Of a stretch of 64,000 bases of DNA, positions 1 to 64,000 are shown piece after piece. This DNA is from Acidobacteriota bacterium. GTDB lineage: Bacteria; Acidobacteriota; Terriglobia; Terriglobales; Acidobacteriaceae. Location: NCBI GenBank assembly GCA_025359885.1, contig JANYDG010000079.1, forward strand, positions 1-64,000, written 5' to 3'. The position numbers and the translations under genes were made by a program. The notes under the pieces were generated by a model, which was not told the DNA's origin, did not search any database, and saw nothing but the letters and a program-made list of their open reading frames with translations. Every line of letters begins with the position of its first letter. The stretch's first letter is position 1.

Positions 1-316
1 ACAGGATGAAAACAAAACGAAAAACAAAAACAGGTAGAGGAAATATGGAAATCGAAAATACCGATTCCCACATTCCCCCCACCTCGACGGCTGATAAAAT
101 CTCCCAAAATCAAAAAAACAAAGGAGCCTTCCAAAGCACGACTACTCTACAACCTTCAGGCTCATCCTTCGATTGGAAAAGACTTGAACAGGGGCATCTG
201 ATTACTCCAGGGTAAAGTCCGCTAGGCTTGCTTCGATCCCGCTGGCCGGTGCATTCGTGATTCCCCGCACAAAACGGCAATCTGTGAATGCATGCCTGTC
301 GGGGCATACTAGGGTC
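1..316. other. Leading stretch without a convincing gene
   Basis: The first 200 bases are A-rich with many aaaac/aaaaac runs. They can be read as a 69-residue lysine- and threonine-rich frame (6-215, +), but it has no recognisable fold and the composition is low-complexity. I see no RNA gene, terminator or clear promoter here. It is probably the 3' flank of a gene outside the window plus the upstream region of the secreted protein starting near 317. Confidence 0.4.
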
Positions 317-1354
317 ATGCGATTTCCCCGATTGCCGCGCAGTTTCAAGTTCCATGCCTCAACTCACCTGGTGACGAAGACCGTATCAATCATCATGCTG
401 GCCGCTGCGTTCGCACTGTCGGCTCGGATGGCAACTGCCCAGCCGACCATCGAAGGCTTCCACTGGGTCGACTTTCACTCCGACAAGGACGCCCCCTTCG
501 TAGCCTGGGTCACCCAGTCGCTGAAAGCGGAAAACTGGACATCAATTCGCGAAATTGGCGTGCAATGGGATTCGGCTCTGGTAGTGACTTCGCTGCGAAG
601 CACGCCGCAATCGACTCCCCCAACCGATCTCTACACCGTCTGGAGTGTGTCCCTCTCGAAGCATGAGGCCCAACCGCTCTTGCATGGCGTGAGCCCGCGC
701 ATTCTCAACTGGACAACCTTCGCCGGAACAAGCCTGCGAACGCCGGAACTCGGCCTGGTCTACGATGATTGCTTTGCCTGCGACGCAGCCTCGACCTTTT
801 TTACGACGCTCTACTACAGCTTTCCTGACCATGGCTGGCGGGCGCGGTGGGTCCATGCGGATCAGGGTGCGACGCTTTGGTCTGCAGGGTCGGTTGACGG
901 CGTGAGCAAGACACAAATTTACGGGCTGCTCACCGAACCGCCCGGCCGCGATGTCCTGGCCACCTGGAATCACCTTGACTACGGCAAGACCAAGCCCGCC
1001 GAAGACTACGTCTTCGTCTACAGCGTTGACCCGGCGACGGGCCTTGAACAGACCCAGGGACTCAGCGGAGACCATGCTGAGTCCATGATGCTGCGGCTGT
1101 GCAAAGCTGATCCGGCGCAGGTTGATCCTGCGCTCGCTGAACTCGCCCGCGGCCAGGATTCAGCTCTGTGCCGAGATATGATTCAGGCCAACACCAAGTC
1201 CATGCCGACCCGCAGGCCCGTAACGACGCCGCCAGCCAATAATCAGGGCCGTGCCACTCCTCCCGGAGCAAGGCGGCCCAGCGCGGTGTTGCCCGGTTCA
1301 AGCCAGCCCGGTGCGCGTCCACCCGCCGCAAAGCCCGCTGAAGTAGAGAAGTAG
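317..1354 (+). CDS. Secreted hypothetical protein with proline-rich tail
   Basis: I do not recognise the family. From the ATG at 317 the protein has a long basic N-terminus, then a hydrophobic segment (IIMLAAAFALSA) ending in an ATAQ-like signal peptidase site, so export is likely. The middle is a globular domain of about 230 residues with a Cys-x-x-Cys pair (DDCFACD) that could bind a metal or form a disulfide. The last 60 residues are rich in Pro, Ala, Gly and Arg, which suggests an unstructured tail. An in-frame GTG at 257 would add 20 residues with no signal character, so I prefer 317. It converges on the next gene, with 8 bases between the stops. Function unknown. Confidence 0.6.
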   Translation: MRFPRLPRSFKFHASTHLVTKTVSIIMLAAAFALSARMATAQPTIEGFHWVDFHSDKDAPFVAWVTQSLKAENWTSIREIGVQWDSALVVTSLRSTPQSTPPTDLYTVWSVSLSKHEAQPLLHGVSPRILNWTTFAGTSLRTPELGLVYDDCFACDAASTFFTTLYYSFPDHGWRARWVHADQGATLWSAGSVDGVSKTQIYGLLTEPPGRDVLATWNHLDYGKTKPAEDYVFVYSVDPATGLEQTQGLSGDHAESMMLRLCKADPAQVDPALAELARGQDSALCRDMIQANTKSMPTRRPVTTPPANNQGRATPPGARRPSAVLPGSSQPGARPPAAKPAEVEK

Positions 1355-1362
1355 CGCCGCGC

Positions 1363-1929
1363 CTACTGCGCAGTCATCACCCGAATCGCCGCCAGATTGC
1401 GTACCCATCGGCTGGGATGCTTTTCCCCTGTCGCAACCAGCTGAAATGGGCCGCTCTCCGCGAGTGGTTTGCCGTCGACAGTGTCGGCAACCAATACCGT
1501 TGCATCGTGGACGGTCGGCGCGATTTCAGCATACGAATAGACGACCCCATAGCCGTCAGCTCCCTCAGCCACCAGGTAGAGATGGAAATCCGCACCTCCG
1601 TGAGGCTTTTCCGGTAGTCCAAGACGGCTCAGTAATGAGATGAGCGGCACGCCAGTGTAGGTCTCGTTGGCCTTTGTATGCTCGTTGAATACGGTGATGC
1701 TGGCGTGCGGAAGGGCAGCAAGTGCCGCCGCCGTCCACTCCGCGGATTTGCCTTCATAGCTTAATTTGAGCGGGCCAGCTGGCCCTATAGGCTTGGCCGA
1801 CGGGTCCCCCATCGCATGGTCCATCTTCATCCCACCCATCGGCGCGGGAGCCTGCGCGTCGACGGTCGTGGACGCGACGATCAAAGGGAATGCAATGAGG
1901 AAAACGGCAACGGAAATCATCTTAAGCAT
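1363..1929 (-). CDS. Exported molybdopterin-binding-fold domain protein
   Basis: A 188-residue protein with an N-terminal signal peptide (ISVAVFLIAFPLIVAS, cleavage near VDAQA). A short Met/His-rich patch follows (GGMKMDHAMGD) that could bind metal. The rest matches the pattern of the oxidoreductase molybdopterin-binding domain: YTGVPLISLL, then a C-terminal segment with GPFQLVATGEKHPSRWVRNL. In sulfite-oxidase-family enzymes a Cys just before the tGvpL segment ligates Mo; here that stretch (VFNEHTKANETYTGV) has no Cys, so it may be non-catalytic or bind something else. The start at 1929 has AGAGG upstream; a longer frame to 2016 would bury the signal peptide. It is divergent from nuoI, with 37 bases between the starts. 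Confidence 0.6.
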   Translation of the reverse strand: MLKMISVAVFLIAFPLIVASTTVDAQAPAPMGGMKMDHAMGDPSAKPIGPAGPLKLSYEGKSAEWTAAALAALPHASITVFNEHTKANETYTGVPLISLLSRLGLPEKPHGGADFHLYLVAEGADGYGVVYSYAEIAPTVHDATVLVADTVDGKPLAESGPFQLVATGEKHPSRWVRNLAAIRVMTAQ

Positions 1930-1966
1930 GCTGAAAGCCTCTCGGAATCCATCGTATACTGAGCCT

Positions 1967-2434
1967 ATGTCGATCGTGCGCAACATCGCGGCAATTGCCA
2001 AGGGCATGAGCATCACCTTCGGGGAGATGCTGGAGCCGACGCAGGTAGAAAACTATCCCGACGGCCCAGGGCCGCTCAAGGGAGCGAAATTCGAACAGCG
2101 CTATCGTGGAGCCCACGAGCTGCAGCGCGACGAAAACGGCCTCGAAAAATGCGTCGCCTGCTTCCTCTGCGCAGCCGCCTGCCCCTCCAACTGCATCTTC
2201 ATCGAAGCAGCCGAAAACACGGCAGAGGTCCGCATCTCATCCAGCGAGCGCTACGCCAAGACATACAACATCGACTACAACCGCTGCATCTTCTGCGGCT
2301 ACTGCGTAGAGGCTTGCCCGACAGACGCCATCACCCACGGCCACGGCTTCGAACTCGCCACCCTCAACGCCACCAGCCTCGTCATGCGCAAGGAAAACAT
2401 GCTCGTGCCGGTTGCGGCGTTGACGGGGAAGTAG
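1967..2434 (+). CDS. nuoI: NADH-quinone oxidoreductase subunit I (2x[4Fe-4S])
   Basis: A 155-residue ferredoxin-like subunit of respiratory complex I. It carries two complete 4Fe-4S motifs, CVACFLCAAACP and CIFCGYCVEACP, which hold clusters N6a and N6b on the electron path from NADH to quinone. The second motif is followed by TDAITHGHGFELA, typical of NuoI. The start is the ATG at 1967 (MSIVRNIAAIAKG); an upstream extension to 1766 is antisense to the neighbouring signal peptide and is not coding. No other nuo genes flank it, so it is a detached copy or the complex I genes are dispersed. It ends one base before the stop of the convergent gene. Confidence 0.93.
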   Translation: MSIVRNIAAIAKGMSITFGEMLEPTQVENYPDGPGPLKGAKFEQRYRGAHELQRDENGLEKCVACFLCAAACPSNCIFIEAAENTAEVRISSSERYAKTYNIDYNRCIFCGYCVEACPTDAITHGHGFELATLNATSLVMRKENMLVPVAALTGK

Positions 2435-2435
2435 T

Positions 2436-3041
2436 TCAGCGGCTGCTCTCTGCCAACAATTCCTTTCGAATTTGAATTGCACGGCGGAGTGTCTTGACGT
2501 CGTGCGTCCAACGGGGCAAAAGCGCCGACATAAGCAAGCCCTCAAGATCACACAGAATTCCCCATCCCAAAGCAACCGTGAGTAGCCAATACCAACGATC
2601 AAAGCAGAGTAGAGCTACGGTTGCTGTCGCCAGAAGTACTCCCCACAACTTTGCGGCATAGGAATGATAACTGGCCATTCGCTTGAACTTGATCCAATCG
2701 AAGGCCATTCGCAGTGCTTCAAGGGCCAGCAGAGCAGCCAGTAACCAGATTCGTTCTCGAAGAACGAGCCAGTGGCGCAGAATGATTGCAACCAGCACTC
2801 CGAGGTAGAAAATCGTATCGGCGATAGAGTCGGAAACGCGCAGTGAGGCCGTCTCCGTACCCCAGCCCCGGGCAAGGATGCCGTCATACACATCTGAGAG
2901 GAATCCAACCGCAATCATGGCTCCCAGCCAAGGCTGTGGCCCTGCAATACTGAGAGCGGTAACCACCAACATTGGTCCGAGCAGCGCTCTCAAGACTACC
3001 ATCGACCATGGAATTGCTCGTCCCACGCTCCATCTTGCCAC
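2436..3041 (-). CDS. CDP-alcohol phosphatidyltransferase family protein
   Basis: A 201-residue integral membrane enzyme of the family that transfers a phosphatidyl group from CDP-diacylglycerol to an alcohol (PgsA/PssA/Pis type). It shows the family signature D-x2-D-G-x2-A-R followed by D-x3-D: SDVYDGILAR ... SDSIAD at about residues 49-75. The usual Gly between the two halves is replaced in this copy. Several hydrophobic helices surround the site. The start is a GTG at 3041 without a good Shine-Dalgarno; an internal ATG at 3002 is the alternative. The acceptor alcohol cannot be told from sequence alone. It converges on nuoI and is divergent from metH. Confidence 0.78.
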   Translation of the reverse strand: MARWSVGRAIPWSMVVLRALLGPMLVVTALSIAGPQPWLGAMIAVGFLSDVYDGILARGWGTETASLRVSDSIADTIFYLGVLVAIILRHWLVLRERIWLLAALLALEALRMAFDWIKFKRMASYHSYAAKLWGVLLATATVALLCFDRWYWLLTVALGWGILCDLEGLLMSALLPRWTHDVKTLRRAIQIRKELLAESSR

Positions 3042-3145
3042 AGGCGATCGGAAATGTTCTGCAAAGGAATTCTTCGAACAATCCGGGGAGCAGTTTGGAC
3101 GAAGATTTTTGACCGTTTATCCTGAATAGTTAGCCGTTTGTTGCT

Positions 3146-6100
3146 TTGGCGGTTCTGAGGTCGTTTTTCTTGGCGGATTTTCTTTCACTTCTCAAGGATC
3201 GCGTGCTCGTCTATGACGGCGCGATGGGCACAACTCTGCAAAAGCACGCTCTGACGCTCGATGATTTCTGGGGCAAAGAGGGTTGCAACGAAATTCTCGT
3301 GCTCTCTCGCCCAGACGTGATTCGTCAGGTGCATGCCGCGTTTCTTGAGGCCGGCTGTGATGTGATCGAGACAGACAGCTTTGGTTCCGCAAGTATTGTG
3401 CTGGCTGAATACGAGCTCGAAGACCGTGCCCGCGAACTCAATGTCGCTGCGGCGCGCCTGGCCCGCGAAGTAGCCGACGCCTATTCCACGCCTGAAAAGC
3501 CCCGCTTTGTAGCCGGCTCGATGGGGCCAACGACCAAGCTGCCCTCGCTCGGCCACATCGGCTATGACGCCATGGCAGCCAGCTATCTCGAACAGGCCTC
3601 CGCGCTCATCGAGGGCGGCGTCGACATTCTGCTCATCGAAACCTGCCAGGACCTGCTGCAGGCCCGCATCGCCATGGCTGCCTGCCAGGATGCGATCAAC
3701 GCTGAGATTGCACGCGGTGGTCGCCGTGTCGCCCTGCAGGTGCAGGTAACGCTTGAGGCTACCGGAACCATGCTGCTGGGCTCTGAAATTGGCGCGGCAC
3801 TCGCCGTGCTTGAGGCCTTCCAGCCCGACGTCATCGGCCTCAACTGCGCCACTGGCCCGGAGGAGATGAACGACGCGGTCCGGTTTCTCTGCCAGAATTC
3901 GACGCTGCCGATTTCCGTGCTGCCCAATGCCGGCCTTCCGCAGAACGAGGGCGGTCGCGCCGTCTACAAGCTCACGCCGGCGGAGTTGGCCGCGCATCAG
4001 CGGCGGTTTGTCATTGAATACGGTGTCAGCGTCGTCGGCGGCTGCTGCGGAACGACCCCGGAGCACCTGCGCGCGGTCGCCGAGGCGGTCCAAGGCCTCA
4101 CGCCGCTTGTGCGCAATAACAAGCCGCAATCAGTCGTCGCAAGCGCCTTCGCCGCCGTTCCGCTGGAGATGGATGGGCAACCCGTCGTCATCGCCGAGGA
4201 GATGAATACGACCACGCGCCTCGAACACTTCCGCAACATGGTGCGAGAACAGGATTACGACGGCATCCTGACCATGGCCAAGCGGCTGGTCGGCGAAGGT
4301 TCGCAGATGCTTGACTTATGCTGCGCAATTGTCGGCGAAGATGAGCAGGCTTACATGAATGCGGTGTTGGAGAAGATCGCCACGCGCGTCCTGGCACCAA
4401 TTGTGGTCGATTCGACCGAGTCGGAAGTCATTGAGGAGGCGCTGAAGCGCATCCCGGGCAAGCCGATTATCAATTCCATCAATCTCGAAGACGGCGAAAA
4501 GCGCACCAGCAAGGTTCTTCCCATGGCCCGTCGCTACGGCGCAGCGGTGATAGCGCTCACCATCGACGAAGCCGGCATGGCGCTGACCGCCGATAAAAAA
4601 GTCGCCATTGCCCACCGCATCCACGATATGGCCATCCATCGCTACGGATTGCGCCCGCAGGACCTGATATTTGACCCGCTGACCTTGCCCATTTCGACGG
4701 GGCAGGAGGATTACCGTTCGGCGGCGATTGAGACGCTCGAAGCCGTCCGCCGCATCAAGCTTGAACTACCCGAGTGCAAGACCGTTCTCGGCGTCTCCAA
4801 CGTGTCCTTTGGCCTGAACGCCTATGCGCGCAGAGTGCTGAACTCGGTGTTCCTCAAGGAAGCTGTAGATCGCGGCCTCGATACGGCAATCGTGAATTAC
4901 TCGCGCATCTATCCCCTGTACAAGATCCCCGCGATGGAAGTGGAACTGGCGAGAAAGCTAATTTTCCAGGACTGGGGACCCGGTGGATCGACTGCGGAGG
5001 CGCGGGTTGATCCCTTGCAGGCGTACATGGCCTACTTCACCAGCCTCACCAAAGGCTCGGTGCAGGAAGACGTGGTTGAAGTAGAAAATCTGACCATCGA
5101 AGACCGGCTCAAGCAACTGGTCATCCGCGGTGAGCGTACCATTGGCCTGGGCGAGAATAAGCAATCCCTGGAAGAGGCGCTTGAAGCGGCGTTAGCGACT
5201 TACACGCCTCTACAACTCATCAATGATGTGTTGCTCGACGCCATGAAGACGGTCGGAGAGTTGTTCGGATCACGCAAGATGCAGCTGCCTTCGGTGCTCG
5301 ATTCCGCGGCAGTCATGAAAGCGGCGGTCGCCTACCTTGAGCCAAAGATGGAGAAGTCTGGCGGCGGCGGCAAGGGCACCATGGTTTTGGCCACGGTCAA
5401 GGGTGACGTGCACGATATCGGCAAAAATCTGGTGGATATCATCCTGACCAACAACGGCTACCGGGTGATTAACCTGGGCATCAAGCAACCTTCAGATGCA
5501 ATTGTGCACGCAGCCAGAGAAAATAAGACCGACGCTATCGGATTGAGTGGCTTGCTCGTCAAATCGACTCTGGAGATGAAGTACGTGCTGCAGGATCTGG
5601 AGCGGCTGGGCCTCGAAATTCCGGTAATCTGCGGCGGCGCGGCACTTACGCGTAAGTATGTGGAAGAGGACTTGCGCCAGGAATACGCAGGTCCCGTCTA
5701 CTATGCAGAGGACGCTTTTGCCGGGCTGCACATCATCGCCGATCTCACCAGCAGCGATGCGGCGGTTCGGGATGCGCGAACTGCCGAAGGCAAGACCGTA
5801 AAAATCTACGCCAAGGGCAGGTCTGCATCGCTTGAATTGGAGTCGGTGGAGCTAACCGCAAACGGGCGCTCTCCGGCAATTGAAGCCGCATCGCGAATTC
5901 CGGTGCCTGCTCATTGGGGTGCGCGAATTTACACAGACTACCGGCTTGATGATCTGTTCCCGTATTTAAATGAGACCGCACTCTTCAAGAACCAGTGGCA
6001 ATTGAAGACGGCGGCCCAGGGGGACTACCTGCGCATCGTCGAGGAAAAATATCGGCCCATTCTGGAGAAGCTGAAGGAGGAGGTGAAGGCTGCAGGGTGC

Positions 6101-6697
6101 TTCCATCCCAAGTCGGTCATCGGCTTCTATCCATGCAACAGCCAGGGCAACGATGTCATCGTTTATGATGCTCTCGATCAGGATCGGGAGATTGAACGAT
6201 TCACGTTTCCTCGGCAAGCCCAGGGACGACGGCTCTCCATTGCCGACTATTTCGAGCCGATTCGAACGGATGGAACAGCAAAAAAAGACGTAATTGGCTT
6301 CACGATTGTCACAATCGGCGATCAGGCATCACTAGAAACTCAGAAGTTGTTCGAAGCGGGTGATTTCACCCGGTATTTATACCTGCACGGGCTTTCGGTG
6401 GAGACGGCAGAGGCTTTGGCCGAGTACGTTCACAAGCAGGCCAGGCAGTTTTTGGGAATTGGTAGCGCAGATTCTGCAAAAGTAACCGATCTTTTTCACC
6501 AGAAGTACCAAGGTTCGCGTTACTCTTTCGGATATCCCGCCTGTCCGAACCTTGAGGACCAGGCGAAGATATTTAGATTGCTGGAGCCTGAAAAGTCAAT
6601 TGGGGTGCGATTGACCGAGGGCTACCACCTGGAACCAGAGCAAAGTACCAACGCGATTCTGGTGCATCATCCGCAGGCAAAGTACTTTGTGGCGTGA
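3146..6697 (+). CDS. metH: Cobalamin-dependent methionine synthase
   Basis: Transfers the methyl group of 5-methyltetrahydrofolate to homocysteine via methylcobalamin. At about 1183 residues it has all modules: a homocysteine-binding barrel (residues 1-310) with zinc ligands in GLNCATGP and GGCCGTTPEH; a pterin-binding barrel (about 345-600); the B12 cap; the cobalamin domain with DVHDIG starting near residue 754, whose His is the lower cobalt ligand; and a reactivation domain (about 900-1183) for SAM/flavodoxin repair. The start is uncertain: a TTG at 3146, with other TTG/GTG codons up to 3202. The upstream gap shows neither a SAM nor a cobalamin riboswitch. The stop overlaps a possible GTG of the HEAT-repeat gene, suggesting co-transcription. 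Confidence 0.95.
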   Translation: MAVLRSFFLADFLSLLKDRVLVYDGAMGTTLQKHALTLDDFWGKEGCNEILVLSRPDVIRQVHAAFLEAGCDVIETDSFGSASIVLAEYELEDRARELNVAAARLAREVADAYSTPEKPRFVAGSMGPTTKLPSLGHIGYDAMAASYLEQASALIEGGVDILLIETCQDLLQARIAMAACQDAINAEIARGGRRVALQVQVTLEATGTMLLGSEIGAALAVLEAFQPDVIGLNCATGPEEMNDAVRFLCQNSTLPISVLPNAGLPQNEGGRAVYKLTPAELAAHQRRFVIEYGVSVVGGCCGTTPEHLRAVAEAVQGLTPLVRNNKPQSVVASAFAAVPLEMDGQPVVIAEEMNTTTRLEHFRNMVREQDYDGILTMAKRLVGEGSQMLDLCCAIVGEDEQAYMNAVLEKIATRVLAPIVVDSTESEVIEEALKRIPGKPIINSINLEDGEKRTSKVLPMARRYGAAVIALTIDEAGMALTADKKVAIAHRIHDMAIHRYGLRPQDLIFDPLTLPISTGQEDYRSAAIETLEAVRRIKLELPECKTVLGVSNVSFGLNAYARRVLNSVFLKEAVDRGLDTAIVNYSRIYPLYKIPAMEVELARKLIFQDWGPGGSTAEARVDPLQAYMAYFTSLTKGSVQEDVVEVENLTIEDRLKQLVIRGERTIGLGENKQSLEEALEAALATYTPLQLINDVLLDAMKTVGELFGSRKMQLPSVLDSAAVMKAAVAYLEPKMEKSGGGGKGTMVLATVKGDVHDIGKNLVDIILTNNGYRVINLGIKQPSDAIVHAARENKTDAIGLSGLLVKSTLEMKYVLQDLERLGLEIPVICGGAALTRKYVEEDLRQEYAGPVYYAEDAFAGLHIIADLTSSDAAVRDARTAEGKTVKIYAKGRSASLELESVELTANGRSPAIEAASRIPVPAHWGARIYTDYRLDDLFPYLNETALFKNQWQLKTAAQGDYLRIVEEKYRPILEKLKEEVKAAGCFHPKSVIGFYPCNSQGNDVIVYDALDQDREIERFTFPRQAQGRRLSIADYFEPIRTDGTAKKDVIGFTIVTIGDQASLETQKLFEAGDFTRYLYLHGLSVETAEALAEYVHKQARQFLGIGSADSAKVTDLFHQKYQGSRYSFGYPACPNLEDQAKIFRLLEPEKSIGVRLTEGYHLEPEQSTNAILVHHPQAKYFVA

Positions 6698-6729
6698 GGC
6701 GGGGGCCTTTGTCACTCAGGGGGGAAGGA

Positions 6730-7788
6730 ATGAAATCGTCGATGACGAGTGCGGCAACTGGCCGAATCGGGAGTCGTATGCCTGTCAATCGCACCTTTGA
6801 GCGGGAGTTAGCTCAACTGGAATCCATGAGTGGAAAGGTACCGGACGAAGCCGGTATTGAGCGGCTCCATGCAGCCTTGGGAAAAGAGAATAACTACCTC
6901 GTGGCGAAGGCAGCCCGGCTTGTCGCCGATCAGTCCCTGGTGGGTCTCCTTCCCGAGGTCCTGGTGGCCTTCAATCGATTCTTCGAAGATGCGGTCAAAA
7001 GCGACCCGCAGTGCTGGGCAAAGAACGCGCTTGCCAAGGCATTGGTGAAGTTGGAGTGCCAGGACGCCGACGTGTATCTTCGCGGACTGCGCCACCATCA
7101 GGAAGAGCCCGTTTGGGGTGGGCAATCTGATACTGCAGGGGCGCTGCGGGCCACCTGTACCCATGCCCTCGTGGCATGCGACGGATTGAATGATTCTGAA
7201 CTCCTCAATATCCTCCTCGAACCCTTCGTCGACCTCGACAAGACAGTGCGCATGGAGGCGGCACGCGCCTTTGGTCAGGTGGGCGGTGAGAGTGCATCTC
7301 TGCTTCTCAAGCTCAGGATTCTGCTGCGCAAGGAAGATGATGAGGTGCTCGGTGCCTGCTTTTCAGCCTTGCTGGGGCTGGACAACGGAGACACGGCCGG
7401 CTCGATTCGGCTGGTTGCCGACTTCCTTGACGATGGCGAAGAAGCGGCGGCTGAAGCGGCCTTTGCCCTGGCCGAAACGCATGAACCGGCCGCGCTCGCG
7501 GCGTTGAAGACGCGGCGGCTCAAAGGCGCAGATCCGTGGTTTACCTCCGTGCTGGATAATGCAATCGCGCTTACCCGACTCGCAGAGGGAATGGAATTTT
7601 TGCTGGGGATGATTGAAAAAGACCCACGCCAGGCAGCTTCCGCACTGGACGCGATCAGCCGGGTTCATCAGTCGGATGAGGTGCGGGCCAGGGTAACCGC
7701 AGCAGTCATCGCATCAAAGAGTGAGCGCGTCTTGCTGGCGTTTCATCAGTATTTCCCTGAGATTGTCGAAGACGAAAAATCGGACTAA
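6730..7788 (+). CDS. HEAT-repeat protein
   Basis: About 352 residues of alternating helices. Repeats such as LDKTVRMEAARAFGQV and FLDDGEEAAAEAAFALAE match HEAT/PBS-lyase-type units, which form curved protein-binding scaffolds. There is no signal peptide or membrane segment, so it is probably cytoplasmic. The start is ambiguous: a GTG at 6694 overlaps the metH stop, an ATG at 6730 lies right behind a GGGGAAGGA stretch, and further ATGs follow at 6742 and 6778. The tight linkage to metH suggests one transcript, but no functional link is visible. An inverted-repeat element begins directly after its TAA stop. Confidence 0.75.
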   Translation: MKSSMTSAATGRIGSRMPVNRTFERELAQLESMSGKVPDEAGIERLHAALGKENNYLVAKAARLVADQSLVGLLPEVLVAFNRFFEDAVKSDPQCWAKNALAKALVKLECQDADVYLRGLRHHQEEPVWGGQSDTAGALRATCTHALVACDGLNDSELLNILLEPFVDLDKTVRMEAARAFGQVGGESASLLLKLRILLRKEDDEVLGACFSALLGLDNGDTAGSIRLVADFLDDGEEAAAEAAFALAETHEPAALAALKTRRLKGADPWFTSVLDNAIALTRLAEGMEFLLGMIEKDPRQAASALDAISRVHQSDEVRARVTAAVIASKSERVLLAFHQYFPEIVEDEKSD

Positions 7789-7898
7789 AGCATTTTCAGG
7801 AAGGGTATCAAGGGAGTCCGCACTACTGACTGGATTTTCCATTAAGAAAAATCCATCCTCGCGAAAGCTAGGCGCTTCACAGTATTCCTGAAAATGCT
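7789..7898. repeat. MITE-like element with 14-bp perfect terminal inverted repeats
   Basis: AGCATTTTCAGGAA at 7789-7802 is matched exactly in reverse complement at 7885-7898. Inside lies an 8-bp hairpin (TGGATTTT ... AAAATCCA) around 7830-7855. The 110-bp unit encodes no protein and abuts the stop of the HEAT-repeat gene. Terminal repeats plus an internal palindrome resemble a non-autonomous miniature element. A simpler reading is a large terminator structure. Confidence 0.5.
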
Positions 7899-8015
7899 GT
7901 AATACGAGCAGCGTGTTTGATTGCGCAAACTTTCTGTGCGACCGTTGCCGATAATTATGGATGAGTCAGTAACAATCACAGACAGGCGATGACTCGCAGT
8001 CATGCGACCTCCTTC

Positions 8016-8053
8016 GAACGGCCGGGGTGATTCACTCCCGGCCGTTCGTCTTT
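8016..8053 (+). terminator. GC-rich hairpin with T-rich tail upstream of the GH16 gene
   Basis: An 11-bp perfect stem (GAACGGCCGGG at 8016-8026 with CCCGGCCGTTC at 8037-8047) is followed by GTCTTTTC. It looks like an intrinsic terminator or an attenuator in the leader of the glucanase gene. A small palindrome (TGACT-CGC-AGTCA) lies just upstream at about 7990-8002. Confidence 0.55.
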
Positions 8054-8071
8054 TCAATAGGAGATAAATGT

Positions 8072-8188
8072 ATGAATACAAGGCATTTGACTCCCATCAA
8101 GATGCAGTGCTACAACGAAGCATTGCAGATCCCTGAAAATCTCAGGCTGCAAGAGGAGAATCTTGCATGGCCGCTGGATATCGTTTAG
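8072..8188 (+). CDS. Possible 38-residue leader ORF overlapping the glucanase start
   Basis: ATG at 8072 has an ideal AGGAGA 7 bases upstream and opens a 38-codon frame ending TAG at 8186-8188. That stop lies 22 bases inside the GH16 gene, in another frame. The placement, between a hairpin/terminator and the glucanase and overlapping its start, is what a translationally coupled leader peptide would look like. The peptide (MNTRHLTPIKMQCYNEA...) matches nothing I know and could be chance. Confidence 0.35.
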   Translation: MNTRHLTPIKMQCYNEALQIPENLRLQEENLAWPLDIV

Positions 8189-9279
8189 CTGTTTTATCGC
8201 TCTTATGTGCATCCTCTCTCGTTGGCTGTGGCGGTAGTGGCTCGGCTACAGTGACTCCCCCCACGCAGACCCAGGTAGCAACGCCCACGGCTGCAACCAA
8301 AGCGGCGCAGAACGGTGCTCAGATCGTGTCACTGTCCTCGACTACCTCCGGCGCGAATATCTACTACACGCTCGATGGAACTGCCCCGAGCAAGTCATCT
8401 ACCCAATACCTGGCTCCGTTTCTCGTCACCGCCAACGTGACACTCAAGAGCTACGCCACTCTCTCTGGAGATACTGACAGCGCAGTGAGCAGCCAGGCGC
8501 TCACCGCCAACGTCCCCTCGTCGACGCTGGTCTGGAGCGACGAGTTTGCCAATGCGACCGGCAGCAATCAGTTGCCCGACGCTAAGACCTGGGGCTACGA
8601 CACAGGCAACAGCGGATTTGGAAACAGCGAGCTTGAGAACTACTGCGCTGCTGGATCCGCCGCTTCGCCATGCGACCCGGCCAATCCAAACGCCTATGTC
8701 GGCACCGATGGAGTGCTGCACATCGTCGCGCGTAAGCCATCATCGGGTGTTTATACCTCAGCGCGCATGAAGACCCAGGGCCTCTTCAGCTTTCAATACG
8801 GTCGTTTGGAGGCAAAGATGAAGCTGCCGGAGTCGCAGGGAATGTGGCCAGCCTTCTGGCTGCTCGGCAACAACATCGCCACAGTCAACTGGCCTGCTTG
8901 CGGCGAGCTTGACGTGATGGAGCATATCAACGGCAGCAATCCCCAGAACGAGGGCTTCGACTGGACGCAGGGTTCAATCCACGGCACAGGCCTGAACGGC
9001 GGCACCCAGTACCACCCGGCAGGCTTCTCGGCTACCGACTGGCACACGTACGGCATGATCTGGAAGAAGGGTGAAGTCGATTACTACATCGACGACCCGG
9101 CCAACATCTACGCAACGTTCCCAGCCAGTTCGCAGGGCGGTACCTGGCCGTTCGAAGCTGGGCCACAGTTTGTCATTCTGAATCTCGCCGTCGGCGGCAG
9201 CTGGCCCGGCCCTCCCAACGATGCCACCGTTTTCCCATCAGAGGTGCAGGTGGATTACGTGCGCATTTATACCAACTGA
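8167..9279 (+). CDS. GH16 family endo-beta-1,3-glucanase-like lipoprotein
   Basis: A 370-residue exported lipoprotein. The N-terminus has a hydrophobic segment and a lipobox ending at the Cys of LVGC, then a Gly/Ser/Thr linker. Residues of about 40-115 resemble a chitobiase C-terminal-type beta-sandwich (YYTLDGTAPSKSS). The rest is a GH16 jelly roll (VWSDEF ... RLEAKMKLP ... GMWPAFWLL) with the catalytic E-x-D-x-x-E motif as GELDVMEH: Glu247 nucleophile, Asp249, Glu252 acid/base. The likely substrate is a laminarin-type glucan, but GH16 also includes agarases and others. The ATG at 8167 has AGAGGAGA upstream. It probably acts on fungal or plant polysaccharide at the cell surface. Confidence 0.9.
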   Translation: MAAGYRLAVLSLLCASSLVGCGGSGSATVTPPTQTQVATPTAATKAAQNGAQIVSLSSTTSGANIYYTLDGTAPSKSSTQYLAPFLVTANVTLKSYATLSGDTDSAVSSQALTANVPSSTLVWSDEFANATGSNQLPDAKTWGYDTGNSGFGNSELENYCAAGSAASPCDPANPNAYVGTDGVLHIVARKPSSGVYTSARMKTQGLFSFQYGRLEAKMKLPESQGMWPAFWLLGNNIATVNWPACGELDVMEHINGSNPQNEGFDWTQGSIHGTGLNGGTQYHPAGFSATDWHTYGMIWKKGEVDYYIDDPANIYATFPASSQGGTWPFEAGPQFVILNLAVGGSWPGPPNDATVFPSEVQVDYVRIYTN

Positions 9280-9418
9280 GTGCCAACATCTCCGCTTGCG
9301 GGCAGAACCGTTCAAACGCGGATTGGCACCGTGTGCTGCAGAGCTTGTTGCGCGTGCGTAGCGACTGTGGTATCACAGATATATATTCTGGTTCGGTCCT
9401 GACGGGGTCGAGCCTGGA

Positions 9419-9524
9419 TTTCATGAAGAGTGGTTGAGGGACGAGCCCTTTGACGCCACGACAACCGGCCGGAGCAATTCTGGATCACGGTGTCAACTCT
9501 CGCCCGGAAACGGGGGACATGAGA
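9419..9524 (+). promoter_or_regulatory. SAM-I (S-box) riboswitch aptamer
   Basis: The sequence follows the S-box core in order: P1 5' strand TTCATG, AAGAG, GAGGGA, GCCC, GA-GCC, ACAACC, then GGTGTCAA and the closing CATGAG. CATGAG pairs fully with TTCATG (one G-U) to form P1. SAM-I aptamers bind S-adenosylmethionine and shut off methionine and sulfur genes when SAM is high. Here it precedes a threonine-synthase-like gene by about 130 bases. Confidence 0.88.
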
Positions 9525-9628
9525 TTCGAAAAATGCTTCTGGGCCGGGGGTTCAGGGCGTTTTGCAGACGGAATCCTCTCAAGTTCACTCCTCAGTGGAG
9601 TCGGTTTAGGCGTACTCGTTTCCGGCCG

Positions 9629-9647
9629 CTCTCGCATACTGCGAGGG
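9629..9647 (+). promoter_or_regulatory. Shine-Dalgarno-sequestering hairpin (riboswitch expression platform)
   Basis: CTCGCA (9631-9636) pairs with TGCGAG (9640-9645) around a three-base loop; 9629-9630 pairs with 9646-9647 to extend it. The 3' arm contains the GAGGG that serves as Shine-Dalgarno for the TTG at 9652. This is the geometry expected of a translational OFF switch. A second small hairpin (ACTCC-TCAGT-GGAGT) lies upstream and may take part in the alternative fold. Confidence 0.6.
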
Positions 9648-9651
9648 AACT

Positions 9652-10947
9652 TTGACGACGGCTTACGAACTGCGATGTCGAGAGTGTGGCAAAAGCTATG
9701 GGAACCAGCCGCTTTCGATCTGTGATGACTGTTTTTCTCCCCTGGAAGTCGACTTTGACCTGGACTACGCGCGCAGCCGCTTCACGCGCGACGCCATCCA
9801 GGCCGGCCCGTTAAATATGTGGCGCTATCGTACGCTGCTCCCGGTTGCCGACAGCTACGTTCCCACCACGCCCACCGGCCTCACGCCGCTCATCGAAGCT
9901 CCCCGGCTCGGTGCGCGCATCGGCGCAAAAAATCTCTATATCAAAAATGACGCCGTCTGCCTGCCTACCCTCAGCTTCAAAGACCGCGTCGTTGCCGTCG
10001 CCCTCGCCAACGCCGTTTCCTTCGGATTCGACACCGTCGGCTGCTCGTCTACCGGCAATCTCGCCAACGCCGTCGCCGCCGGAGCGGCCCGCCTCGGCTT
10101 GAAAACCTACATCCTCGTCCCAGGCGACCTCGAACCGGCCAAGATTCTCAATACCCAGGTCTACGGCGCAAATCTGATCCGGATTGACGGCAACTACGAC
10201 CACTGCAACCGCCTCTGCTCGCAGATTGCAGAGAAGTATAACTGGGGCTTCGTCAACGTCAACCTGCGCCCCTACTACGCCGAGGGTTCGAAGTCGGTCG
10301 GCTTTGAGATCGCCGAGCAGCTTGGCTGGCGGCTACCTGACAATGTTGTCGTGCCTATGGCGGGCGGCTCGCTGATTACCAAGATTCGCAAGGCTTTCAA
10401 GGAACTCGTCGCCCTCGGCCTCGTTGCCGACAAGCATGTGAAATTCTTCGGCGCCCAGGCATCCGGCTGCTCGCCGATCTCAACCGCTGTGCGCAATGGC
10501 GCAGACGGCATTGAGCCGCAACGCCCCAACACAATCGCCCGCTCGCTGGCGATTGGTAACCCGGCCGACGGTCCCTATGCGATTCGCGCTATTCGCGACT
10601 CGGGCGGCTGGGCTGAAGATGTTTCAGACGTTGAGATCGTCTCGGGAATCCAGGAACTCGCCGAAACCGAAGGCGTTTTCACTGAAACGGCAGGCGGCGT
10701 GACTACCGCGGTTACTGCCAGGCTCTACGCCAGCGGCCGCATCAAGGCTGGCGATCTGACCGTAAGCTGCATCACCGGCAACGGCCTCAAGACGACAGAC
10801 GTGCTCCAGGGTGCCTACGAGCACCACGACGCTGTTCGGCCGCGTATGGCTGACTTTGCGGCTTATATTGAGCAACAAGATAAACAACATGACAAGCAGC
10901 AGGAGAGTCGGGCCCTCAGCCTGGCAGGAGCGGTCTATGCCGATTAA
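9652..10947 (+). CDS. Threonine-synthase-like PLP enzyme under SAM riboswitch control
   Basis: A 431-residue fold-type II PLP enzyme. It has an N-terminal zinc-ribbon-like segment (CRECGKSYG ... CDDC), then the threonine synthase core with PLP lysine in LSFKDR, the cofactor loop GCSSTGNLANA, and AGGSL. Canonical threonine synthase converts O-phosphohomoserine to threonine. Two features argue for another or additional role: a SAM-I riboswitch sits in the leader, and the 3' end overlaps by 11 bases a gene for a CysO/ThiS-type sulfur carrier. By analogy with CysM/CysO it might use a protein thiocarboxylate as sulfur donor, for example to make homocysteine; that is inference. It starts at a TTG within a sequestered ribosome site. 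Conventional ThrC remains the default annotation. Confidence 0.85.
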   Translation: MTTAYELRCRECGKSYGNQPLSICDDCFSPLEVDFDLDYARSRFTRDAIQAGPLNMWRYRTLLPVADSYVPTTPTGLTPLIEAPRLGARIGAKNLYIKNDAVCLPTLSFKDRVVAVALANAVSFGFDTVGCSSTGNLANAVAAGAARLGLKTYILVPGDLEPAKILNTQVYGANLIRIDGNYDHCNRLCSQIAEKYNWGFVNVNLRPYYAEGSKSVGFEIAEQLGWRLPDNVVVPMAGGSLITKIRKAFKELVALGLVADKHVKFFGAQASGCSPISTAVRNGADGIEPQRPNTIARSLAIGNPADGPYAIRAIRDSGGWAEDVSDVEIVSGIQELAETEGVFTETAGGVTTAVTARLYASGRIKAGDLTVSCITGNGLKTTDVLQGAYEHHDAVRPRMADFAAYIEQQDKQHDKQQESRALSLAGAVYAD

Positions 10948-11218
10948 GGTTCTATTGCCTAACGCGTTTCAAAAGCACACCAACAACGTGCGCGAAATCG
11001 AAAGCACCGCCGCCAATCTGCCCGAGTTGGTCAAAGACATGGAAGCCCGCTTCCCCGCACTCCGCCAGCACCTGCGCGGCGAAGACGGCCAGGTCCGCAA
11101 GTTCATCAACTTCTACGTCAACGAAGAAGACATCCGCTTCCTCGGCAATGAGGGCTATGCCTTCCAGGATGGGGATGAAGTGCTTGTGATTCCCTCGATT
11201 GCCGGGGGCTCGGTCTAA
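10937..11218 (+). CDS. CysO/ThiS/MoaD-like sulfur-carrier protein
   Basis: A 93-residue beta-grasp protein. Its sequence pattern parallels mycobacterial CysO: an N-terminal IKVLLPNAFQKHT strand, a helix with LPELVKDMEARFP, then RKFINFYVNEEDIRFL and the C-terminal DGDEVLVIPSIAGG. In this family the terminal Gly-Gly is adenylated and converted to a thiocarboxylate. Here two residues (Ser-Val) follow the Gly-Gly, so a protease would have to expose it, as with trimmed carriers that use a JAMM-type peptidase. ATG at 10937 overlaps the preceding PLP gene by 11 bases and has GGCAGGAG six bases upstream, so the two are translationally coupled. No activating or trimming gene is nearby. Confidence 0.88.
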   Translation: MPIKVLLPNAFQKHTNNVREIESTAANLPELVKDMEARFPALRQHLRGEDGQVRKFINFYVNEEDIRFLGNEGYAFQDGDEVLVIPSIAGGSV

Positions 11219-11318
11219 GGCTGCATCTGTCCATCTACCAGGTTCAGAACGCAAGAATTTGCACGCTGTTCGCATGGGGTTCACCGTCCTTTAGCAAAGT
11301 TCTTGCCATAATCGTCCG

Positions 11319-12242
11319 GTGAACTCTCAGACAAGATTGCAGGTTCCTTCCAGGATGGCGGTGGCTGTTTCACCGCTTTGGGATGTTTCTCTTTCGGGTG
11401 GCGGGGTTGCCGGAACTGTTTCGACGCCGGAGTTGCGCGTCGCAGTTCCTTCTCGGATCGCTCGTCCACGGATTCACGCCGAGGTCGGCCGCTACCGGCT
11501 CAGGTTGGCAGAGTCGGTTGCAGACCGTGACGCGGTTTGCCGACTGCGCTTCAAGGTCTTCAATATAGAGCTGGGCAAAGGGCTTGAAGCATCCTACGAA
11601 ACCGGCCTCGATACCGACCACTTCGATCTCTTTTGCGAGCATCTGATCGTCGAAGACAAGCAGGCTGAGAACGGTTCCGCGCGCCGTATCGTCGGTACCT
11701 ACCGCATGCAGTCTGGTACCACGGCAGCGCAAAATCTCGGCTATTATTCTGAGCAGGAGTTCGATTTTTCGCCCTATGAGGCCATGCGCGGCGAAATTCT
11801 GGAACTTGGCCGGGCTGCCATCGATCGCGAACATCGCACCCCCGAAGTCCTCACGCTGCTCTGGCGAGGCATCGCACAGTATGCTACGGATATGCAGTTG
11901 CGCTATTTGATCGGTTGCTCGTCGCTCAATTCAGTTGACCCGCGTGAGGGCTGGGAGATGTATGCCCAGCTTGGCCAGTACCGCGCCGCACAGGAATTCG
12001 AGACGCATCCCATGCCTGGCTTTATCTGCCCCGGCGCGGGTGAAAATCAGGGCACCGAGCCGGATGCAATCCCGGTCAAGGCTCCCAAGCTCCTCAAGAC
12101 CTATCTTGCAATCGGGGCGCGCATCTGCAGTGCGCCAGCCTGGGATACGGAGTTCGGCACCATCGACTTCCTGACACTTCTGGATCTGCGCACAATTACG
12201 TCGTCGGCGCGGAACCGGTTCCTGGCTCCGCTGGCCGGGTGA
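11319..12242 (+). CDS. olsB: OlsB-like GNAT N-acyltransferase (ornithine lipid type)
   Basis: About 307 residues. The core (residues 55-300) matches the GNAT-fold family of ornithine N-acyltransferases and hemolysin-like proteins: YRLRLAES, AVCRLRFKVFNIELG, DHFDLFCEHLIVED, IVGTYRMQ, ILELGRAAI and LLWRGIAQYA. OlsB attaches a 3-hydroxyacyl chain from acyl-ACP to the alpha-amine of ornithine. The next gene, overlapping by four bases (GTGA), is a PlsC-type acyltransferase, the partner expected for the second acylation. The first 45 residues are variable, so the true start may be the ATG at 11355 rather than the GTG at 11319. Substrate is inferred from family and context. Confidence 0.75.
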   Translation: MNSQTRLQVPSRMAVAVSPLWDVSLSGGGVAGTVSTPELRVAVPSRIARPRIHAEVGRYRLRLAESVADRDAVCRLRFKVFNIELGKGLEASYETGLDTDHFDLFCEHLIVEDKQAENGSARRIVGTYRMQSGTTAAQNLGYYSEQEFDFSPYEAMRGEILELGRAAIDREHRTPEVLTLLWRGIAQYATDMQLRYLIGCSSLNSVDPREGWEMYAQLGQYRAAQEFETHPMPGFICPGAGENQGTEPDAIPVKAPKLLKTYLAIGARICSAPAWDTEFGTIDFLTLLDLRTITSSARNRFLAPLAG

Positions 12243-12982
12243 GCCTGCGGGCCGCGCGACGCGGCCTCGTCCTGGTGCTCTCTCTCCTCTTCTGCTTTTT
12301 TCGCTATCAGGCGGTGCGCCTACTGGCCGCGTTGCAGGGTAAGCCCGTCACCGTGCAGCAAAAAGCAGACTGGATGCATTTTTGTGGGCGGATTACACTG
12401 CCGGCAATGGGCATCCACTACCGAGTTGAGGGCAATCGACCCACTGGCCCAACTCTCATTGTGGCCAATCACCTCAGCTACCTCGACATCGCAATCCTCA
12501 GCGCAGCTCTGCCCTGCTCTTTTGTCGCTAAGCGGGAAATTGGGGATTGGCCCGGTTTTGGGCCGCTTTCACGCATGGGAGGCACGATTTTCGTCGATCG
12601 CAGCAGCCGTACCAGCGCCTGGGTCACGGCACAAGCCATTCGGGAGCGCCTCGCACTCGGTGTCCCCGTGCTTTTCTTTCCTGAAGGAACCAGCACGGAC
12701 GGGAGCGAAGTGCAGCGCTTCCATTCAACTCTCTTTGAACCGGCCGTCGAGAGTGGACTGACAGTGACGCCTGCTGCTGTCTTTTACGAGGCTCACGGCA
12801 GTGCAACAGAGCGTGATCTCTGCTGGTTTGGCGACGACCCCTTCCTGCCCCACCTCGTTCAGGTACTAGAGGTCGAGGGGTTTGCCGCAGTCGTCCGCTT
12901 TGGACCCCCGGAGACCTTCCCTGACCGCAAGGCAGCAGCATGGCGGAGTCACGACACAATCTCAGGAATGCGCAACCTGTGA
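12239..12982 (+). CDS. PlsC/OlsA-like 1-acyl-glycerol-phosphate acyltransferase
   Basis: A 247-residue membrane-associated acyltransferase. It has an N-terminal hydrophobic segment (LVLVLSLLFCFF), then the catalytic H-x4-D motif in NHLSYLD (His78, Asp83) and the phosphate-binding FPEGTS near residues 148-152. The family acylates lysophosphatidate; the OlsA branch acylates lyso-ornithine lipid. The GTG start overlaps the stop of the OlsB-like gene (GTGA), so the pair is translationally coupled. That coupling makes ornithine-lipid synthesis the better guess than general phospholipid synthesis, without proving it. Confidence 0.82.
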   Translation: MSLRAARRGLVLVLSLLFCFFRYQAVRLLAALQGKPVTVQQKADWMHFCGRITLPAMGIHYRVEGNRPTGPTLIVANHLSYLDIAILSAALPCSFVAKREIGDWPGFGPLSRMGGTIFVDRSSRTSAWVTAQAIRERLALGVPVLFFPEGTSTDGSEVQRFHSTLFEPAVESGLTVTPAAVFYEAHGSATERDLCWFGDDPFLPHLVQVLEVEGFAAVVRFGPPETFPDRKAAAWRSHDTISGMRNL

Positions 12983-13031
12983 ATCCTTTTCACTTCAATT
13001 TGCCTCCTGATTGTGTAAGGAGTTTTTTCAA

Positions 13032-13601
13032 ATGATTGTCGTGGAATCGGTAGCCGTCAGCCCGGAGGTATTGGATAGCGAGATGCGTTTGGGACCGCGC
13101 CCGCTCATACTCGATGTTTGTTCCCCAGGTGAGTTCGCCACAGGACACCTGCCGGGTGCAATGAATATCCCCCTCGAACAGCTCAGCAGCAGATTACGTG
13201 ATATTTCCTGGTCCCGTACCCTGGTGCTGGTGTGCCGTTCCGGCAACAGGGCCGCGATTGCGCAACGGAACCTCGCTGACCACGGCCTCAAGAGCCGCAT
13301 ACTGACTGGGGGCATTCAGGCATGGATAAAGTTGCAGTTGCCGCTGGTCTTTACGAGCTCATCGGGTTGGGCCTTGGAACGTCAGGTGCGATTCGTTGCT
13401 GGGCTCTTGATCCTCGCTGGAGTTGTCCTCGCTTTCGCACTATCGCCGATTTGGATTGGCCTTGCTGGAGTCATTGGGCTCGGCCTGACTGCCTCCGGAA
13501 TCACCGGGCTCTGCCCCATGGCGATGGCTCTCGCCCGGATGCCCTGGAATCGGCCGCGCCTCAACCCGAACCAGTCTCCCGTTGCTCAATGCAACAGCTG
13601 A
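13032..13601 (+). CDS. Rhodanese domain plus DUF2892 membrane protein
   Basis: A 189-residue protein. Residues 1-105 form a single rhodanese domain with active-site loop CRSGNR (Cys68), which would carry a persulfide. Residues of about 120-175 hold two hydrophobic helices of the DUF2892 type (IWIGLAGVIGLGLTASGITGLCPM), as in YgaP. The architecture is that of a membrane-anchored sulfurtransferase, so sulfane-sulfur handling at the inner membrane is likely. AAGGAG at 13017-13022 supports the ATG at 13032 over an upstream TTG. The ECF sigma gene follows after 18 bases and then osmC, suggesting a thiol/persulfide stress operon. Confidence 0.88.
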   Translation: MIVVESVAVSPEVLDSEMRLGPRPLILDVCSPGEFATGHLPGAMNIPLEQLSSRLRDISWSRTLVLVCRSGNRAAIAQRNLADHGLKSRILTGGIQAWIKLQLPLVFTSSSGWALERQVRFVAGLLILAGVVLAFALSPIWIGLAGVIGLGLTASGITGLCPMAMALARMPWNRPRLNPNQSPVAQCNS

Positions 13602-13619
13602 TGCTCAATCAGGAGTGCA

Positions 13620-14216
13620 ATGGATTTTGAAAGGCTCGCCAACCGGCACAAGGACCAGGTCTATCGACATTTGGTCCGTGTTTGTGGCAATCGAGAGGAT
13701 GCCGAAGACGCGCTGATGGAGGCCCTGCTCAAAGCCTGGCAATGCGCTCAAGACCTGCGCGCCCCGGAAGCTTTCCGCGCCTGGCTGGCGCAGATCGCTC
13801 GCCGCGTTTGCTGGCAGCTCAAACGGCAAGAGGCACTCCATCCGATCCTTCAACTCTCCGAACTTGAGGCGCAAGGTCAAGAGCCGATGACCAAAGGCCC
13901 ATCAGCTGAGGAGTCGATCGATAGGATGCGTAACAAGCAGAGGCTTGATGCTGTGCTCGATTCCATCCCCGGCGACTATGCCGAAGTCTACCGACTCAGG
14001 GACATCGACGAGCTTTCTGGAGAAGAGGCCTGTGCCCAGCTCAGCATTTCAAAAGCGGCGATGAAAAGCCGCCTCCATCGCGCGCGCTCGATGGTCCGAA
14101 TCGGGATCAACGCAATCTTTACCCATAAGCCGGGTGAACATCAGTCCGGCGCTCATTCAGAAGGAGAAGTAAATCATGGAAGTTCAAGTGAAATATCGAG
14201 GCAACGTTCAATTTGA
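13620..14216 (+). CDS. ECF-type RNA polymerase sigma factor
   Basis: A 198-residue sigma-70 family protein. Region 2 is visible at residues 3-70 (HKDQVYRHLVRVCGNREDAEDALMEALLKAW), and region 4 at about 105-160 with a helix-turn-helix (LSGEEACAQLSISKAAMKSRLHRAR). The last 30 residues are hydrophilic (HQSGAHSEGEVNHGSSS), and their codons overlap the start of osmC by 41 bases. No anti-sigma factor lies next to it. Position between a rhodanese and OsmC suggests control by thiol or peroxide stress. Confidence 0.9.
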   Translation: MDFERLANRHKDQVYRHLVRVCGNREDAEDALMEALLKAWQCAQDLRAPEAFRAWLAQIARRVCWQLKRQEALHPILQLSELEAQGQEPMTKGPSAEESIDRMRNKQRLDAVLDSIPGDYAEVYRLRDIDELSGEEACAQLSISKAAMKSRLHRARSMVRIGINAIFTHKPGEHQSGAHSEGEVNHGSSSEISRQRSI

Positions 14217-14580
14217 AATTACCGCCCGAGGACACTCGCTTCAGAGCGATCAACCGGTAGCAATGGGTGGCCACGATCAGGGAATGACCCCGCCAGAGCT
14301 ATTCCTGGCATCTCTGGGCTCCTGCGCGGGATACTATGCGGCCGCATATCTGCGCAAGAAGGGGCTGGACGCCCAGGGGACCGTGATCCGTGTGACCGCC
14401 GAGAAAGCTGGCCCTCCGGCGCGACTCGACCGATTTATCATCGAGGTCTCTGTCCCCGCAGAACTCTCCGAAACCACCCTGGCTGGGTTGGATGATTCCG
14501 TTCACCGCTGCCTCATCCACAACACTTTAATCAGCCCACCATCCATCGAGATTCGGGTTCTGCAAACTGCGGTTATCTAG
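14176..14580 (+). CDS. OsmC/Ohr family peroxiredoxin-like protein
   Basis: A 134-residue OsmC-fold protein. It carries the two catalytic cysteines in their usual settings: Cys50 in LASLGSCAGYY and Cys112 in HRCLIHNTL. OsmC/Ohr proteins reduce organic hydroperoxides and some act on persulfides, using dihydrolipoyl or other thiols. AAGGAG lies about 10 bases before ATG 14176, which overlaps the sigma-factor gene by 41 bases in another frame. Linkage to the rhodanese makes reactive-sulfur or organic peroxide stress the likely setting. Confidence 0.88.
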   Translation: MEVQVKYRGNVQFEITARGHSLQSDQPVAMGGHDQGMTPPELFLASLGSCAGYYAAAYLRKKGLDAQGTVIRVTAEKAGPPARLDRFIIEVSVPAELSETTLAGLDDSVHRCLIHNTLISPPSIEIRVLQTAVI

Positions 14581-14624
14581 CCTCTACCGACCGCCAAACC
14601 CAAAATCCTGATTCCGGGCCGGTT

Positions 14625-15707
14625 TCAAAGTTTCGATGGACTTGGGTCCGGCGCGGGCGAGGCGGTGGAACCGCGGACCACGAGGGTCGTCGACACCAGA
14701 AATTCCCGCTGTATGGCAGTATCCGTCGAGGCGTTCGCCGAATTTTCCGCCTGAAACAGGAGAGCGTCAAACGCTGCTTTGGCCAACTCGACGCGGGAGA
14801 GCCGTATCGTGGTCAGCGGCGGCAAAGTGAATTCGGCAAAGTCAATGTCGTCAAGACCAATCACAGACAGATCTTCAGGCACCCGCAGACCCGCCATGTA
14901 GACCGCCCGCAGCACGCCGATCGCGGTCATGTCGTTCGAGCAGATCAGCGCGGTCGGCCGGGTCTTCAGGTTCATCAGCTTGCCAAATCCGGCGACTCCA
15001 CCCTTGAGCGTGTGGTCGCACTCAATGATCCAGTTCTTGTGCACCTTCAGATTCGATTCAACCATCGTCTGCTGGAAAGCTTCGAGACGGGTAATGGCCG
15101 AGTGCAGCGTATGTGGACCGGCGAGAAAGCCGATGCGGGTATGGCCCAACTCGACCAGATGCGCCACCGCCGCGTGAATTCCAGCCGAGTAATCCAGCAG
15201 AATGGTGCTGATCTTGGGGTCGTCCACATGAAACTCGCAAAGCACAATCGGCATGTTGTGCACCGCCAGCTGGTCCAGCACAGATTCCTCGCTGCCAAAA
15301 GTCAGTACCGCAACACCCTCGACCTTCCGCTCCAGCATGCGGCGAACGCAGCCGGTCAGTTGGCTGGCAGAGTTGATGTTGGTCGAGCTGACCAGAATCT
15401 CGTAGCCGCTGGCCACGGCGATCTCTTCAAAACTGGAGATGAGTTCCGGGAAGAACGGGTTGGTCATGTTTTCGACAATGATGCCAAAAATGCGGCTCCG
15501 GCCAGAGACCAGGCTGCGCGCGTGCGTATTGGGAAAGTAATTCAGTTGCTCAATCGCCTGCCAGACGCGCTGCGCCAGCTTTTCGCTTACCGCTGGGGAT
15601 GAATTGATGGTGCGCGACACCGTAGCAATCGAAACCTTGGCAAGTGCGGCCACGGTTCGAATGTCTGGTTTACTCGAGACGGTAGTGCGGCTTCCTTTGC
15701 GGCTCAC
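14625..15707 (-). CDS. LacI-family transcriptional regulator
   Basis: About 360 residues. The N-terminal helix-turn-helix (IRTVAALAKVSIATVSRTIN) and hinge helix (LNYFPNTHARSLVSGRS) are typical of LacI/GalR repressors. A periplasmic-binding-protein-like effector domain follows (IGFLAGP, ALICSNDMTAIGVLRA, VIGLDDIDFAEFTLPPLTTI). Start chosen at GTG 15707, with AGGA just upstream. It lies 164 bases downstream of the GH3 gene on the same strand, so it probably controls that gene or a linked sugar-utilisation regulon. No obvious paired operator was found by eye. Confidence 0.92.
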   Translation of the reverse strand: MSRKGSRTTVSSKPDIRTVAALAKVSIATVSRTINSSPAVSEKLAQRVWQAIEQLNYFPNTHARSLVSGRSRIFGIIVENMTNPFFPELISSFEEIAVASGYEILVSSTNINSASQLTGCVRRMLERKVEGVAVLTFGSEESVLDQLAVHNMPIVLCEFHVDDPKISTILLDYSAGIHAAVAHLVELGHTRIGFLAGPHTLHSAITRLEAFQQTMVESNLKVHKNWIIECDHTLKGGVAGFGKLMNLKTRPTALICSNDMTAIGVLRAVYMAGLRVPEDLSVIGLDDIDFAEFTLPPLTTIRLSRVELAKAAFDALLFQAENSANASTDTAIQREFLVSTTLVVRGSTASPAPDPSPSKL

Positions 15708-15871
15708 GAGTCCTAGGGTACCGTATTTTGATTCATGTACCAAGATTTGAGAAGTTCTTTTGAGTGATTGATGTAGCAAGACTTCTGAAATTGTTTCTCA
15801 ACCAAAACCGAACCCCACTTTTATCGCATCAATTGCGCGAAAGAGAGGGGTCCAGTCTCTTGCCGTGCGCC

Positions 15872-18610
15872 TTAGCGAGGCAGCGGTTGGGTGCCCACCA
15901 CGCTAAAGCTGGCTTCGGATTTCGCTTTCGTTTCATCCGGTTGGGTGCTGGCCAGCGTCAGGGTGTACTTTCCTGCCAAAACGGCGCGGTCACCCTTCTC
16001 GTCCACGCTTGAGAGCGTGCGAGGTTCAAAGTGCAAAGTAACGTCGCGCGACTCTCCTGCCTGCAGGTGTACGCGTTCAAAAGCTGCAAGCGAATGAATC
16101 GGTCCACCCGCCTGAGGGGTCTTCAGATAAGCCTCGACTACCTCATCGCCTGCCAGCGCACTCGCGTTGGTCACGCTGACCGTCGCGGTGAGCGGGTCGC
16201 CAGCCCTAAGCGAGTTTGTCGACAGGCTCACAGGTCCGTAGGTGAAGCGAGAGTAGCTCAAGCCATAGCCAAAGCCCCATGCCGGCTTCCCGACGTAGTA
16301 GCGGTAGGTCCGGCCCTTGAGCGCGTAGTCGGTAAACGCCGGTAGGTCGTCCACTCCTTTATAGAAGGTGACAGGCAACCGGCCAGCAGGGTTGTTGAGC
16401 CCCGCCAGCGTGCGAGCGATGGCAGTGCCACCCTCGACGCCGGGGTACCACGCTTCGAGGATGGCCGCAGCGTGCTCCTGCGCCCACGGCAGCGCAATGG
16501 CCGACCCTGTCTGCACCACCACGATGACTGGCTTGCCCGTAGCGGCCACTGTTTCTATTAGCTTTTCCTGAGAAGCGGGCAGAGCAATCTTGGTGCGGTC
16601 GCCGCCTGCAAAGCCATCGATTTTGACATCCATCTCTTCGCCCTCAAGCTGAGCGTCAAGACCCACAAAAACCACAACGGCGTCTGACTTGTTGGCCGCT
16701 GCAACGGCTTCATCCAGCAGCGCCTGCGCCGGGGCCTCCCACTTGAAATAGACACCTCCACCTGCCTGGTCGCCAGAGTGGCTGTACTCCAGCTTGAAGT
16801 CGTGAGCCGTGGTGTCGGCGAAGTCAAATGAAAACACCACCGGTCCACCTCCATTCATGATTGGCGGCGCAGAGGGCGATGCTCCCGGAGCAAACTTGAA
16901 GTTGCCCATATTCAGCGTGTCACTGGATTTACGCAGGCTGGCTTCTGCTATCACCTTTCCGTCCAGCGTGACGCGCACACTGTCCTTCGGCGAATATGGG
17001 AAAGCGTCGGCCGGCTCGACCGAAAACGTGTAATGCCCGGCTGCCGGAACCGCCAGCTTGCCGCTCCAGCGCACCGAGTAGTTGTGTGTGCGAATCTCAG
17101 GCACCGGCACAGAATCGCCCCACTCAGCCTGAATGTTATGGTCCGTGCCAACCGCCACCGGGCGGCCAGTCCAGTCCGTCGTGGCAAAGTATTCCGTGGT
17201 AAGCCCTGCGCCGCCATTAAAAGCCGACCGTGGTACCGGAACCCCCGAACCCTCAGCAAGGGTTGCGCCCTGCGCATAGTGGATCTGCGCATTCTTGAAC
17301 TGGGCGGTAATACCGTCAATTGGCTCCACCGGGTGATATGAAACTCCGTTATAGTTGCCCTCCAGGCCGTAGATAAGGTCCGCCTCAGGGCCCACGACTG
17401 CGATGCTCGTGGCCTTTTGCAACGGCAGGGTGCCGTCGTTCTTGAGTAGAACAATCGATTCTTCAGCGGCTTTGAGAGCCACGGCGCGGTTGGCATTCGA
17501 GGCGTTCGCGCTGAACGGGATGCTGTCATAGGCATTGCTGCCCGGCGCGTCAAACAGTCCAAGCTCAAAGCGCGCCGTATACAGGCGCTCCGCAGCGCGG
17601 GTCACCAGCTCTTCAGAAACCGCCTTCTGGCGCACAGCCTCAGCCAGAGTGTTGAAGCCCGGCGCCCAGATGCTACAAGACAGATCCGTCCCGGCTTCGA
17701 GCGAAATCACCGATGCATGCAAAATGTCCGGTGCGTTGTGGTGGCCGTTGGTCACATCCTGGATCGCTCCGCAATCTGAAACCACAAAGCCCTGAAAGCC
17801 CCAGGCCTTGCGCAGATGCTCGGTGAGCAGGTTTTTGTTGGCGCAGGCGGCATCACTATCAATGGCGTTGTAGGCGCACATGACCGACGCGACATGGCCA
17901 TCGATGACCGTCGTGCGGAAGGCCGGCAGGTAGGTCTCTTCGAGATCGCGCGGGCTGGGGTTCACGTTAAATCCGTGGCGCTGCGATTCCGGGCCGCTAT
18001 GCACTGCAAAATGCTTGCTCGTCGCCATCGCCTTGGGATGGCTCGGGTCGTCGCCCTGAACCCCGGTGATGAACGCAACACCCAGCTTGCCGGTCAGGAA
18101 GGGGTCTTCGCCATAGGTTTCCTGGCCGCGTCCCCAGCGCGGATCGCGAAAGATGTTGATATTCGGCGACCAGAAGGTCAGTCCGTAAAAAATGCGATGG
18201 TTGCCCTCGCGCTGCGCCTGGTTGTACTTGGCGCGAGCTTCGGTCGAGATAACGTCGCCCATCGCGTGCACGATCTTCGGGTCCCACGTCGCCGCCATGC
18301 CAATAGCCTGGGGAAAGACCGTCGCGTACCCGGCGCGGGCAACACCGTGAAGGGATTCGTTCCAGGTCTGGTAATCCGGAATTCCAAGCCGGGGAATCGC
18401 AGTGGCCCAGTCTTCAAGCTGCGCCGCCTTCTCATCCAGGGTCATGCGGCCCACCAGGTCGTGGGCGCGCGCCTGGGGGCTGAGCTGGGTGTTCTGGTAA
18501 TCCGGCTGCTGCCCGTTTACGGCAACAGATGCGGCAAAAACCAGGGCCAAAGGGAGCAGTGTGGCGGTCACAAAGCGGCGAGTCAGCGACAGAAGCGTAC
18601 GGCAGTTCAT
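15872..18610 (-). CDS. GH3 beta-glycosidase with PA14 insert (beta-glucosidase/xylosidase)
   Basis: A 912-residue secreted enzyme with an N-terminal signal peptide (LLPLALVFAASVAV). The GH3 N-terminal barrel includes LTFWSPNINIFRDPRWGRGQETYGEDP and KHFAVHSGP, with nucleophile Asp279 in VVSDCGAI. The C-terminal GH3 sandwich is split by a PA14-like domain (about 460-600; YFATTDWTGRP, HYTFSVEPAD). A fibronectin-III-like domain closes the protein. The CGAIQDV context is common in the beta-xylosidase/glucosidase branch, so exact substrate is open. GAGGAGA supports ATG 18610. The LacI regulator follows on the same strand. Confidence 0.9.
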   Translation of the reverse strand: MNCRTLLSLTRRFVTATLLPLALVFAASVAVNGQQPDYQNTQLSPQARAHDLVGRMTLDEKAAQLEDWATAIPRLGIPDYQTWNESLHGVARAGYATVFPQAIGMAATWDPKIVHAMGDVISTEARAKYNQAQREGNHRIFYGLTFWSPNINIFRDPRWGRGQETYGEDPFLTGKLGVAFITGVQGDDPSHPKAMATSKHFAVHSGPESQRHGFNVNPSPRDLEETYLPAFRTTVIDGHVASVMCAYNAIDSDAACANKNLLTEHLRKAWGFQGFVVSDCGAIQDVTNGHHNAPDILHASVISLEAGTDLSCSIWAPGFNTLAEAVRQKAVSEELVTRAAERLYTARFELGLFDAPGSNAYDSIPFSANASNANRAVALKAAEESIVLLKNDGTLPLQKATSIAVVGPEADLIYGLEGNYNGVSYHPVEPIDGITAQFKNAQIHYAQGATLAEGSGVPVPRSAFNGGAGLTTEYFATTDWTGRPVAVGTDHNIQAEWGDSVPVPEIRTHNYSVRWSGKLAVPAAGHYTFSVEPADAFPYSPKDSVRVTLDGKVIAEASLRKSSDTLNMGNFKFAPGASPSAPPIMNGGGPVVFSFDFADTTAHDFKLEYSHSGDQAGGGVYFKWEAPAQALLDEAVAAANKSDAVVVFVGLDAQLEGEEMDVKIDGFAGGDRTKIALPASQEKLIETVAATGKPVIVVVQTGSAIALPWAQEHAAAILEAWYPGVEGGTAIARTLAGLNNPAGRLPVTFYKGVDDLPAFTDYALKGRTYRYYVGKPAWGFGYGLSYSRFTYGPVSLSTNSLRAGDPLTATVSVTNASALAGDEVVEAYLKTPQAGGPIHSLAAFERVHLQAGESRDVTLHFEPRTLSSVDEKGDRAVLAGKYTLTLASTQPDETKAKSEASFSVVGTQPLPR

Positions 18611-18794
18611 GCGATATTTCTCCTCAAAACGATTCAGGCAGCCAGAAAATCGGGCAGACGGGTAACGAAAGAAATCTACAGGCTCAAGGGTTGTTTTGGC
18701 TAGCTTTATCGCTTTACTGCACTGTGCGATATCAACGACGTCTGCGGGCGGACTTCTCTTGTCCCCACTCTTGCCTCATCTTCGACGCAATGAA

Positions 18795-18840
18795 AAAAGC
18801 TCTGAAGAATTGGCAATCATGGCCATACGCCATGAGCCAA
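18795..18840 (-). terminator. Intrinsic terminator after the DUF481 gene
   Basis: A two-part stem (TTGGC and CATGGC at 18810-18823 with GCCATG and GCCAA at 18829-18840) is followed on the minus strand by a T-rich run ending GCTTTTTTC. It lies just past the stop of the DUF481 gene. Confidence 0.6.
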
Positions 18841-18871
18841 TCCTCCAGAGCAGAATGCGATCGCTAAAGTT

Positions 18872-20049
18872 TTACTTCTTGCTAAAGCTGAAACCGAGCC
18901 CCGTCGTCAAAATCAGATCGTTGTGTTTGGTGCCTGCCGGCGGCAGCGAGACGTAAGTCTCGCTCAATGCGGTCTGCCAACTCAGAAACGAATTGATCCG
19001 CGTATTCAGCGCCGCGTTGCCGGTCATCCTATACTGGCTCGTGTCGTTCAGGTCGGGAAAGATGTACGCCTGTTCAGTAAAGCTGCTGGTCTTGCCCAGC
19101 TTGCGTGAATATTGCTGACCAAAGTCAAGCGCCGCAAAGCTGTTCGTGAAGGCTGGCGTAGGTTTGGGATTGCCCGTAACGCTCGTCGGCACTGGCTGTA
19201 GCCTTCACGCGTCCAGACGACACCGCCAAAGACGTCCAGCTGCTGAATCGGCTTGGCATACGCATGCCAACCGAAGCCGCCTCCCAGCACCGTGCGCAAA
19301 TCAAGATACTGCAGCTTGTTGGTGGCAAAGTCGGCGGTGCTAAACGCAAATAGTTTCGGATTCACATTATGGTCGTAGCGCAGTCCAGCAGCGGTTGATT
19401 CAGCCGTCGTCGCCTTGAGTACGCTGTCATGCGAATAGATGGTGGTGAAGTACAGCGTGGTCTTGTCTGTGCGCGTGGGACGAGCCACATTCACTCCGGC
19501 TCCCAGCGAAGCGGTCTGGCTATTTCCAGAAGACAAGGCAAAAGACACGTTGGTTGAGCCCGCCCAGCCGTGGGTCCAGCCCGGCCGCAGAGAGGCTTCA
19601 TAGGCATGCTGTGCCGCCGCATCGCGCAGGGTGGTGAGGCCCGTTACAGGCACTGGCTGCGGGCCTTGAGCGGTGGTCACCACAAAGCCGGTGCTGGTGC
19701 GCTCAATGGCCGTAATCTCCTGGGTGTGAATCTCAACCGTCTTGCCCGTCTTGGTTTCCGTCGGCAGGATCAAAGATTTGTCCAGCTTGACGTTCGTCAC
19801 TTCGTCCCAGCTGATGGTCAAAGCTCCGGCGTAGCTCGTGGTCAGCGTCAATTTGCCGCCAGCAAGCTGAGTCACGGTTCCGGTCAGATGGTCGCCATTC
19901 TTGAGCGTGATGGAGTCAGCCAACGCCAGCGATGAAACAGCCAATGCGAAACCTGCCAGCGCAATGCCGCGCAGCAGCCCTGCAAAAACGTTAAAACGTG
20001 ATCGGGAAAGCCTGCGATCAAAGGGGATTGAAACAACAGAAATGTTCAC
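18872..20049 (-). pseudogene. DUF481 family outer-membrane-type protein, frameshifted
   Basis: The first part (from GTG 20049, AAAGGA upstream) has a signal peptide (LAGFALAVSSLALA), a short beta domain (SITLKNGDHLTGTVTQLAGG) and then DUF481 beta-barrel strands up to WTREGYSQ. The barrel continues in another frame (PTSVTGNPKP ... ILTTGLGFSFSKK), ending at 18872. The switch lies near 19190-19205: one missing base between SQ and PTS would restore a single protein of about 390 residues. Without it the frame runs into unrelated sequence and stops at 19048. It is either a recent frameshift or a sequencing error; both halves look otherwise intact. Confidence 0.78.
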
Positions 20050-20412
20050 CGGGGGAGTTCCTTTCAGGTTCGTATGCGTTTCGCGCGTGTACTACCAAAC
20101 CACGGGTCTCACGCGGTAGCAACGAGACTCAACCAATCTTATCTCAGCGTGTTTCACTCCTTGCTGGTTTCCGGTGAGTCTACCTGGTTTTTCGGGGCGG
20201 GTTCGAGACGATTTCCGTGATGCCCGCCATCGCAAATCAGCGGCCAACTCTGGATGTTGGGAATGAAAAGCTGCCTCCCGGATTCGACGGCTTGGAACAC
20301 GGTATTTCCATGTATGATGGCCGATGTTCCTGCAACCGGGCACAGAACCGGCGGAGACGTGGCTGGCGGAGAGCCGTGCGAAGAAAAATGCAGAGAATCA
20401 GCGGAGAAATGG
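20050..20412. other. Divergent intergenic region between DUF481 gene and sugar porter
   Basis: This 363-base stretch must hold both promoters. I see no convincing -35/-10 pair, RNA gene or strong palindrome. The frame of the sugar porter stays open through part of it (from 20254), but that extension is not membrane-like and precedes a good ribosome site near 20403. Confidence 0.4.
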
Positions 20413-21801
20413 ATGCGACCGAATTTCTATTTGATGAAGGCAACCATCAGCGGTGCCTTGGGCGGACTCCTCTTTGGCTTTGACACAGCCGTCATTGCAG
20501 GCGCGATCGACGCCCTCACCAGGCTCTATCACCTCTCGGATGCGACCGAAGGCCTCGCCGGATGGATCAATGTCTTCTTTCTGCACCTGGGGCTGGCTAA
20601 TTTCGCCCAGGGATTTACTGTCTTCATCGCCGTCTTCGGCACCGTTTTTGGAGCCATGTTTGCCGGGCAGGTAGGACAGATGCTAGGCGGCCGTGAGACC
20701 CTGCGCATCACGGCTGTCCTCTATGTGATTTCGGCACTCGGCTGCGCGATCGCCTGGAACTGGCCTGCGCTGCTCATCTTCCGCTTTATCGGAGGGTTGG
20801 GCATCGGAGCTTCCTCTGTCCTGGGCCCGGTTTACATTACGGAACTCGCTCCAGCCAAGTGGCGGGGACGCATGGTTGGCACCTTTCAGGTGAATGTCGT
20901 CGTTGGCATCCTCCTCGCCTATGCCTCGAACTTCGCCATCCGCCTGCTCCATCTGGGCGATGCAGAATGGCGCGTACAACTGGGCGTTGCCGCCGTGCCC
21001 GCCGTACTCTTCCTGATCCTGCTCTTCGGCATTCCCCGCAGCCCTCGCTGGTCCGTCTCAAAAGCCCGCATCGACGAGGCCATGGAAGTGCTCAAGCTCA
21101 TGGGTGACCCTGACCCCGATGCGGAACTGGCTGAAATCCAGCAGGCCCTCAAAGAGAGCCACGCCGTCGCCAACGAGCCTGTCTTCCAGTGGAAATACCG
21201 CTACCCGCTCTTCCTCGCGATCACCATCGGCGCATTCAATCAGCTCGCCGGCATCAATGCCATCCTCTACTACCTGAACAACATCTTCGCCTCCGCAGGG
21301 TTCACGCAGCTCTCAGGCGATCTGCAGGCCATCGCCATTGGCGCGACAAATCTTGTCTTCACACTCATCGGCATGACGCTCATTGACCGTCTCGGGCGCA
21401 AGACCCTTCTCCTCATCGGCGCCGCCGGCTGTGCTGCCTGTCTCAGCGGCGTCGCGTATGTCTTCCTGACGCAATCGCATCAGGCTGCACTGCTCTGGCT
21501 GCTGGTTGTCTACATCGCCTTCTTTGCCGTCTCTCAGGGGGCAGTGATCTGGGTCTACATTGGCGAAGTCTTCCCCAACGCCGTGCGCAACAAGGGCCAG
21601 AGTGTCGGCAACAGCTCCCACTGGATCATGAACGCAGCCATCGCGCTCGTCTTCCCCATACTCGCGGCGAAATCCGGCGGCGCGCCCTTCGTCTTCTTCG
21701 CCGTCATGACCGTGGTGCAGTTCGTCGTCGTCCTGCTCATGTATCCAGAAACCAAGGGCCAGACCCTCGAAGCCCTCCAACGCAAGTTGGTCCGCGAATA
21801 G
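20413..21801 (+). CDS. MFS sugar porter
   Basis: A 462-residue, 12-helix transporter of the sugar-porter branch of the major facilitator superfamily. It shows GGLLFGFDTAVIAGA in helix 1, RFIGGLGIGASSVLGPVYITELAPAKWRGR (loop 4-5), NQLAGINAILYY in helix 7, DRLGRK in loop 8-9 and the C-terminal PETKGQTLE. It probably imports a hexose or pentose by proton symport. ATG 20413 follows GCGGAG with good spacing and starts right before helix 1. The adjacent GH3 and LacI genes fit a sugar-uptake locus. Confidence 0.92.
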   Translation: MRPNFYLMKATISGALGGLLFGFDTAVIAGAIDALTRLYHLSDATEGLAGWINVFFLHLGLANFAQGFTVFIAVFGTVFGAMFAGQVGQMLGGRETLRITAVLYVISALGCAIAWNWPALLIFRFIGGLGIGASSVLGPVYITELAPAKWRGRMVGTFQVNVVVGILLAYASNFAIRLLHLGDAEWRVQLGVAAVPAVLFLILLFGIPRSPRWSVSKARIDEAMEVLKLMGDPDPDAELAEIQQALKESHAVANEPVFQWKYRYPLFLAITIGAFNQLAGINAILYYLNNIFASAGFTQLSGDLQAIAIGATNLVFTLIGMTLIDRLGRKTLLLIGAAGCAACLSGVAYVFLTQSHQAALLWLLVVYIAFFAVSQGAVIWVYIGEVFPNAVRNKGQSVGNSSHWIMNAAIALVFPILAAKSGGAPFVFFAVMTVVQFVVVLLMYPETKGQTLEALQRKLVRE

Positions 21802-21821
21802 TTCACCACGCTCGCTTTTGC

Positions 21822-21856
21822 ATGCGATGGAATCTCTCCTCGAGATTCCATCGCAT
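21822..21856 (+). terminator. 15-bp perfect hairpin after the sugar porter
   Basis: ATGCGATGGAATCTC (21822-21836) pairs perfectly with 21842-21856 around a five-base loop. It lies between the transporter stop and the P450 start. There is only a weak T-rich tail, so it may be a terminator or an mRNA-stabilising structure. Confidence 0.55.
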
Positions 21857-21897
21857 CTCTGCTTGAACCGCGGCTTGAACGCGCTATCATCAGCCCG

Positions 21898-23301
21898 TTG
21901 ACTACTGCATTTGTATCTCCTGACATCCGTTTCAAGCCCGGCGCTCGCCAGCCCGACGGCCCGGCATTCTGGCCCCGCCTCCTGCGCGGCGACGTGTTCC
22001 GGCAGAATGCGGCCGACTTTCTCGAAGCGAATGCCCGCCAGTTCGGCGATCTCGTCCACTTTGAAACCCTCGGCATCCGCGTCCTGCAGTTCAATCACCC
22101 CACCCTCGTTCAGGAAATGCTCGTCCGCGACGCACCCCACCATCACCGCAACATGGTCATGCAGCGCTCAAAAATGGTGCTCGGCGAGGGCCTCCTCACC
22201 AGCGAAGAACCCCTGCACATGCGCCAGCGCCGCATGGCCGCGCCTGCCTTTCACCGCCAGCGCATCGCCGCCTACGGTGAAGTCATCACCCATTTCACCC
22301 GCCAAATGACCAGCCAGTGGCAGGACGGCGCAACCGTGGACGTCCATGCCGAAATGCTCCTGCTCGCCTTGCGCATCGTCGGCAAAACCCTCTTCGATAC
22401 CAATGTCGAGCAGGAGGTCGGCAAGATTGCCGCAGCTGTCGAAGCATTCATGGGGTTTATGCCGCTCGCCTTTCTGCCCTTTCCTGACCTGATGGTGAAG
22501 TTGCCGCTGCCCGCGATGCGCCGCATTCGCGACGGGCGCGCCGGTCTCGATGAACTGATTTATCGCATGATTCGCGAGCGTCGCGCTGATCCCGCCGACC
22601 GTGGCGACCTGCTCAGCATGCTGCTGGCCGCCGTCGATGAAGAGGCCCCAACCAAAGCACCCGCCGCGAAAATGACCGACCAGCAGGTACGCGACGAGTG
22701 TCTTACCGTTCTACTCGCCGGTCACGAAACCACCGCCAACGCCCTCAGTTTCGCCCTCCGGCTGCTCGCCGGCCATCCTGAAATTCAAGAGCAGCTTGCC
22801 GCCGAATCGTATGACGTCCTGGGCGACCGCCTTGCCACCGCAGAGGACTATACCCGCTTGAACATGGCCGAAAAGGTCTTCGCCGAAGCCCTGCGCCTCT
22901 ACCCACCCGTATGGGTCACTGCCCGCACAGCAGCTGAAACGTATGAATATCGAGGCATTTCCATCGCCAGGGGAACCATCCTCGTTGCCCCGCAATACGC
23001 TGTCCACCGCGACCCGCGATGGTGGCCCAACCCCGACCGCTTTGACCCCGAGCGATTCACCGCTGCCGCCAAAGCCGCACGCCCCAGGGGAGCCTATTTC
23101 CCCTTCGGAGCAGGGAATCGCCAATGCATCGGCGAGGGGCTGGCATGGATGGAGGGTGTTCTCGCCCTCGCCACCATCGCTCGGCACTGGCAGCTTTTGC
23201 CGCTGCAGGGCGGAATGGGGCCCATTCCCATCGCGCCCTCGATTTCACTGCGGCCCCAAGGAGCGGTTCCACTCCAGGTGCGGCGTCGCGCCCTCCACTG
23301 A
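21898..23301 (+). CDS. Cytochrome P450 monooxygenase
   Basis: A 467-residue soluble bacterial P450. It has the I-helix oxygen-activation motif AGHETTANAL, the K-helix E-x-x-R in EALRLYPP, the FDPERF segment and the heme-binding loop FGAGNRQCIG, with Cys410 as heme ligand. The family hydroxylates fatty acids, terpenoids or aromatic compounds using electrons from a ferredoxin or flavodoxin partner; none is encoded nearby. The start is a TTG at 21898 without a strong Shine-Dalgarno. Substrate cannot be inferred. Confidence 0.95.
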   Translation: MTTAFVSPDIRFKPGARQPDGPAFWPRLLRGDVFRQNAADFLEANARQFGDLVHFETLGIRVLQFNHPTLVQEMLVRDAPHHHRNMVMQRSKMVLGEGLLTSEEPLHMRQRRMAAPAFHRQRIAAYGEVITHFTRQMTSQWQDGATVDVHAEMLLLALRIVGKTLFDTNVEQEVGKIAAAVEAFMGFMPLAFLPFPDLMVKLPLPAMRRIRDGRAGLDELIYRMIRERRADPADRGDLLSMLLAAVDEEAPTKAPAAKMTDQQVRDECLTVLLAGHETTANALSFALRLLAGHPEIQEQLAAESYDVLGDRLATAEDYTRLNMAEKVFAEALRLYPPVWVTARTAAETYEYRGISIARGTILVAPQYAVHRDPRWWPNPDRFDPERFTAAAKAARPRGAYFPFGAGNRQCIGEGLAWMEGVLALATIARHWQLLPLQGGMGPIPIAPSISLRPQGAVPLQVRRRALH

Positions 23302-23324
23302 ATCATCAGGGCTCGGGAGTCGCA

Positions 23325-23660
23325 TCAATTCTCATAGATGAAGAACTGGGCAAAATTGAATTTCTCCCCTCCGCTATAGCTCCCAACCGAACGAACCGAA
23401 ATGCCTTCGTCAGTGCCATTGGGGGCCAGCGGAGTCTTTACCACGAGCAGGAACGCTGAATGCTGGCGCGCAAAGTTAGCAAACTCCACAACCTTCAGCG
23501 GCAAACGTGTCGAAAACAGCCGGATCGAAAGCTCAGTGTCGCGGTCCTCTGCCGAGCGCAGCACCTCGGGCGTATTCAGCGTATAAAACAGCCACCGCTT
23601 GCAGGGTGGGCGCATGAACAACCCGGCCCGCCGCGAAATGTGACTCAAAGCTTTCGACAT
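23325..23660 (-). pseudogene. Probable C-terminal remnant of a larger protein
   Basis: A minus-strand frame of 111 codons reads like ordinary protein in its last 85 residues (WLFYTLNTPEVL, LPLKVVEFANFARQHSAFLLVV, ending FAQFFIYEN). It has no sensible start: upstream, the ribosomal-protein promoter begins at 23676. The pattern resembles the tail of a membrane glycosyltransferase or similar, but I cannot name the family. Best read as the surviving 3' end of a gene deleted at its 5' side; it could also be chance. Confidence 0.3.
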
Positions 23661-23675
23661 CGATGCTCAGTTTCG

Positions 23676-23704
23676 TTGACTCCACACCCATTTTCGGGTA
23701 TTCT
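23676..23704 (+). promoter_or_regulatory. Strong sigma-70-type promoter for rplM-rpsI
   Basis: TTGACT (23676-23681) and TATTCT (23699-23704) are separated by exactly 17 bases. The start site would lie near 23711, leaving a 5' leader of about 300 bases before rplM. That is long enough for an autoregulatory structure, although I could not assign a known leader class. Confidence 0.7.
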
Positions 23705-24011
23705 GAGGTTCTTGCGCGGTGTTGCGTCTGCTGTGCCTGGGCTCCAAAGAATCTGTGTGGTTCGTCATCCGGGTTCGAACTCAGGCAAGCGTTCAAGGCA
23801 GAGGACATCCACCTTGCGGAAACTGGTCGGCTGGATCAAGACCAAATCCAAAAGGATCAAGAGCCCGGTAGGGCCTCACGCGAACAGGTTTGTTTAGCCG
23901 TGGGTTTCAGATTGAGCCCCGCCATGTCTGGCGTGGGCATATCGTGCTGAGTTTTCTCAGCGCGAATGAGTTTTGCCAGAGGTTTTGGCCCAAGTGAGAA
24001 GCAGGAGCGAG

Positions 24012-24437
24012 ATGTCGACCTATATCCCGAGCGCGAAAGAAATCAACCGCAAATGGTTCGTTGTGGATGCCAGTGGCAAGACCCTGGGCCGCCTGGCCAC
24101 CCATGCTGCCGACATCCTCAGCGGCAAGCTGAACCCCAAGTACGTCCCCTACATTGACATGGGCGATCACGTCATCGTCATCAATGCAGAAAAGATCGTG
24201 CTCACCGGCCTCAAGGCACAGCAGAAGCTCTATCGCCGATACACCGGTTTCCCCGGCGGTTTGCGCGAAGAGTCTTTCACGCGCCTGCTCAATCGCCGTC
24301 CAGAAAAGATCATCGAAGAAGCCATCCGCGGCATGCTTCCCAAGTCCAAAATGGGCCGCCAGATGGGCACCAAGCTCAAGGTCTACAAGGGCGACAAGCA
24401 TCCCCACGAAGCGCAGTTGCCGGAAGTTCTGGCATAA
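24012..24437 (+). CDS. rplM: 50S ribosomal protein L13
   Basis: A 141-residue large-subunit protein that binds 23S rRNA early in assembly. Family landmarks are present: [51 protein letters not shown] and [17 protein letters not shown] precedes ATG 24012. rpsI follows after 66 bases, the usual pair. Confidence 0.98.
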
Positions 24438-24503
24438 CCCAGGTTTTCGCCGGATTCACTTCGGCAATCAGTTGCAGCCCCAAAAGGGCGCGGAAGAGAG
24501 CAC

Positions 24504-24899
24504 ATGGCAGATTTGGTTCAATACTACGGAACGGGCCGCCGCAAGTCGGCGATTGCCCGTGTTTTCCTGCGCCCCGGCACGGGTGAGATCAAGGTCAATG
24601 GCAAGGGCTACGAAGAGTACTTCGTCACCCCGGCTCAGCGTGTGGCTGGCAAGCGCTCGCTGGTACTGACCGAACTGCTTTCCTCCTTCGACGTGGTCAC
24701 CACGGTCAAGGGCGGCGGTGTTTCGGCCCAGGCCGATGCCGTCAAGATGGGTTCAGCCCGCGCACTCGTGGTCTTCAACCCCGAGCTGCGCAAGCTGCTC
24801 AAATCAGAAGACCTTCTGACCCGCGACGCGCGCCAGAAGGAACGCAAGAAGTACGGGCAGAAGGGCGCTCGCGCTCGCTTCCAGTTCAGCAAGCGGTAG
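24504..24899 (+). CDS. rpsI: 30S ribosomal protein S9
   Basis: 131 residues, full length. It opens with YYGTGRRKSAIARVFLRPG and ends with RFQFSKR, the basic tail that reaches the P-site tRNA. It is co-transcribed with rplM. The gene is followed by a palindromic repeat rather than a classical terminator. Confidence 0.98.
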   Translation: MADLVQYYGTGRRKSAIARVFLRPGTGEIKVNGKGYEEYFVTPAQRVAGKRSLVLTELLSSFDVVTTVKGGGVSAQADAVKMGSARALVVFNPELRKLLKSEDLLTRDARQKERKKYGQKGARARFQFSKR

Positions 24900-24909
24900 G
24901 TTTCAGTTG

Positions 24910-24958
24910 TCAGGGATCAGGGATCAGGTTTTTCTGATCTCTGCCCCCTGATCCCTGA
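24910..24958. repeat. Intergenic palindromic repeat between rpsI and rpsB
   Basis: TCAGGGATCAGG (24910-24921) pairs perfectly with CCTGATCCCTGA (24947-24958), and the left arm contains a tandem GGGATCA repeat. The loop holds a run of T's. Sequence of this style is REP-like; it may also end rplM-rpsI transcripts. Confidence 0.6.
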
Positions 24959-25047
24959 ACCCTCAGTACCTAACTCTTCCGCGTAAAGCGGAACTTAATC
25001 CGGACAAGGCGAACGCCAGCCCGGATGCAATGCAATAAGGAGCTCCA

Positions 25048-25932
<885 letters not shown>

Positions 25933-25966
25933 TCTTCGGCGTCCCTCAAAGGCGCACAATAGGAAG

Positions 25967-26003
25967 AAGCGTGGCCGCCGAGGAATCAGTGCCACGCTTT
26001 TTC
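25967..26003 (+). terminator. Intrinsic terminator/attenuator between rpsB and tsf
   Basis: AAGCGTGGC (25967-25975) pairs with GCCACGCTT (25991-25999), followed by TTTTCT. It would cut tsf expression relative to rpsB. Confidence 0.7.
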
Positions 26004-26064
26004 TGCGTAGAAGCGTTTAAACGGAATTGGAATCTAAGTACCATTGAAGACAACAGGAGTGGAG

Positions 26065-26724
26065 ATGACGACGGTGACAGAAAAAATTGGTGCAAGTCAG
26101 GTCAAGGAGCTGCGTGAGAAGTCCGGCGCGCCCATGGGCGATTGTTTGAAGGCATTGCAGGAAGCCAAAGGCGACATTGAAGCCGCATTCGTAGTCCTGC
26201 GCAAGCGCGGCATGGCGTCGGCCCAGAAGAAGGCCGCCCGTACCACCAACGAAGGAGCAGTGGGTACCTACATCCACGCCGGCGGCAAGATCGGCGTCCT
26301 GCTTGAAGTCAATTGTGAGAGCGATTTCGTCGCCCGCACCGACGACTTCCAGAACCTGCTCAAAGACATCTCAATGCATATCGCCGCGAGCGACCCCCGC
26401 TACGTCCGTCCAGAGGACGTCACCCAGGAAGACCTCGACCGCGAAAAGGAAATCTACAAGGCGCAGGCCATCGCCAGCGGCAAGCCGGAAGCGATTGCCG
26501 AAAAGATGGTTGTCGGCAAGATGGCCAAGTTCTATGAAGAAGTCTGCCTGCTTGAGCAGCCCTTCATCAAAGAGCAGTCCATCTCCATCAAGGAACTGAT
26601 CGCGCAAAAGGTCGGCAAGCTCGGTGAAAACATCACCGTCCGCCGCTTCGCCCGTTTCAAGGTTGGCGACCCCAACTGGACCGTCGCCACCACCAGGCTC
26701 GTCGAAGGCACCTCAGCCGAGTAA
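26065..26724 (+). CDS. tsf: Elongation factor Ts
   Basis: A 219-residue guanine nucleotide exchange factor for EF-Tu. The N-terminal UBA-like domain (VKELREKSGAPMGDCLKAL) and core (GGKIGVLLEVNCESDFVART) are clear. The length matches the shorter EF-Ts type rather than the 283-residue E. coli form. ATG 26065 has AGGAG five bases upstream; a TTG at 26044 is less likely. pyrH, usually next in this cluster, lies 7.5 kb away. Confidence 0.97.
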   Translation: MTTVTEKIGASQVKELREKSGAPMGDCLKALQEAKGDIEAAFVVLRKRGMASAQKKAARTTNEGAVGTYIHAGGKIGVLLEVNCESDFVARTDDFQNLLKDISMHIAASDPRYVRPEDVTQEDLDREKEIYKAQAIASGKPEAIAEKMVVGKMAKFYEEVCLLEQPFIKEQSISIKELIAQKVGKLGENITVRRFARFKVGDPNWTVATTRLVEGTSAE

Positions 26725-26745
26725 TTGCCTTCTTCATCACGAATC

Positions 26746-26781
26746 CACAAAGGCCCGGAGCATCCGCTTCGGGCCTTTGTG
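26746..26781 (+). terminator. Intrinsic terminator after tsf
   Basis: A 12-bp perfect stem: CACAAAGGCCCG (26746-26757) with CGGGCCTTTGTG (26770-26781). It closes the rpsB-tsf unit. Confidence 0.8.
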
Positions 26782-26868
26782 CGTCTTCACGCACGCAGGC
26801 TGCGCAACCTCATCGCGGGCAATTAAGATTAGACGTTTGAGAATTGCCGTAACCAGAGGGACCTTTCC

Positions 26869-29658
26869 TTGCAAATTCGCCTGAGAATGCTGACGCCGCT
26901 CCTGTTTTCCCTGTTTTTCGCCGCTCTTCCAGCCAGCCCAGCCCCGGCCCAATCCGCCCTCGCCTCCGGCTGCGGAGGCGGCTTTGGCCCTGTGATCGTG
27001 CTCGACTGCGCCTGGCAGATGCAGTTCGCAACCAAGGTCGCTGAATCAGGAGCAGCCCTCTCCACCCCCGGCTACAAGCCCACCGGCTGGTACCAGGCCG
27101 TCGTCCCCGGTACCATCCTCACCACGCTCGTCAAAGCCGGAGTCTACCCCGAGCCCCTCTATGGCGAAAACAACCGCCCCGACCGCATCCCTGACTCCCT
27201 CAGCCGCAATTCCTACTGGTATGTCACCTCCGCCATCGCCCCCGCAGCTTCCAAGGGCAGCCACACCTGGCTCAACTTCGACGGCATCAACTACTCCGCA
27301 GACGTCTGGGTCAACGGTGCCCAAGTCGGCTCCATGCGCGGAGCCTTCAAGCGCGGCATCTTCGACATCACCCCCCAGCTCGCCTCCCAGGTCACCCCCG
27401 GCCAGCCAGCCCAGATCGTCCAAATCGCCGTCCTCATCACCCCCCAGCCCCACCCCGGCGACCCCCACGAACACACCATCGCCGACGGCATGGTCACCAA
27501 CGGCGGCATCACCGCCATCGACGGCCCCACCTTCCTCTCCACCATCGGCTGGGACTGGCTCCCCGGCATCCGCGACCGCGACTCCGGCATCTGGGCCAAA
27601 GTCTTCCTCTCGACCTCCGGCCCCGTCCTCGTCAAAGACCCCCTCGTCACCACCGATCTGCCGCTGCCCAGGACCGACTCAGCCGACGTCGCCATCACCA
27701 CCACCCTCCAGAACCTCACCGACCAGCCCCAGACCGGCACCCTCAAAGCGAAACTCGGCGAAATCTCCGTCCAGCGGCAAGTCACTCTCCCCCCCCACAC
27801 CTCCACCCCCATCGCCCTCGATCCCAAATCCTTCCCCGCCCTCCACCTCCTCAATCCCAGGCTCTGGTGGCCCAACGGCTACGGCCCGCAAAATCTCTAC
27901 CCCCTCAAGCTCAGCTTTGAACAAAACGGCAACGCCTCCGACAGCCAGACCCTCCAGGTCGGCGTCCGCAAGATTCAGTACACCGTCCCCGACTCTGAAA
28001 ACCTCACCATCTCCGTCAACGGAGTCCGCATCTTCATCCGTGGCGGTGACTGGGGCCTCGACGAAGGCCTCAAGCGCCTCTCCCGCGAGCGTCTCGATGC
28101 AGAATTTCGCCTCCATCAGCTCGCCAACATGAACCTTATCCGCAACTGGGTCGGTCAATCCACCAGCGAAGATTTCTACGAGCTCGCCGACAAATACGGC
28201 ATCCTCCTGTGGGACGAGTTCTTCCAGCCCAACCCCTCCGATGGCCCCAACCCTACCGACCTGCCTACGTACATGGCCAACGTGCGCGACAAGATTCTCC
28301 GCTACCGCAACCATCCCTCCATCGCCGTCTGGTGCGCCCGCAACGAGGGCTTCCCGCCTAAGCAAATCGACGACCAGCTCCGAATCCTCATGGCAGAGCT
28401 TGAACCCACGCGCCTCTACCAGCCCAGCTCCACCTCCGGCCACGGCGTCAACTCTGGCGGCCCCTACCGCTGGCGCACCCCCCGCGAATATTACGCCTAC
28501 TCTGAAGCCTTCAAAACTGAAATCGGCAGCTCGTCGATCCCCACCATCGAGAGCCTGCAAGGCATGATGCCCCAGAAGGATTGGGAGCAAATCGACGACG
28601 ACTGGGCCGAGCACGACCTCGCCCGCGGTGCTTCCGCCGGAGACACCTACCCCACCACACTGGCGAACCGCTACGGCAAGCTCGCCAACATGGCCGACTT
28701 CGTCCGCAAAAGCCAACTCGCCAACTACGAGGCCTACCGGGCCATGTATGAGGGGCGCAACGCCAAGCTCTTTAACCCCTCTACCGCCGTCATTACCTGG
28801 ATGAGCGCCCCCGCCCAGCCCAGCTTCGTCTGGCAGCTCTACCACTACGACCTCGAACCCAACGCCTCGCTCTTCGCCGTGAAGAAAGCAGGCGAAATGG
28901 TCCACGTCCAGCTCAATGAATCGAATGGCGAACTCCAGGTCATCAACAACCGCCCCGAAATCCTCAAAGGCGCAACGGTCCACGAATCCATCTACGCCCT
29001 CGACGGCACTCTCAGCTTTGAACACGACTTCGACGTCACCGGTCCCGCCACCTCCGCCATCAACCTCGGCCAGGCTGATCCCTTCGGCGGCTTCTGTGAG
29101 GGCTGGGACCCGGCCTGCAAGGTCTTCTCCACTCAGGTACACTTCGTTCGCCTCGTGCTAAAAGACTCCACCGGCCTGCCCATCTCTGAGAATTTCTACT
29201 GGCGGGGCTCTCTCGCCGAACCAGAAAACCTCCTCGCGCTCGACTCAATGAAGCCGGTAACGCTTGAAGCCAAAGCCACCCGCCTCGACCGCGACGGCAA
29301 CGCCTACTTCGTCGTTACCCTGCACAACCCGTCAAAGCAGATCGCCCTCATGGCCCACCTCCAGCTCCGCCGCAACAAGCCCGGTACCGCCGAGCCCGGC
29401 GCGTCTGAGAGCCAGCGCGTCCTGCCCGTCTACGCCAGCGACAACTACGTCTCGCTCGTCCCCGGCGAAACCCGCTCCATCACCCTCGAAGCAGCCACTG
29501 CATCGCTCAAAGGCGAATCTCCGCTCATCACCCTCGACGGCTGGAATATCGCCGTCACCGCCCCCGGCTCACCGATTCCCGTCGAACCGAACACCAACGC
29601 CCTGGTCAGCCACTGGCCCATCACCGGCCTGCCCATGGTCGCCCATACGTGGAAGTAG
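26869..29658 (+). CDS. GH2 family glycosidase, exo-beta-glucosaminidase/mannosidase-like
   Basis: A 929-residue exported enzyme with a signal peptide (LTPLLFSLFFAALPASPAPAQ). An N-terminal jelly-roll domain follows (GWYQAVVPGTILTTLVKAG, SYWYVTSAIAP, VWVNGAQVG). The catalytic barrel has acid/base Glu493 in VWCARNEG and a candidate nucleophile Glu551 in KTEIGSSS. The layout and the VPGT opening are closest to exo-beta-D-glucosaminidases and beta-mannosidases of GH2, so chitosan-like or mannan-derived sugars are likely. It starts with TTG at 26869 after CAGAGGGA. The codons are unusually C-rich at third positions, with many CCC runs. It sits between tsf and pyrH, next to the hydrogenase operon, with no evident link to either. 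Confidence 0.88.
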   Translation: MQIRLRMLTPLLFSLFFAALPASPAPAQSALASGCGGGFGPVIVLDCAWQMQFATKVAESGAALSTPGYKPTGWYQAVVPGTILTTLVKAGVYPEPLYGENNRPDRIPDSLSRNSYWYVTSAIAPAASKGSHTWLNFDGINYSADVWVNGAQVGSMRGAFKRGIFDITPQLASQVTPGQPAQIVQIAVLITPQPHPGDPHEHTIADGMVTNGGITAIDGPTFLSTIGWDWLPGIRDRDSGIWAKVFLSTSGPVLVKDPLVTTDLPLPRTDSADVAITTTLQNLTDQPQTGTLKAKLGEISVQRQVTLPPHTSTPIALDPKSFPALHLLNPRLWWPNGYGPQNLYPLKLSFEQNGNASDSQTLQVGVRKIQYTVPDSENLTISVNGVRIFIRGGDWGLDEGLKRLSRERLDAEFRLHQLANMNLIRNWVGQSTSEDFYELADKYGILLWDEFFQPNPSDGPNPTDLPTYMANVRDKILRYRNHPSIAVWCARNEGFPPKQIDDQLRILMAELEPTRLYQPSSTSGHGVNSGGPYRWRTPREYYAYSEAFKTEIGSSSIPTIESLQGMMPQKDWEQIDDDWAEHDLARGASAGDTYPTTLANRYGKLANMADFVRKSQLANYEAYRAMYEGRNAKLFNPSTAVITWMSAPAQPSFVWQLYHYDLEPNASLFAVKKAGEMVHVQLNESNGELQVINNRPEILKGATVHESIYALDGTLSFEHDFDVTGPATSAINLGQADPFGGFCEGWDPACKVFSTQVHFVRLVLKDSTGLPISENFYWRGSLAEPENLLALDSMKPVTLEAKATRLDRDGNAYFVVTLHNPSKQIALMAHLQLRRNKPGTAEPGASESQRVLPVYASDNYVSLVPGETRSITLEAATASLKGESPLITLDGWNIAVTAPGSPIPVEPNTNALVSHWPITGLPMVAHTWK

Positions 29659-29977
29659 CTTCGCAACAGGTTTCTCGTGGATACGACCAAACCAGTCAAA
29701 GACTTCTGATGTATTTCGAATTTGAGTTTCAGACCCGGGTTTCTCAAATTCCCAGGCAAACAGACCACCACTTCCTTGCCGAGGATTAAAACCCTTCCGC
29801 GTACACTCGCAATAGACTTGGCACCCAAACCACCCGCTCCCAACCAGACAAAGCAGACAAGAGTGCCGAAATATTGCAATACGCAATAAAGAGGCACGCA
29901 GAACGCCGGAAATACCCGAAAAGGTACCCCCCTCCCCCCCCCTTTATTATCAGACATTGTCGAGAATGACGCCGCTC
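29659..29977. other. Convergent intergenic region with hairpin and poly-C tract
   Basis: There is no gene here. GAATTTGAG (29718-29726) pairs with CTCAAATTC (29743-29751) and may terminate the GH2 transcript. At 29927-29942 there is C6-T-C9, the longest homopolymer-like tract I noticed in the window. It lies beyond the 3' ends of both flanking genes, so a role in phase variation is unlikely. Confidence 0.5.
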
Positions 29978-30448
29978 TCAACCAACCACAGCAGTGAGCT
30001 CCGCCTTGACCTGCTCCACCGCAACCTTGACCGCCTTCGAAATCGCCGGCGAAAGGCTCAGCGTAATCGGCTGCTTTGGATCGATGCTGATTGCGTACAG
30101 CACCACGTTATGCTCGCCGCCCAGCATGTAAAACACATCCAGCAGGTCCTTCACCCCGACATCATGAGCCGTCAGGGTCGGCGGATAATCCCGCGAAAAG
30201 CGAGGAACCGTCCGCGTCACCGTACCAATCGGGTTACCGTCTGCCGCCGCGTCAATCAGCACAACGCGGTCGGCACACTGCATCGGCTCGAGCAGGATGA
30301 ATCCACCTGTGCCGCCATCCAGCAACTCCGCATGGGGCGGCAATGGCTGCGCTTTGAGAGCGCGCACCACATGCACGCCGACCCCCTCGTCGCCCATCAG
30401 AACGTTGCCAAGCCCCAGCACCAACGTTTTTCCATTTTTACTTCTCAC
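29978..30448 (-). CDS. hupD: [NiFe]-hydrogenase maturation protease
   Basis: A 156-residue endopeptidase of the HyaD/HupD/HybD family. It removes the C-terminal tail of the hydrogenase large subunit after nickel insertion. The N-terminus shows LVLGLGNVLMGDEGVGVHVV, with the Glu and following Asp positions that sense nickel. GTG 30448 has GGGAG upstream and overlaps the cytochrome gene by 11 bases; the open frame to 30595 is shadow. Its target is surely the adjacent large subunit, which carries a 15-residue extension past the last His. Confidence 0.9.
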   Translation of the reverse strand: MRSKNGKTLVLGLGNVLMGDEGVGVHVVRALKAQPLPPHAELLDGGTGGFILLEPMQCADRVVLIDAAADGNPIGTVTRTVPRFSRDYPPTLTAHDVGVKDLLDVFYMLGGEHNVVLYAISIDPKQPITLSLSPAISKAVKVAVEQVKAELTAVVG

Positions 30449-31175
30449 GCTTCTCCCGCTCAAACTTCCAGCCACCAATGATCGACGAAACCGTGCCACG
30501 CCCTTCAATGTAGTCGTGATAAAACGCAAGGTAAACATGAACCACGACGAACGTGACAAAGAACCACAGGAACAGGTGATGCCAGAACCGCACACTGAAT
30601 TCGCCTCCCATCAACGGCACGATCCAAACAAACATGCGCGGTAGCCACGAAGAACTCATGCTGGAATACAAGGCAAATCCCGTAATCGTTTGGAAGACAA
30701 ACGCCAGGAAGGTGAAGAAGTAAATCAGCCCGGCAAGAGAATTGTGCCCCGTCGAGATCGGCCCATGCAGCTTGGTTTCAAGTACATCGGCCTTGATTAC
30801 ATCCACCATCTCCTGCCGCTGCGCTGGCTTCAAGGGAAAGAAGGCGGTCCAATGAGAGTATTTGTTGCCCACAAATCCCCAGTAAATCCGCGCCATGAAG
30901 TTGAACACATACACAAACGCCGCAGTGAAATGCAGGAATCGCACCCACCCAAACCAGTACTGCTGGTAGGCCTCAGCCGCATACAGTGGGCTCGTGGGCG
31001 CGCCGATCAGGTAGCCGGTCGCACACAGCAGCACCAGCGCTACCGCATTGATCCAGTGGTAGATGCGTACCGGCAATTCCCACACATACACGCGCCGGTA
31101 CTCTACCGGTTGCTGATGGTCCAGCGGCGTCCTGCGCCCTCGACCGATGCCTACGCCAATCTCTGGAGAGCTCAT
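30438..31175 (-). CDS. hupC: Ni/Fe-hydrogenase b-type cytochrome subunit
   Basis: A 245-residue membrane protein with about four helices. Conserved histidines appear in VRIYHWINAVAL, RFLHFTAAFVY, HHLFLWFFVTFVVVHVYLAFYHD and would bind two b hemes. The subunit anchors the S-L dimer to the periplasmic face and passes electrons to quinone. ATG 31175 lies four bases past the large-subunit stop. The next gene is the maturation protease. Confidence 0.92.
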   Translation of the reverse strand: MSSPEIGVGIGRGRRTPLDHQQPVEYRRVYVWELPVRIYHWINAVALVLLCATGYLIGAPTSPLYAAEAYQQYWFGWVRFLHFTAAFVYVFNFMARIYWGFVGNKYSHWTAFFPLKPAQRQEMVDVIKADVLETKLHGPISTGHNSLAGLIYFFTFLAFVFQTITGFALYSSMSSSWLPRMFVWIVPLMGGEFSVRFWHHLFLWFFVTFVVVHVYLAFYHDYIEGRGTVSSIIGGWKFEREKREK

Positions 31176-31179
31176 AATC

Positions 31180-32892
31180 TCACTCGAAGGAAACCTGGTG
31201 AAGGTGCCGGCCCTGCGGATCGTACAAATGCACAGCGCAGGCCAGGCACGGGTCAAAAGAATGAATGGTGCGCAGTATCTCAACCGGCTCGTCAATCTTC
31301 GCCACCGGCGTCCCGATCAAGGCCTGCTCAAACGAGGATCGCTGCTGCTTGGCATCGCGCGGCGAGCCGTTCCACGTCGTCGGCACCACCAGTTGGTAGT
31401 TCTCAATTGCCCCATCGCGAATCTTGATCCAATGCGCCAACGCCCCTCGCGGTGCCTCGGTCAGGCCAACCCCTTCAGCAGAAGCAGGCCAGGTCTTAGG
31501 CTCCCAAAGCGCGCCGTTGAAGGTAGAAACCTCGTTGATCTTGACTCGCGCCATCAATTCGTCAAAGAACTCCTTCAGCCAGCGCATCGCCAGATCCGCG
31601 TCCAACGCCCGCGCCGCCGTCCGGCCCAGCGTCGAGAAGAGCGCGCCAACCGGCACATTCAGCTTGCCCAGTGTCTGGCCCACCAGTTCTTTCACGTCCG
31701 TGTGTCCCGCAGCATAGGCCACCACCAGCCGTGATAGCGGGCCCACTTCCATCGCCTGTTCTTTCCAGCGTGGCGTCTTCAGAAAGGAGTACTTCTCAAA
31801 CCCCTCCAGCGTCTCAAAGGGCGGTTTCGGGCCCGTGTAGTTCAGCTTCGTTTCGCCAGCCCAGGGGTGAATACCTTGCTCGTTACCGCCATCGTAGCTG
31901 TACCAGGAGTGTGCAATGTATTCCTTGATCTCCTGCGAGTCGGTTGGATTCACAGGATGCACGGTGCTCAAATCGCGATTAAGCACCACCCCACGCGGAT
32001 ACTTGAAGGCCTCAATCTGGGCATACCCTCGGGTTGGGAACTCGCCATAGCTAAGGTAATTCGATAGCCCGCCACCCCATTGCGACCAATCCTTGTAGAA
32101 GGAAGCCACAGCCATCACGTCAGGAATGTAAACCTCGTTCACAAACTCAGTCGCCTGATCGATCAGACGCGAAACCAGATTAAGCCGTTCCGAGTTGATC
32201 GCCGCTACTTCATTGGTGTCGATCGAACAGGGAACGCCGCCAACGACATAATTCGGATGCGGATTCTTCCCGCCAAACACCGCGTGTATCTTGACGATCT
32301 CTTTCTGCCACACGAGAGCATCCAGGTAGTGTGCTACCGCAATCAGGTTCACCTCTGGCGGCAGCTTGTAGGAAGGGTGCCCCCAATAGCCGTTGGCAAA
32401 GATACCCAGACCGTTCGCGGCAAACGACTTGATCTTGTCCTGAACTTCAGAGAAGTATGCAGGCGTGTTCTTATCCCACTTTGAAAACGATCCGGCCAGC
32501 TCGGCTGCCTTCTTTGGATCTGCCTTGAGAGCGTTCACGATATCCACCCAGTCGAGGGCATGCAGGTGGTAAAAGTGGACCACATGATCCTGTACGTACT
32601 GCGCAGCCATCATGATGTTGCGAATCAGCTCTGCGGTAGGAGGGACTGCGATCCCAAGCGCATTCTCAACGGCACGCACGCTGGTCAGGGCATGCACCGT
32701 TGTGCAGACACCACAGACGCGTTCGCAAATAGCCCATGCATCCCGTGGGTCGCGGCCAATCAGAATCTTCTCCAGGCCGCGCACCATCGTACCTGCGCTG
32801 TAGGCGTCGGTGATGACACCGTTTTCGACCACTGCCTCAATCCGCAGGTGCCCTTCAATTCGAGTTACAGGATCGACTACGATACGCGTCAT
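31180..32892 (-). CDS. hupL: [NiFe]-hydrogenase large subunit
   Basis: A 570-residue catalytic subunit that oxidises H2 at the Ni-Fe site. The N-terminal ligand motif is RVCGVCTTVH (Cys60, Cys63) and the C-terminal one is DPCLACAVH (Cys549, Cys552, His555), giving all four cysteines. A tail of 15 residues follows His555 and is expected to be cut by the protease encoded downstream. The gene order S-L-C-D matches membrane-bound uptake (group 1) hydrogenases. It starts at ATG 32892, six bases after the small-subunit stop. Confidence 0.96.
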   Translation of the reverse strand: MTRIVVDPVTRIEGHLRIEAVVENGVITDAYSAGTMVRGLEKILIGRDPRDAWAICERVCGVCTTVHALTSVRAVENALGIAVPPTAELIRNIMMAAQYVQDHVVHFYHLHALDWVDIVNALKADPKKAAELAGSFSKWDKNTPAYFSEVQDKIKSFAANGLGIFANGYWGHPSYKLPPEVNLIAVAHYLDALVWQKEIVKIHAVFGGKNPHPNYVVGGVPCSIDTNEVAAINSERLNLVSRLIDQATEFVNEVYIPDVMAVASFYKDWSQWGGGLSNYLSYGEFPTRGYAQIEAFKYPRGVVLNRDLSTVHPVNPTDSQEIKEYIAHSWYSYDGGNEQGIHPWAGETKLNYTGPKPPFETLEGFEKYSFLKTPRWKEQAMEVGPLSRLVVAYAAGHTDVKELVGQTLGKLNVPVGALFSTLGRTAARALDADLAMRWLKEFFDELMARVKINEVSTFNGALWEPKTWPASAEGVGLTEAPRGALAHWIKIRDGAIENYQLVVPTTWNGSPRDAKQQRSSFEQALIGTPVAKIDEPVEILRTIHSFDPCLACAVHLYDPQGRHLHQVSFE

Positions 32893-32898
32893 ATTTCC

Positions 32899-33987
32899 TC
32901 ACACCTCTGGTTGATCTTCTTCATGCACTTCTGCAATGACTTTTCTCTTGCGCACGTTGGTAACGACCGCGTGAGCCGCCACCCCTGCGACCGTCGCAAT
33001 TCCCACCAGTCCGCCGATCTTGTCTGCGGTGCTCTCGACACCAAAGCCAGGGAACGACGGCAGATGTTGATAGATAGGACCGTTGTCCCAGAATCCCGTC
33101 TCGCTACAACCAATGCAGCCGTGGCCAGATTGAATCGGGTAGCTGGTGCCCTCATTCCACTTCACCACCGAACAGGCGTTGTAGGTGACCGGTCCCTTGC
33201 AGCCCATCTTGTACAGGCAATAGCCTTTTCGCGCATTTTCGTCGTCAAACGACTCAACAAACAGCCCAGCGTCATAGTTGGGCCTGCGGTAGCAGGTGTC
33301 ATGAACGCGGCGTCCGTAAAACTCCTTGGGACGATTCTGGTTATCCAGCGCCGGTACCTGGCCAAGTACCAGCAAATGCGTCACGACCGCCATCATCACG
33401 TCCGCGATAGGTGGGCAACCCGGAACGTTGATCACCGGCTTGTCAATCAACTTGTAGATAGGTGTCGCTCCAGTCGGATTGGGCTTGGCTGCTTGAACAC
33501 ATCCATTCGAAGCGCAACTGCCCCAGGCCACTACCGCCGCAGCATCGCGTGCGACCGTCTGCAGAATCGACTCAGCAGTTTTGCCGCCGATCATGCAATA
33601 AACGCCGTCGGCACCGGTCGGCACCGCCCCTTCCACCAGAACAATGTACTTCCCCTTGTTGTTCTTGATGGTGTCGTTGAGACTTTTTTCAGCCTGAAAA
33701 CCCGAAGCAGCCATCAGTGTTTCGGAGTAGTTGAGCGAAAGCACATCGAGCAGTACGTCGAGCACAATCGGGTGCGACGCCCTGAGAAACGATTCGCTGC
33801 AGCAGGTGCACTCCTGAAAATGCATCCAGAGAACTGCTGGCTTTTCCTTCTTCTCAAAGGCCGAGGCGACCTGGCTCACCCCGCTAGGGCCAAGTCCGGC
33901 CACCGTCGCCGCCGCCGCGCAAAACTGAAAAAAATCCCTGCGGGTGTAGCCTTTCTGCTGCATGGATTGCCAAATCGAGAGAGACAT
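32899..33987 (-). CDS. hupS: [NiFe]-hydrogenase small subunit, six-Cys proximal cluster
   Basis: A 362-residue Fe-S subunit with a twin-arginine signal (TRRDFF, residues 15-20), so it crosses the membrane folded with its partner, and a C-terminal hydrophobic anchor (GLVGIATVAGVAAHAVV). The proximal cluster region reads ECTCCSES (Cys60, Cys62, Cys63) and WGSCASNGC (Cys158, Cys163). The two extra cysteines, at 62 and 163, are those that create the [4Fe-3S] cluster of O2-tolerant group 1d enzymes such as E. coli Hyd-1; standard enzymes have Gly there. GAGG precedes ATG 33987. No hyp maturation genes lie in the window. Confidence 0.94.
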   Translation of the reverse strand: MSLSIWQSMQQKGYTRRDFFQFCAAAATVAGLGPSGVSQVASAFEKKEKPAVLWMHFQECTCCSESFLRASHPIVLDVLLDVLSLNYSETLMAASGFQAEKSLNDTIKNNKGKYIVLVEGAVPTGADGVYCMIGGKTAESILQTVARDAAAVVAWGSCASNGCVQAAKPNPTGATPIYKLIDKPVINVPGCPPIADVMMAVVTHLLVLGQVPALDNQNRPKEFYGRRVHDTCYRRPNYDAGLFVESFDDENARKGYCLYKMGCKGPVTYNACSVVKWNEGTSYPIQSGHGCIGCSETGFWDNGPIYQHLPSFPGFGVESTADKIGGLVGIATVAGVAAHAVVTNVRKRKVIAEVHEEDQPEV

Positions 33988-34248
33988 TCCTACCTCACTA
34001 TCGGTGCAGGCATCTTCGGTAAGCCTGAGTCGCTGGGCAAATCCAGGCAGTCCGCGTTCGTGCATCCCCGACGAATGACAGCCACGCTACGCCGCTCGTA
34101 CAGCCCTGCGCTGTGCGCCGTGTCACACGATATTTGCCCAGCAACCTTGGCCCAACAGTCACCGACAATCCTTGACCGCTGAGCCTCAGGCTGCCGCGCA
34201 CTGCAGTCCGGCCCAATGCAACCCGAGGTATGCGATACTCGAAAAGGC

Positions 34249-34953
34249 ATGTATAAACGGATCGTACTCAAGCTTTCAGGGGAAGCGCTCGCAGGCAAGA
34301 AGGGTTTTGGCCTGGATGCAGAGCGCGTCATTGAGATCACTAACGAAATCGTCGAAGTCCGCTCACTGGGCGTCGAGGTAGCAATCGTCGTTGGCGGTGG
34401 CAATTTCTTTCGTGGCGTCGCCGAGCAGGCCAAGGAAATGGATCGCGTCTCTGCCGACAACATGGGCATGCTGTCCACTGTCATCAACGCAATCGCTCTC
34501 CAGGACGCCATCGAAAAGCATGATGTCCAGTGCCGCGTCATGACTGCCATTTCCATGGATCAGGTCGCCGAGCCCTATATTCGCCGCCGGGCCGTCCGGC
34601 ATCTCGAAAAAGGCCGCGTCGTTATCTTTGCAGCTGGTATTGGAAACCCCTTTTTTTCCACCGATACGGCGGCTTCACTGCGCGCCATGGAGATCAAGGC
34701 TGACGTTCTCATGAAGGCAACCAAGGTGGAGGGCATCTACAACGCCGACCCCGTCCTCTTCAAAGATGCCGTCAAGTACGACGAAATCACCTACATGGAG
34801 ATCCTCAAGCAGGGGCTCAAAGTGATGGACTTGACCGCCGTAAGTCTCTGCAAAGACAACAACTTGCCGATGATCATCTTCAACATGAACCGGCCCGGCA
34901 ACATTCGCCGCGTCGCCATGGGTGAAAAGGTCGGTTCGCTGGTAACTTCCTAG
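34249..34953 (+). CDS. pyrH: UMP kinase
   Basis: A 234-residue amino-acid-kinase-fold enzyme converting UMP to UDP for pyrimidine nucleotide synthesis. Motifs: [78 protein letters not shown] and [14 protein letters not shown]. It is usually next to tsf and frr; here tsf is 7.5 kb away and frr is absent from the window. The start at ATG 34249 fits the conserved N-terminus. Confidence 0.97.
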
Positions 34954-34990
34954 CCGTCTCCGCGCTCTGCTACTGTCGTCTAATTGCCCA

Positions 34991-36088
34991 GTGGAAGCTC
35001 AAAAGCCAGCCCGGCTTGATGCACTGACAGGACTGCGCTGCTTCGCGGCCCTGAACATTGTCTTTTTCCATTTCTCCAATCCTGACTGGTTCGGTCCGCT
35101 TTCGCCTGTTGTGAATGCGGGATACCTGTCGGTGAGCTTTTTCATCATGCTCTCAGGCTTTGTTCTGGCCTACAACTATGCCGGGCGGGCCCGTGCAGGC
35201 ACTTTAAACAGGATGCGCTTCTGGGAAGCCCGCTTCACCCGGCTCTACCCCGTCTATCTGCTGAGTCTGCTTATCGGCTGGAAGATGTTTGCAGCGGAGA
35301 GGGCTGCACATTCTCCAGCGATGTTCTGGACAGGCGTAGCATTGACCCCGGTCTTATTGCAGGGTTGGATTCCCGAGATCGCCACCTTCTGGAATACTCC
35401 AGCGTGGACGATGTCAGCGGAAGTCTCCTATTATCTGCTGTTTCCATGGGTTGCAGCCCTGCCCAGGCCGATGCGATTCAGTGGCCATCTCTGGCGATTG
35501 GCTGCTCTCTGGGCCCTTGGCTTGCTCCCCGGCGCACTGTACGTCATCTTCAATCCTGATGGATTTCAACTCGTAGACCGTTTCTCTTCCGGGCCGTGGT
35601 TGCAGGCGCTTAAATTTACGCCGCTGCCGCATCTGCCCAGCTTTTTGTTTGGCGTGATGTTGGCCGGCCTGGACGAAGTTGTTCAGCGCAAAGGGGTGGT
35701 GCGCTTTGCACTGGGTGTGGCTGGGTTTGTTGGGATATATGGGGTGCTCGTAATGGGGTCGAGGGTGCCTTTTGCGCTGCTTCACGATGGGTTGCTGATG
35801 CCCTTGTTTGGTTGCATCATTCTCGGTTTATCCGGTACGAACCCGATGGCTAAACTGTTTGGATTCAGGGGCTTTGTGTTTGTAGGTGAGTCAAGCTACT
35901 GCCTTTATCTCATGCACTTCAACCTGTGGAACTGGCTGCATGAAAGTGGCCTGCTGCCGCGCCTTGGGCTGAGCCGCTTTGACCCGTGGATCAGCTATGC
36001 GCTGCTGGTAGCTCTTGGGCTGTTGACCCTGCATGTGGTCGAAAAGCCCGCCCAGAAGCTACTGAGGCGATGGATGGGAGTCGCATAG
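34991..36088 (+). CDS. Acyltransferase 3 family membrane protein
   Basis: A 365-residue polytopic protein of the OafA/acyltransferase-3 family, which O-acylates cell-surface sugars. Features: LDALTGLRCFAALNIVFFHF with the conserved His, YLSVSFFIMLSGFVLAYNY, RFWEARFTRLYPVYLLSLL and TPAWTMSAEVSYYLLFPW. It has about ten hydrophobic helices. It starts with GTG at 34991, 37 bases after pyrH, so read-through is possible but a functional tie is not obvious. The target sugar is unknown. Confidence 0.9.
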   Translation: MEAQKPARLDALTGLRCFAALNIVFFHFSNPDWFGPLSPVVNAGYLSVSFFIMLSGFVLAYNYAGRARAGTLNRMRFWEARFTRLYPVYLLSLLIGWKMFAAERAAHSPAMFWTGVALTPVLLQGWIPEIATFWNTPAWTMSAEVSYYLLFPWVAALPRPMRFSGHLWRLAALWALGLLPGALYVIFNPDGFQLVDRFSSGPWLQALKFTPLPHLPSFLFGVMLAGLDEVVQRKGVVRFALGVAGFVGIYGVLVMGSRVPFALLHDGLLMPLFGCIILGLSGTNPMAKLFGFRGFVFVGESSYCLYLMHFNLWNWLHESGLLPRLGLSRFDPWISYALLVALGLLTLHVVEKPAQKLLRRWMGVA

Positions 36089-36233
36089 ATCGAAAAGAAT
36101 TGAACGAGAGTTGCCGATGGGGAATGCCATCCGCAGGATGGAATGCGCCATTTGTTCAACAAACAACGGAATCATGCCGACAAATCAGGCGCTGCACACA
36201 TGTTCCCCTGTCTCAGGCGCGATAGAAGTAAAA

Positions 36234-36260
36234 AGGGCAGCCACCGCGCGGGGCTGCCCT
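36234..36260 (-). terminator. Terminator between acyltransferase and lipoprotein genes
   Basis: AGGGCAGCC (36234-36242) pairs with GGCTGCCCT (36252-36260), flanked by A's on the left (T's for the minus strand). It can serve both converging transcripts. Confidence 0.7.
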
Positions 36261-36283
36261 TGTAGATTCCCGAACCAACCCGC

Positions 36284-37480
36284 TTACGGCTGGTTGATCT
36301 GGATGGAGTGGTTGCCGTGCGGCACCATTGCAAGAGCCGAGGGTTCACCAATCGAGGGGAAGGGACCGTTTTGTGCCGGCGCGAGCGTGCCGGTACTCGG
36401 GTTCAACTGGAAACCGCTGAGCGAATTGTCCAGCAGGTTGGCGGTGTAGACGTAGCGGCCAAAGCCGGGATCGATCAGAATGGCGACCGGTTGGGTGCCC
36501 GTGATGTTGTACGCAGAGCCGGTGGCATTGACTGCGGCAGACGGAGTACCGGTAGCAATTTCAATTGCGTACGCAGAAACCGTGTTGTCGAGTGAGTTCG
36601 AAAGGTAAATGAATCTGCCGCGGGGATCAACCTGAATGGCGGTTGGCTGACTGCCGGTACGGAACGGACCATTGATCAGTGGCCGCAGAACACCTTTGTC
36701 GATGATGCTGTAGGCAATCAGTTGATTTTGCGAGAAATCGGTCGCGTAGACGAAGCGGCTTGTAGGGTCGGATGCAATGCCAGACGGCTTGACGCCAGCG
36801 GCATACGGGCTCCCTGCAAGCTGCGACAAAGCCCCTGCACTGGTGGCGGTAAAGCCATAGACATGTCCGAGACCTGCCGTTGGATCAAAAGATGTAACGT
36901 AGACGGCACTGCCGTCGGCCAATGCGGTAAGAGCGGTCGGGTTCACGCCGACGGGAAAGTAGCTGAGGCCGCCGTTAGCCACCGCAGCGCTGATCGTTCC
37001 ATCCGCAGAGATTGGAAAGACAGCCAGGGCGCCCGCGCAGGGGCTCATGCTGGAGCAGCCGGGCTGATAGAGATTCGCGACATACAGCAGGGTTCCCGCT
37101 GCATTCATGGCGATGGCGACAGGGGTGTTGCCTTCTGAGCTTAAGGAGACGGATTTGACAGAGCTCAGTTGGCCGCCGGCCGAGATGCTGAATTCCACCA
37201 GGGTGCTGTCACCCTGATTGGCAACGTAGAGATGCTTGAAATCGGTAGAAACGGCCTCGGAGACCGGCTTGACGCCGCCTGAAGATACGGTAGACCCAAC
37301 CACACTCAGAGCCCCGGAAACGCGGTCCACCTGAAAGGTTTGAATCTGTCCGGGACTCTGCTTGTAGCCGGCGACGAAAAGATAATCAATGGTGACAGGG
37401 TTGCACGCAGTAAAGGTGGTGGCCAGTATCAGGGCAATGGCAGAGACCAGAAATACTTGGCCGATTTTGTTGAACTTCAT
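36284..37480 (-). CDS. YncE/lactonase-like beta-propeller lipoprotein 1
   Basis: 398 residues. A signal peptide with lipobox (ILATTFTAC) makes it a lipoprotein. The rest is repeated beta-propeller blades built on patterns such as HLYVANQGDSTLVEFSI, FIYLSNSLDNTVSAYAI and YVYTANLLDNSLSGFQL, about seven units. This is the fold of YncE and 6-phosphogluconolactonase-like proteins. No catalytic residues can be assigned; surface binding or cell-envelope roles are possible. It is the first of three paralogues in a row on this strand, so the set arose by tandem duplication. Confidence 0.82.
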   Translation of the reverse strand: MKFNKIGQVFLVSAIALILATTFTACNPVTIDYLFVAGYKQSPGQIQTFQVDRVSGALSVVGSTVSSGGVKPVSEAVSTDFKHLYVANQGDSTLVEFSISAGGQLSSVKSVSLSSEGNTPVAIAMNAAGTLLYVANLYQPGCSSMSPCAGALAVFPISADGTISAAVANGGLSYFPVGVNPTALTALADGSAVYVTSFDPTAGLGHVYGFTATSAGALSQLAGSPYAAGVKPSGIASDPTSRFVYATDFSQNQLIAYSIIDKGVLRPLINGPFRTGSQPTAIQVDPRGRFIYLSNSLDNTVSAYAIEIATGTPSAAVNATGSAYNITGTQPVAILIDPGFGRYVYTANLLDNSLSGFQLNPSTGTLAPAQNGPFPSIGEPSALAMVPHGNHSIQINQP

Positions 37481-37703
37481 CTGTTTCCTTCATCGTGGGC
37501 CAGAACAATTGGCCGCATGCAAACTGGGTTAAGTTGTATCCATCTCGATTGTAAAAGCTTGAGATGGCGTTCGGCTATGGCATTTCAAGCTTAGGCTGGA
37601 GCGACTTTCCAACCCCTGCGCCACTTTTCGTCAAGAAAAACGGCTCGATCCTAAACTCTTCGTTCCACAATAAAGTGGAAACGCCCAGGTTCACGGTTCT
37701 GAC

Positions 37704-38897
37704 TTACTTGGCCTTCGCTGTACCGCCGTGCGGAATACCTGCGATCGCGGTGGGCTGCAGACTCGAGAGGTAGGGAGTGCTCTGCGTGTTGATCAGGCTG
37801 CCTTTGCTGGGGTCAATCTGGAAGCCGCTGAGCGAATTCCCAAGGAAGTTGACGGTGTAGAGAAATCCAAGCTTTCTCGGATCAACAGTGATTGCGATCG
37901 GATTGGTATCGGAGGCGTACGTTGAGATTTTCGCCAGGCTGCCAGATGCTACGGTGTAGCCGGTGACCGTCGAGTCTCCGGAATTCGTCACATAGAGGAA
38001 CTTGCTTCCGTCAAGCGTCAAGGCGGCTGGCTGATCGCCGGTGGCGACTGTACTGTTCAAACTCAAGCTGCCGTCTGACTGCACAGCAAAGATTGAAATC
38101 TTGTTCAATTGCTTGTCGGCAACATACACGGTTGCACCCGCGTCGTCGCTGGCAATGGCAGCAGGCTGCGCACCGACGGGGTAGGGCAGACCCCCGTTAA
38201 GCGGCGAAAGTGTGCCGTCAGCACCGGTGGCAAATGCGAAAACGTAGCCCGCGTTGGTCGCGCTGTTATACGCGCTCACATAGGCAAAGTTTCCGCTGGC
38301 CAGCAGATTCAGCGAGGTCGGCGTAAGCACCGTTTTTGTGTCAGCGGGCGTCAGCTGCAGGCTGGCGGAATTGAGGCATTGGTTCGTGCCGTCGACCAGG
38401 GTGCCAAGGGAGCCGTCCGCGTTGATGTTGCAGCTTGCCAGTAAGCCGGGGCAGGGGTTGGTCAGGCTGCAGGCACCAATGCGCTGCAACGTGTCAAGAA
38501 CATACACAAACTTGTTGGATGAGTTGATGGTTACCGCCAGGGGGAAAGACCCAGGCGTATTGACAGTACTCTGCGGATACAACTTGCCGTCGGTTCCGAT
38601 GCCAAACTGAACGATATTGTTGTCGTCCCGGTTGGCGACGTAAAGATTCTTGTAATCCGGCGAGGCCACTTCAGCGACGGGATTTCGGCCACCGGAAGGA
38701 AATGGTGAAGTGGGTAGTGTCCGCAGTGACCCTGACTCAGAATTCACCTCGTACACTTCAATCTGTCCTGGGGACTGTTTGTTGGTCGCGACAAAGATGA
38801 AGCCGACGTTGAGCGTGCCGCAGGCGGTAAATAATGTGGCCACCACGAGGGCGATGGCGGAGACCAGCGTGATCTGGCCGGGTTTGCCGAACTTCAT
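37704..38897 (-). CDS. YncE/lactonase-like beta-propeller lipoprotein 2
   Basis: 397 residues, closest in the window to lipoprotein 1: both start MKF..G and share SAIAL..AT.FTAC at the lipobox, and SPGQI near residue 42. Blades include NLYVANRDDNNIVQFGI, FLYVTNSGDSTVTGYTV and FLYTVNFLGNSLSGFQI. One blade is enlarged by a Cys-containing loop (CSLTNPCPGLLASC). The same GAAGGA-type ribosome site precedes its ATG. Function unknown. Confidence 0.82.
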   Translation of the reverse strand: MKFGKPGQITLVSAIALVVATLFTACGTLNVGFIFVATNKQSPGQIEVYEVNSESGSLRTLPTSPFPSGGRNPVAEVASPDYKNLYVANRDDNNIVQFGIGTDGKLYPQSTVNTPGSFPLAVTINSSNKFVYVLDTLQRIGACSLTNPCPGLLASCNINADGSLGTLVDGTNQCLNSASLQLTPADTKTVLTPTSLNLLASGNFAYVSAYNSATNAGYVFAFATGADGTLSPLNGGLPYPVGAQPAAIASDDAGATVYVADKQLNKISIFAVQSDGSLSLNSTVATGDQPAALTLDGSKFLYVTNSGDSTVTGYTVASGSLAKISTYASDTNPIAITVDPRKLGFLYTVNFLGNSLSGFQIDPSKGSLINTQSTPYLSSLQPTAIAGIPHGGTAKAK

Positions 38898-39049
38898 GCG
38901 TTTCCTTCGTTGAAGACTTGGGCTTGTCGGCAGAGGACCAATGGTCGGAAGCCGAGTTGCCCGGTTTCAGGTTGATCAGAGGGGCCCGCGCCGGATCGTA
39001 GCGAGTTGTGCGGGCCCTTCTGTGAGGTGATGCGGAAAATCACACCAGC

Positions 39050-40378
39050 CTAGTTTGTGCGGCCTGTCGCGACGCACCAGCTGGCTGGTCCGTTGAGAGG
39101 AAATGTACCGCTGCTGCCGCTCAATTGACGCAACGCGCCAGAGTTGGGGTCGAGAAGCCGACCGGTCACCGTTGAATCATCCGCGTTGGCCGTATAGATG
39201 AACTGATTGGAGGGGTCTTCGAGCAAGCACTGTGGACCCGCGCCTGTGCCCCAGGGGGAGCCGGGTGCGGCGCTGAGTTCGCTGTCAGAGGGGTTGACTG
39301 AGAAGCCGGCGATGCCTGCACCGGTAGCCGTACTGGCTCCCTGCTGATTCGCAACGTAGACAAATTTGCCCTTGGATTCGCTGATCAGGTAGATCGGATG
39401 AGATTGCGTCGGATCATTCGGTACTGCGCCACCGGTAAGCGACTGGAGAGCACCGTTCGTGCCGATCGTGAACGGCAGCAGCTGCGACGGGCTGGTCGTG
39501 CCGTTGGCGGTAATGCTCTCGTTATCCAGGAGGTAAATTTTGCTGCCAGCGTATACCAGGGCCGTGCCTTGACCCATCGGATTACCGCTGCCGTTGGTGA
39601 TCACCTGTGGCGTACTCTGGCTTTGGCTCAACTGACCTGAGGCTGAGCTGTACGAGTAGGGATACACAGTCTGAGCGCTACCCGCGGCTCCGCTGAGGGT
39701 CATCAGGTATCCAGCGGCGAAAGAGAAGTCGATGGGGTTGGCGGGAACGGGGAAGTAGGTCACCGGCTTTCCGCTGGAGGCCGTCAACTGGGCGTTGGTA
39801 ACCAGCGACAGGCGTCCCGTACTGGGGTTGATGGCATACACGGTGACATCGCCACAAGAAGTTGCGCCGGCGACGACGGTGCCACAAAACTCTCCGCTGG
39901 GGGCGTCGTGATCGAGTGCCATCAGAAAGTTGCCAGACGTATCAGAGATCAGTCGAATCGGGTTGATTCCCTGAGTGAAAAAGGTCTGCTGCGGAGTCAG
40001 AACCCCATTGCCGCCCACCACAAACTGGGTGATGTTAGAGTTTTGGCAAGGGTCAGCAGTGGTGCATACCGATCCGTGAGCCGCATTCGCACCCCGATTG
40101 AGGACGTAGACGAAGCGGCCCCCGGCAAGCAGAACGATCCTGACCGGGTTGGCACCGCCGCTCGAAACAGGCAATCCATGCATGGCAGTGAGCTTGCCCG
40201 TATTGTTATCAATTTTGAAGCCGCTGATGATGCCGTTGCCTGAGGGCGTGGCGGTAACAGTGCCCGTGACATACAAATAGCCAACCGTAAAACTTCGAAC
40301 GCAAGAGCTGAGGCTGAATACAATGGCCGAGCTGAGGGCAGCGGTCAGCACCGTCTTGCCGAATTTCCTGAACTTCAT
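39050..40378 (-). CDS. YncE/lactonase-like beta-propeller lipoprotein 3
   Basis: 443 residues from ATG 40378 (GAAGGA upstream); the open frame to 40666 is not coding. The signal peptide ends in a lipobox (SLSSC). Blades include FVYVLNRGANAAHG, FVYVANQQGAST and FIYTANADDSTVTGRLL. It is more divergent and longer than the other two, with cysteine-bearing loops (CTTADPC, CGTVVAGATSCG) that could form disulfides. Function unknown. Confidence 0.8.
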   Translation of the reverse strand: MKFRKFGKTVLTAALSSAIVFSLSSCVRSFTVGYLYVTGTVTATPSGNGIISGFKIDNNTGKLTAMHGLPVSSGGANPVRIVLLAGGRFVYVLNRGANAAHGSVCTTADPCQNSNITQFVVGGNGVLTPQQTFFTQGINPIRLISDTSGNFLMALDHDAPSGEFCGTVVAGATSCGDVTVYAINPSTGRLSLVTNAQLTASSGKPVTYFPVPANPIDFSFAAGYLMTLSGAAGSAQTVYPYSYSSASGQLSQSQSTPQVITNGSGNPMGQGTALVYAGSKIYLLDNESITANGTTSPSQLLPFTIGTNGALQSLTGGAVPNDPTQSHPIYLISESKGKFVYVANQQGASTATGAGIAGFSVNPSDSELSAAPGSPWGTGAGPQCLLEDPSNQFIYTANADDSTVTGRLLDPNSGALRQLSGSSGTFPLNGPASWCVATGRTN

Positions 40379-40624
40379 GCTTTTCCTTCGTCCTGAGCGC
40401 GTCTTGTGCCGCCAGGTTTCATGTTCCGCAGCAGAGCTGGGTGGGGTTTGGTCCCTCGCTGCATTGTAGAAGGTACGGGGGCATTGTGCATAGTTTCCGG
40501 GGGCACGGATGCGCCGCACAGTGATTACCCCGCGTGATTGCTGGAGTTTTGGACGCGCCGGGGAGCAATAGGGTATCTGGGATTTTGGCGAATGTAGTCG
40601 TTGCGAGTGGGAATTGATGCAGAG

Positions 40625-40660
40625 GCCCCGACGACTGCCAGGGTGGCGGTCGTCAGGGGC
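40625..40660 (-). terminator. Hairpin after M13 peptidase 1
   Basis: GCCCCGACGACTGCCA pairs with TGGCGGTCGTCAGGGGC with one bulge. It lies 20 bases past the peptidase stop at 40681 (minus strand). The T-tract is weak. Confidence 0.5.
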
Positions 40661-40680
40661 TTTCACCGCTGTTTCGAGGT

Positions 40681-42807
40681 TTACCAGACGCGGCAGGAGT
40701 GTTCGGGATACATGGGCTGACCCCTCTTGCAGCCAAAGGCCTTGCCAAACTCTTCAAAGTTCTGGACTGACCCATTCGTGCGCCATTGGCCGGGAGAATG
40801 CGGGTCAGTCAATGCCGACTGGCGGGCGTATTCGTCTTTTGAATTTTCACACCACACCTGCGCAAAGCCGAGAAAGAAGCGCTGCGCGGGGGTGTAGCCA
40901 TCGATTTTGGCATCGCTTGCCGTGTGCTGTGCGGCCAGCGTGTCAAGCAGCGCCATATAGGCGATGCGCAGGCCTCCATTGTCGGCCGTGTTTTCCCCCA
41001 GGGTCAGCTTGCCGTTGAGCTTTTGCGCGGGGAGACCGTCGTGGGCGGGCGAGGCGTCAAAGCTGCCATACTCAGCCACTTCGCAATCGGTGCGCTCCGT
41101 GAATTTCTTGCGGTCTTCCGCAGTCTGCCATTCGCGCAGATTGCCTTTGCCATCAAACTTCGAGCCTTGATCGTCGAATCCATGGGTCATTTCGTGGCCG
41201 ATAACGACGCCGATGCCGCCGAAGTTCACGGCTGGGTCGATCTTGAAATCAAAAAAAGGCGGTTGCAGGATGCCGGCAGGGAAGTTAATGTCGTTCATCG
41301 AAGAACTGTAGTAGGCATTAACTGTCGGCGGCGTCATGTTCCATTCGGTCTCATCGACGGGCTTTCCAAGCTTGTCGAGACGGTAGTTGCGGCTAAACAC
41401 CTCTTCGCGCTGCAGGTTGCCCATCAGGTCATCGCGCACCACGTGCAGGGCTGTGTAGTCGCGCCATTTCTCCGGGTATCCGATCTTCCTTCGGAACAGG
41501 GAAAGCTTGGTTTCGGCTTCCTTTTTCGTAGCCTCGCTCATCCAGGGAAGGGTTTTGATGTCCTCGCCGAGAGATTTTTCAAGGGCTGCTACGAGTTTGT
41601 CCATGCTGTTTTTGGCGGCGGGAGGGAAGTTCTGCTTGACCCAATCCTGCCCCACTGCCTCGCCGAGAGCCTGGTCTGTCATGAACGTGCATTCTTTCCA
41701 GCGCGGGGTAGGCTCAGCTTGTCCAGAGAGCGTTTTGTCAAAGAATGCGAAATTCTCATTGAAGAAGGCTTTGGGCAGGTTGCTCGCCACGCCGTGGAGG
41801 GTATGCCATCGGAGATAAGACTTCCAGTTTTCTATGGATTCAGACGCGGTCAATTCATTGAGAGCCTTGAAGAACCCTGGCGTGGCCACGTTAAGCGTGG
41901 CAAAGGGACGGAACTTGATGGCGGCGAAGTAGGTCGGTAAGTCGAGTCCCGGAGCGAGCTTTTGGAGCTCTGCAACGGTGTAGATGTGGTATCGATTTTC
42001 GGGCTGGCGCAGCTCGGTGCGGCTGGTAGAGGCCTTGGCCAGTGCGGTTTCAATCGCAAGCACGGCCGCTGCCTCCCCGGCGGCTTGCTCTGGAGTGTCG
42101 CCGGCGAGGGTGAACATGCTGGCAATGTGCGCGGAGTACTGCTTGCGGACCTCGACAAAATGGGGATTATCGACGATGTAATAGTCGCGGTCAGGCAGCG
42201 AGAGCCCCGCCTGGGAGATGGTAGCGATTTGCTGCGAAGAATCCTTCTGGTCCTGCTGAACGCCAACGCGGAACAGCGGTGCGGAAAATCCGCTCGCGGC
42301 AAGGTCGCCGAGTACCTCAGAAAGCTGGGTGGGACTGGTGAGCGCTGCGATCCGCTTCATCGGCAAATCGAGGGGCGAAATACCCTTCTTCTCGATGAGA
42401 TCGGTATTCATGCAGGCGGCAAAGTAGTCGCCGTACTGTTTCTCTAGCGATGATTTTGGACTCTTGGCAGCCGCATCCAACTGCTGCCAAAGCAGGTAGA
42501 TATTCCGCTCCTCAAGCAGGGAAAAGGATCGGTCCCAGACCGTCTGGTCTGCCGGGATGGGGTTGTCCTTCTTCCAGCCGCCGCAGGCAAACTGGTAAAA
42601 GTCGGTGCAAGGGTCCGCGGTCTTGTCAATTGCATTCAGATCAAAGCTTTTCACTTCCTTGGGCCGAGACGGCGCTGCGGAGGAATCGGCAGGGCTGGCA
42701 AGGTTCACCAAAGCCAGCATGGATTGCGCCCGCAATCCCGCTGTGAAAACAAGGCTGCACAGCAAGGCTGCCAAACCGAAGGCGACTGAGGTGCGAAAAG
42801 GCTTCAT
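40681..42807 (-). CDS. M13 family zinc metallopeptidase 1 (neprilysin/PepO-like)
   Basis: 708 residues with a signal peptide (FGLAALLCSLVFTAGLRAQ), so it acts outside the cytoplasm. The zinc site is HEMTH (538-542) in VVIGHEMTHGFDDQG, with the third ligand in GENTADNGGLRIAY. The N-terminal domain begins with the typical DPCTDFYQFACGGW, and the C-terminus ends CRVW, as in the whole family. M13 enzymes cut small peptides. ATG 42807 has GGGGAG upstream. It is paired with a close paralogue just upstream. Confidence 0.93.
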   Translation of the reverse strand: MKPFRTSVAFGLAALLCSLVFTAGLRAQSMLALVNLASPADSSAAPSRPKEVKSFDLNAIDKTADPCTDFYQFACGGWKKDNPIPADQTVWDRSFSLLEERNIYLLWQQLDAAAKSPKSSLEKQYGDYFAACMNTDLIEKKGISPLDLPMKRIAALTSPTQLSEVLGDLAASGFSAPLFRVGVQQDQKDSSQQIATISQAGLSLPDRDYYIVDNPHFVEVRKQYSAHIASMFTLAGDTPEQAAGEAAAVLAIETALAKASTSRTELRQPENRYHIYTVAELQKLAPGLDLPTYFAAIKFRPFATLNVATPGFFKALNELTASESIENWKSYLRWHTLHGVASNLPKAFFNENFAFFDKTLSGQAEPTPRWKECTFMTDQALGEAVGQDWVKQNFPPAAKNSMDKLVAALEKSLGEDIKTLPWMSEATKKEAETKLSLFRRKIGYPEKWRDYTALHVVRDDLMGNLQREEVFSRNYRLDKLGKPVDETEWNMTPPTVNAYYSSSMNDINFPAGILQPPFFDFKIDPAVNFGGIGVVIGHEMTHGFDDQGSKFDGKGNLREWQTAEDRKKFTERTDCEVAEYGSFDASPAHDGLPAQKLNGKLTLGENTADNGGLRIAYMALLDTLAAQHTASDAKIDGYTPAQRFFLGFAQVWCENSKDEYARQSALTDPHSPGQWRTNGSVQNFEEFGKAFGCKRGQPMYPEHSCRVW

Positions 42808-42864
42808 TTGAATCTCCCCGAAAGTAGTTGCTGCATGAGCATCACGGTTGGGAATGAACAAAAA

Positions 42865-42902
42865 AGAGGCGGCCAGGGATTGTGATTCGCTTGGCCGCCT
42901 CT
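42865..42902 (-). terminator. Terminator between the two M13 genes
   Basis: AGAGGCGGCCA (42865-42875) pairs with TGGCCGCCTCT (42892-42902), and a run of A's on the left gives a T-tail on the minus strand. The two peptidases are therefore probably separate transcripts. Confidence 0.75.
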
Positions 42903-42925
42903 GATCACTCAAGGGATGGTACGGG

Positions 42926-45037
42926 CTACCAGACCCGGCACGAGTGTTCGGGGTACATCGGCTGGCCCTTCTTGCAGCCAAAGGCTTTGCCGAACTCTTC
43001 AAAGTTCTGCACCGAGCCATTGGTGCGCCAGCGGCCGGGGGAGTGCGGGTCAGTCATCGCAGATTGGCGCGCGGCCTGATCCGTCTGGTTTTGGCACCAA
43101 ACCTGCGCAAAGCCGAGGAAGTAACGCTGTGACTCAGTGAAGCCGTCAATCTTGCTGTCGATGGTCTTTTTCTCGGCAGCGAGCGTATCCAGCAGGGCCA
43201 TGTAGGCGATGCGCAGGCCACCATTGTCTGCGGTGTTTTCCCCCAGGGTAAGGTCGCCCTTTAGCTTTTGCGCAGGCAACTCATCGTGAGCCGGAGATGC
43301 CTCAAAGCTGCTGTACTCAGCAACTTCGCAGTCGGTGCGCTCGGTGAACTTCTTCCGGTCATCGGCGGTCTGCCATTCGCGCAGGTTGCCGTGCCCGTCA
43401 TATTTGCTGCCCTCATCGTCGAAACCATGGGTCATTTCATGGCCAATCACTACGCCGATGCCACCAAAGTTCACTGCAGGATCAATCGTGAAATCAAAAA
43501 ACGGCGGCTGAAGGATGCCGGCAGGGAAGTTGATATCGTTCATCGAGGGGTCATAGTAGGCGTTGACCGTCGGCGGCGTCATACCCCATTCCTTTTCGTC
43601 CACCGGCTGGCCGAGATGGCCAAGCTCAAAGTTACGCCGGAAAATGGTCGAGCGGTGGATGTTTCCCATCAGGTCATCATTCGCTGTGGCCAGAGCCGTA
43701 TAGTCGCGCCATTTTTCCGGGTAGCCAATCTTGTTCCGGATAAGGCTCAGCTTTTCTGCCGCAGCCTTTTTGGTCGCGTCGCTCATCCAGGGCAGCGTGC
43801 TGATGTCGTCGCCGAGTGATTTTTCCAGTGCCGCGACCAGCTTATCCATGCTGGCCTTGGCCGCTGGCGGAAAGTTCTGCTTGACCCAGTCCTGGCCAAC
43901 AGCCTCGCCAAGCGCCTGGTCGGTCATCGAAGTGCACTGCTTCCAGCGCGGAGTAGGTTCCTTTTGACCGGCGAGGGTTTTCTCAAAAAAGGCAAAATTT
44001 TCGTCAAAGAAAGCCTTGGGCAGATTACTCGCCGAGCCGTGCAGGGTATGCCAGCGGAAGTAGGCCTTCCAGGCGTCGACAGGTTCAGAGGTCGCCAGCT
44101 GGTTCACCGTCTTGAAGAACTCCGGCGTCGCCACGTTGAGCGAGTCAAAGTGGCCGATCTTGATGGCCTTCCAATAGGTGGCCCATTCGAAGTCTGGCGT
44201 AAGTTCCTGCAGCTTCTGAACCGTGTAGATGTGATAGCGATTGGTGGGCTCGCGAAGATCGGTGCGGCTGGTGGAGCCTTTGGCCAGAGCGGTCTCAATA
44301 CGCAGAACTGAAGCGGCCTCGATGGCAGCCTTTTCTGGGGAATCGCCCGCGAGGCTGAACATCTTGGTCAAATGGGTAACGTACTGAGCACGGATGTCCT
44401 GGAATCGCTTGGCGTCCGAGAGGTAGTAGTCGCGGTCAGGAAGCGAAAGGCCAGCCTGGAAGGCCTGTGCAATCTGCTGGGTCGAATCCTTGTCGTCCTG
44501 GCCGACGCCAAAGGCGAACAGGGGTGCCGGGCTTCCGGCGGCGGCGAGGTTGCCCATGAGTGTGGCAAGCTTTTTAGGGTCAGAGAATGCCGCGATCTGA
44601 TCAAGTGCTGGGGCGATAGGTGCCAGACCCTTGGTCTCGACGAGGTCGGTATTCATGCAGGCGGTATAGTAGTCGCCGTATTTTTTCTCGAGCTGAGACT
44701 TGGGAGCCTTGGCGGCGGCGTCTAGTTGCTGCCAAAGCAGGTATCGGTTGCGCTCTCCAAGCATCGAGAAGGACCGTGCCCAACGCGTCTGGTCAGAGGG
44801 TACCGGATTGTCCTTCATCCAGTTGCCGCAGGCAAACTGATAGAAGTCGACGCAAGGGTCCGCGCTCTTGTCAAGCGCGGCCAGGTCAAAACTCTTCACG
44901 GATTTTGGGGGTGCAGGGGCAGCTGCAGTATCGGCAACATAGCCCAGAGTCTGGCCGTGCAGGGGGCTCATGGTGAAAAGCAGTGTTGCGGTACATAAAG
45001 CAGTCGAGAGGATTGAAGCGAGGCGAAGCGATTTCAT
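42926..45037 (-). CDS. M13 family zinc metallopeptidase 2 (neprilysin/PepO-like)
   Basis: 703 residues with a signal peptide (LSTALCTATLLFTMSPLHGQ). HEMTH at 533-537 and GENTADNGGLRIAY complete the zinc site; DPCVDFYQFACGNW opens the mature domain. The last 30 residues are almost identical to those of peptidase 1 (NFEEFGKAFGC ... PMYPEHSCRVW), and the two align throughout, so they are a tandem duplication. Start chosen at ATG 45037. Substrates may differ, since most differences lie in the N-terminal half. Confidence 0.93.
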   Translation of the reverse strand: MKSLRLASILSTALCTATLLFTMSPLHGQTLGYVADTAAAPAPPKSVKSFDLAALDKSADPCVDFYQFACGNWMKDNPVPSDQTRWARSFSMLGERNRYLLWQQLDAAAKAPKSQLEKKYGDYYTACMNTDLVETKGLAPIAPALDQIAAFSDPKKLATLMGNLAAAGSPAPLFAFGVGQDDKDSTQQIAQAFQAGLSLPDRDYYLSDAKRFQDIRAQYVTHLTKMFSLAGDSPEKAAIEAASVLRIETALAKGSTSRTDLREPTNRYHIYTVQKLQELTPDFEWATYWKAIKIGHFDSLNVATPEFFKTVNQLATSEPVDAWKAYFRWHTLHGSASNLPKAFFDENFAFFEKTLAGQKEPTPRWKQCTSMTDQALGEAVGQDWVKQNFPPAAKASMDKLVAALEKSLGDDISTLPWMSDATKKAAAEKLSLIRNKIGYPEKWRDYTALATANDDLMGNIHRSTIFRRNFELGHLGQPVDEKEWGMTPPTVNAYYDPSMNDINFPAGILQPPFFDFTIDPAVNFGGIGVVIGHEMTHGFDDEGSKYDGHGNLREWQTADDRKKFTERTDCEVAEYSSFEASPAHDELPAQKLKGDLTLGENTADNGGLRIAYMALLDTLAAEKKTIDSKIDGFTESQRYFLGFAQVWCQNQTDQAARQSAMTDPHSPGRWRTNGSVQNFEEFGKAFGCKKGQPMYPEHSCRVW

Positions 45038-45318
45038 CGGATTCCTTGGGTTTGGAGTGACCCGCGTCATGCCGGGGTCCGTGAGCGAATGATGGGTGCA
45101 GGACAGGCCTGCACTGCTGCCTAGAAAGGTAACACGAGGATGAATTTTCGAGAATATTGTTGGTTCCCGGGTTTGACAGGGCATCAAAGCATCAATAAAG
45201 CTTCTATCAGTGCGCAGTGCCGCTGGGACAGCCAACAATCGTAAGGGCGAGTTCCGCTCTACTGACAGTCTCATGCGATGAAACCGCTCACCTGCGCGCC
45301 TGGCTGGGTGAAAAGCTT
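45038..45318. other. Intergenic region between MCE gene and M13 peptidase 2
   Basis: 281 bases upstream of peptidase 2 and downstream of the MCE gene (both minus strand). I see no RNA gene or strong hairpin. It should contain the promoter of peptidase 2. Confidence 0.35.
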
Positions 45319-46395
45319 CTAAAAGAGTTTGACGTGGAAAGTCAGATACGTCTTCGGATTCTTGCGGATTCCCGACACCAATTCACCTGTATCCTGGATA
45401 GTTTTATCCAGCGAATCGTACATCGAGCGGTTCACGACAAACTGTCCGAGCGACCCCTTGCCCTCGTTCATCCCTTGCAGCAGCATGTTCAGTCGATCGA
45501 GAGAGATTTCGACCTTCTCCGCGAAGGCGGGGTCTTTCGCCAGCTTGCCCAGTGACCCTTTGCCTGAGTTGATCCCGGCGAGCAGGGTGTTCGTGTTCTC
45601 GATGGCCAGATTCAGATTCTTGTAAAGAGTGTCGTCTTTGAGCAGCTTGCCAGCCGTTCCCTGTCCACTCTGCAACTCAGTCGCAATCGTGTCAAGTTTT
45701 GTGATGGTCGAGTTGGCGCGGTTATAGAGTTCGTCGTCGGTGAGCAGTTTGCCCAGAGTCCCCTTGCCATTGGAAAGCCCATCGGTCAGAGCTTGCAACT
45801 GGTCGATGGTGCGAATGATTTTCTTCGCGACGACGGGGTCGTTCAGCATGACGCCAGCAGTCCCCTGACCGCCGTTCATGGTGTCGATAAGAGTACCGAC
45901 TTTGTGGATGACGTCAGTGACAGCTTCGATGGAGCCCTGGCTGGTGCGAATCACGTCCTGAATTCCCGGAATCGCTGCGGTTGCCAGCGTCGCGTTGTCA
46001 TTGGGCTGGGGTCCGTGTGCCTTGAGCGATGAAATATCAAGAAACGCGTCGCCCAGCACGCCGGCCTGATCGATTGCGGCAGTCGAGTCGGTGTGTAGCG
46101 AAGGCATGAATTTCTTGCCCACGTCGATCATCACTTCGACCGGAGTGGCTTCGTGTGCGGGAACAATGCGCACACTAGTCACGTTACCGACAGTGACGCC
46201 GTCCAGCGTGACTGGAGCGCCAACTTTCAGCCCATTCGCGTTTTCAAAATAAGCTTTGAGATGAATCTTCCTCGTGAACAAGCCGCCTGTCGTGCCAGAC
46301 ATAAGAAAGATGAGTACAGTGAGGGCCGCGAAGGCTGAAAGGGCCAGTATGCCGACCTTGAGTTGGGACCAACGGAGCTCTTTTTGGCTTGGCAT
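45319..46395 (-). CDS. MlaD/MCE domain phospholipid transport protein
   Basis: 358 residues. A single N-terminal helix (KVGILALSAFAALTVLIFLMSG) anchors the protein. The MCE domain follows (YFENANGLKVGAPVTLDGVTVGNVTSVRI, GVLGDAFLDISSL). The C-terminal 200 residues are helical, with repeated GKGTLGKLLTD-type units (LSNGKGTLGK, LQSGQGTAGK, INSGKGSLGK, MNEGKGSLGQ), probably forming a tube. MlaD proteins bind lipids for an MlaEF ABC transporter; no mlaE or mlaF is adjacent. Start at ATG 46395 with GGGGAAGG upstream. Confidence 0.88.
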   Translation of the reverse strand: MPSQKELRWSQLKVGILALSAFAALTVLIFLMSGTTGGLFTRKIHLKAYFENANGLKVGAPVTLDGVTVGNVTSVRIVPAHEATPVEVMIDVGKKFMPSLHTDSTAAIDQAGVLGDAFLDISSLKAHGPQPNDNATLATAAIPGIQDVIRTSQGSIEAVTDVIHKVGTLIDTMNGGQGTAGVMLNDPVVAKKIIRTIDQLQALTDGLSNGKGTLGKLLTDDELYNRANSTITKLDTIATELQSGQGTAGKLLKDDTLYKNLNLAIENTNTLLAGINSGKGSLGKLAKDPAFAEKVEISLDRLNMLLQGMNEGKGSLGQFVVNRSMYDSLDKTIQDTGELVSGIRKNPKTYLTFHVKLF

Positions 46396-46554
46396 TACAC
46401 CTTCCCCTTGTTGAGTGAGGATACCAGACAGGTAAAGATGCGCCGAAGCCAAATATTAGGACTGGCCGCCCACGATGGTCCGTTCAACGGTCCAGAAGCA
46501 GGACCAAGGTTTCATTGAAGAAGCCTGGGAGCCAGTTCGGCGTGCGAAACAGCT

Positions 46555-46950
46555 TTACTCAGCTTGCGTTCCCGTGCCTTCCAGCACCACGCTGGCCATG
46601 GCGAGATTCTCGGTATGCGTAAGCGAAAGAGCGGCGTGCATGACGCCGAGACTGGCTGCCAGGCGAGCGGCGCGACCAAAGAACTGCAGACCGGGGCGTC
46701 CGCTGGGCGCACGCGTTACCTCAATCTCAAGCCAGGTAACGCCGTGGCTGATCCCGGTGCCGAGAGCCTTGGCTGCGGCCTCCTTGGCGGCGAATCGCGC
46801 TGCGAAGCTTTCGGCGGCCTTTCGTTTGCGCATGCAATAGGCTTTCTCACGGGGCGTGTAGATGCGATCCAGAAATCGGTCGCCAAATCGGGCAATCGTC
46901 TTTTGGATGCGTGCAATTTCAGTGAGATCGATTCCTGTGCCGACCAGCAT
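46555..46950 (-). CDS. acpS: Holo-[acyl-carrier-protein] synthase
   Basis: 131 residues. Transfers 4'-phosphopantetheine from CoA to the serine of ACP. The Mg-binding GIDLTEIARI (Asp8) and FAAKEAAAKALGTG (Glu of KEA) motifs are both present, with SLTHTENLAMASVV at the C-terminus. The length is typical (about 125). It is transcribed away from the next gene. Confidence 0.95.
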   Translation of the reverse strand: MLVGTGIDLTEIARIQKTIARFGDRFLDRIYTPREKAYCMRKRKAAESFAARFAAKEAAAKALGTGISHGVTWLEIEVTRAPSGRPGLQFFGRAARLAASLGVMHAALSLTHTENLAMASVVLEGTGTQAE

Positions 46951-47118
46951 TCTGGTTGGAGCCTACCATACATCGCACCCGTCGGACGGGTTGAACCAGG
47001 GCAGCATGAAGGGATACGAAACACCGTCAGTGGCAAATGGAGCCGCCGCGAGGTGTCCCATAGCGGTGCAGGACCGTAGCACTCCTGAACAGCGGTGAAG
47101 GGTCGCTGGGACTCACCG

Positions 47119-47532
47119 ATGAACAGGGAGATGATTGCAACCACACTATCTTCCGCGGGATCGAAATCAGGTTCACCCTGGGCGCTCCACATGAAGGCCA
47201 CGACTATCGATGAGCCTGCGAGGCTGATCCAGACGCTGACCGGCGCGATCCTCGGCAGCGGAGGATGGGTACTCAGCCGTGGAGCCAACGACGCAGGCCT
47301 GATTAACATGCTGTTTGAGTTTGAACGGATGCAATGCGTGGAGATATACACGGTTTTGATTGCCGTTGGGCTTGAACTGAGCCAGTTGGCGCACCTCCGC
47401 TTTACCGAGCTATGCCAATGCACCCGCAGTCATCATGAAGATTGTGGCGGGGAAATCGTAAGCGTCGATCTTGAAATCTATTCATTTCCGTCAGAATTGA
47501 CCTTGCAGGCAAATTCGACTGAGGCTGCTTAG
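47119..47532 (+). CDS. Hypothetical protein
   Basis: A 137-residue frame (MNREMIATTLSSAGSKSGSPWALHM ... LTLQANSTEAA) with even residue use and no membrane segment. Regions such as TIDEPARLIQTLTGAILGSGGWVLSRG and MLFEFERMQCVEIYTVLIAVGLEL look like alpha/beta structure and suggest a real, small cytoplasmic protein. I cannot assign a family. No strong ribosome site precedes ATG 47119; an upstream start at 47095 is possible. It lies between acpS (divergent) and recG (convergent). Confidence 0.5.
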   Translation: MNREMIATTLSSAGSKSGSPWALHMKATTIDEPARLIQTLTGAILGSGGWVLSRGANDAGLINMLFEFERMQCVEIYTVLIAVGLELSQLAHLRFTELCQCTRSHHEDCGGEIVSVDLEIYSFPSELTLQANSTEAA

Positions 47533-47558
47533 AAGCGGTGCGCTGGCGGAAGCAAGGT

Positions 47559-49886
47559 TCATCCCGCTTCCATCAGGCCATAGCGGCGCTGCCAGGCATG
47601 GCGCAAATGATCCCAGACGCGCTTTCGCTCAGCCTCGGTAACAGACTCTTCCGGAACGGTGGCGAAAGCGGCTGCCTCCTTTTTCGCCAGTTCGAGCAGG
47701 TCACGGTCGCGGACAAGGTTGGCTACCCGAAAGCCGGGCAAACCAGCCTGGCGGGTGCCAAAAAACTCACCCGGCCCGCGCATCGCCAGGTCCAGTTCCG
47801 CCAGTTCAAACCCATTCTGCGTACGAACCATCGCCGCTAGGCGCTCCTCCGCCTCAGGCGAAACTCGCTCCCCGGTCATCAGCAGACAATAACTCTTAGC
47901 CGCTCCACGGCCCACCCGCCCGCGCAGCTGGTGCAGCTGGGCCAGGCCAAACCGTTCAGCATGGTCTACAACCATCAGGGTCGCGTTGGGCACGTCCACG
48001 CCCACTTCAATCACCGTGGTCGAGACAAGTACATCGATGTCGCCCCGTTGAAATCGCCGCATGATGACGTCCTTTTCGTCGGCGTCCAGGCGTCCGTGCA
48101 GCAGGCCCACGCGCAGGTCGCTCAAGGCTCCAGTGCGGAGCTGGTCATACATCTCCGTAGCCGATCGCAAATCCAGCTTGGTGGCCTTCACCGGCTCCGG
48201 CGCTGGAAAAAGCTTCGCCGTCTTGCCTTTGCGGGTCTTTTTGGCAGGTGCTGCCGGAGCTTCAACCGCTGCTTCCGCGTCGGCTCGGGCAAAATCCAGC
48301 CCCGGCTGGTCATCCTTTGCGCCCTCGATAATCGGGTACACAATGTACGCCTGTCGCTTTTGCGCCACCTGCTTGCGAACGAACTCCCACACATCCTCCT
48401 GCCGTTCGCCGGGAACACGGCGAGTCAGAATCGGCGTCCGGCCCGGCGGCAGCTCATCCAGCACGCTCGAATCAAGGTCGCCATAAAGCGTCAGCGCCAG
48501 CGTTCGCGGAATCGGCGTAGCCGTCATCACCAGCACATCCGGCTCCGCAGCCCCCGGCTTTTTCATCAACCTGAAGCGCTGCAACACCCCAAACCGATGC
48601 TGCTCGTCCACAATCACAAGACCAAGCGCGGAGAACTCCACCTTTTCCTCGATCAGCGCATGCGTCCCAATCACCAGTTGCGCCTCTCCAGAGAAGATCT
48701 GGCTCCGCGCCAGCCGCTTGCGGTCCTGGTCAAGCGAGCCGGTAAGCAGCACCACCTTGTAGCTCTTCGATGCCCGGCTCAGCAGCTTCCGCGCCGCCAG
48801 ATAATGCTGCGTCGCCAGTATCTCCGTCGGAGCCATCATCGCCGCCTGGTACCCGTTCTCAATCGCCACCAGCATTGCCTGCAACGCCACGATCGTCTTG
48901 CCCGAGCCAACATCCCCCTGCAGCAGCCGCCGCATCGGGTGCGGCTGGCGCATGTCGGCCACAATCTCGCCGAGCGTGCGCCTTTGCGCGGCGGTCGGGT
49001 GAAAGGGCAGCACCTCGCGAATCGCCGCCCGCACCTGGTCGGTAGTTTTAAACGGGATCCCAAGCTGCTTTTGCGCCTTCCGCCGCTTCAGTTCGAGGCC
49101 AAGTTCAAGAAAAAAAAGCTCCTCAAAGATCAGCCGTCGCAGCGCCGGCGTCCGCGCCTCCATCAGGGCAATTTGCGTCGTCCCTTCTGAGGGAAAGTGG
49201 GCTTCGCGCAGGGCGCTGGCGCGATCCGGTAGCCCAAGCCGTTCCAGCATCGCCTGCGGCAAACACTCCGGCACCGCTCCTCGAATCGACTCCAGCAGCC
49301 GAAACAGCACCTTCCGCTGCCATCGCGAAGCCAGTTGCGCCCCGCCCAGCGACTCATACACCGGCGTAATCCGCCCGACCTCCAGCATCCGCGTCTCGGC
49401 GTCTTCCCCCGCTTCAGGAATCAGCTCAAACTGCGGCTGGATCATCTTCATATTCCGTGTCGAACGCGAAGGCTCCACCTTGCCAAACAACGCAATCGTC
49501 TGCCCCGCCTTGAACCGCCCCTGCAGATACCCCCCGTTGAACCACACGCACTTCATCGCCAGATTGCCCTGCCCCACCGTCATCTCAAAGATCGGCGCGC
49601 GCTTGGTCGAGAGCAGCCCCGACCCGCGAATCTCCGCAATCACACTCGCCATCTCCCCCGGCTTCAACTCGTCCAGCGAACGCGGGTTCTGCCGGTCCTC
49701 ATAGCGAAAAGGCAAGTGATACAGCAAGTCTTCCGCCGTAAGAAATCCCTTGCCCGCAATCAGCCCAGCAATCCGCGGCCCCACCCCGCGTATGTAGGTG
49801 ACAGGCGTATCCAGCTTCGAAGGAGGTCCAGGCTTGCGCAATTCGTCAGGCACAATCTGGATGCTACAAGGCCACCATCCCCCCAC
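47559..49886 (-). CDS. recG: ATP-dependent DNA helicase RecG
   Basis: 775 residues. RecG remodels stalled replication forks and Holliday junctions. The N-terminal wedge domain (YIRGVGPRIAGLIAGKG; LLYHLPFRYEDR) is followed by helicase motifs: Walker A GDVGSGKT (324-331), DEQH (427-430), MTATPIPRTLAL, TTVIEVGVDVPNA, QLHQLRGRVGRG. An Ala/Lys/Pro-rich insert of about 45 residues (roughly 525-572) separates helicase motifs and looks like a flexible linker. The start is a GTG at 49886, or one at 49853. The 5' end of this gene is duplicated 780 bases upstream, beyond brnTA. Confidence 0.95.
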   Translation of the reverse strand: MGGWWPCSIQIVPDELRKPGPPSKLDTPVTYIRGVGPRIAGLIAGKGFLTAEDLLYHLPFRYEDRQNPRSLDELKPGEMASVIAEIRGSGLLSTKRAPIFEMTVGQGNLAMKCVWFNGGYLQGRFKAGQTIALFGKVEPSRSTRNMKMIQPQFELIPEAGEDAETRMLEVGRITPVYESLGGAQLASRWQRKVLFRLLESIRGAVPECLPQAMLERLGLPDRASALREAHFPSEGTTQIALMEARTPALRRLIFEELFFLELGLELKRRKAQKQLGIPFKTTDQVRAAIREVLPFHPTAAQRRTLGEIVADMRQPHPMRRLLQGDVGSGKTIVALQAMLVAIENGYQAAMMAPTEILATQHYLAARKLLSRASKSYKVVLLTGSLDQDRKRLARSQIFSGEAQLVIGTHALIEEKVEFSALGLVIVDEQHRFGVLQRFRLMKKPGAAEPDVLVMTATPIPRTLALTLYGDLDSSVLDELPPGRTPILTRRVPGERQEDVWEFVRKQVAQKRQAYIVYPIIEGAKDDQPGLDFARADAEAAVEAPAAPAKKTRKGKTAKLFPAPEPVKATKLDLRSATEMYDQLRTGALSDLRVGLLHGRLDADEKDVIMRRFQRGDIDVLVSTTVIEVGVDVPNATLMVVDHAERFGLAQLHQLRGRVGRGAAKSYCLLMTGERVSPEAEERLAAMVRTQNGFELAELDLAMRGPGEFFGTRQAGLPGFRVANLVRDRDLLELAKKEAAAFATVPEESVTEAERKRVWDHLRHAWQRRYGLMEAG

Positions 49887-49892
49887 GCCAAC
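49807..49892. repeat. recG 5'-end direct repeat, copy 1 (in functional recG)
   Basis: These 86 bases recur at 50584-50669 in the same orientation with five mismatches. Weaker similarity continues on both sides (about 49787-49925). This copy supplies the N-terminal codons of the intact recG gene. Confidence 0.9.
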
Positions 49893-49978
49893 CCCGCTCG
49901 GCCTAAGAGAAACAAAGGGTGGTCGGTCCGATCAGCCATAGGTTCTTACAAGCCGATATTGATTCTCACTTTCAAAAC

Positions 49979-50005
49979 TTGCGTCTGAATGCAAAATGGT
50001 ATAAC
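49979..50005 (+). promoter_or_regulatory. Candidate promoter of brnTA
   Basis: TTGCGT (49979-49984) and TATAAC (50000-50005) are 15 bases apart, a short spacer. ATG of brnT is only eight bases past the -10 box and has no Shine-Dalgarno, so the message would be leaderless or nearly so. Confidence 0.4.
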
Positions 50006-50013
50006 TGTTACTC

Positions 50014-50292
50014 ATGCGCTTTCGCTTCGATCCCGAGAAAAGCAAGGCTCTGCGGGCAAACCCAAAGCGCGGCATTGGCTTTGACGAAGTACAGGAGCTG
50101 TTCGAGGGCGACCATATTGTCGACCGCCGTTCAGATGATCCCGAACAATGGCGCGCCATCGGATGGGTAGCGGGCAAATTGTATAGCGTGATTTACGAAG
50201 TCCGCCAGGACAACGCTGGCGAGTTCTACCACCTGGTCACTTTGTGGCCCGCAACAACAGAGGAAAGGAGACTGTATGCCGAAAACATCTAA
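50014..50292 (+). CDS. brnT: BrnT family toxin
   Basis: A 92-residue RelE-fold ribonuclease toxin of type II. It shows FRFDPEKSKALRANPKRGIGFDEVQELFEGDHI, a WRAIGWVAGKLYSVIYEVR core and a C-terminal WPATTEERRLY. Family members cleave RNA when freed from BrnA. It overlaps brnA by 17 bases; the toxin-first order is typical of brnTA. BrnTA represses its own promoter in known cases. The module sits directly upstream of recG, inside a duplication of the recG 5' end. Confidence 0.9.
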   Translation: MRFRFDPEKSKALRANPKRGIGFDEVQELFEGDHIVDRRSDDPEQWRAIGWVAGKLYSVIYEVRQDNAGEFYHLVTLWPATTEERRLYAENI

Positions 50293-50533
50293 GCCCGTCA
50301 GTGCGGAAGAAATTGCGGAAATGGCCGATCGCGGTGAGGATATTTCTGCTCACTTTACAAATAGCTTTACTGTCGTTCGGCGCGTGAATGTCGATTTCAC
50401 CGCTCCCATGCTACGTGAGCTGGACGAGGAAGCGATGATGCTGAATGTCAGCCGCCAAGCCGTAATCAAGACCCTGCTCCGCGATGCTCTGGACCGTCGC
50501 CACCTGGCCGCAAAATCCCGCCAGGCGCACTAG
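50276..50533 (+). CDS. brnA: BrnA family antitoxin
   Basis: An 85-residue antitoxin with a ribbon-helix-helix-like C-terminus (MLRELDEEAMMLNVSRQAVIKTLLRDALDRR) for DNA binding, and an N-terminal part that wraps the toxin (VSAEEIAEMADRGEDISAHFTN). It is expected to neutralise BrnT and repress the shared promoter. GAAAGGAGA precedes ATG 50276, inside the brnT gene. Confidence 0.9.
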   Translation: MPKTSKPVSAEEIAEMADRGEDISAHFTNSFTVVRRVNVDFTAPMLRELDEEAMMLNVSRQAVIKTLLRDALDRRHLAAKSRQAH

Positions 50534-50583
50534 AGCAAACTCGCAGTAGGTGTGTCCCGAAGCCGCGAATATACATCGCAGGA

Positions 50584-50669
50584 GTATCCAGCTTCGAAGG
50601 AGGTCCAGGCTTGCGCAACTCTTCAGGCACAGTCTGGATGCTACTAGGCCACCGTCCCCCCACGCCAAC
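50584..50669. repeat. recG 5'-end direct repeat, copy 2 (relic)
   Basis: Matches 49807-49892 with five mismatches. On the minus strand it still encodes an N-terminus like that of RecG (SIQTVPEELRKPGPPSKLDTP, then YIRG), but the frame then runs into unrelated sequence. It is a cut-off recG 5' end on the far side of brnTA. The surrounding gap (50534-50859) holds nothing else I can identify besides the presumed promoter of the FRG gene. Confidence 0.9.
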
Positions 50670-50859
50670 TGCTCGGCTTTAGAGGAAAAACGGATCGTCG
50701 CTCTCGCAAACAGTACTGAATTCCGCCGCCGATTGAAATCCGGGACTTCTTGTTTAGCGGGTGCACTTTTGCTGTGTATTGTTGTTATGCAATGATGCAA
50801 CTCAAGCAGTCTGTGCTAAAAGAAGATAACCGTCCAAGAGGTTACTACCAGGGTGTCGT

Positions 50860-51753
50860 ATGGAAAAGAAAAGCACGAACGCATCTGTGCAGCCTCAAAC
50901 CTTATCTGAATTCATAGGAGAATTTGCTCGATACTTTTCCGGCTCTAGCCACTTGAAGTGTTATCGAGGCCAGCGGGACTCGTCTTGGCTAAACGTTGGA
51001 GGTATATTCCGACCTGAGTTTAAAGAGCTACTGGAAAACGAGAAAAGGGCAGTTCGTGAACTGATTTCAGTTCAGCCTCATGAGTTTGCATCCGACGAAA
51101 CGATGTTTGACAAGCTCGTTCGAATGCAGCATTTTGGGCTGCCTACTCGACTGCTGGATGTTTCGCGGAACGCAATGGTCGCGCTTTTCTTCGCAACCGA
51201 CCCAGGACCTTTTGGTAGCGAACCGAGTGATGGCTTGGTGACTGCTTTTGCAATTCCACCAGAACTTGAAAAGTATTATGACAGCGATTCCGTGAGCTGC
51301 ATTGCCAATTTGGCGAATATGACTGCTGAGGAAAAGGCTGATATTTATCGATTGAGAGAATCGCTAACAGGAGATCTAACGGATATTGAAAACATCGAGA
51401 AATTCAATAAAAACGGAGTTGTGGAGCGACTTCTTCAATTTATCAGGTCTGAAAAACCATACTTCCTGCCAATTATGAACCCGATAGATTTATTTGTGCC
51501 ATATTACGTTCATCCCAAGATGAGCAACAGGCGCATTCTGGCACAATCTGGGGCCTTCATCCTCTACGGCATTGTGCCGCCACCCAAGACTATGTTTTTC
51601 CCATACGAGATCGAAAAGACACCGTTCATTGTCCCGCAAGGTCAAAAGAGGTCTATTCGAGAGGCGCTCGACAATATTGGCATTAATGAAAGCACCCTAT
51701 TTCCAGAAATCGACATGGCAGCTGCGCGGATAAAGAGCAAATATAAAGTATAA
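50860..51753 (+). CDS. FRG domain-containing protein
   Basis: A 297-residue protein. The N-terminal half is an FRG domain: CYRGQRDSSWLNVGGIFRPEF (residues 34-54) and KLVRMQHFGLPTRLLDVSRNAMVALFFATD (85-114), matching the family signatures of RGQ and QH-GLPTRLLD. FRG domains occur in phage-related and defense-associated proteins, but no activity is established that I can cite. The C-terminal part (KKNGVVERLLQFI, MSNRRILAQSGAFILYG) is conserved in the same group. Codon use is clearly more AT-rich than in neighbours (many ATT, AAA, GAT), a sign of recent transfer. It lies next to the brnTA island. Confidence 0.88.
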   Translation: MEKKSTNASVQPQTLSEFIGEFARYFSGSSHLKCYRGQRDSSWLNVGGIFRPEFKELLENEKRAVRELISVQPHEFASDETMFDKLVRMQHFGLPTRLLDVSRNAMVALFFATDPGPFGSEPSDGLVTAFAIPPELEKYYDSDSVSCIANLANMTAEEKADIYRLRESLTGDLTDIENIEKFNKNGVVERLLQFIRSEKPYFLPIMNPIDLFVPYYVHPKMSNRRILAQSGAFILYGIVPPPKTMFFPYEIEKTPFIVPQGQKRSIREALDNIGINESTLFPEIDMAAARIKSKYKV

Positions 51754-51869
51754 GAACGCTTCGATCGAAAACGGCATACCAACCGCAATGGCTACGCCTT
51801 TAACGGCAGACTCGATCTGGAAGCAAGACGGCTTGACTTTTTACGACAGCAGGGCGAGCTCTTTAGCGG

Positions 51870-52076
51870 TTATGCCTTCCGCCATTTGTCTCTACCTCCA
51901 ACATTGGTATCACGGACACGCTCAACGTGCACCGCTGCATCCGGATTCAGTTCGCGAGCCCGCTCAATGGCTTCAGCTTGGGTCTGGAGGACCGCACTTG
52001 CTCTTTCCGAACCTGGTTTTCTTACTGCATAATCTCCCTGCTCACGTCTTTCGATAAATAGTTCAGCCCTGGCCAT
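51870..52076 (-). CDS. DUF2188 domain protein
   Basis: A 68-residue protein (ARAELFIERREQGDYAVRKPGSERAS ... NVGGRDKWRKA) matching the small DUF2188 family: an aromatic/charged strand, then QTQAEAIERARELNPDAAVHVERV and a terminal GRDKWR. AAGGGAGA lies upstream of ATG 52076. DUF2188 proteins are often found in accessory regions; function is unknown. Confidence 0.75.
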   Translation of the reverse strand: MARAELFIERREQGDYAVRKPGSERASAVLQTQAEAIERARELNPDAAVHVERVRDTNVGGRDKWRKA

Positions 52077-52089
52077 GAAAGTCTCCCTT

Positions 52090-52293
52090 CTACGAAACAG
52101 AATACACCGAAGCAGAATGCTGGTACCACCGACATTCTGTTTGATAGCTGCTGCTCTCATTCAGAATTTTGGATTCCGGCGAAGTCAACTTTGAAGAGAG
52201 ATGCGATCCCCTTCCCCTTCCATAGGTGCTGTTGCCATATGCGGCGTAAAACTCCGCTTGAGCTTCATCCGACCAAAGGACAGGCAACCTCAC
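52090..52293 (-). pseudogene. Degenerate ParE/RelE-type toxin
   Basis: GTG at 52293 overlaps the antitoxin stop as GTGA, the usual coupling for this module. The first 20 residues (RLPVLWSDEAQAEFYAAYG) look like the start of a ParE/RelE toxin. After that the sequence becomes unstructured (STYGRGRGSHLSSKLTS) and lacks the family's C-terminal motifs, giving only about 67 residues against the usual 90-100. It is probably inactive. Confidence 0.6.
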
Positions 52294-52499
52294 CGCTTGG
52301 GTAGCCCCGCCCTCACCTGTTCCCAAGTTGAACCGACGGGTGGATTCGCCTCATACGCAGCAATGCGCCGATCCAGTTCCTCCGCCTGTTCCGCGCTGAT
52401 CGCTCGTGGATGCGTTTCGAGGTCTTCCCAAAGGGCGTCGATTAGTTCGTATTTTTCGGCATCGGAAAGCGCGCTGATATTGCTCGGTAGAGTCGCCAT
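52290..52499 (-). CDS. Addiction-module antitoxin (PF09720-like)
   Basis: A 69-residue protein with the family layout: ALSDAEKYELIDALWEDLE, then AEELDRRIAAYEANPPVGSTWEQVRAGL. It is the antitoxin of ParE/RelE-type pairs. Its toxin partner appears degraded, so it is likely an orphan relic of the island that also holds brnTA. Confidence 0.82.
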   Translation of the reverse strand: MATLPSNISALSDAEKYELIDALWEDLETHPRAISAEQAEELDRRIAAYEANPPVGSTWEQVRAGLPKR

Positions 52500-52709
52500 G
52501 CTTCGAGAGTAGAAATCTCCATTCTCAATGTCAACTTTTCGCCTTGTGATCGTGGCGAATCAACCGCCACCCAGCGCCAATGGCGCGGCGTCATGCCAGC
52601 ACAGCCCAACGGGCTGGAAAAAGAGCCGCCAAATTCCGAGAGCTGAAGGCCCGACCCATCCTTGCTACACTTGGGGCAATCCAAAGTTGCTTGGTGAAAA
52701 GGGGACCGC

Positions 52710-54011
52710 ATGCGCATCCGTTCTGAATTACTTCTTGCTTTGTCTCTCACGTGTGTCGGCCTCTCCGGTTTGGCCCAGCCCGCCGCAACCCCCACCCGCA
52801 CCCTCATCCGCGCAGGACACCTGCTCGACGTCCATTCCGGCAAGCTCCTTGACGCCCAGACCATCGTCGTCGTCGGCGAAACCATCCAGTCCATCGCCCC
52901 CACCGCCTCCACGCCCGCCGCCCCCGGCGACAAGGAAATCGACCTCGGCTCCATGACCGTCACCCCCGGCCTCATCGACGTCCACACTCACATCACCATG
53001 AACACCGAGTTCGATCCCTATAAGGAACTCACCAGCACCAACGCCAAGGAAGCCATCAACGGCGTCGTCAATGCGCAAAAGACGCTGCTTGCCGGTTTCA
53101 CCACCATCCGCAACGTCGGCGCGGGCGGCTACACCGACGTCGATCTGCGCGACGCCGTCGATTCCGGACAGGTTATCGGACCGCACATGCAGGTCTCCGG
53201 CCCCGCCCTCGGCATCACCGGCGGCCACTGCGACGACAACCTGCTGCCTTTCGAATATCACCAGGTCGGCGAAGGCGTAGCCGACGGCATCGCCGCCGTC
53301 CAACAAAAGGTCCGCCAGAACATCAAGTACGGCGCCACCGTCATCAAGGTCTGCGCCACTGGCGGCGTCCTCTCCAAGGGCGACAGCCTGCAGGCCTCCC
53401 AGTACACCCTCGAAGAACTCAAGGCCATCGTCGCCGAAGCCCACCGTCTCGGCCTCAAAGTCGCCGCTCACGCCCATGGCGCGCAGGGCATCCTCTGGTC
53501 CTCTCAGGCGGGAATCGACTCCATCGAGCACGGCTCCTTCGTCGATGCCGCCGGCATCGCCGAGATGAAGAAGAACGGCACCTACATGGTCCCCACCCTC
53601 TACCTCGAAGACTGGATGATTGAGAACGGCCACCTCCCGCCCTTCTACCAGCAAAAGATGAAAGACACCATCGCTGTCGCCAAGCCCAACATCAAAAAAG
53701 CCTACGAAGCCGGAGTCAAATTCGCTCTCGGCACCGACGCCGCCGTCTATCCCCACGGCCTCAACGGCCACGAGCTCGAAGTCTACGTCCGCGACCTCGG
53801 CATGACCCCACTCGCCGCCATCCAGTCCGGCACCGTCAATGCTGCCGACCTGATGGGATGGAGCGACAAGACCGGCTCCCTCGACCCCGGCAAATGGGCC
53901 GACATCATCGCCGTCGACGGCAATCCACTGCAAGACGTAAAGCTCTTCCAGGACGTAAAGTTCGTGATGAAGTCCGGCGTGGTTTACAAGGGCGGCAACG
54001 CAGCCAAATAA
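52710..54011 (+). CDS. Secreted amidohydrolase (imidazolonepropionase/prolidase-like)
   Basis: A 433-residue metal-dependent hydrolase with a signal peptide (LLLALSLTCVGLSGLAQ). Metal ligands: His92 and His94 in DVHTH, a Lys in VIKVCATGG that is probably carboxylated, HAHG, the EHG motif, and Asp in LGTDAAV. The arrangement is that of the broad amidohydrolase subfamily including Xaa-Pro or Xaa-Arg dipeptidases and imidazolonepropionase-like proteins. Dipeptide hydrolysis is plausible, given pepA downstream, but unproven. Confidence 0.88.
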   Translation: MRIRSELLLALSLTCVGLSGLAQPAATPTRTLIRAGHLLDVHSGKLLDAQTIVVVGETIQSIAPTASTPAAPGDKEIDLGSMTVTPGLIDVHTHITMNTEFDPYKELTSTNAKEAINGVVNAQKTLLAGFTTIRNVGAGGYTDVDLRDAVDSGQVIGPHMQVSGPALGITGGHCDDNLLPFEYHQVGEGVADGIAAVQQKVRQNIKYGATVIKVCATGGVLSKGDSLQASQYTLEELKAIVAEAHRLGLKVAAHAHGAQGILWSSQAGIDSIEHGSFVDAAGIAEMKKNGTYMVPTLYLEDWMIENGHLPPFYQQKMKDTIAVAKPNIKKAYEAGVKFALGTDAAVYPHGLNGHELEVYVRDLGMTPLAAIQSGTVNAADLMGWSDKTGSLDPGKWADIIAVDGNPLQDVKLFQDVKFVMKSGVVYKGGNAAK

Positions 54012-54012
54012 A

Positions 54013-54052
54013 CCGACTCCCCCAGTCTCTCCTTCGAGACTGGGGGAGTCGG
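54013..54052. terminator. 17-bp perfect hairpin after the amidohydrolase
   Basis: 54013-54029 pairs perfectly with 54036-54052 around a six-base loop. It starts two bases past the stop codon. The T-rich flank lies on the minus strand side, so it can act in either direction. The rest of the gap to pepA (to 54244) shows only a small GGGCTGTGTGACACAGCCC palindrome. Confidence 0.75.
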
Positions 54053-54244
54053 GCAAATCCCAGGCTGCCGGGCTGTGTGACACAGCCCGCTAAAATGGTC
54101 AATATTACCGTTCGCTGTAACAAGGCACAAAAGCACCATAAAAACGGCAAATGGAACTGATAGAAAACAAACTACTTCCAACAAAGTTTTCCAGACCCGT
54201 CCCATTCGCTGAAATGTTACACGTGTGACATTTTGATTCCATGG

Positions 54245-55786
54245 CTACTTCTCGTAGCTGCGCACCCATTCCAGAATGCTGCGTACCCCGAACCCACTCG
54301 GCCCTTTGGCGATGAAAGGCTTGGTGTCTTCGTACCAGGCCATCCCAGCGATGTCCAGGTGAATCCACGGCGTATCGCCAGCGAAAACCTGCAGGAACTG
54401 CGCGGCAGTCGAGGCTCCGCCCCAGCGGCCGCCCGTGTTTTTAAGGTCAGCAATGTCCGACTTGATCTGCTCCAGATATTCGTCCCCGAGCGGCAGACGC
54501 CAGATTTTTTCGCCGGAGATTTCCAGCGATTTGACCAGCTTTTCGTAGGTCTCATCGTTGTTTGAGAAGCCTCCGGCGCTCACCGGCCCGAGCGCGACGA
54601 CGCAGGCTCCGGTGAGTGTGGCGGCGTCGATCAGGTGGGTGCATCCAAGCTGGCGGGCGTAGGTGAGACCGTCAGCAAGCACCATGCGGCCCTCCGCGTC
54701 GGTATTGATCACTTCGATGGTTTTGCCTGGTTCGTCGGCGGAAAAAGGCATAGCGGTCTGTACATCCCCCGGTTTTTGGGCCTTGCCGTCAGGCATGTTT
54801 TCAGCTGAACAGACTACGCTGATGACTTTGACCTTGGGCTTGATGCGGCCAATGGCTGCCATGGCGCCGAGCATGGCCGCTGAGCCGCCCATGTCGTACT
54901 TCATAAGTTCCATCTTTTCAGAGGGTTTGATTGAGATGCCGCCGGTGTCAAAGGTGATGCCTTTGCCGACCAGTCCCAAAACGGGACCGGTGTAGGTGGC
55001 GGGGTCGTAGCCTTCTGGTTCGTAGGTGAGGACGATTAGGGCGGGTGGTTCTTCAGAACCCTGGGAGACGGCCCAGAAGGCACCCATCTTGAGTTCGTGG
55101 AGCTTAGAGGTGCTGTAAACCTCTGATTTTAATCCGTTTGTGGTTGCCATGGCGGCGGCGCGCTGGCCCAGGATGGTGGGGGTGAGTTTGTTGCCTGGCT
55201 CGTTGACGAGTTCGCGGGCGAAGTTCTGGCTTTCGGCAACGATGATGCCTTCGGCGTAGCCAAGATTGACGGCGGCTGCATCCGCACCGGCGGTGGCAAT
55301 GACGGTGAAGTCATAGATACTAAGGTCTTTACGGTCAGAGCGGTAGGTGTCTGGGTCGTAGTCGGCCAGCAAGGCGCCTTCGACGGCGGCGCGGGCTGCC
55401 GAACCTGCGGGGAATTCTGCCGCGTAGGGGAGGGCAAATGCCGCGGCGCGAATGGCACGTGGCTTGGCGAAGCGGATTGCAGTGCCGACGGCTGCGCGGA
55501 CCGAGTGGGCAGTTGCCTTGGTCAGCTTACCTACGCCGACGATGAGCAGGCGCTTGGCGGCGAGGCCTACCGGGGTGTGGATGAGCAGGGTTTCGTTGGT
55601 TCCGGCCTTGAACTCGCCGAGCGAGAGCACGGTGGCTGCGGCGGCTTTCACGGCGGCATCTGCGGTCAGCAGGACCAATTCAGGTTTGGCGTCGGGGCCC
55701 TTGGCTAACTGTGTGTCGGCAGCGAGTACGATGAGGAGTTCCGTGGCGATGCCAGAGGGGGCGGTGAAAATGAGTTCGGTCTTCAT
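54245..55786 (-). CDS. pepA: Leucyl aminopeptidase (M17)
   Basis: 513 residues. The C-terminal catalytic domain holds the two-metal site: KGITFDTGGISIKPSEKMELMKYDMGG (Lys and Asp ligands) and NTDAEGRMVLADGL (Asp, Glu, catalytic Arg). The N-terminal domain is the variable part. It removes N-terminal residues from peptides in the cytoplasm, and homologues can also bind DNA. ATG 55786 fits the family start; the open frame to 55987 is not coding. Confidence 0.95.
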   Translation of the reverse strand: MKTELIFTAPSGIATELLIVLAADTQLAKGPDAKPELVLLTADAAVKAAAATVLSLGEFKAGTNETLLIHTPVGLAAKRLLIVGVGKLTKATAHSVRAAVGTAIRFAKPRAIRAAAFALPYAAEFPAGSAARAAVEGALLADYDPDTYRSDRKDLSIYDFTVIATAGADAAAVNLGYAEGIIVAESQNFARELVNEPGNKLTPTILGQRAAAMATTNGLKSEVYSTSKLHELKMGAFWAVSQGSEEPPALIVLTYEPEGYDPATYTGPVLGLVGKGITFDTGGISIKPSEKMELMKYDMGGSAAMLGAMAAIGRIKPKVKVISVVCSAENMPDGKAQKPGDVQTAMPFSADEPGKTIEVINTDAEGRMVLADGLTYARQLGCTHLIDAATLTGACVVALGPVSAGGFSNNDETYEKLVKSLEISGEKIWRLPLGDEYLEQIKSDIADLKNTGGRWGGASTAAQFLQVFAGDTPWIHLDIAGMAWYEDTKPFIAKGPSGFGVRSILEWVRSYEK

Positions 55787-56092
55787 GGACCGTATTATTT
55801 CACTGCCAGGCGGGGAGCGGGGTTGCAGGGTCGGAAGGGTGTGAGAATTTGGTCTCGCGGTGGGATTGTGGTGGTTCGGCGGGCGCGATGGGTGGGCGGG
55901 TGTGGGTTGCTGTAGGGTTGGAACCGTTTGGCGGCTGAGGATAACGGCGTTTATCTGCGCCGAATCGGTCTGACCTAAAGACCGCAAGAGTGTTCATGAC
56001 GACAGGAGCATGGTAGCCTTCACTTGGCTGCTGCCTGAGCTACAAGAAAAATGGGCGATCACAGCTCTCCGGGATAGGGTTGCTAGCAAACG
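55787..56092. other. Intergenic region between pepA and the two-gene cassette
   Basis: 306 bases with promoters for both directions presumably. It has G-rich runs (GGTGGGCGGGTGTGGG) but no strong palindrome, RNA gene or clear -35/-10 pair that I would defend. Confidence 0.35.
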
Positions 56093-56707
56093 ATGACGGC
56101 CAACGAACATTTCGAAGCGAAGCCTTTTGCCCTGCCCGAGTACGAGCGTGCACAGTTCGAATTCCTGAGTCTGGCTGTCAAGGGGCTGATGAAAACTAAG
56201 AATCCGGTCTACGCGCAGTTACGTGAAGCCGAGCCGATGGAGAACATACCAATCACCCAGAACACCATGCCCTCAGGCGAGGTTGTGGCGACTGCGCCAT
56301 TGATGATGGTGTCTAAAGCGGTTGTAAAGCTCGATGACGTACGAATGCGCAACCTTGAGTATCTTGCGGAACAAGCAGATTCGATCGCGGAAGAAAGAAT
56401 CGGCCACTGCATGCGTCATTTTTACGACACACTCGCGCGGACCTGCGAAGGAGCGGGAACAGCAACAATCATGAACGGTGCGCCATTCACATTCGAAGCC
56501 TATCTCCAGAGTTTTTCGAAAATGGACCTTCGTTTCCGGAAGGACGGGACGCCGATTTTGCCGCAATTGATTGCCAGCCCTGAAATGGTGAAGGCAATCT
56601 CGGCGCTGCCTCAGTGGACAGTGGACCAGCAGAAACAGTGGGACGACATGATTGAGGGTAAACGTAAGGAGTTTTTTGCTAACCGACGCCATCGCAAGCT
56701 ATGTTAA
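56093..56707 (+). CDS. Hypothetical protein, first gene of a two-gene cassette
   Basis: 204 residues, family not recognised. The middle (VVKLDDVRMRNLEYLAEQADSIAEERIGHCMRHFYDTLARTCEGAGTAT) is long and helical. A more compact C-terminal part follows (FTFEAYLQSFSKMDLRFRKDGTPILPQLIASPEMVKAISALPQWT), ending in a basic tail (KRKEFFANRRHRKLC). It has no membrane segment or signal. There is a faint likeness to capsid-type helix-plus-sheet layouts, but I would not call it phage. The downstream nuclease-like gene starts within its last 32 bases, so the two are coupled and probably act together. Confidence 0.6.
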   Translation: MTANEHFEAKPFALPEYERAQFEFLSLAVKGLMKTKNPVYAQLREAEPMENIPITQNTMPSGEVVATAPLMMVSKAVVKLDDVRMRNLEYLAEQADSIAEERIGHCMRHFYDTLARTCEGAGTATIMNGAPFTFEAYLQSFSKMDLRFRKDGTPILPQLIASPEMVKAISALPQWTVDQQKQWDDMIEGKRKEFFANRRHRKLC

Positions 56708-58259
56708 GTCGCTGACCGAACGTGAGTTCGATGCGCCATTCATGGCACTCCTGCGCCTGCAAGGTTTTAGGGACATCCACTTTCTGCACGGATCGTTTGA
56801 GTTCGGCAAGGATTTTATCGCCAAAGGCATCGACGAAGGCAAACCAGCTCAGTTCCTTTTCCAGTCCAAGGCAGGCGACATCAATCTTACTGACTGGAAC
56901 GCCTTGCGCGGCCAGATCGACATGTTGCGCACAAATTCGCTCGCTCATCCAAATTTCGATCAGGATCTTCCACGCAAGGCGATTCTCGTTATCACTGGAA
57001 GGCTCGTGGGTGGCGCGCCTTTGGCGGCGCAACAGTACGCGGAGCAGCTCAAGGCGCGGGGCGAGATTCAATTCACTACATGGGACAGGGATTCTCTAAT
57101 CGACATGCTCGCCCGTGATCCAGTGTGCTTGAGCGGTTCATCACTTGAATTGCTCCAGATATTAGGGTCACAGCATGATCAGCTGAACTTCACCGTCCTC
57201 GAAAGATACTCGCGGTCGTGGATACGCACAGCATGGAATACCCAAAACTTACGGGATTCGCTTGAGGCTGCGGTCATCGCAAGCCATTGCCGACGGTCGA
57301 ACCGTCTCGACCTCGCCTGCCACATCGCCCTTATGCTCCTGCGCTCGACCCTTGCGACGATCCACAGTTTGAGGCCGGTGCCTGAGACAGCTGTGGTCTC
57401 TGTGGCCACGGCGAAGGCTCAATTCCGCCACTATGGGCTGGATCTATGGAGCGAATGCGAGGGACGATTTCTAGAGCCTGACGCAATCCTGTGGTCCGAT
57501 GGGTCGCCGTTCCCATTTGTCTCCTACCCGGTTCGTTGCATGCATATTTTGGAGCTTTTGGGCATGCTCGGGCTTCTGGAACGAGACATAGACCAAAATA
57601 GTCAGATTTCACCGAAAGTGGCCGCATACTTGGAGCAGTTCATTGAAGCGAATGTCGGAACCACGCATCTTCCTTCCGATCGGTGGGCTGTTTCACTTGT
57701 GCCTCCCTCTCTTTTGATCGCTACTTCCGCAAAAGCGGCGACAGTACAGTCCTTTCTCACAATGAGTACTAAGTGGATTGCAGACTCTTACGACGAGGGC
57801 AGCTTCGGGTTGGCGCATGTCCATGCCACTCCTGCGGAGGAAACGGCCTATTTTCTTGGATCTCCGTTCGATTTCATTGAGCTGAAGGAGAGGAGCGAAA
57901 GCCTCGCAGCGTCGATAATCCTTGATCTTGCTTGTGTTCTGGAATTCGAAGAGCTATATAACACTGCCCGCAACGAATTTTTGGCGGTCGATATAGTGCT
58001 ACCCGTGATCGAGACTGGTGACGACCAAAGCCAATACTGCCTACACGCTGGAAGTCATACCTATGAGCCCAACATGCCCTACGAAGAAAATTGGAAGCCA
58101 ATTGAAGGGTGGAGGAACGCACCTCATCACAGCCGAGGCGTTGAAGTTCACTATCCCGAGTCGATCGGAACAGCCTGGGACCAACTTGCAATGAGTTGCG
58201 TTCTGAGAGATAGGTTTTTTGTAAAGAGTTGGAGACGCCTTCTGGGCAAGCCGGTTTGA
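56676..58259 (+). CDS. Putative PD-(D/E)xK nuclease-like protein, second gene of cassette
   Basis: About 527 residues. The N-terminal 110 residues fit a restriction-endonuclease-like (Mrr-type) fold: EREFDAPFMALLRLQGF (Glu17), FEFGKDFIAKG (Asp46), then QFLFQSKAG (Gln63, Lys65), i.e. D-(16)-Q-x-K, then a helix and AILVITGRLVG. The remaining 400 residues match nothing I recognise: a helical middle, then an acidic C-terminal domain (LACVLEFEELYNTARNEFLAVDIVLPVIET). The start is most likely TTG 56676, four bases after AAGGAG, overlapping the first gene by 32 bases; a TTG at 56652 lacks such a site. Likely a DNA-cutting effector with a dedicated partner. Confidence 0.65.
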   Translation: MLTDAIASYVKSLTEREFDAPFMALLRLQGFRDIHFLHGSFEFGKDFIAKGIDEGKPAQFLFQSKAGDINLTDWNALRGQIDMLRTNSLAHPNFDQDLPRKAILVITGRLVGGAPLAAQQYAEQLKARGEIQFTTWDRDSLIDMLARDPVCLSGSSLELLQILGSQHDQLNFTVLERYSRSWIRTAWNTQNLRDSLEAAVIASHCRRSNRLDLACHIALMLLRSTLATIHSLRPVPETAVVSVATAKAQFRHYGLDLWSECEGRFLEPDAILWSDGSPFPFVSYPVRCMHILELLGMLGLLERDIDQNSQISPKVAAYLEQFIEANVGTTHLPSDRWAVSLVPPSLLIATSAKAATVQSFLTMSTKWIADSYDEGSFGLAHVHATPAEETAYFLGSPFDFIELKERSESLAASIILDLACVLEFEELYNTARNEFLAVDIVLPVIETGDDQSQYCLHAGSHTYEPNMPYEENWKPIEGWRNAPHHSRGVEVHYPESIGTAWDQLAMSCVLRDRFFVKSWRRLLGKPV

Positions 58260-58680
58260 GCCTTGCTTGACTTCAGTAAGGTTGTTCGCAAATCACTCCT
58301 CATAAGTCGGATTGGGGGAAGTCGAAAGTTCGGGCCGTCGAGGCCCCTCGGGAGGGCTTTGGCTGCTGTCTGTTTGGCACGGCTGAAGCCGTGCCCTTTT
58401 ACAAAGCGAAGGGTGGGGTGCGAGGCAAAGGCAGATTCTCTGCGGGCATTTGAGGCGAGAAAAGCAACGGCAAAAGCAGCGACTCATGGGCAATTGCGGT
58501 TCCCATGTCCCACCACTCCGGCGAGGAATTCGCTTCGCTGGAGGCTCGGGAGAGGCGGGAGATGGGTCACCCGGCCCGTCATACACCTCGGCGATGGGAC
58601 ATAGAAGGCACGGCCAAGGCCGTTTGATTTGCTGGTGTTGGCGTCGGGGTTGCGGCTGGGGCTGGGTTGTTTTTGGGGAT
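58260..58680. repeat. Intergenic mosaic of palindromic REP-like elements
   Basis: No protein is convincing here. GGCACGGC-TGAA-GCCGTGCC (58376-58395) followed by CTTTT is a hairpin that can end the cassette transcript. A related half (GGCACGGCCAAGGCCG) recurs near 58606. Between them lie GGTGGGGTGCGAGG and other short GC-rich pieces. The arrangement is that of dispersed palindromic repeats accumulated between genes. Confidence 0.55.
58376..58399 (+). terminator. REP-type hairpin acting as terminator
   Basis: An 8-bp stem with a TGAA tetraloop (58376-58395) and CTTTT after it. It is the first strong structure downstream of the nuclease-like gene, 117 bases past its stop. Confidence 0.6.
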
Positions 58681-59229
58681 TTACCGTCCGCCTTTGTGTT
58701 TGCTTTCGTTGATGGCGGCGCGGGATTCGCGGTCGGCTTCGCGGCGTTTTTCGGTTTCGCGCTTGTCCCACTCCTGTTTGCCTTTGGCGACGGCCAGTTC
58801 GCATTTGACGCGGCCGTTGCGGAAATAGAGGCGGACGGGGATGAGCGTATGCCCTTTGATCTGCGTCTTGACGTGTAGCTTCCGGACTTCCTCTTTATGG
58901 AGCAGGAGTTTGCGGGTTCGGAGCGCGTCGTGATTCTGGCTGTTGCCGTGGGAGTAGGGACCGATATGCAAGTTGAGCAGGAAGGCTTCGTCGTCTTTGA
59001 TAAGCCCGTAGGCGTCTTTGAGATTGGCCTGGCCCTCGCGGATGGACTTGACTTCAGTGCCGCGGAGGGCGACGCCGGCCTCGACTTTTTCAACGAGAAA
59101 GTAGTTAAAGCTTGCGCTGCGATTGAAAGCGGCGTCGCGCTGGCCGCTGGCGACGGGGTCGCGGGGCTTGGCTGCCTGACCGGTAGGTTTGGCTGCGGGG
59201 GCGATGTTGTAGCTGCTTTGGCGCGACAT
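58681..59229 (-). CDS. smpB: SsrA-binding protein SmpB
   Basis: 182 residues. It carries tmRNA into stalled ribosomes for trans-translation. The core is clear: ASFNYFLVEKVEAGVALRGTEVKSIREGQANLKDAY, LHIGPYSHGN, RTRKLLLHKEE, IPVRLYFRNGRVKCELAVAKGKQEWDKR. The C-terminal tail is basic, as required for the mRNA channel. The N-terminus is about 25 residues longer than usual. AGGAAG precedes ATG 59229. It is divergent from the secretin gene. Confidence 0.96.
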   Translation of the reverse strand: MSRQSSYNIAPAAKPTGQAAKPRDPVASGQRDAAFNRSASFNYFLVEKVEAGVALRGTEVKSIREGQANLKDAYGLIKDDEAFLLNLHIGPYSHGNSQNHDALRTRKLLLHKEEVRKLHVKTQIKGHTLIPVRLYFRNGRVKCELAVAKGKQEWDKRETEKRREADRESRAAINESKHKGGR

Positions 59230-59497
59230 GGTGAAACTTCCTCGAATCTTCATGCTAGCACTGGCGCAGTTTCAGGCCGGGCTGTAAAGGAGCTTTGCTA
59301 GAATGAGGCATTGCTGGAGTGTGGCATTTGGTCTTTCGAAGCGTTCCGGGAGCTGGTTTTCCGGGAATTTTGCTGGACATCGGCTGAGAACTGCTATGGG
59401 AAGCGTAGGCAGTTCGCGCGACGCTGCAGGACCAGCCCCGAGGCAGAGCCGGAATTCTGCAGGGACACCAGCGCATGAGAAGTTGTATGGGAGTTTG

Positions 59498-61906
59498 ATG
59501 AACCGCCTTGCTAGCCCGCTCACCCTTTCGAAAAATGTCGTAGCCCTGCTGTTGACCGCGTCGATGATGCTCGCGCCGCTTGGCCCGTTGTCGATACCGG
59601 CGTCGGCGGAAGACTCGGCGAGGAAGCTGTATTCGATCGGCCAATCTGCTGAGGCGCATGAGGACTATGAAGCTGCGTTTGAGGCATATAGCAAGGCTTA
59701 TGCCAAGGCTCCGACGGACCTGCGGATGCGCGAGGCGTTTTATCGCAGCCGGCAGGCGGCTGGGGTTTCGCATGTGACTCAGGGGCGCAAACTGCTGGCG
59801 GCGGGCAACGAGGCCGCGGCGTTGACGGAGTTTATGCGCGCGGTCGCGGTTGATCCGGGCAATGAGGCGGCCTCACAGGAGCTTGCGCATCTTCGCGCAC
59901 ACCAAGGCAACACGCCGGTGCGCAGCGAAACGAGTCTGAGCGAGCCTGCAGCAGCGGCCATGGAAGATGCAGCAGCGCCGGCGGAGCTGAAGCCGGTTTC
60001 AAATGAGCCACTGACGCTACATATGACGGAAGACACAAAGGTGATCTACCAGGCGATCGGCAAGGCGGCGGGGATCAATGTGCTTTTTGATCCGGACTAC
60101 AACGGCAAGCGCATTCAGGTGGACTTGAACAATGTTTCTTTGATGGACGCGTTGCGGATTGTGGGTACGCTTTCGACGACGTTCTGGCGGCCGGTGACGG
60201 AGAACACGGTCTTTGTGGCCCAGAATAGCCGCGCCAAGCGGACGGAGTTGGATGAGCAGGCGGTGCAGACGTTTTATCTCTCGAATGCCTGGCAGCAGAA
60301 TGATTTGAACGACGTGCAGACGGCGCTGCGTAATGTGCTGCCGAACGCAAAGGTCTATGGGGTTCCGAGCCAGAATGCGATTGTGATGCGTGCGACACCG
60401 GATGAACTGACGCTGGCGCAGAAAGTGATCAACGATCTGGACAAGGCACGGCCTGAAGTGGTGGTCGATATCGCGGTCATGGAAGTGAACAAGGACAAGC
60501 TGCGGAACATTGGCCTGAGCTGGCCGGGCAGCATCAGCTTTGCGTTGCAGCCGCCTACGTCTTCAAGCACGACTACGACTACGGGGACCGGGACGGGTAC
60601 TGCCTCATCCTCGTTGACGCTGAATAACCTGGCGAATCTGAATGCGAACAACTTTGCGGTGACGGTGAGCTCGGCGACGGCGAACCTGCTGATGTCGGAT
60701 TCTGATACCAAGATTTTGCAGAACCCGAGCATCCGATCTACCGATTCACAGAAGGCGACAATCAAGATCGGTTCGCGTATTCCGATTGCGACGGGTTCGT
60801 ATTCGGCTGGTGTGAGTACGGCGATTACGCAGTCGGCGGTGCAGACGCAGTTCCAGTACATTGATGTTGGCGTGCAGATCGACATGACGCCGACGGTGCA
60901 CTACGACCACGATGTGACGCTGAAGATGAAGATTGAGGTGAGCTCTGAGAGTGGTACTTCGACGATCAGCGGCGTGACGGAACCGATTATCGCGCAGAAG
61001 TCTTCTGACTCGGTGATTCGTCTGCGTGAGGGTGAGGCGAGCATCCTGGTTGGAATTCTGAACAAGCAGGATTTGGTAAGCGCGAGTGGTATTCCTGGTT
61101 TGGGCGAACTGCCGCTGCTGAAGTATATCTTTGGTTCGCGGTCGCATGAGGTTGTGGACGACGAGATTGTGTTTGTTCTGACGCCTCATATTGTGCGCGC
61201 CCAGGAGCTGACGCCCTTGAATCTGCGTTCGATTGATACGGGGTCAGGGCAGGCGATTGAGCTGCGGCATATTGCTCCGGTCGATACCAGATCGGCCGAG
61301 CCAGTGCAGCCGAAGCCAGGCCGGAACTTGCCTGCGGGCAAGCCGGGTATGCCGGGGCCGGGCGCAGGGGCATTGCGGGGCCAGACTTCAGAGGCTGCGG
61401 TGCCATCAGCGCTGGCGCAGTTGCGGCAAAACAGCCAGGCGGATATTCCGAATGCGGCATCCGGTCCAGTTCCTGCCAGTGGAGTTCCTGCAGCACCGCT
61501 CTCAATGGTTTTGACACCGAGTGCGATAAACCCAACAGTCGGATCGAATTTTCCGGTGGCTGTGACGCTGACGGGAGCCCAGGATATTGCGTCTGTTCCG
61601 CTGCAGATCCAGTACGACGCGAGCAAGCTGACGCTGGTGAATGTGGACAGCGGGGACCTGTTAGGGAAGGATGGGCAGGCCGTTGCCCTGGTGCATCGGG
61701 ATGACGGTCCGGGGATGATCACGATTGCTGCATCGCGACCGCCGGGGACTGCGGGAGTCTCGGGCAGTGGAGCGGTGTGCATTCTCACGTTTCAGGCGAA
61801 GACATCGGGGGAATCGGATGTTGTGATCACGCGTCCTGGTGCGATGGATTCTGCGCAGCGCCCGGTACCGGTGAGCGCTCAGAATGCTCACGTCGTCATT
61901 CAGTAG
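59498..61906 (+). CDS. Type II secretion/type IV pilus secretin with TPR and cohesin domains
   Basis: About 802 residues. The signal peptide (ALLLTASMMLAPLGPLSIPASAE) is followed by a TPR-like region (AHEDYEAAFEAYSKAYAKAPTDLRM). An STN/N0-type domain comes next (INVLFDPDYNGKRIQVDLNNVSLMDALRIV), then a secretin N1-type domain (LPNAKVYGVPSQNAIVMRATPDEL). The secretin pore has VDIAVMEVNKDKLRNIGLSW, then SGIPGLGELPLLKYIFG and VFVLTPHIVR. After a Pro/Gly linker, the last 130 residues resemble a cohesin domain (VPLQIQYDASKLTLVNVDSGDLL). The start at 59498 fits the signal peptide; the upstream frame to 59303 does not. Two pseudopilin genes follow. Confidence 0.9.
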   Translation: MNRLASPLTLSKNVVALLLTASMMLAPLGPLSIPASAEDSARKLYSIGQSAEAHEDYEAAFEAYSKAYAKAPTDLRMREAFYRSRQAAGVSHVTQGRKLLAAGNEAAALTEFMRAVAVDPGNEAASQELAHLRAHQGNTPVRSETSLSEPAAAAMEDAAAPAELKPVSNEPLTLHMTEDTKVIYQAIGKAAGINVLFDPDYNGKRIQVDLNNVSLMDALRIVGTLSTTFWRPVTENTVFVAQNSRAKRTELDEQAVQTFYLSNAWQQNDLNDVQTALRNVLPNAKVYGVPSQNAIVMRATPDELTLAQKVINDLDKARPEVVVDIAVMEVNKDKLRNIGLSWPGSISFALQPPTSSSTTTTTGTGTGTASSSLTLNNLANLNANNFAVTVSSATANLLMSDSDTKILQNPSIRSTDSQKATIKIGSRIPIATGSYSAGVSTAITQSAVQTQFQYIDVGVQIDMTPTVHYDHDVTLKMKIEVSSESGTSTISGVTEPIIAQKSSDSVIRLREGEASILVGILNKQDLVSASGIPGLGELPLLKYIFGSRSHEVVDDEIVFVLTPHIVRAQELTPLNLRSIDTGSGQAIELRHIAPVDTRSAEPVQPKPGRNLPAGKPGMPGPGAGALRGQTSEAAVPSALAQLRQNSQADIPNAASGPVPASGVPAAPLSMVLTPSAINPTVGSNFPVAVTLTGAQDIASVPLQIQYDASKLTLVNVDSGDLLGKDGQAVALVHRDDGPGMITIAASRPPGTAGVSGSGAVCILTFQAKTSGESDVVITRPGAMDSAQRPVPVSAQNAHVVIQ

Positions 61907-61948
61907 TGCGAGACGAGTCGTGATGGATGACTCAGGAGTTGACGCGGG

Positions 61949-62440
61949 ATGATGAAGCTCATGCATCTTCGATTGCCCCGCCAGGGCGCCAAGCGCCGCG
62001 GTGAGGTTGGGCTGACGCTGGTGGAGTTGATCGTGACGGTGGCGATTCTTGGGATTCTGGCATCGGCTGCGGTACCGATTGCGCGGTTCAAGGTGCAGCG
62101 GGAAAAGGAGCGGGAACTGCGGCGCGATTTGTGGGAGATGCGCGATGCGATCGACCACTACAAGGACGCGGCTGAAAAGGGCGCGTTCATGACGAAGGTG
62201 GATAGCCAGAACTATCCTCCCGATTTGGATGAGCTAGTCAAGGGAGTGGATGTTCAGGGTAAGAAGGTCAAGTTTCTGCGCAAGATCCCGGTCGATCCAA
62301 TGACGGGGAAGGCGGAGTGGGGTATGCACTCGATGCAGGACGACCCAAAGAGCGACTCGTTTGGCGGACAGAGTGTCTTTGACGTTTATTCGAAATCGAC
62401 GGGAACGGCGTTGGACGGGACCAAGTACGCTGACTGGTAA
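61949..62440 (+). CDS. Type II secretion pseudopilin (GspG-like) 1
   Basis: 163 residues with a class III prepilin signal: a basic leader (LPRQGAKRRGEVG), then LTLVELIVTVAILGILASAAVP, cleaved after Gly with Glu at +5. The C-terminal domain (REKERELRRDLWEMRDAIDHYKDAA, YPPDLDELVKGV, IPVDPMTGKAEWG) resembles GspG, the major pseudopilin. AGGAG lies about 10 bases before ATG 61949. Probably co-transcribed with the secretin. Confidence 0.88.
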   Translation: MMKLMHLRLPRQGAKRRGEVGLTLVELIVTVAILGILASAAVPIARFKVQREKERELRRDLWEMRDAIDHYKDAAEKGAFMTKVDSQNYPPDLDELVKGVDVQGKKVKFLRKIPVDPMTGKAEWGMHSMQDDPKSDSFGGQSVFDVYSKSTGTALDGTKYADW

Positions 62441-62462
62441 GGAAATCAGATTGGTAGAGACG

Positions 62463-62870
62463 ATGAAGATTCAGGGCAGACACAAGTCGGAGCAAGGATT
62501 CACGCTGATCGAGCTGATGGTGGTGATCCTGATCATCGGTGTGCTGATGGGGCTGGCCATTCCGAATTTCATCTCTGCGATCAAGGCGGCGAAGGAATCA
62601 GTGTTGAAGGAGGACCTTCACATCATGCGCAACGCTATTGACTCCTACACGATGGATAAGCAGAAGGCTCCTCAGTCGCTGCAGGACCTGGTGGATAGTG
62701 GGTATTTAAAGGCTATTCCTGTAGACCCGCTGACGCGTGCGTCGGATAGCTGGGTTGTAGATCAGAGCGATGCGTTGCATTCGATCGATCAGTCGGAACC
62801 TGGCATTGATGACGTGCACTCAGGGGACCAGGAAGCTGGCAGCGATGGACAGCCTTATTCGACCTGGTAG
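62463..62870 (+). CDS. Type II secretion pseudopilin (GspG-like) 2
   Basis: 135 residues. Prepilin motif KSEQGFTLIELMVVILIIGVLMGLAIPNF with cleavage after Gly and Glu at +5; then LKEDLHIMRNAIDSYTMDKQKAPQSLQDLVDSGYLKAIPVDPLTRASDSW, the GspG pattern. It is a paralogue of the previous gene, 22 bases downstream. A TTG at 62451 behind AAGGA is an alternative start adding four residues. Confidence 0.9.
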   Translation: MKIQGRHKSEQGFTLIELMVVILIIGVLMGLAIPNFISAIKAAKESVLKEDLHIMRNAIDSYTMDKQKAPQSLQDLVDSGYLKAIPVDPLTRASDSWVVDQSDALHSIDQSEPGIDDVHSGDQEAGSDGQPYSTW

Positions 62871-62893
62871 AGCTGATTAAGAGCGCCTGGCAG

Positions 62894-63691
62894 TTGCCGG
62901 ATGCTGCAGCCATTAAACTAGAAGCAATGTGTTCCCAACGTATTCCGCCTGCCGACGAGCCTTATGCAACCAGCCTTGCAGCACCTATTTATTTGCAATA
63001 TTCAGCTCTTTGCCGAACCCTTGAACTGGATGCAGAAACCGGTTTGGGTGGGAGGCTGCTGTACGCAGGCGAGATGACTGCTGCAGGGCGTATTTTGCTG
63101 TACGCCGCGAACATAGCTGGAGCGGCTTCGCTGGCGGCTTCAGCAGACCCTGCGGTGCAGCGACTGGCGATGCGCGATGGCGTTGTGGACTTTGTGGTGA
63201 CCTCGCTCGAAGAGGCGTTGCGCATTCTGAAGAACGAAGTTCGCAAACGTCAGACTGTTTCAGTCGGTGTTGGAGTGGAGCCGGGCCGATTGCTTGAGGC
63301 GATGATTGAACGCGGAGTGTTGCCGGACCTGCTGCCGCCTATCGCGATGGGCGTACCGCAAATGGAGCGATTTATTGCGAATGGCGCACTTTCGACTCAA
63401 CCATCGGCTGCGGACAAGGGCAGATTTGTGAACTGGAGCGTGGACCGGCAGTTTGCTCAAGGTCTGCCTCGGCTGGATGCCTGTGTGCTCGGGGTGATTC
63501 CGGAAGAGGATGTAGTGCGGCGGCGGTGGGTGCGGCTGGCTCCGCGGTACCTGGGTCGAATGGCGCAGAGGGAGCGCGGTGTCGTGCTGACGGCGGATGA
63601 GCTGGACCGGTTCCGAGCGGCGGCGGGTGAGAATGTGGCTGGGCAGACAGAGGCGTTGGGCGTCGAGATTGCCGGCGAGCCGCTTCTGTAG
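62894..63691 (+). CDS. Urocanase-like protein, half-length
   Basis: 265 residues. Segments such as RILLYAANIAGAASLAASADPAVQRLAMRDGVVDFVVTSLEEALRILKNEVRKRQTVSVGVGVEPGRLLEAMIERGVLPDLL resemble the NAD-binding central part of urocanate hydratase, in which ALR.LKNEVR and ERG..PD motifs recur. Full urocanases are about 550 residues and carry a DQTSAHDP motif; that is absent here, so histidine degradation is unlikely. No hut genes are nearby. The start is uncertain: TTG 62894 or ATG 62927. It follows the pseudopilins by 23 bases. Confidence 0.6.
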   Translation: MPDAAAIKLEAMCSQRIPPADEPYATSLAAPIYLQYSALCRTLELDAETGLGGRLLYAGEMTAAGRILLYAANIAGAASLAASADPAVQRLAMRDGVVDFVVTSLEEALRILKNEVRKRQTVSVGVGVEPGRLLEAMIERGVLPDLLPPIAMGVPQMERFIANGALSTQPSAADKGRFVNWSVDRQFAQGLPRLDACVLGVIPEEDVVRRRWVRLAPRYLGRMAQRERGVVLTADELDRFRAAAGENVAGQTEALGVEIAGEPLL

Positions 63692-63696
63692 AGGGG

Positions 63697-64000
63697 CTAC
63701 AGATTCTGGAGTTCTGCGGCGTCTTCGATGCGCTTCCACAGGTCTTTGAGGCCAGCTCCGGTCTTGGATGAGAGGAAGAGCAGGTCATCGGTTTCAAGTT
63801 CGCGCTTGAGGCGAGCGAGGTTTTTGGTGCGTTCGTTGCCGCTTTGCTTGTCCACTTTGGTGCCGACGACGGCGAAATTGCGGCCGACATGGCGCAGCCA
63901 GTTGAGCAACTGGATGTCGCTTTGCTGGGCTGGGATGTTGGAGTCGATGAGGCAGATGCAGAGTTTGAGTTGTTCGCGCTCGGCGAGATATGGGTCGATG
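63697..64000 (-). CDS. engB: Ribosome biogenesis GTPase EngB/YihA, C-terminal part
   Basis: The frame is open to the window edge, so the N-terminus with the P-loop is missing. What is seen (YLAERE, LIDSNIPAQQSD, LLNWLRHVGRNFAVVGTKVDKQ, LFLSSKTGAGLKDLWKRIE) fits the C-terminal half of EngB: the G4 motif TKVDK, and G5-like SSKTG. It is needed for 50S subunit assembly in many bacteria. It converges on the urocanase-like gene with five bases between the stops. Confidence 0.88.
   Translation of the reverse strand, partial: IDPYLAEREQLKLCICLIDSNIPAQQSDIQLLNWLRHVGRNFAVVGTKVDKQSGNERTKNLARLKRELETDDLLFLSSKTGAGLKDLWKRIEDAAELQNL

Follow-up and report, generated by a model that had tools for sequence, protein, structure and literature searches.

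In the CysO-CysM-Mec system of mycobacteria, a protein thiocarboxylate is the sulfur donor to a PLP enzyme. MetM of Streptomyces is said to act directly on O-phosphohomoserine together with thiocarboxylated MetO, and the enzyme of the Wolinella HcyS route is reportedly of the MetY (Cys/Met gamma) type. PMC12172450 credits Hasebe et al. 2024 (AEM 90:e01247-24) with describing the homocysteine synthase MetM in Streptomyces, and gives it cyanobacterial homologues, a neighboring sulfur carrier gene, metO, and, in S. albulus, a SAM riboswitch upstream. The same paper, PMC12172450, reports on ThrC of Microcystis, which shares 51.6% identity with MetM: in vitro this homologue forms threonine from O-phosphohomoserine and has threonine deaminase activity, it lacks the riboswitch, methionine in cells was not raised by it, and the authors doubt that it has the full MetM role there. 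The Wolinella HcyS/MetY protein-thiocarboxylate route of Krishnamoorthy and Begley 2011 is cited in PMC5764234, where NIL domains are also connected with a further route to homocysteine.

We compared these systems with a locus in the window, the whole 64,000-nucleotide stretch that was analyzed, which belongs to the genome of an acidobacterial soil bacterium (G000; a 4.2-Mb assembly of 125 contigs, 94.8% complete). The string "acidobacteri" does not occur in the available text of PMC12172450, and PMC12452182, as far as its text was available, covers Bacillota and holds nothing further on the metM gene. A literature search, outside which the Hasebe et al. 2024 text lies, returned no paper joining Acidobacteria, methionine biosynthesis and a SAM riboswitch. 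The route is in print already; what the acidobacterial locus contributes is carriers with tails, a strong tie to the riboswitch and a genus in which two routes occur.

A SAM-I riboswitch aptamer occupies positions 9418..9525 of the plus strand. It matches the whole of Rfam model RF00162 (positions 1-108) with 71.4 bits against a gathering score of 44.4 (E 1e-14) and aligns with 15 other metM-associated copies, one of them actinobacterial. No other match in the 64-kb window reaches the gathering threshold, and this one is therefore not a chance hit. Downstream on the same strand lie a metM-like gene (9652..10947) and a metO-like gene (10937..11218). The original prediction of a complete SAM-I core followed by a TTG-started threonine-synthase-type PLP gene, itself overlapping a 93-residue CysO/ThiS-like gene by 11 bases, was borne out by the Rfam search, the open reading frames, Pfam and NCBIfam. 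Its further proposal, that O-phosphohomoserine and the carrier thiocarboxylate would yield homocysteine under SAM control, gains support at the level of sequence from a clade, gene order and riboswitch that match the published route. Because of the same three features, we place the window pair in the MetM/MetO family, and we consider it probable (roughly 85%) that the locus is an acidobacterial form of the MetM/MetO pathway making homocysteine.

The metM-like gene encodes a fold-type II PLP enzyme of 431 residues, predicted to be an O-phosphohomoserine-dependent homocysteine synthase. The codon aligned to its TTG start is GTG, TTG or ATG in close orthologues. The product matches Pfam PALP (E 3e-68) and scores 275 bits with the NCBIfam thrC model TIGR00260; since the cut-off is 167, a "threonine synthase" annotation is to be expected. 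It falls below the cut-off of NF006050 (292 versus 303). The nearest solved structures are threonine synthases. Sequence reading places a zinc-ribbon-like N-terminal stretch of the form CxxC...CxxC at residues 9-27 (9676..9732, plus strand), and alignment with solved ThrC chains places Lys110 (9979..9981, plus strand) in the motif SFKDRVV, corresponding to SFKDRG in canonical ThrC; Lys110 is the predicted PLP lysine, a role that we presume.

Despite the profile match, the enzyme separates from canonical threonine synthases. ThrC-like paralogues in related genomes are only 31-38% identical to it. For the tree, we combined 23 ThrC-type rows with a selection of 34 out of 82 MetM-type rows, the MetM-type label having been given beforehand by identity (at least 50% to the window enzyme). 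A single branch (100/96) parts the two types, with the Nonomuraea and cyanobacterial homologues on the MetM side; one row retained in spite of a very long branch, L018_ThrC_1, is probably no ThrC. Forty-three alignment columns separate the 82 MetM rows from the 23 ThrC rows; in each, one residue fills at least 93% of the MetM rows but no more than 15% of the ThrC rows. They include Val113 for Gly (SFKDRG becoming SFKDRV), Tyr209 for Arg, Ser213 for Gln/Lys and Thr381 for Asp/Tyr; Arg206 is gained in MetM. The window enzyme thus lies outside the ThrC grouping and has neither SFKDRG nor the Arg at the Tyr209 position. As that Arg, which we take to be a phosphate ligand in Thermus ThrC, is replaced, the phosphate may be held differently in MetM. 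Fold family and presumed substrate are shared with canonical ThrC; a clade of its own, the 43 differing columns, SAM control and a carrier partner set the window enzyme apart.

The arrangement of the genes extends well beyond the window. We took the best 80 of 387 stretches encoding homologues, which are 53-95% identical to the window enzyme and come from Acidobacteriota, Cyanobacteriota, Nitrospinota, Zetaproteobacteria and others; the closest named records among them are Acidobacteriota. The carrier gene lies directly downstream of metM in 76 of these 80 loci, its open frame starting between -79 and +450 nt from the metM stop. Two of the other four are at a contig edge (L062 and L065), one (L081) has neither carrier nor MoeB, and the fourth (L042) has MoeB instead. 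This last locus, on a Terriglobia chromosome, has riboswitch and metM with a MoeB-like gene in the carrier's place (L042:11180-12264). MoeB occurs inside 14 and CysM inside 10 of the 80 loci, mostly just 3' of metM-metO, in Nitrospinota, Zetaproteobacteria, Blastocatellia and others. A profile for JAB peptidase built here found none in the 80 metM loci.

The same order recurs in Nonomuraea (Actinomycetota), in which a SAM-I riboswitch (68.7 bits) precedes a MetM homologue 52.6% identical to the window enzyme over 94% of the query, followed by a carrier ending in AGG. A groEL-like gene lies 3' of that carrier, as is presumably the setting in Streptomyces too. Likeness to S. albulus MetM/MetO was judged through this Nonomuraea proxy (52.6%) and the published Microcystis-MetM identity (51.6%; PMC12172450, available part): a ThrC-like enzyme, an adjacent carrier and an upstream SAM riboswitch are common to the window, the Nonomuraea locus and the Streptomyces system as the available text presents it, from which the window differs by a two-residue tail after the carrier's GG and by the presence of metX-metY in the same genome. 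The Microcystis ThrC/metO-like pair is of the same clade type with an adjacent carrier, and cyanobacterial homologues share 53-56% identity with the window enzyme; unlike the Microcystis pair, as described in the accessible text, the window has a riboswitch, and cyanobacterial carriers end at GG. In the Wolinella HcyS/MetY route, as far as its citing source is available, a carrier likewise feeds homocysteine synthesis, but the window partner is a PALP fold-type II, ThrC-like enzyme outside the Cys/Met gamma family. In L070 the carrier forms one protein with a ThiF/MoeB domain, and in L066 with a NIL domain; the latter fusion is telling because NIL domains tie to homocysteine synthesis in the available text of PMC5764234.

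These observations bear on whether MetM could act chiefly as an additional threonine synthase, perhaps with a side activity as threonine deaminase, its neighboring carrier serving another enzyme. The score over the TIGR00260 cut-off would agree with such a role, as would the in vitro threonine formation and threonine deamination by the Microcystis homologue in the available text of PMC12172450. We regard it as improbable in view of SAM control, the coupling to a carrier gene in 76 of 80 loci, the carrier-MoeB and carrier-NIL fusions, the exclusion with MetX (below) and the two other thrC-like genes of the host genome, one of them beside thrB. The latter pair adjoins on contig 36 (TIGR00260 274 versus 167 for thrC; TIGR00191 198 versus 168 for thrB). 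A third threonine-synthase-like gene, on contig 86 (L119:6580-7845), scores 524 bits with NF006050 against 303.

The host genome also has conventional methionine genes. Intact metY (442 residues) and metX (399 residues) are adjacent on contig 108, scoring 733 versus 726 with NF006096 and 340 versus 331 with NF001209; the TIGR01392 score of 346 is below the cut-off of 500. The possibility that G000 lacks conventional methionine genes was consequently rejected. As both routes are present, MetM is not the sole apparent route in G000, which counts against a strict need for it there. The original prediction had asked whether a second thrC exists, and it does, beside thrB. It had also held that a genome combining complete conventional methionine genes with the window enzyme as sole threonine synthase would speak against it; the first half was found, in the complete metX-metY pair, and the second was not.

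In the class at large, a genome with metM seldom has MetX as well. Of 200 genomes drawn from the class (completeness of 90% or more and contamination of 5% or less in 197), scored for metM at E 1e-90 and for metX with one query from the host's own genome at E 1e-60, 106 had metM only, 49 metX only, 8 both and 37 neither; G000 is one of the 8. Within its family, metX was present in 6 of 40 metM genomes versus 10 of 13 without metM (Fisher 7.7e-5, kinship ignored). Closer to the host, we analyzed 31 genomes (G000 and 30 relatives), 18 of them with a close metM. All 15 that belong to its genus have a MetX-like gene (two as partial matches), and six of these also have metM. Eight of the 18 metM relatives (G018, G019, G020, G023-G026 and G030, the last only 73% complete) gave no match to MetX at E 1e-60 and none at all to MetA; MetA was scored in these 31 genomes and matched in 5. 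Enzymes of PF01053 are present in all 31, which we count against the MetM reading. Homocysteine might alternatively be made from O-acetyl- or O-succinyl-homoserine, MetX being shared with MetY in G000. We consider this very improbable, more so than a threonine synthase role: metX is indeed present in G000, but 106 of 114 metM genomes in the draw show no MetX at E 1e-60, and the window enzyme falls in the O-phosphohomoserine-using threonine synthase group.

On the MetM/MetO reading, many genes annotated as "threonine synthase" are probably homocysteine synthases, and methionine synthesis would therefore be misread in many genomes seemingly without metX. A SAM riboswitch before metM is an independent sign of role and a simple way to distinguish MetM from ThrC.

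The metO-like gene begins with ATG at 10937 and ends with its stop at 11218, encoding a 93-residue sulfur carrier of the ThiS/CysO type (Pfam ThiS, E 3.5e-11). It matches PDB chains 4n6e_B and 3dwg_C, the latter at E 2e-15 and presumably M. tuberculosis CysO. The window carrier is thus close to the CysO of the mycobacterial CysO-CysM-Mec system; its partner, however, is of the ThrC type rather than CysM, and cysteine is not the expected product. A point absent from the original prediction is that the carrier ends in Gly-Gly-Ser-Val (11204..11215, plus strand) rather than Gly-Gly; Ser-Val is presumably cut off before thiocarboxylation. Reading the ends off the sequence rows, with SIAGG included among the GG endings, we found residues beyond GG in 29 of 34 acidobacterial carriers and termination at GG in five (L012, L017, L023, L024 and L033). 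GG is the terminus in all 29 cyanobacterial carriers; of the 13 remaining, with fusions counted in, 11 extend further, 1 stops at GG and 1 is truncated by the end of its contig. The acidobacterial carriers with residues after GG probably need trimming, which is possibly new. Six (L016, L018, L019, L020, L021 and L022) have a cysteine-rich tail after GG with an end like CCSYCGQEECxC; sulfur loading would first require removal of this tail.

Genes that could serve the carrier are found on contig 34 of the host, where a JAB peptidase gene adjoins a MoeB-rhodanese gene with no carrier gene between them. The same cluster in an order relative (G023) reads cysM-JAB-cysO-moeB. At E 0.001, no second CysO-like carrier was found in G000, the sole match being the window MetO. 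A JAB-MoeB pair without CysO was rejected as a marker of metM genomes, as it also occurs in same-genus genomes that have no metM (e.g. G007).

MetO could also be pictured as a general sulfur carrier, for cysteine or other thiolations, with MetM as one of several clients. Ten of the 80 loci have CysM close to metM-metO, and the missing second carrier in G000 points the same way; on the other hand, a distinct cysM-JAB-cysO-moeB cluster persists in order relatives, and the SAM control of metO suits methionine. We find this rather unlikely, if less so than either alternative considered above, and it can be compatible with the MetM/MetO pathway as the best explanation. A more specific suggestion, somewhat likelier and still tentative, is that acidobacterial MetO is a pro-carrier whose tail (Ser-Val in G000, and up to a cysteine-rich stretch of about 20-40 residues in some genera) would be cut by the JAB peptidase before loading by MoeB. 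As part of this suggestion, the host genus would have two parallel alternatives, one under SAM control and fed by the carrier, the other through MetX/MetY and fed by sulfide, and one carrier might serve methionine and other sulfur needs, because G000 lacks the cysO that order relatives have between JAB and moeB. The tailed carriers and the double routes in the genus raise testable questions on carrier activation and on preference over free sulfide.

The riboswitch, the gene pair, the separate clade, the gene order across phyla and the thrB, thrC, moeB and JAB genes on other contigs of G000 are computed observations. In the pathway proposed, the C-terminal Gly-Gly of MetO would be adenylated by a MoeB-type adenylyltransferase and then loaded with sulfur as a thiocarboxylate. 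MetM would eliminate phosphate from O-phosphohomoserine made by ThrB and add the carrier sulfur, yielding homocysteine, which MetH would methylate to methionine. High SAM would turn the operon off through the SAM-I riboswitch. We infer that the MoeB and JAB proteins of contig 34 are those used; against specificity for this pathway, JAB and MoeB also occur together without a carrier in metM-free genomes.

A full-length metH for B12-dependent methionine synthase lies upstream at 3146..6697 on the plus strand (TIGR02082, 1224 bits versus 1011, and Pfam domains). Its product would be the consumer of homocysteine, and we treat the gene as a neighbor of the operon. The original prediction had placed metH 3 kb upstream and taken it as part of the explanation. 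The gene is real, but its end lies 2.7 kb from the riboswitch with two other open reading frames between, and the link is weaker than stated, metH being a separate gene; its place upstream is nevertheless kept in 3 of the 80 named relatives (L011, L017 and L023).

The riboswitch accompanies metM in many genomes. SAM-I occurs once in each of 17 of the 31 genomes. In 16 it immediately precedes metM; in G030 it neighbors a thrC-like gene on a different contig. SAM-I was sought and not found in G153 and G018, both metM genomes of the host's family. The class draw, under stricter filters, gave 103 SAM-I copies in 96 genomes, 75 of which sit 94-272 nt before metM and 28 elsewhere. SAM-I is upstream in 75 of the 114 metM genomes of the draw and absent directly upstream in 39. 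Within the host's family it is directly upstream in 39 of 40 metM genomes and in none of the 13 without metM. A model made from 16 copies recovered 27 riboswitches in the 80 named loci, none of them farther than about 300 nt ahead of the metM match; they belong to three Zetaproteobacteria, L042 and 23 of L011-L034, with L011-L013 matching by construction because the same records were used in building the model. A search with this model found no SAM-I in 32 cyanobacterial metM loci.

Between the aptamer and the metM start of the window, a scan found no intrinsic terminator, and translational control is therefore preferred. Folding gave a possible hairpin, CTCTCGCA-TAC-TGCGAGGG, at approximately 9626..9647 on the plus strand, over the putative ribosome-binding site GAGGGA, which suggests control of translation. 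The hairpin is statistically weak alone, as shuffling the window leader 300 times gave a stem as long in 14 cases. A stem of at least 6 pairs covers the ribosome-binding-site region in 11 of 16 leaders, that of L019 being a different stem from the others; L014, L015, L017 and L023 have stems of 4-5 pairs and L013 has none. These 16 were taken from 28 leaders, 9 being left out for want of a start codon at the extrapolated place and L042, L055 and L056 as members of other lineages. By eye, the zetaproteobacterial L055 and L056 have a terminator-like hairpin and T-run just 3' of the riboswitch, and transcriptional control seems likely there, in contrast to the window.

Nine of the 28 SAM-I copies that lie elsewhere than before metM in the class relatives were inspected. 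L176 and L182 have nothing clear behind the riboswitch. It precedes a Cys/Met gamma enzyme in L175, an amino-acid kinase in L179 and, by eye, in L178, and, in L174, another ThiS-like gene accompanied by an amino-acid kinase/ACT gene. In L177, L180 and L181 it stands before class-V aminotransferases resembling cysteine desulfurases, followed in some by ThiF or PALP genes; SAM control of such desulfurase-ThiF-PALP clusters would fit sulfur supply to a carrier.
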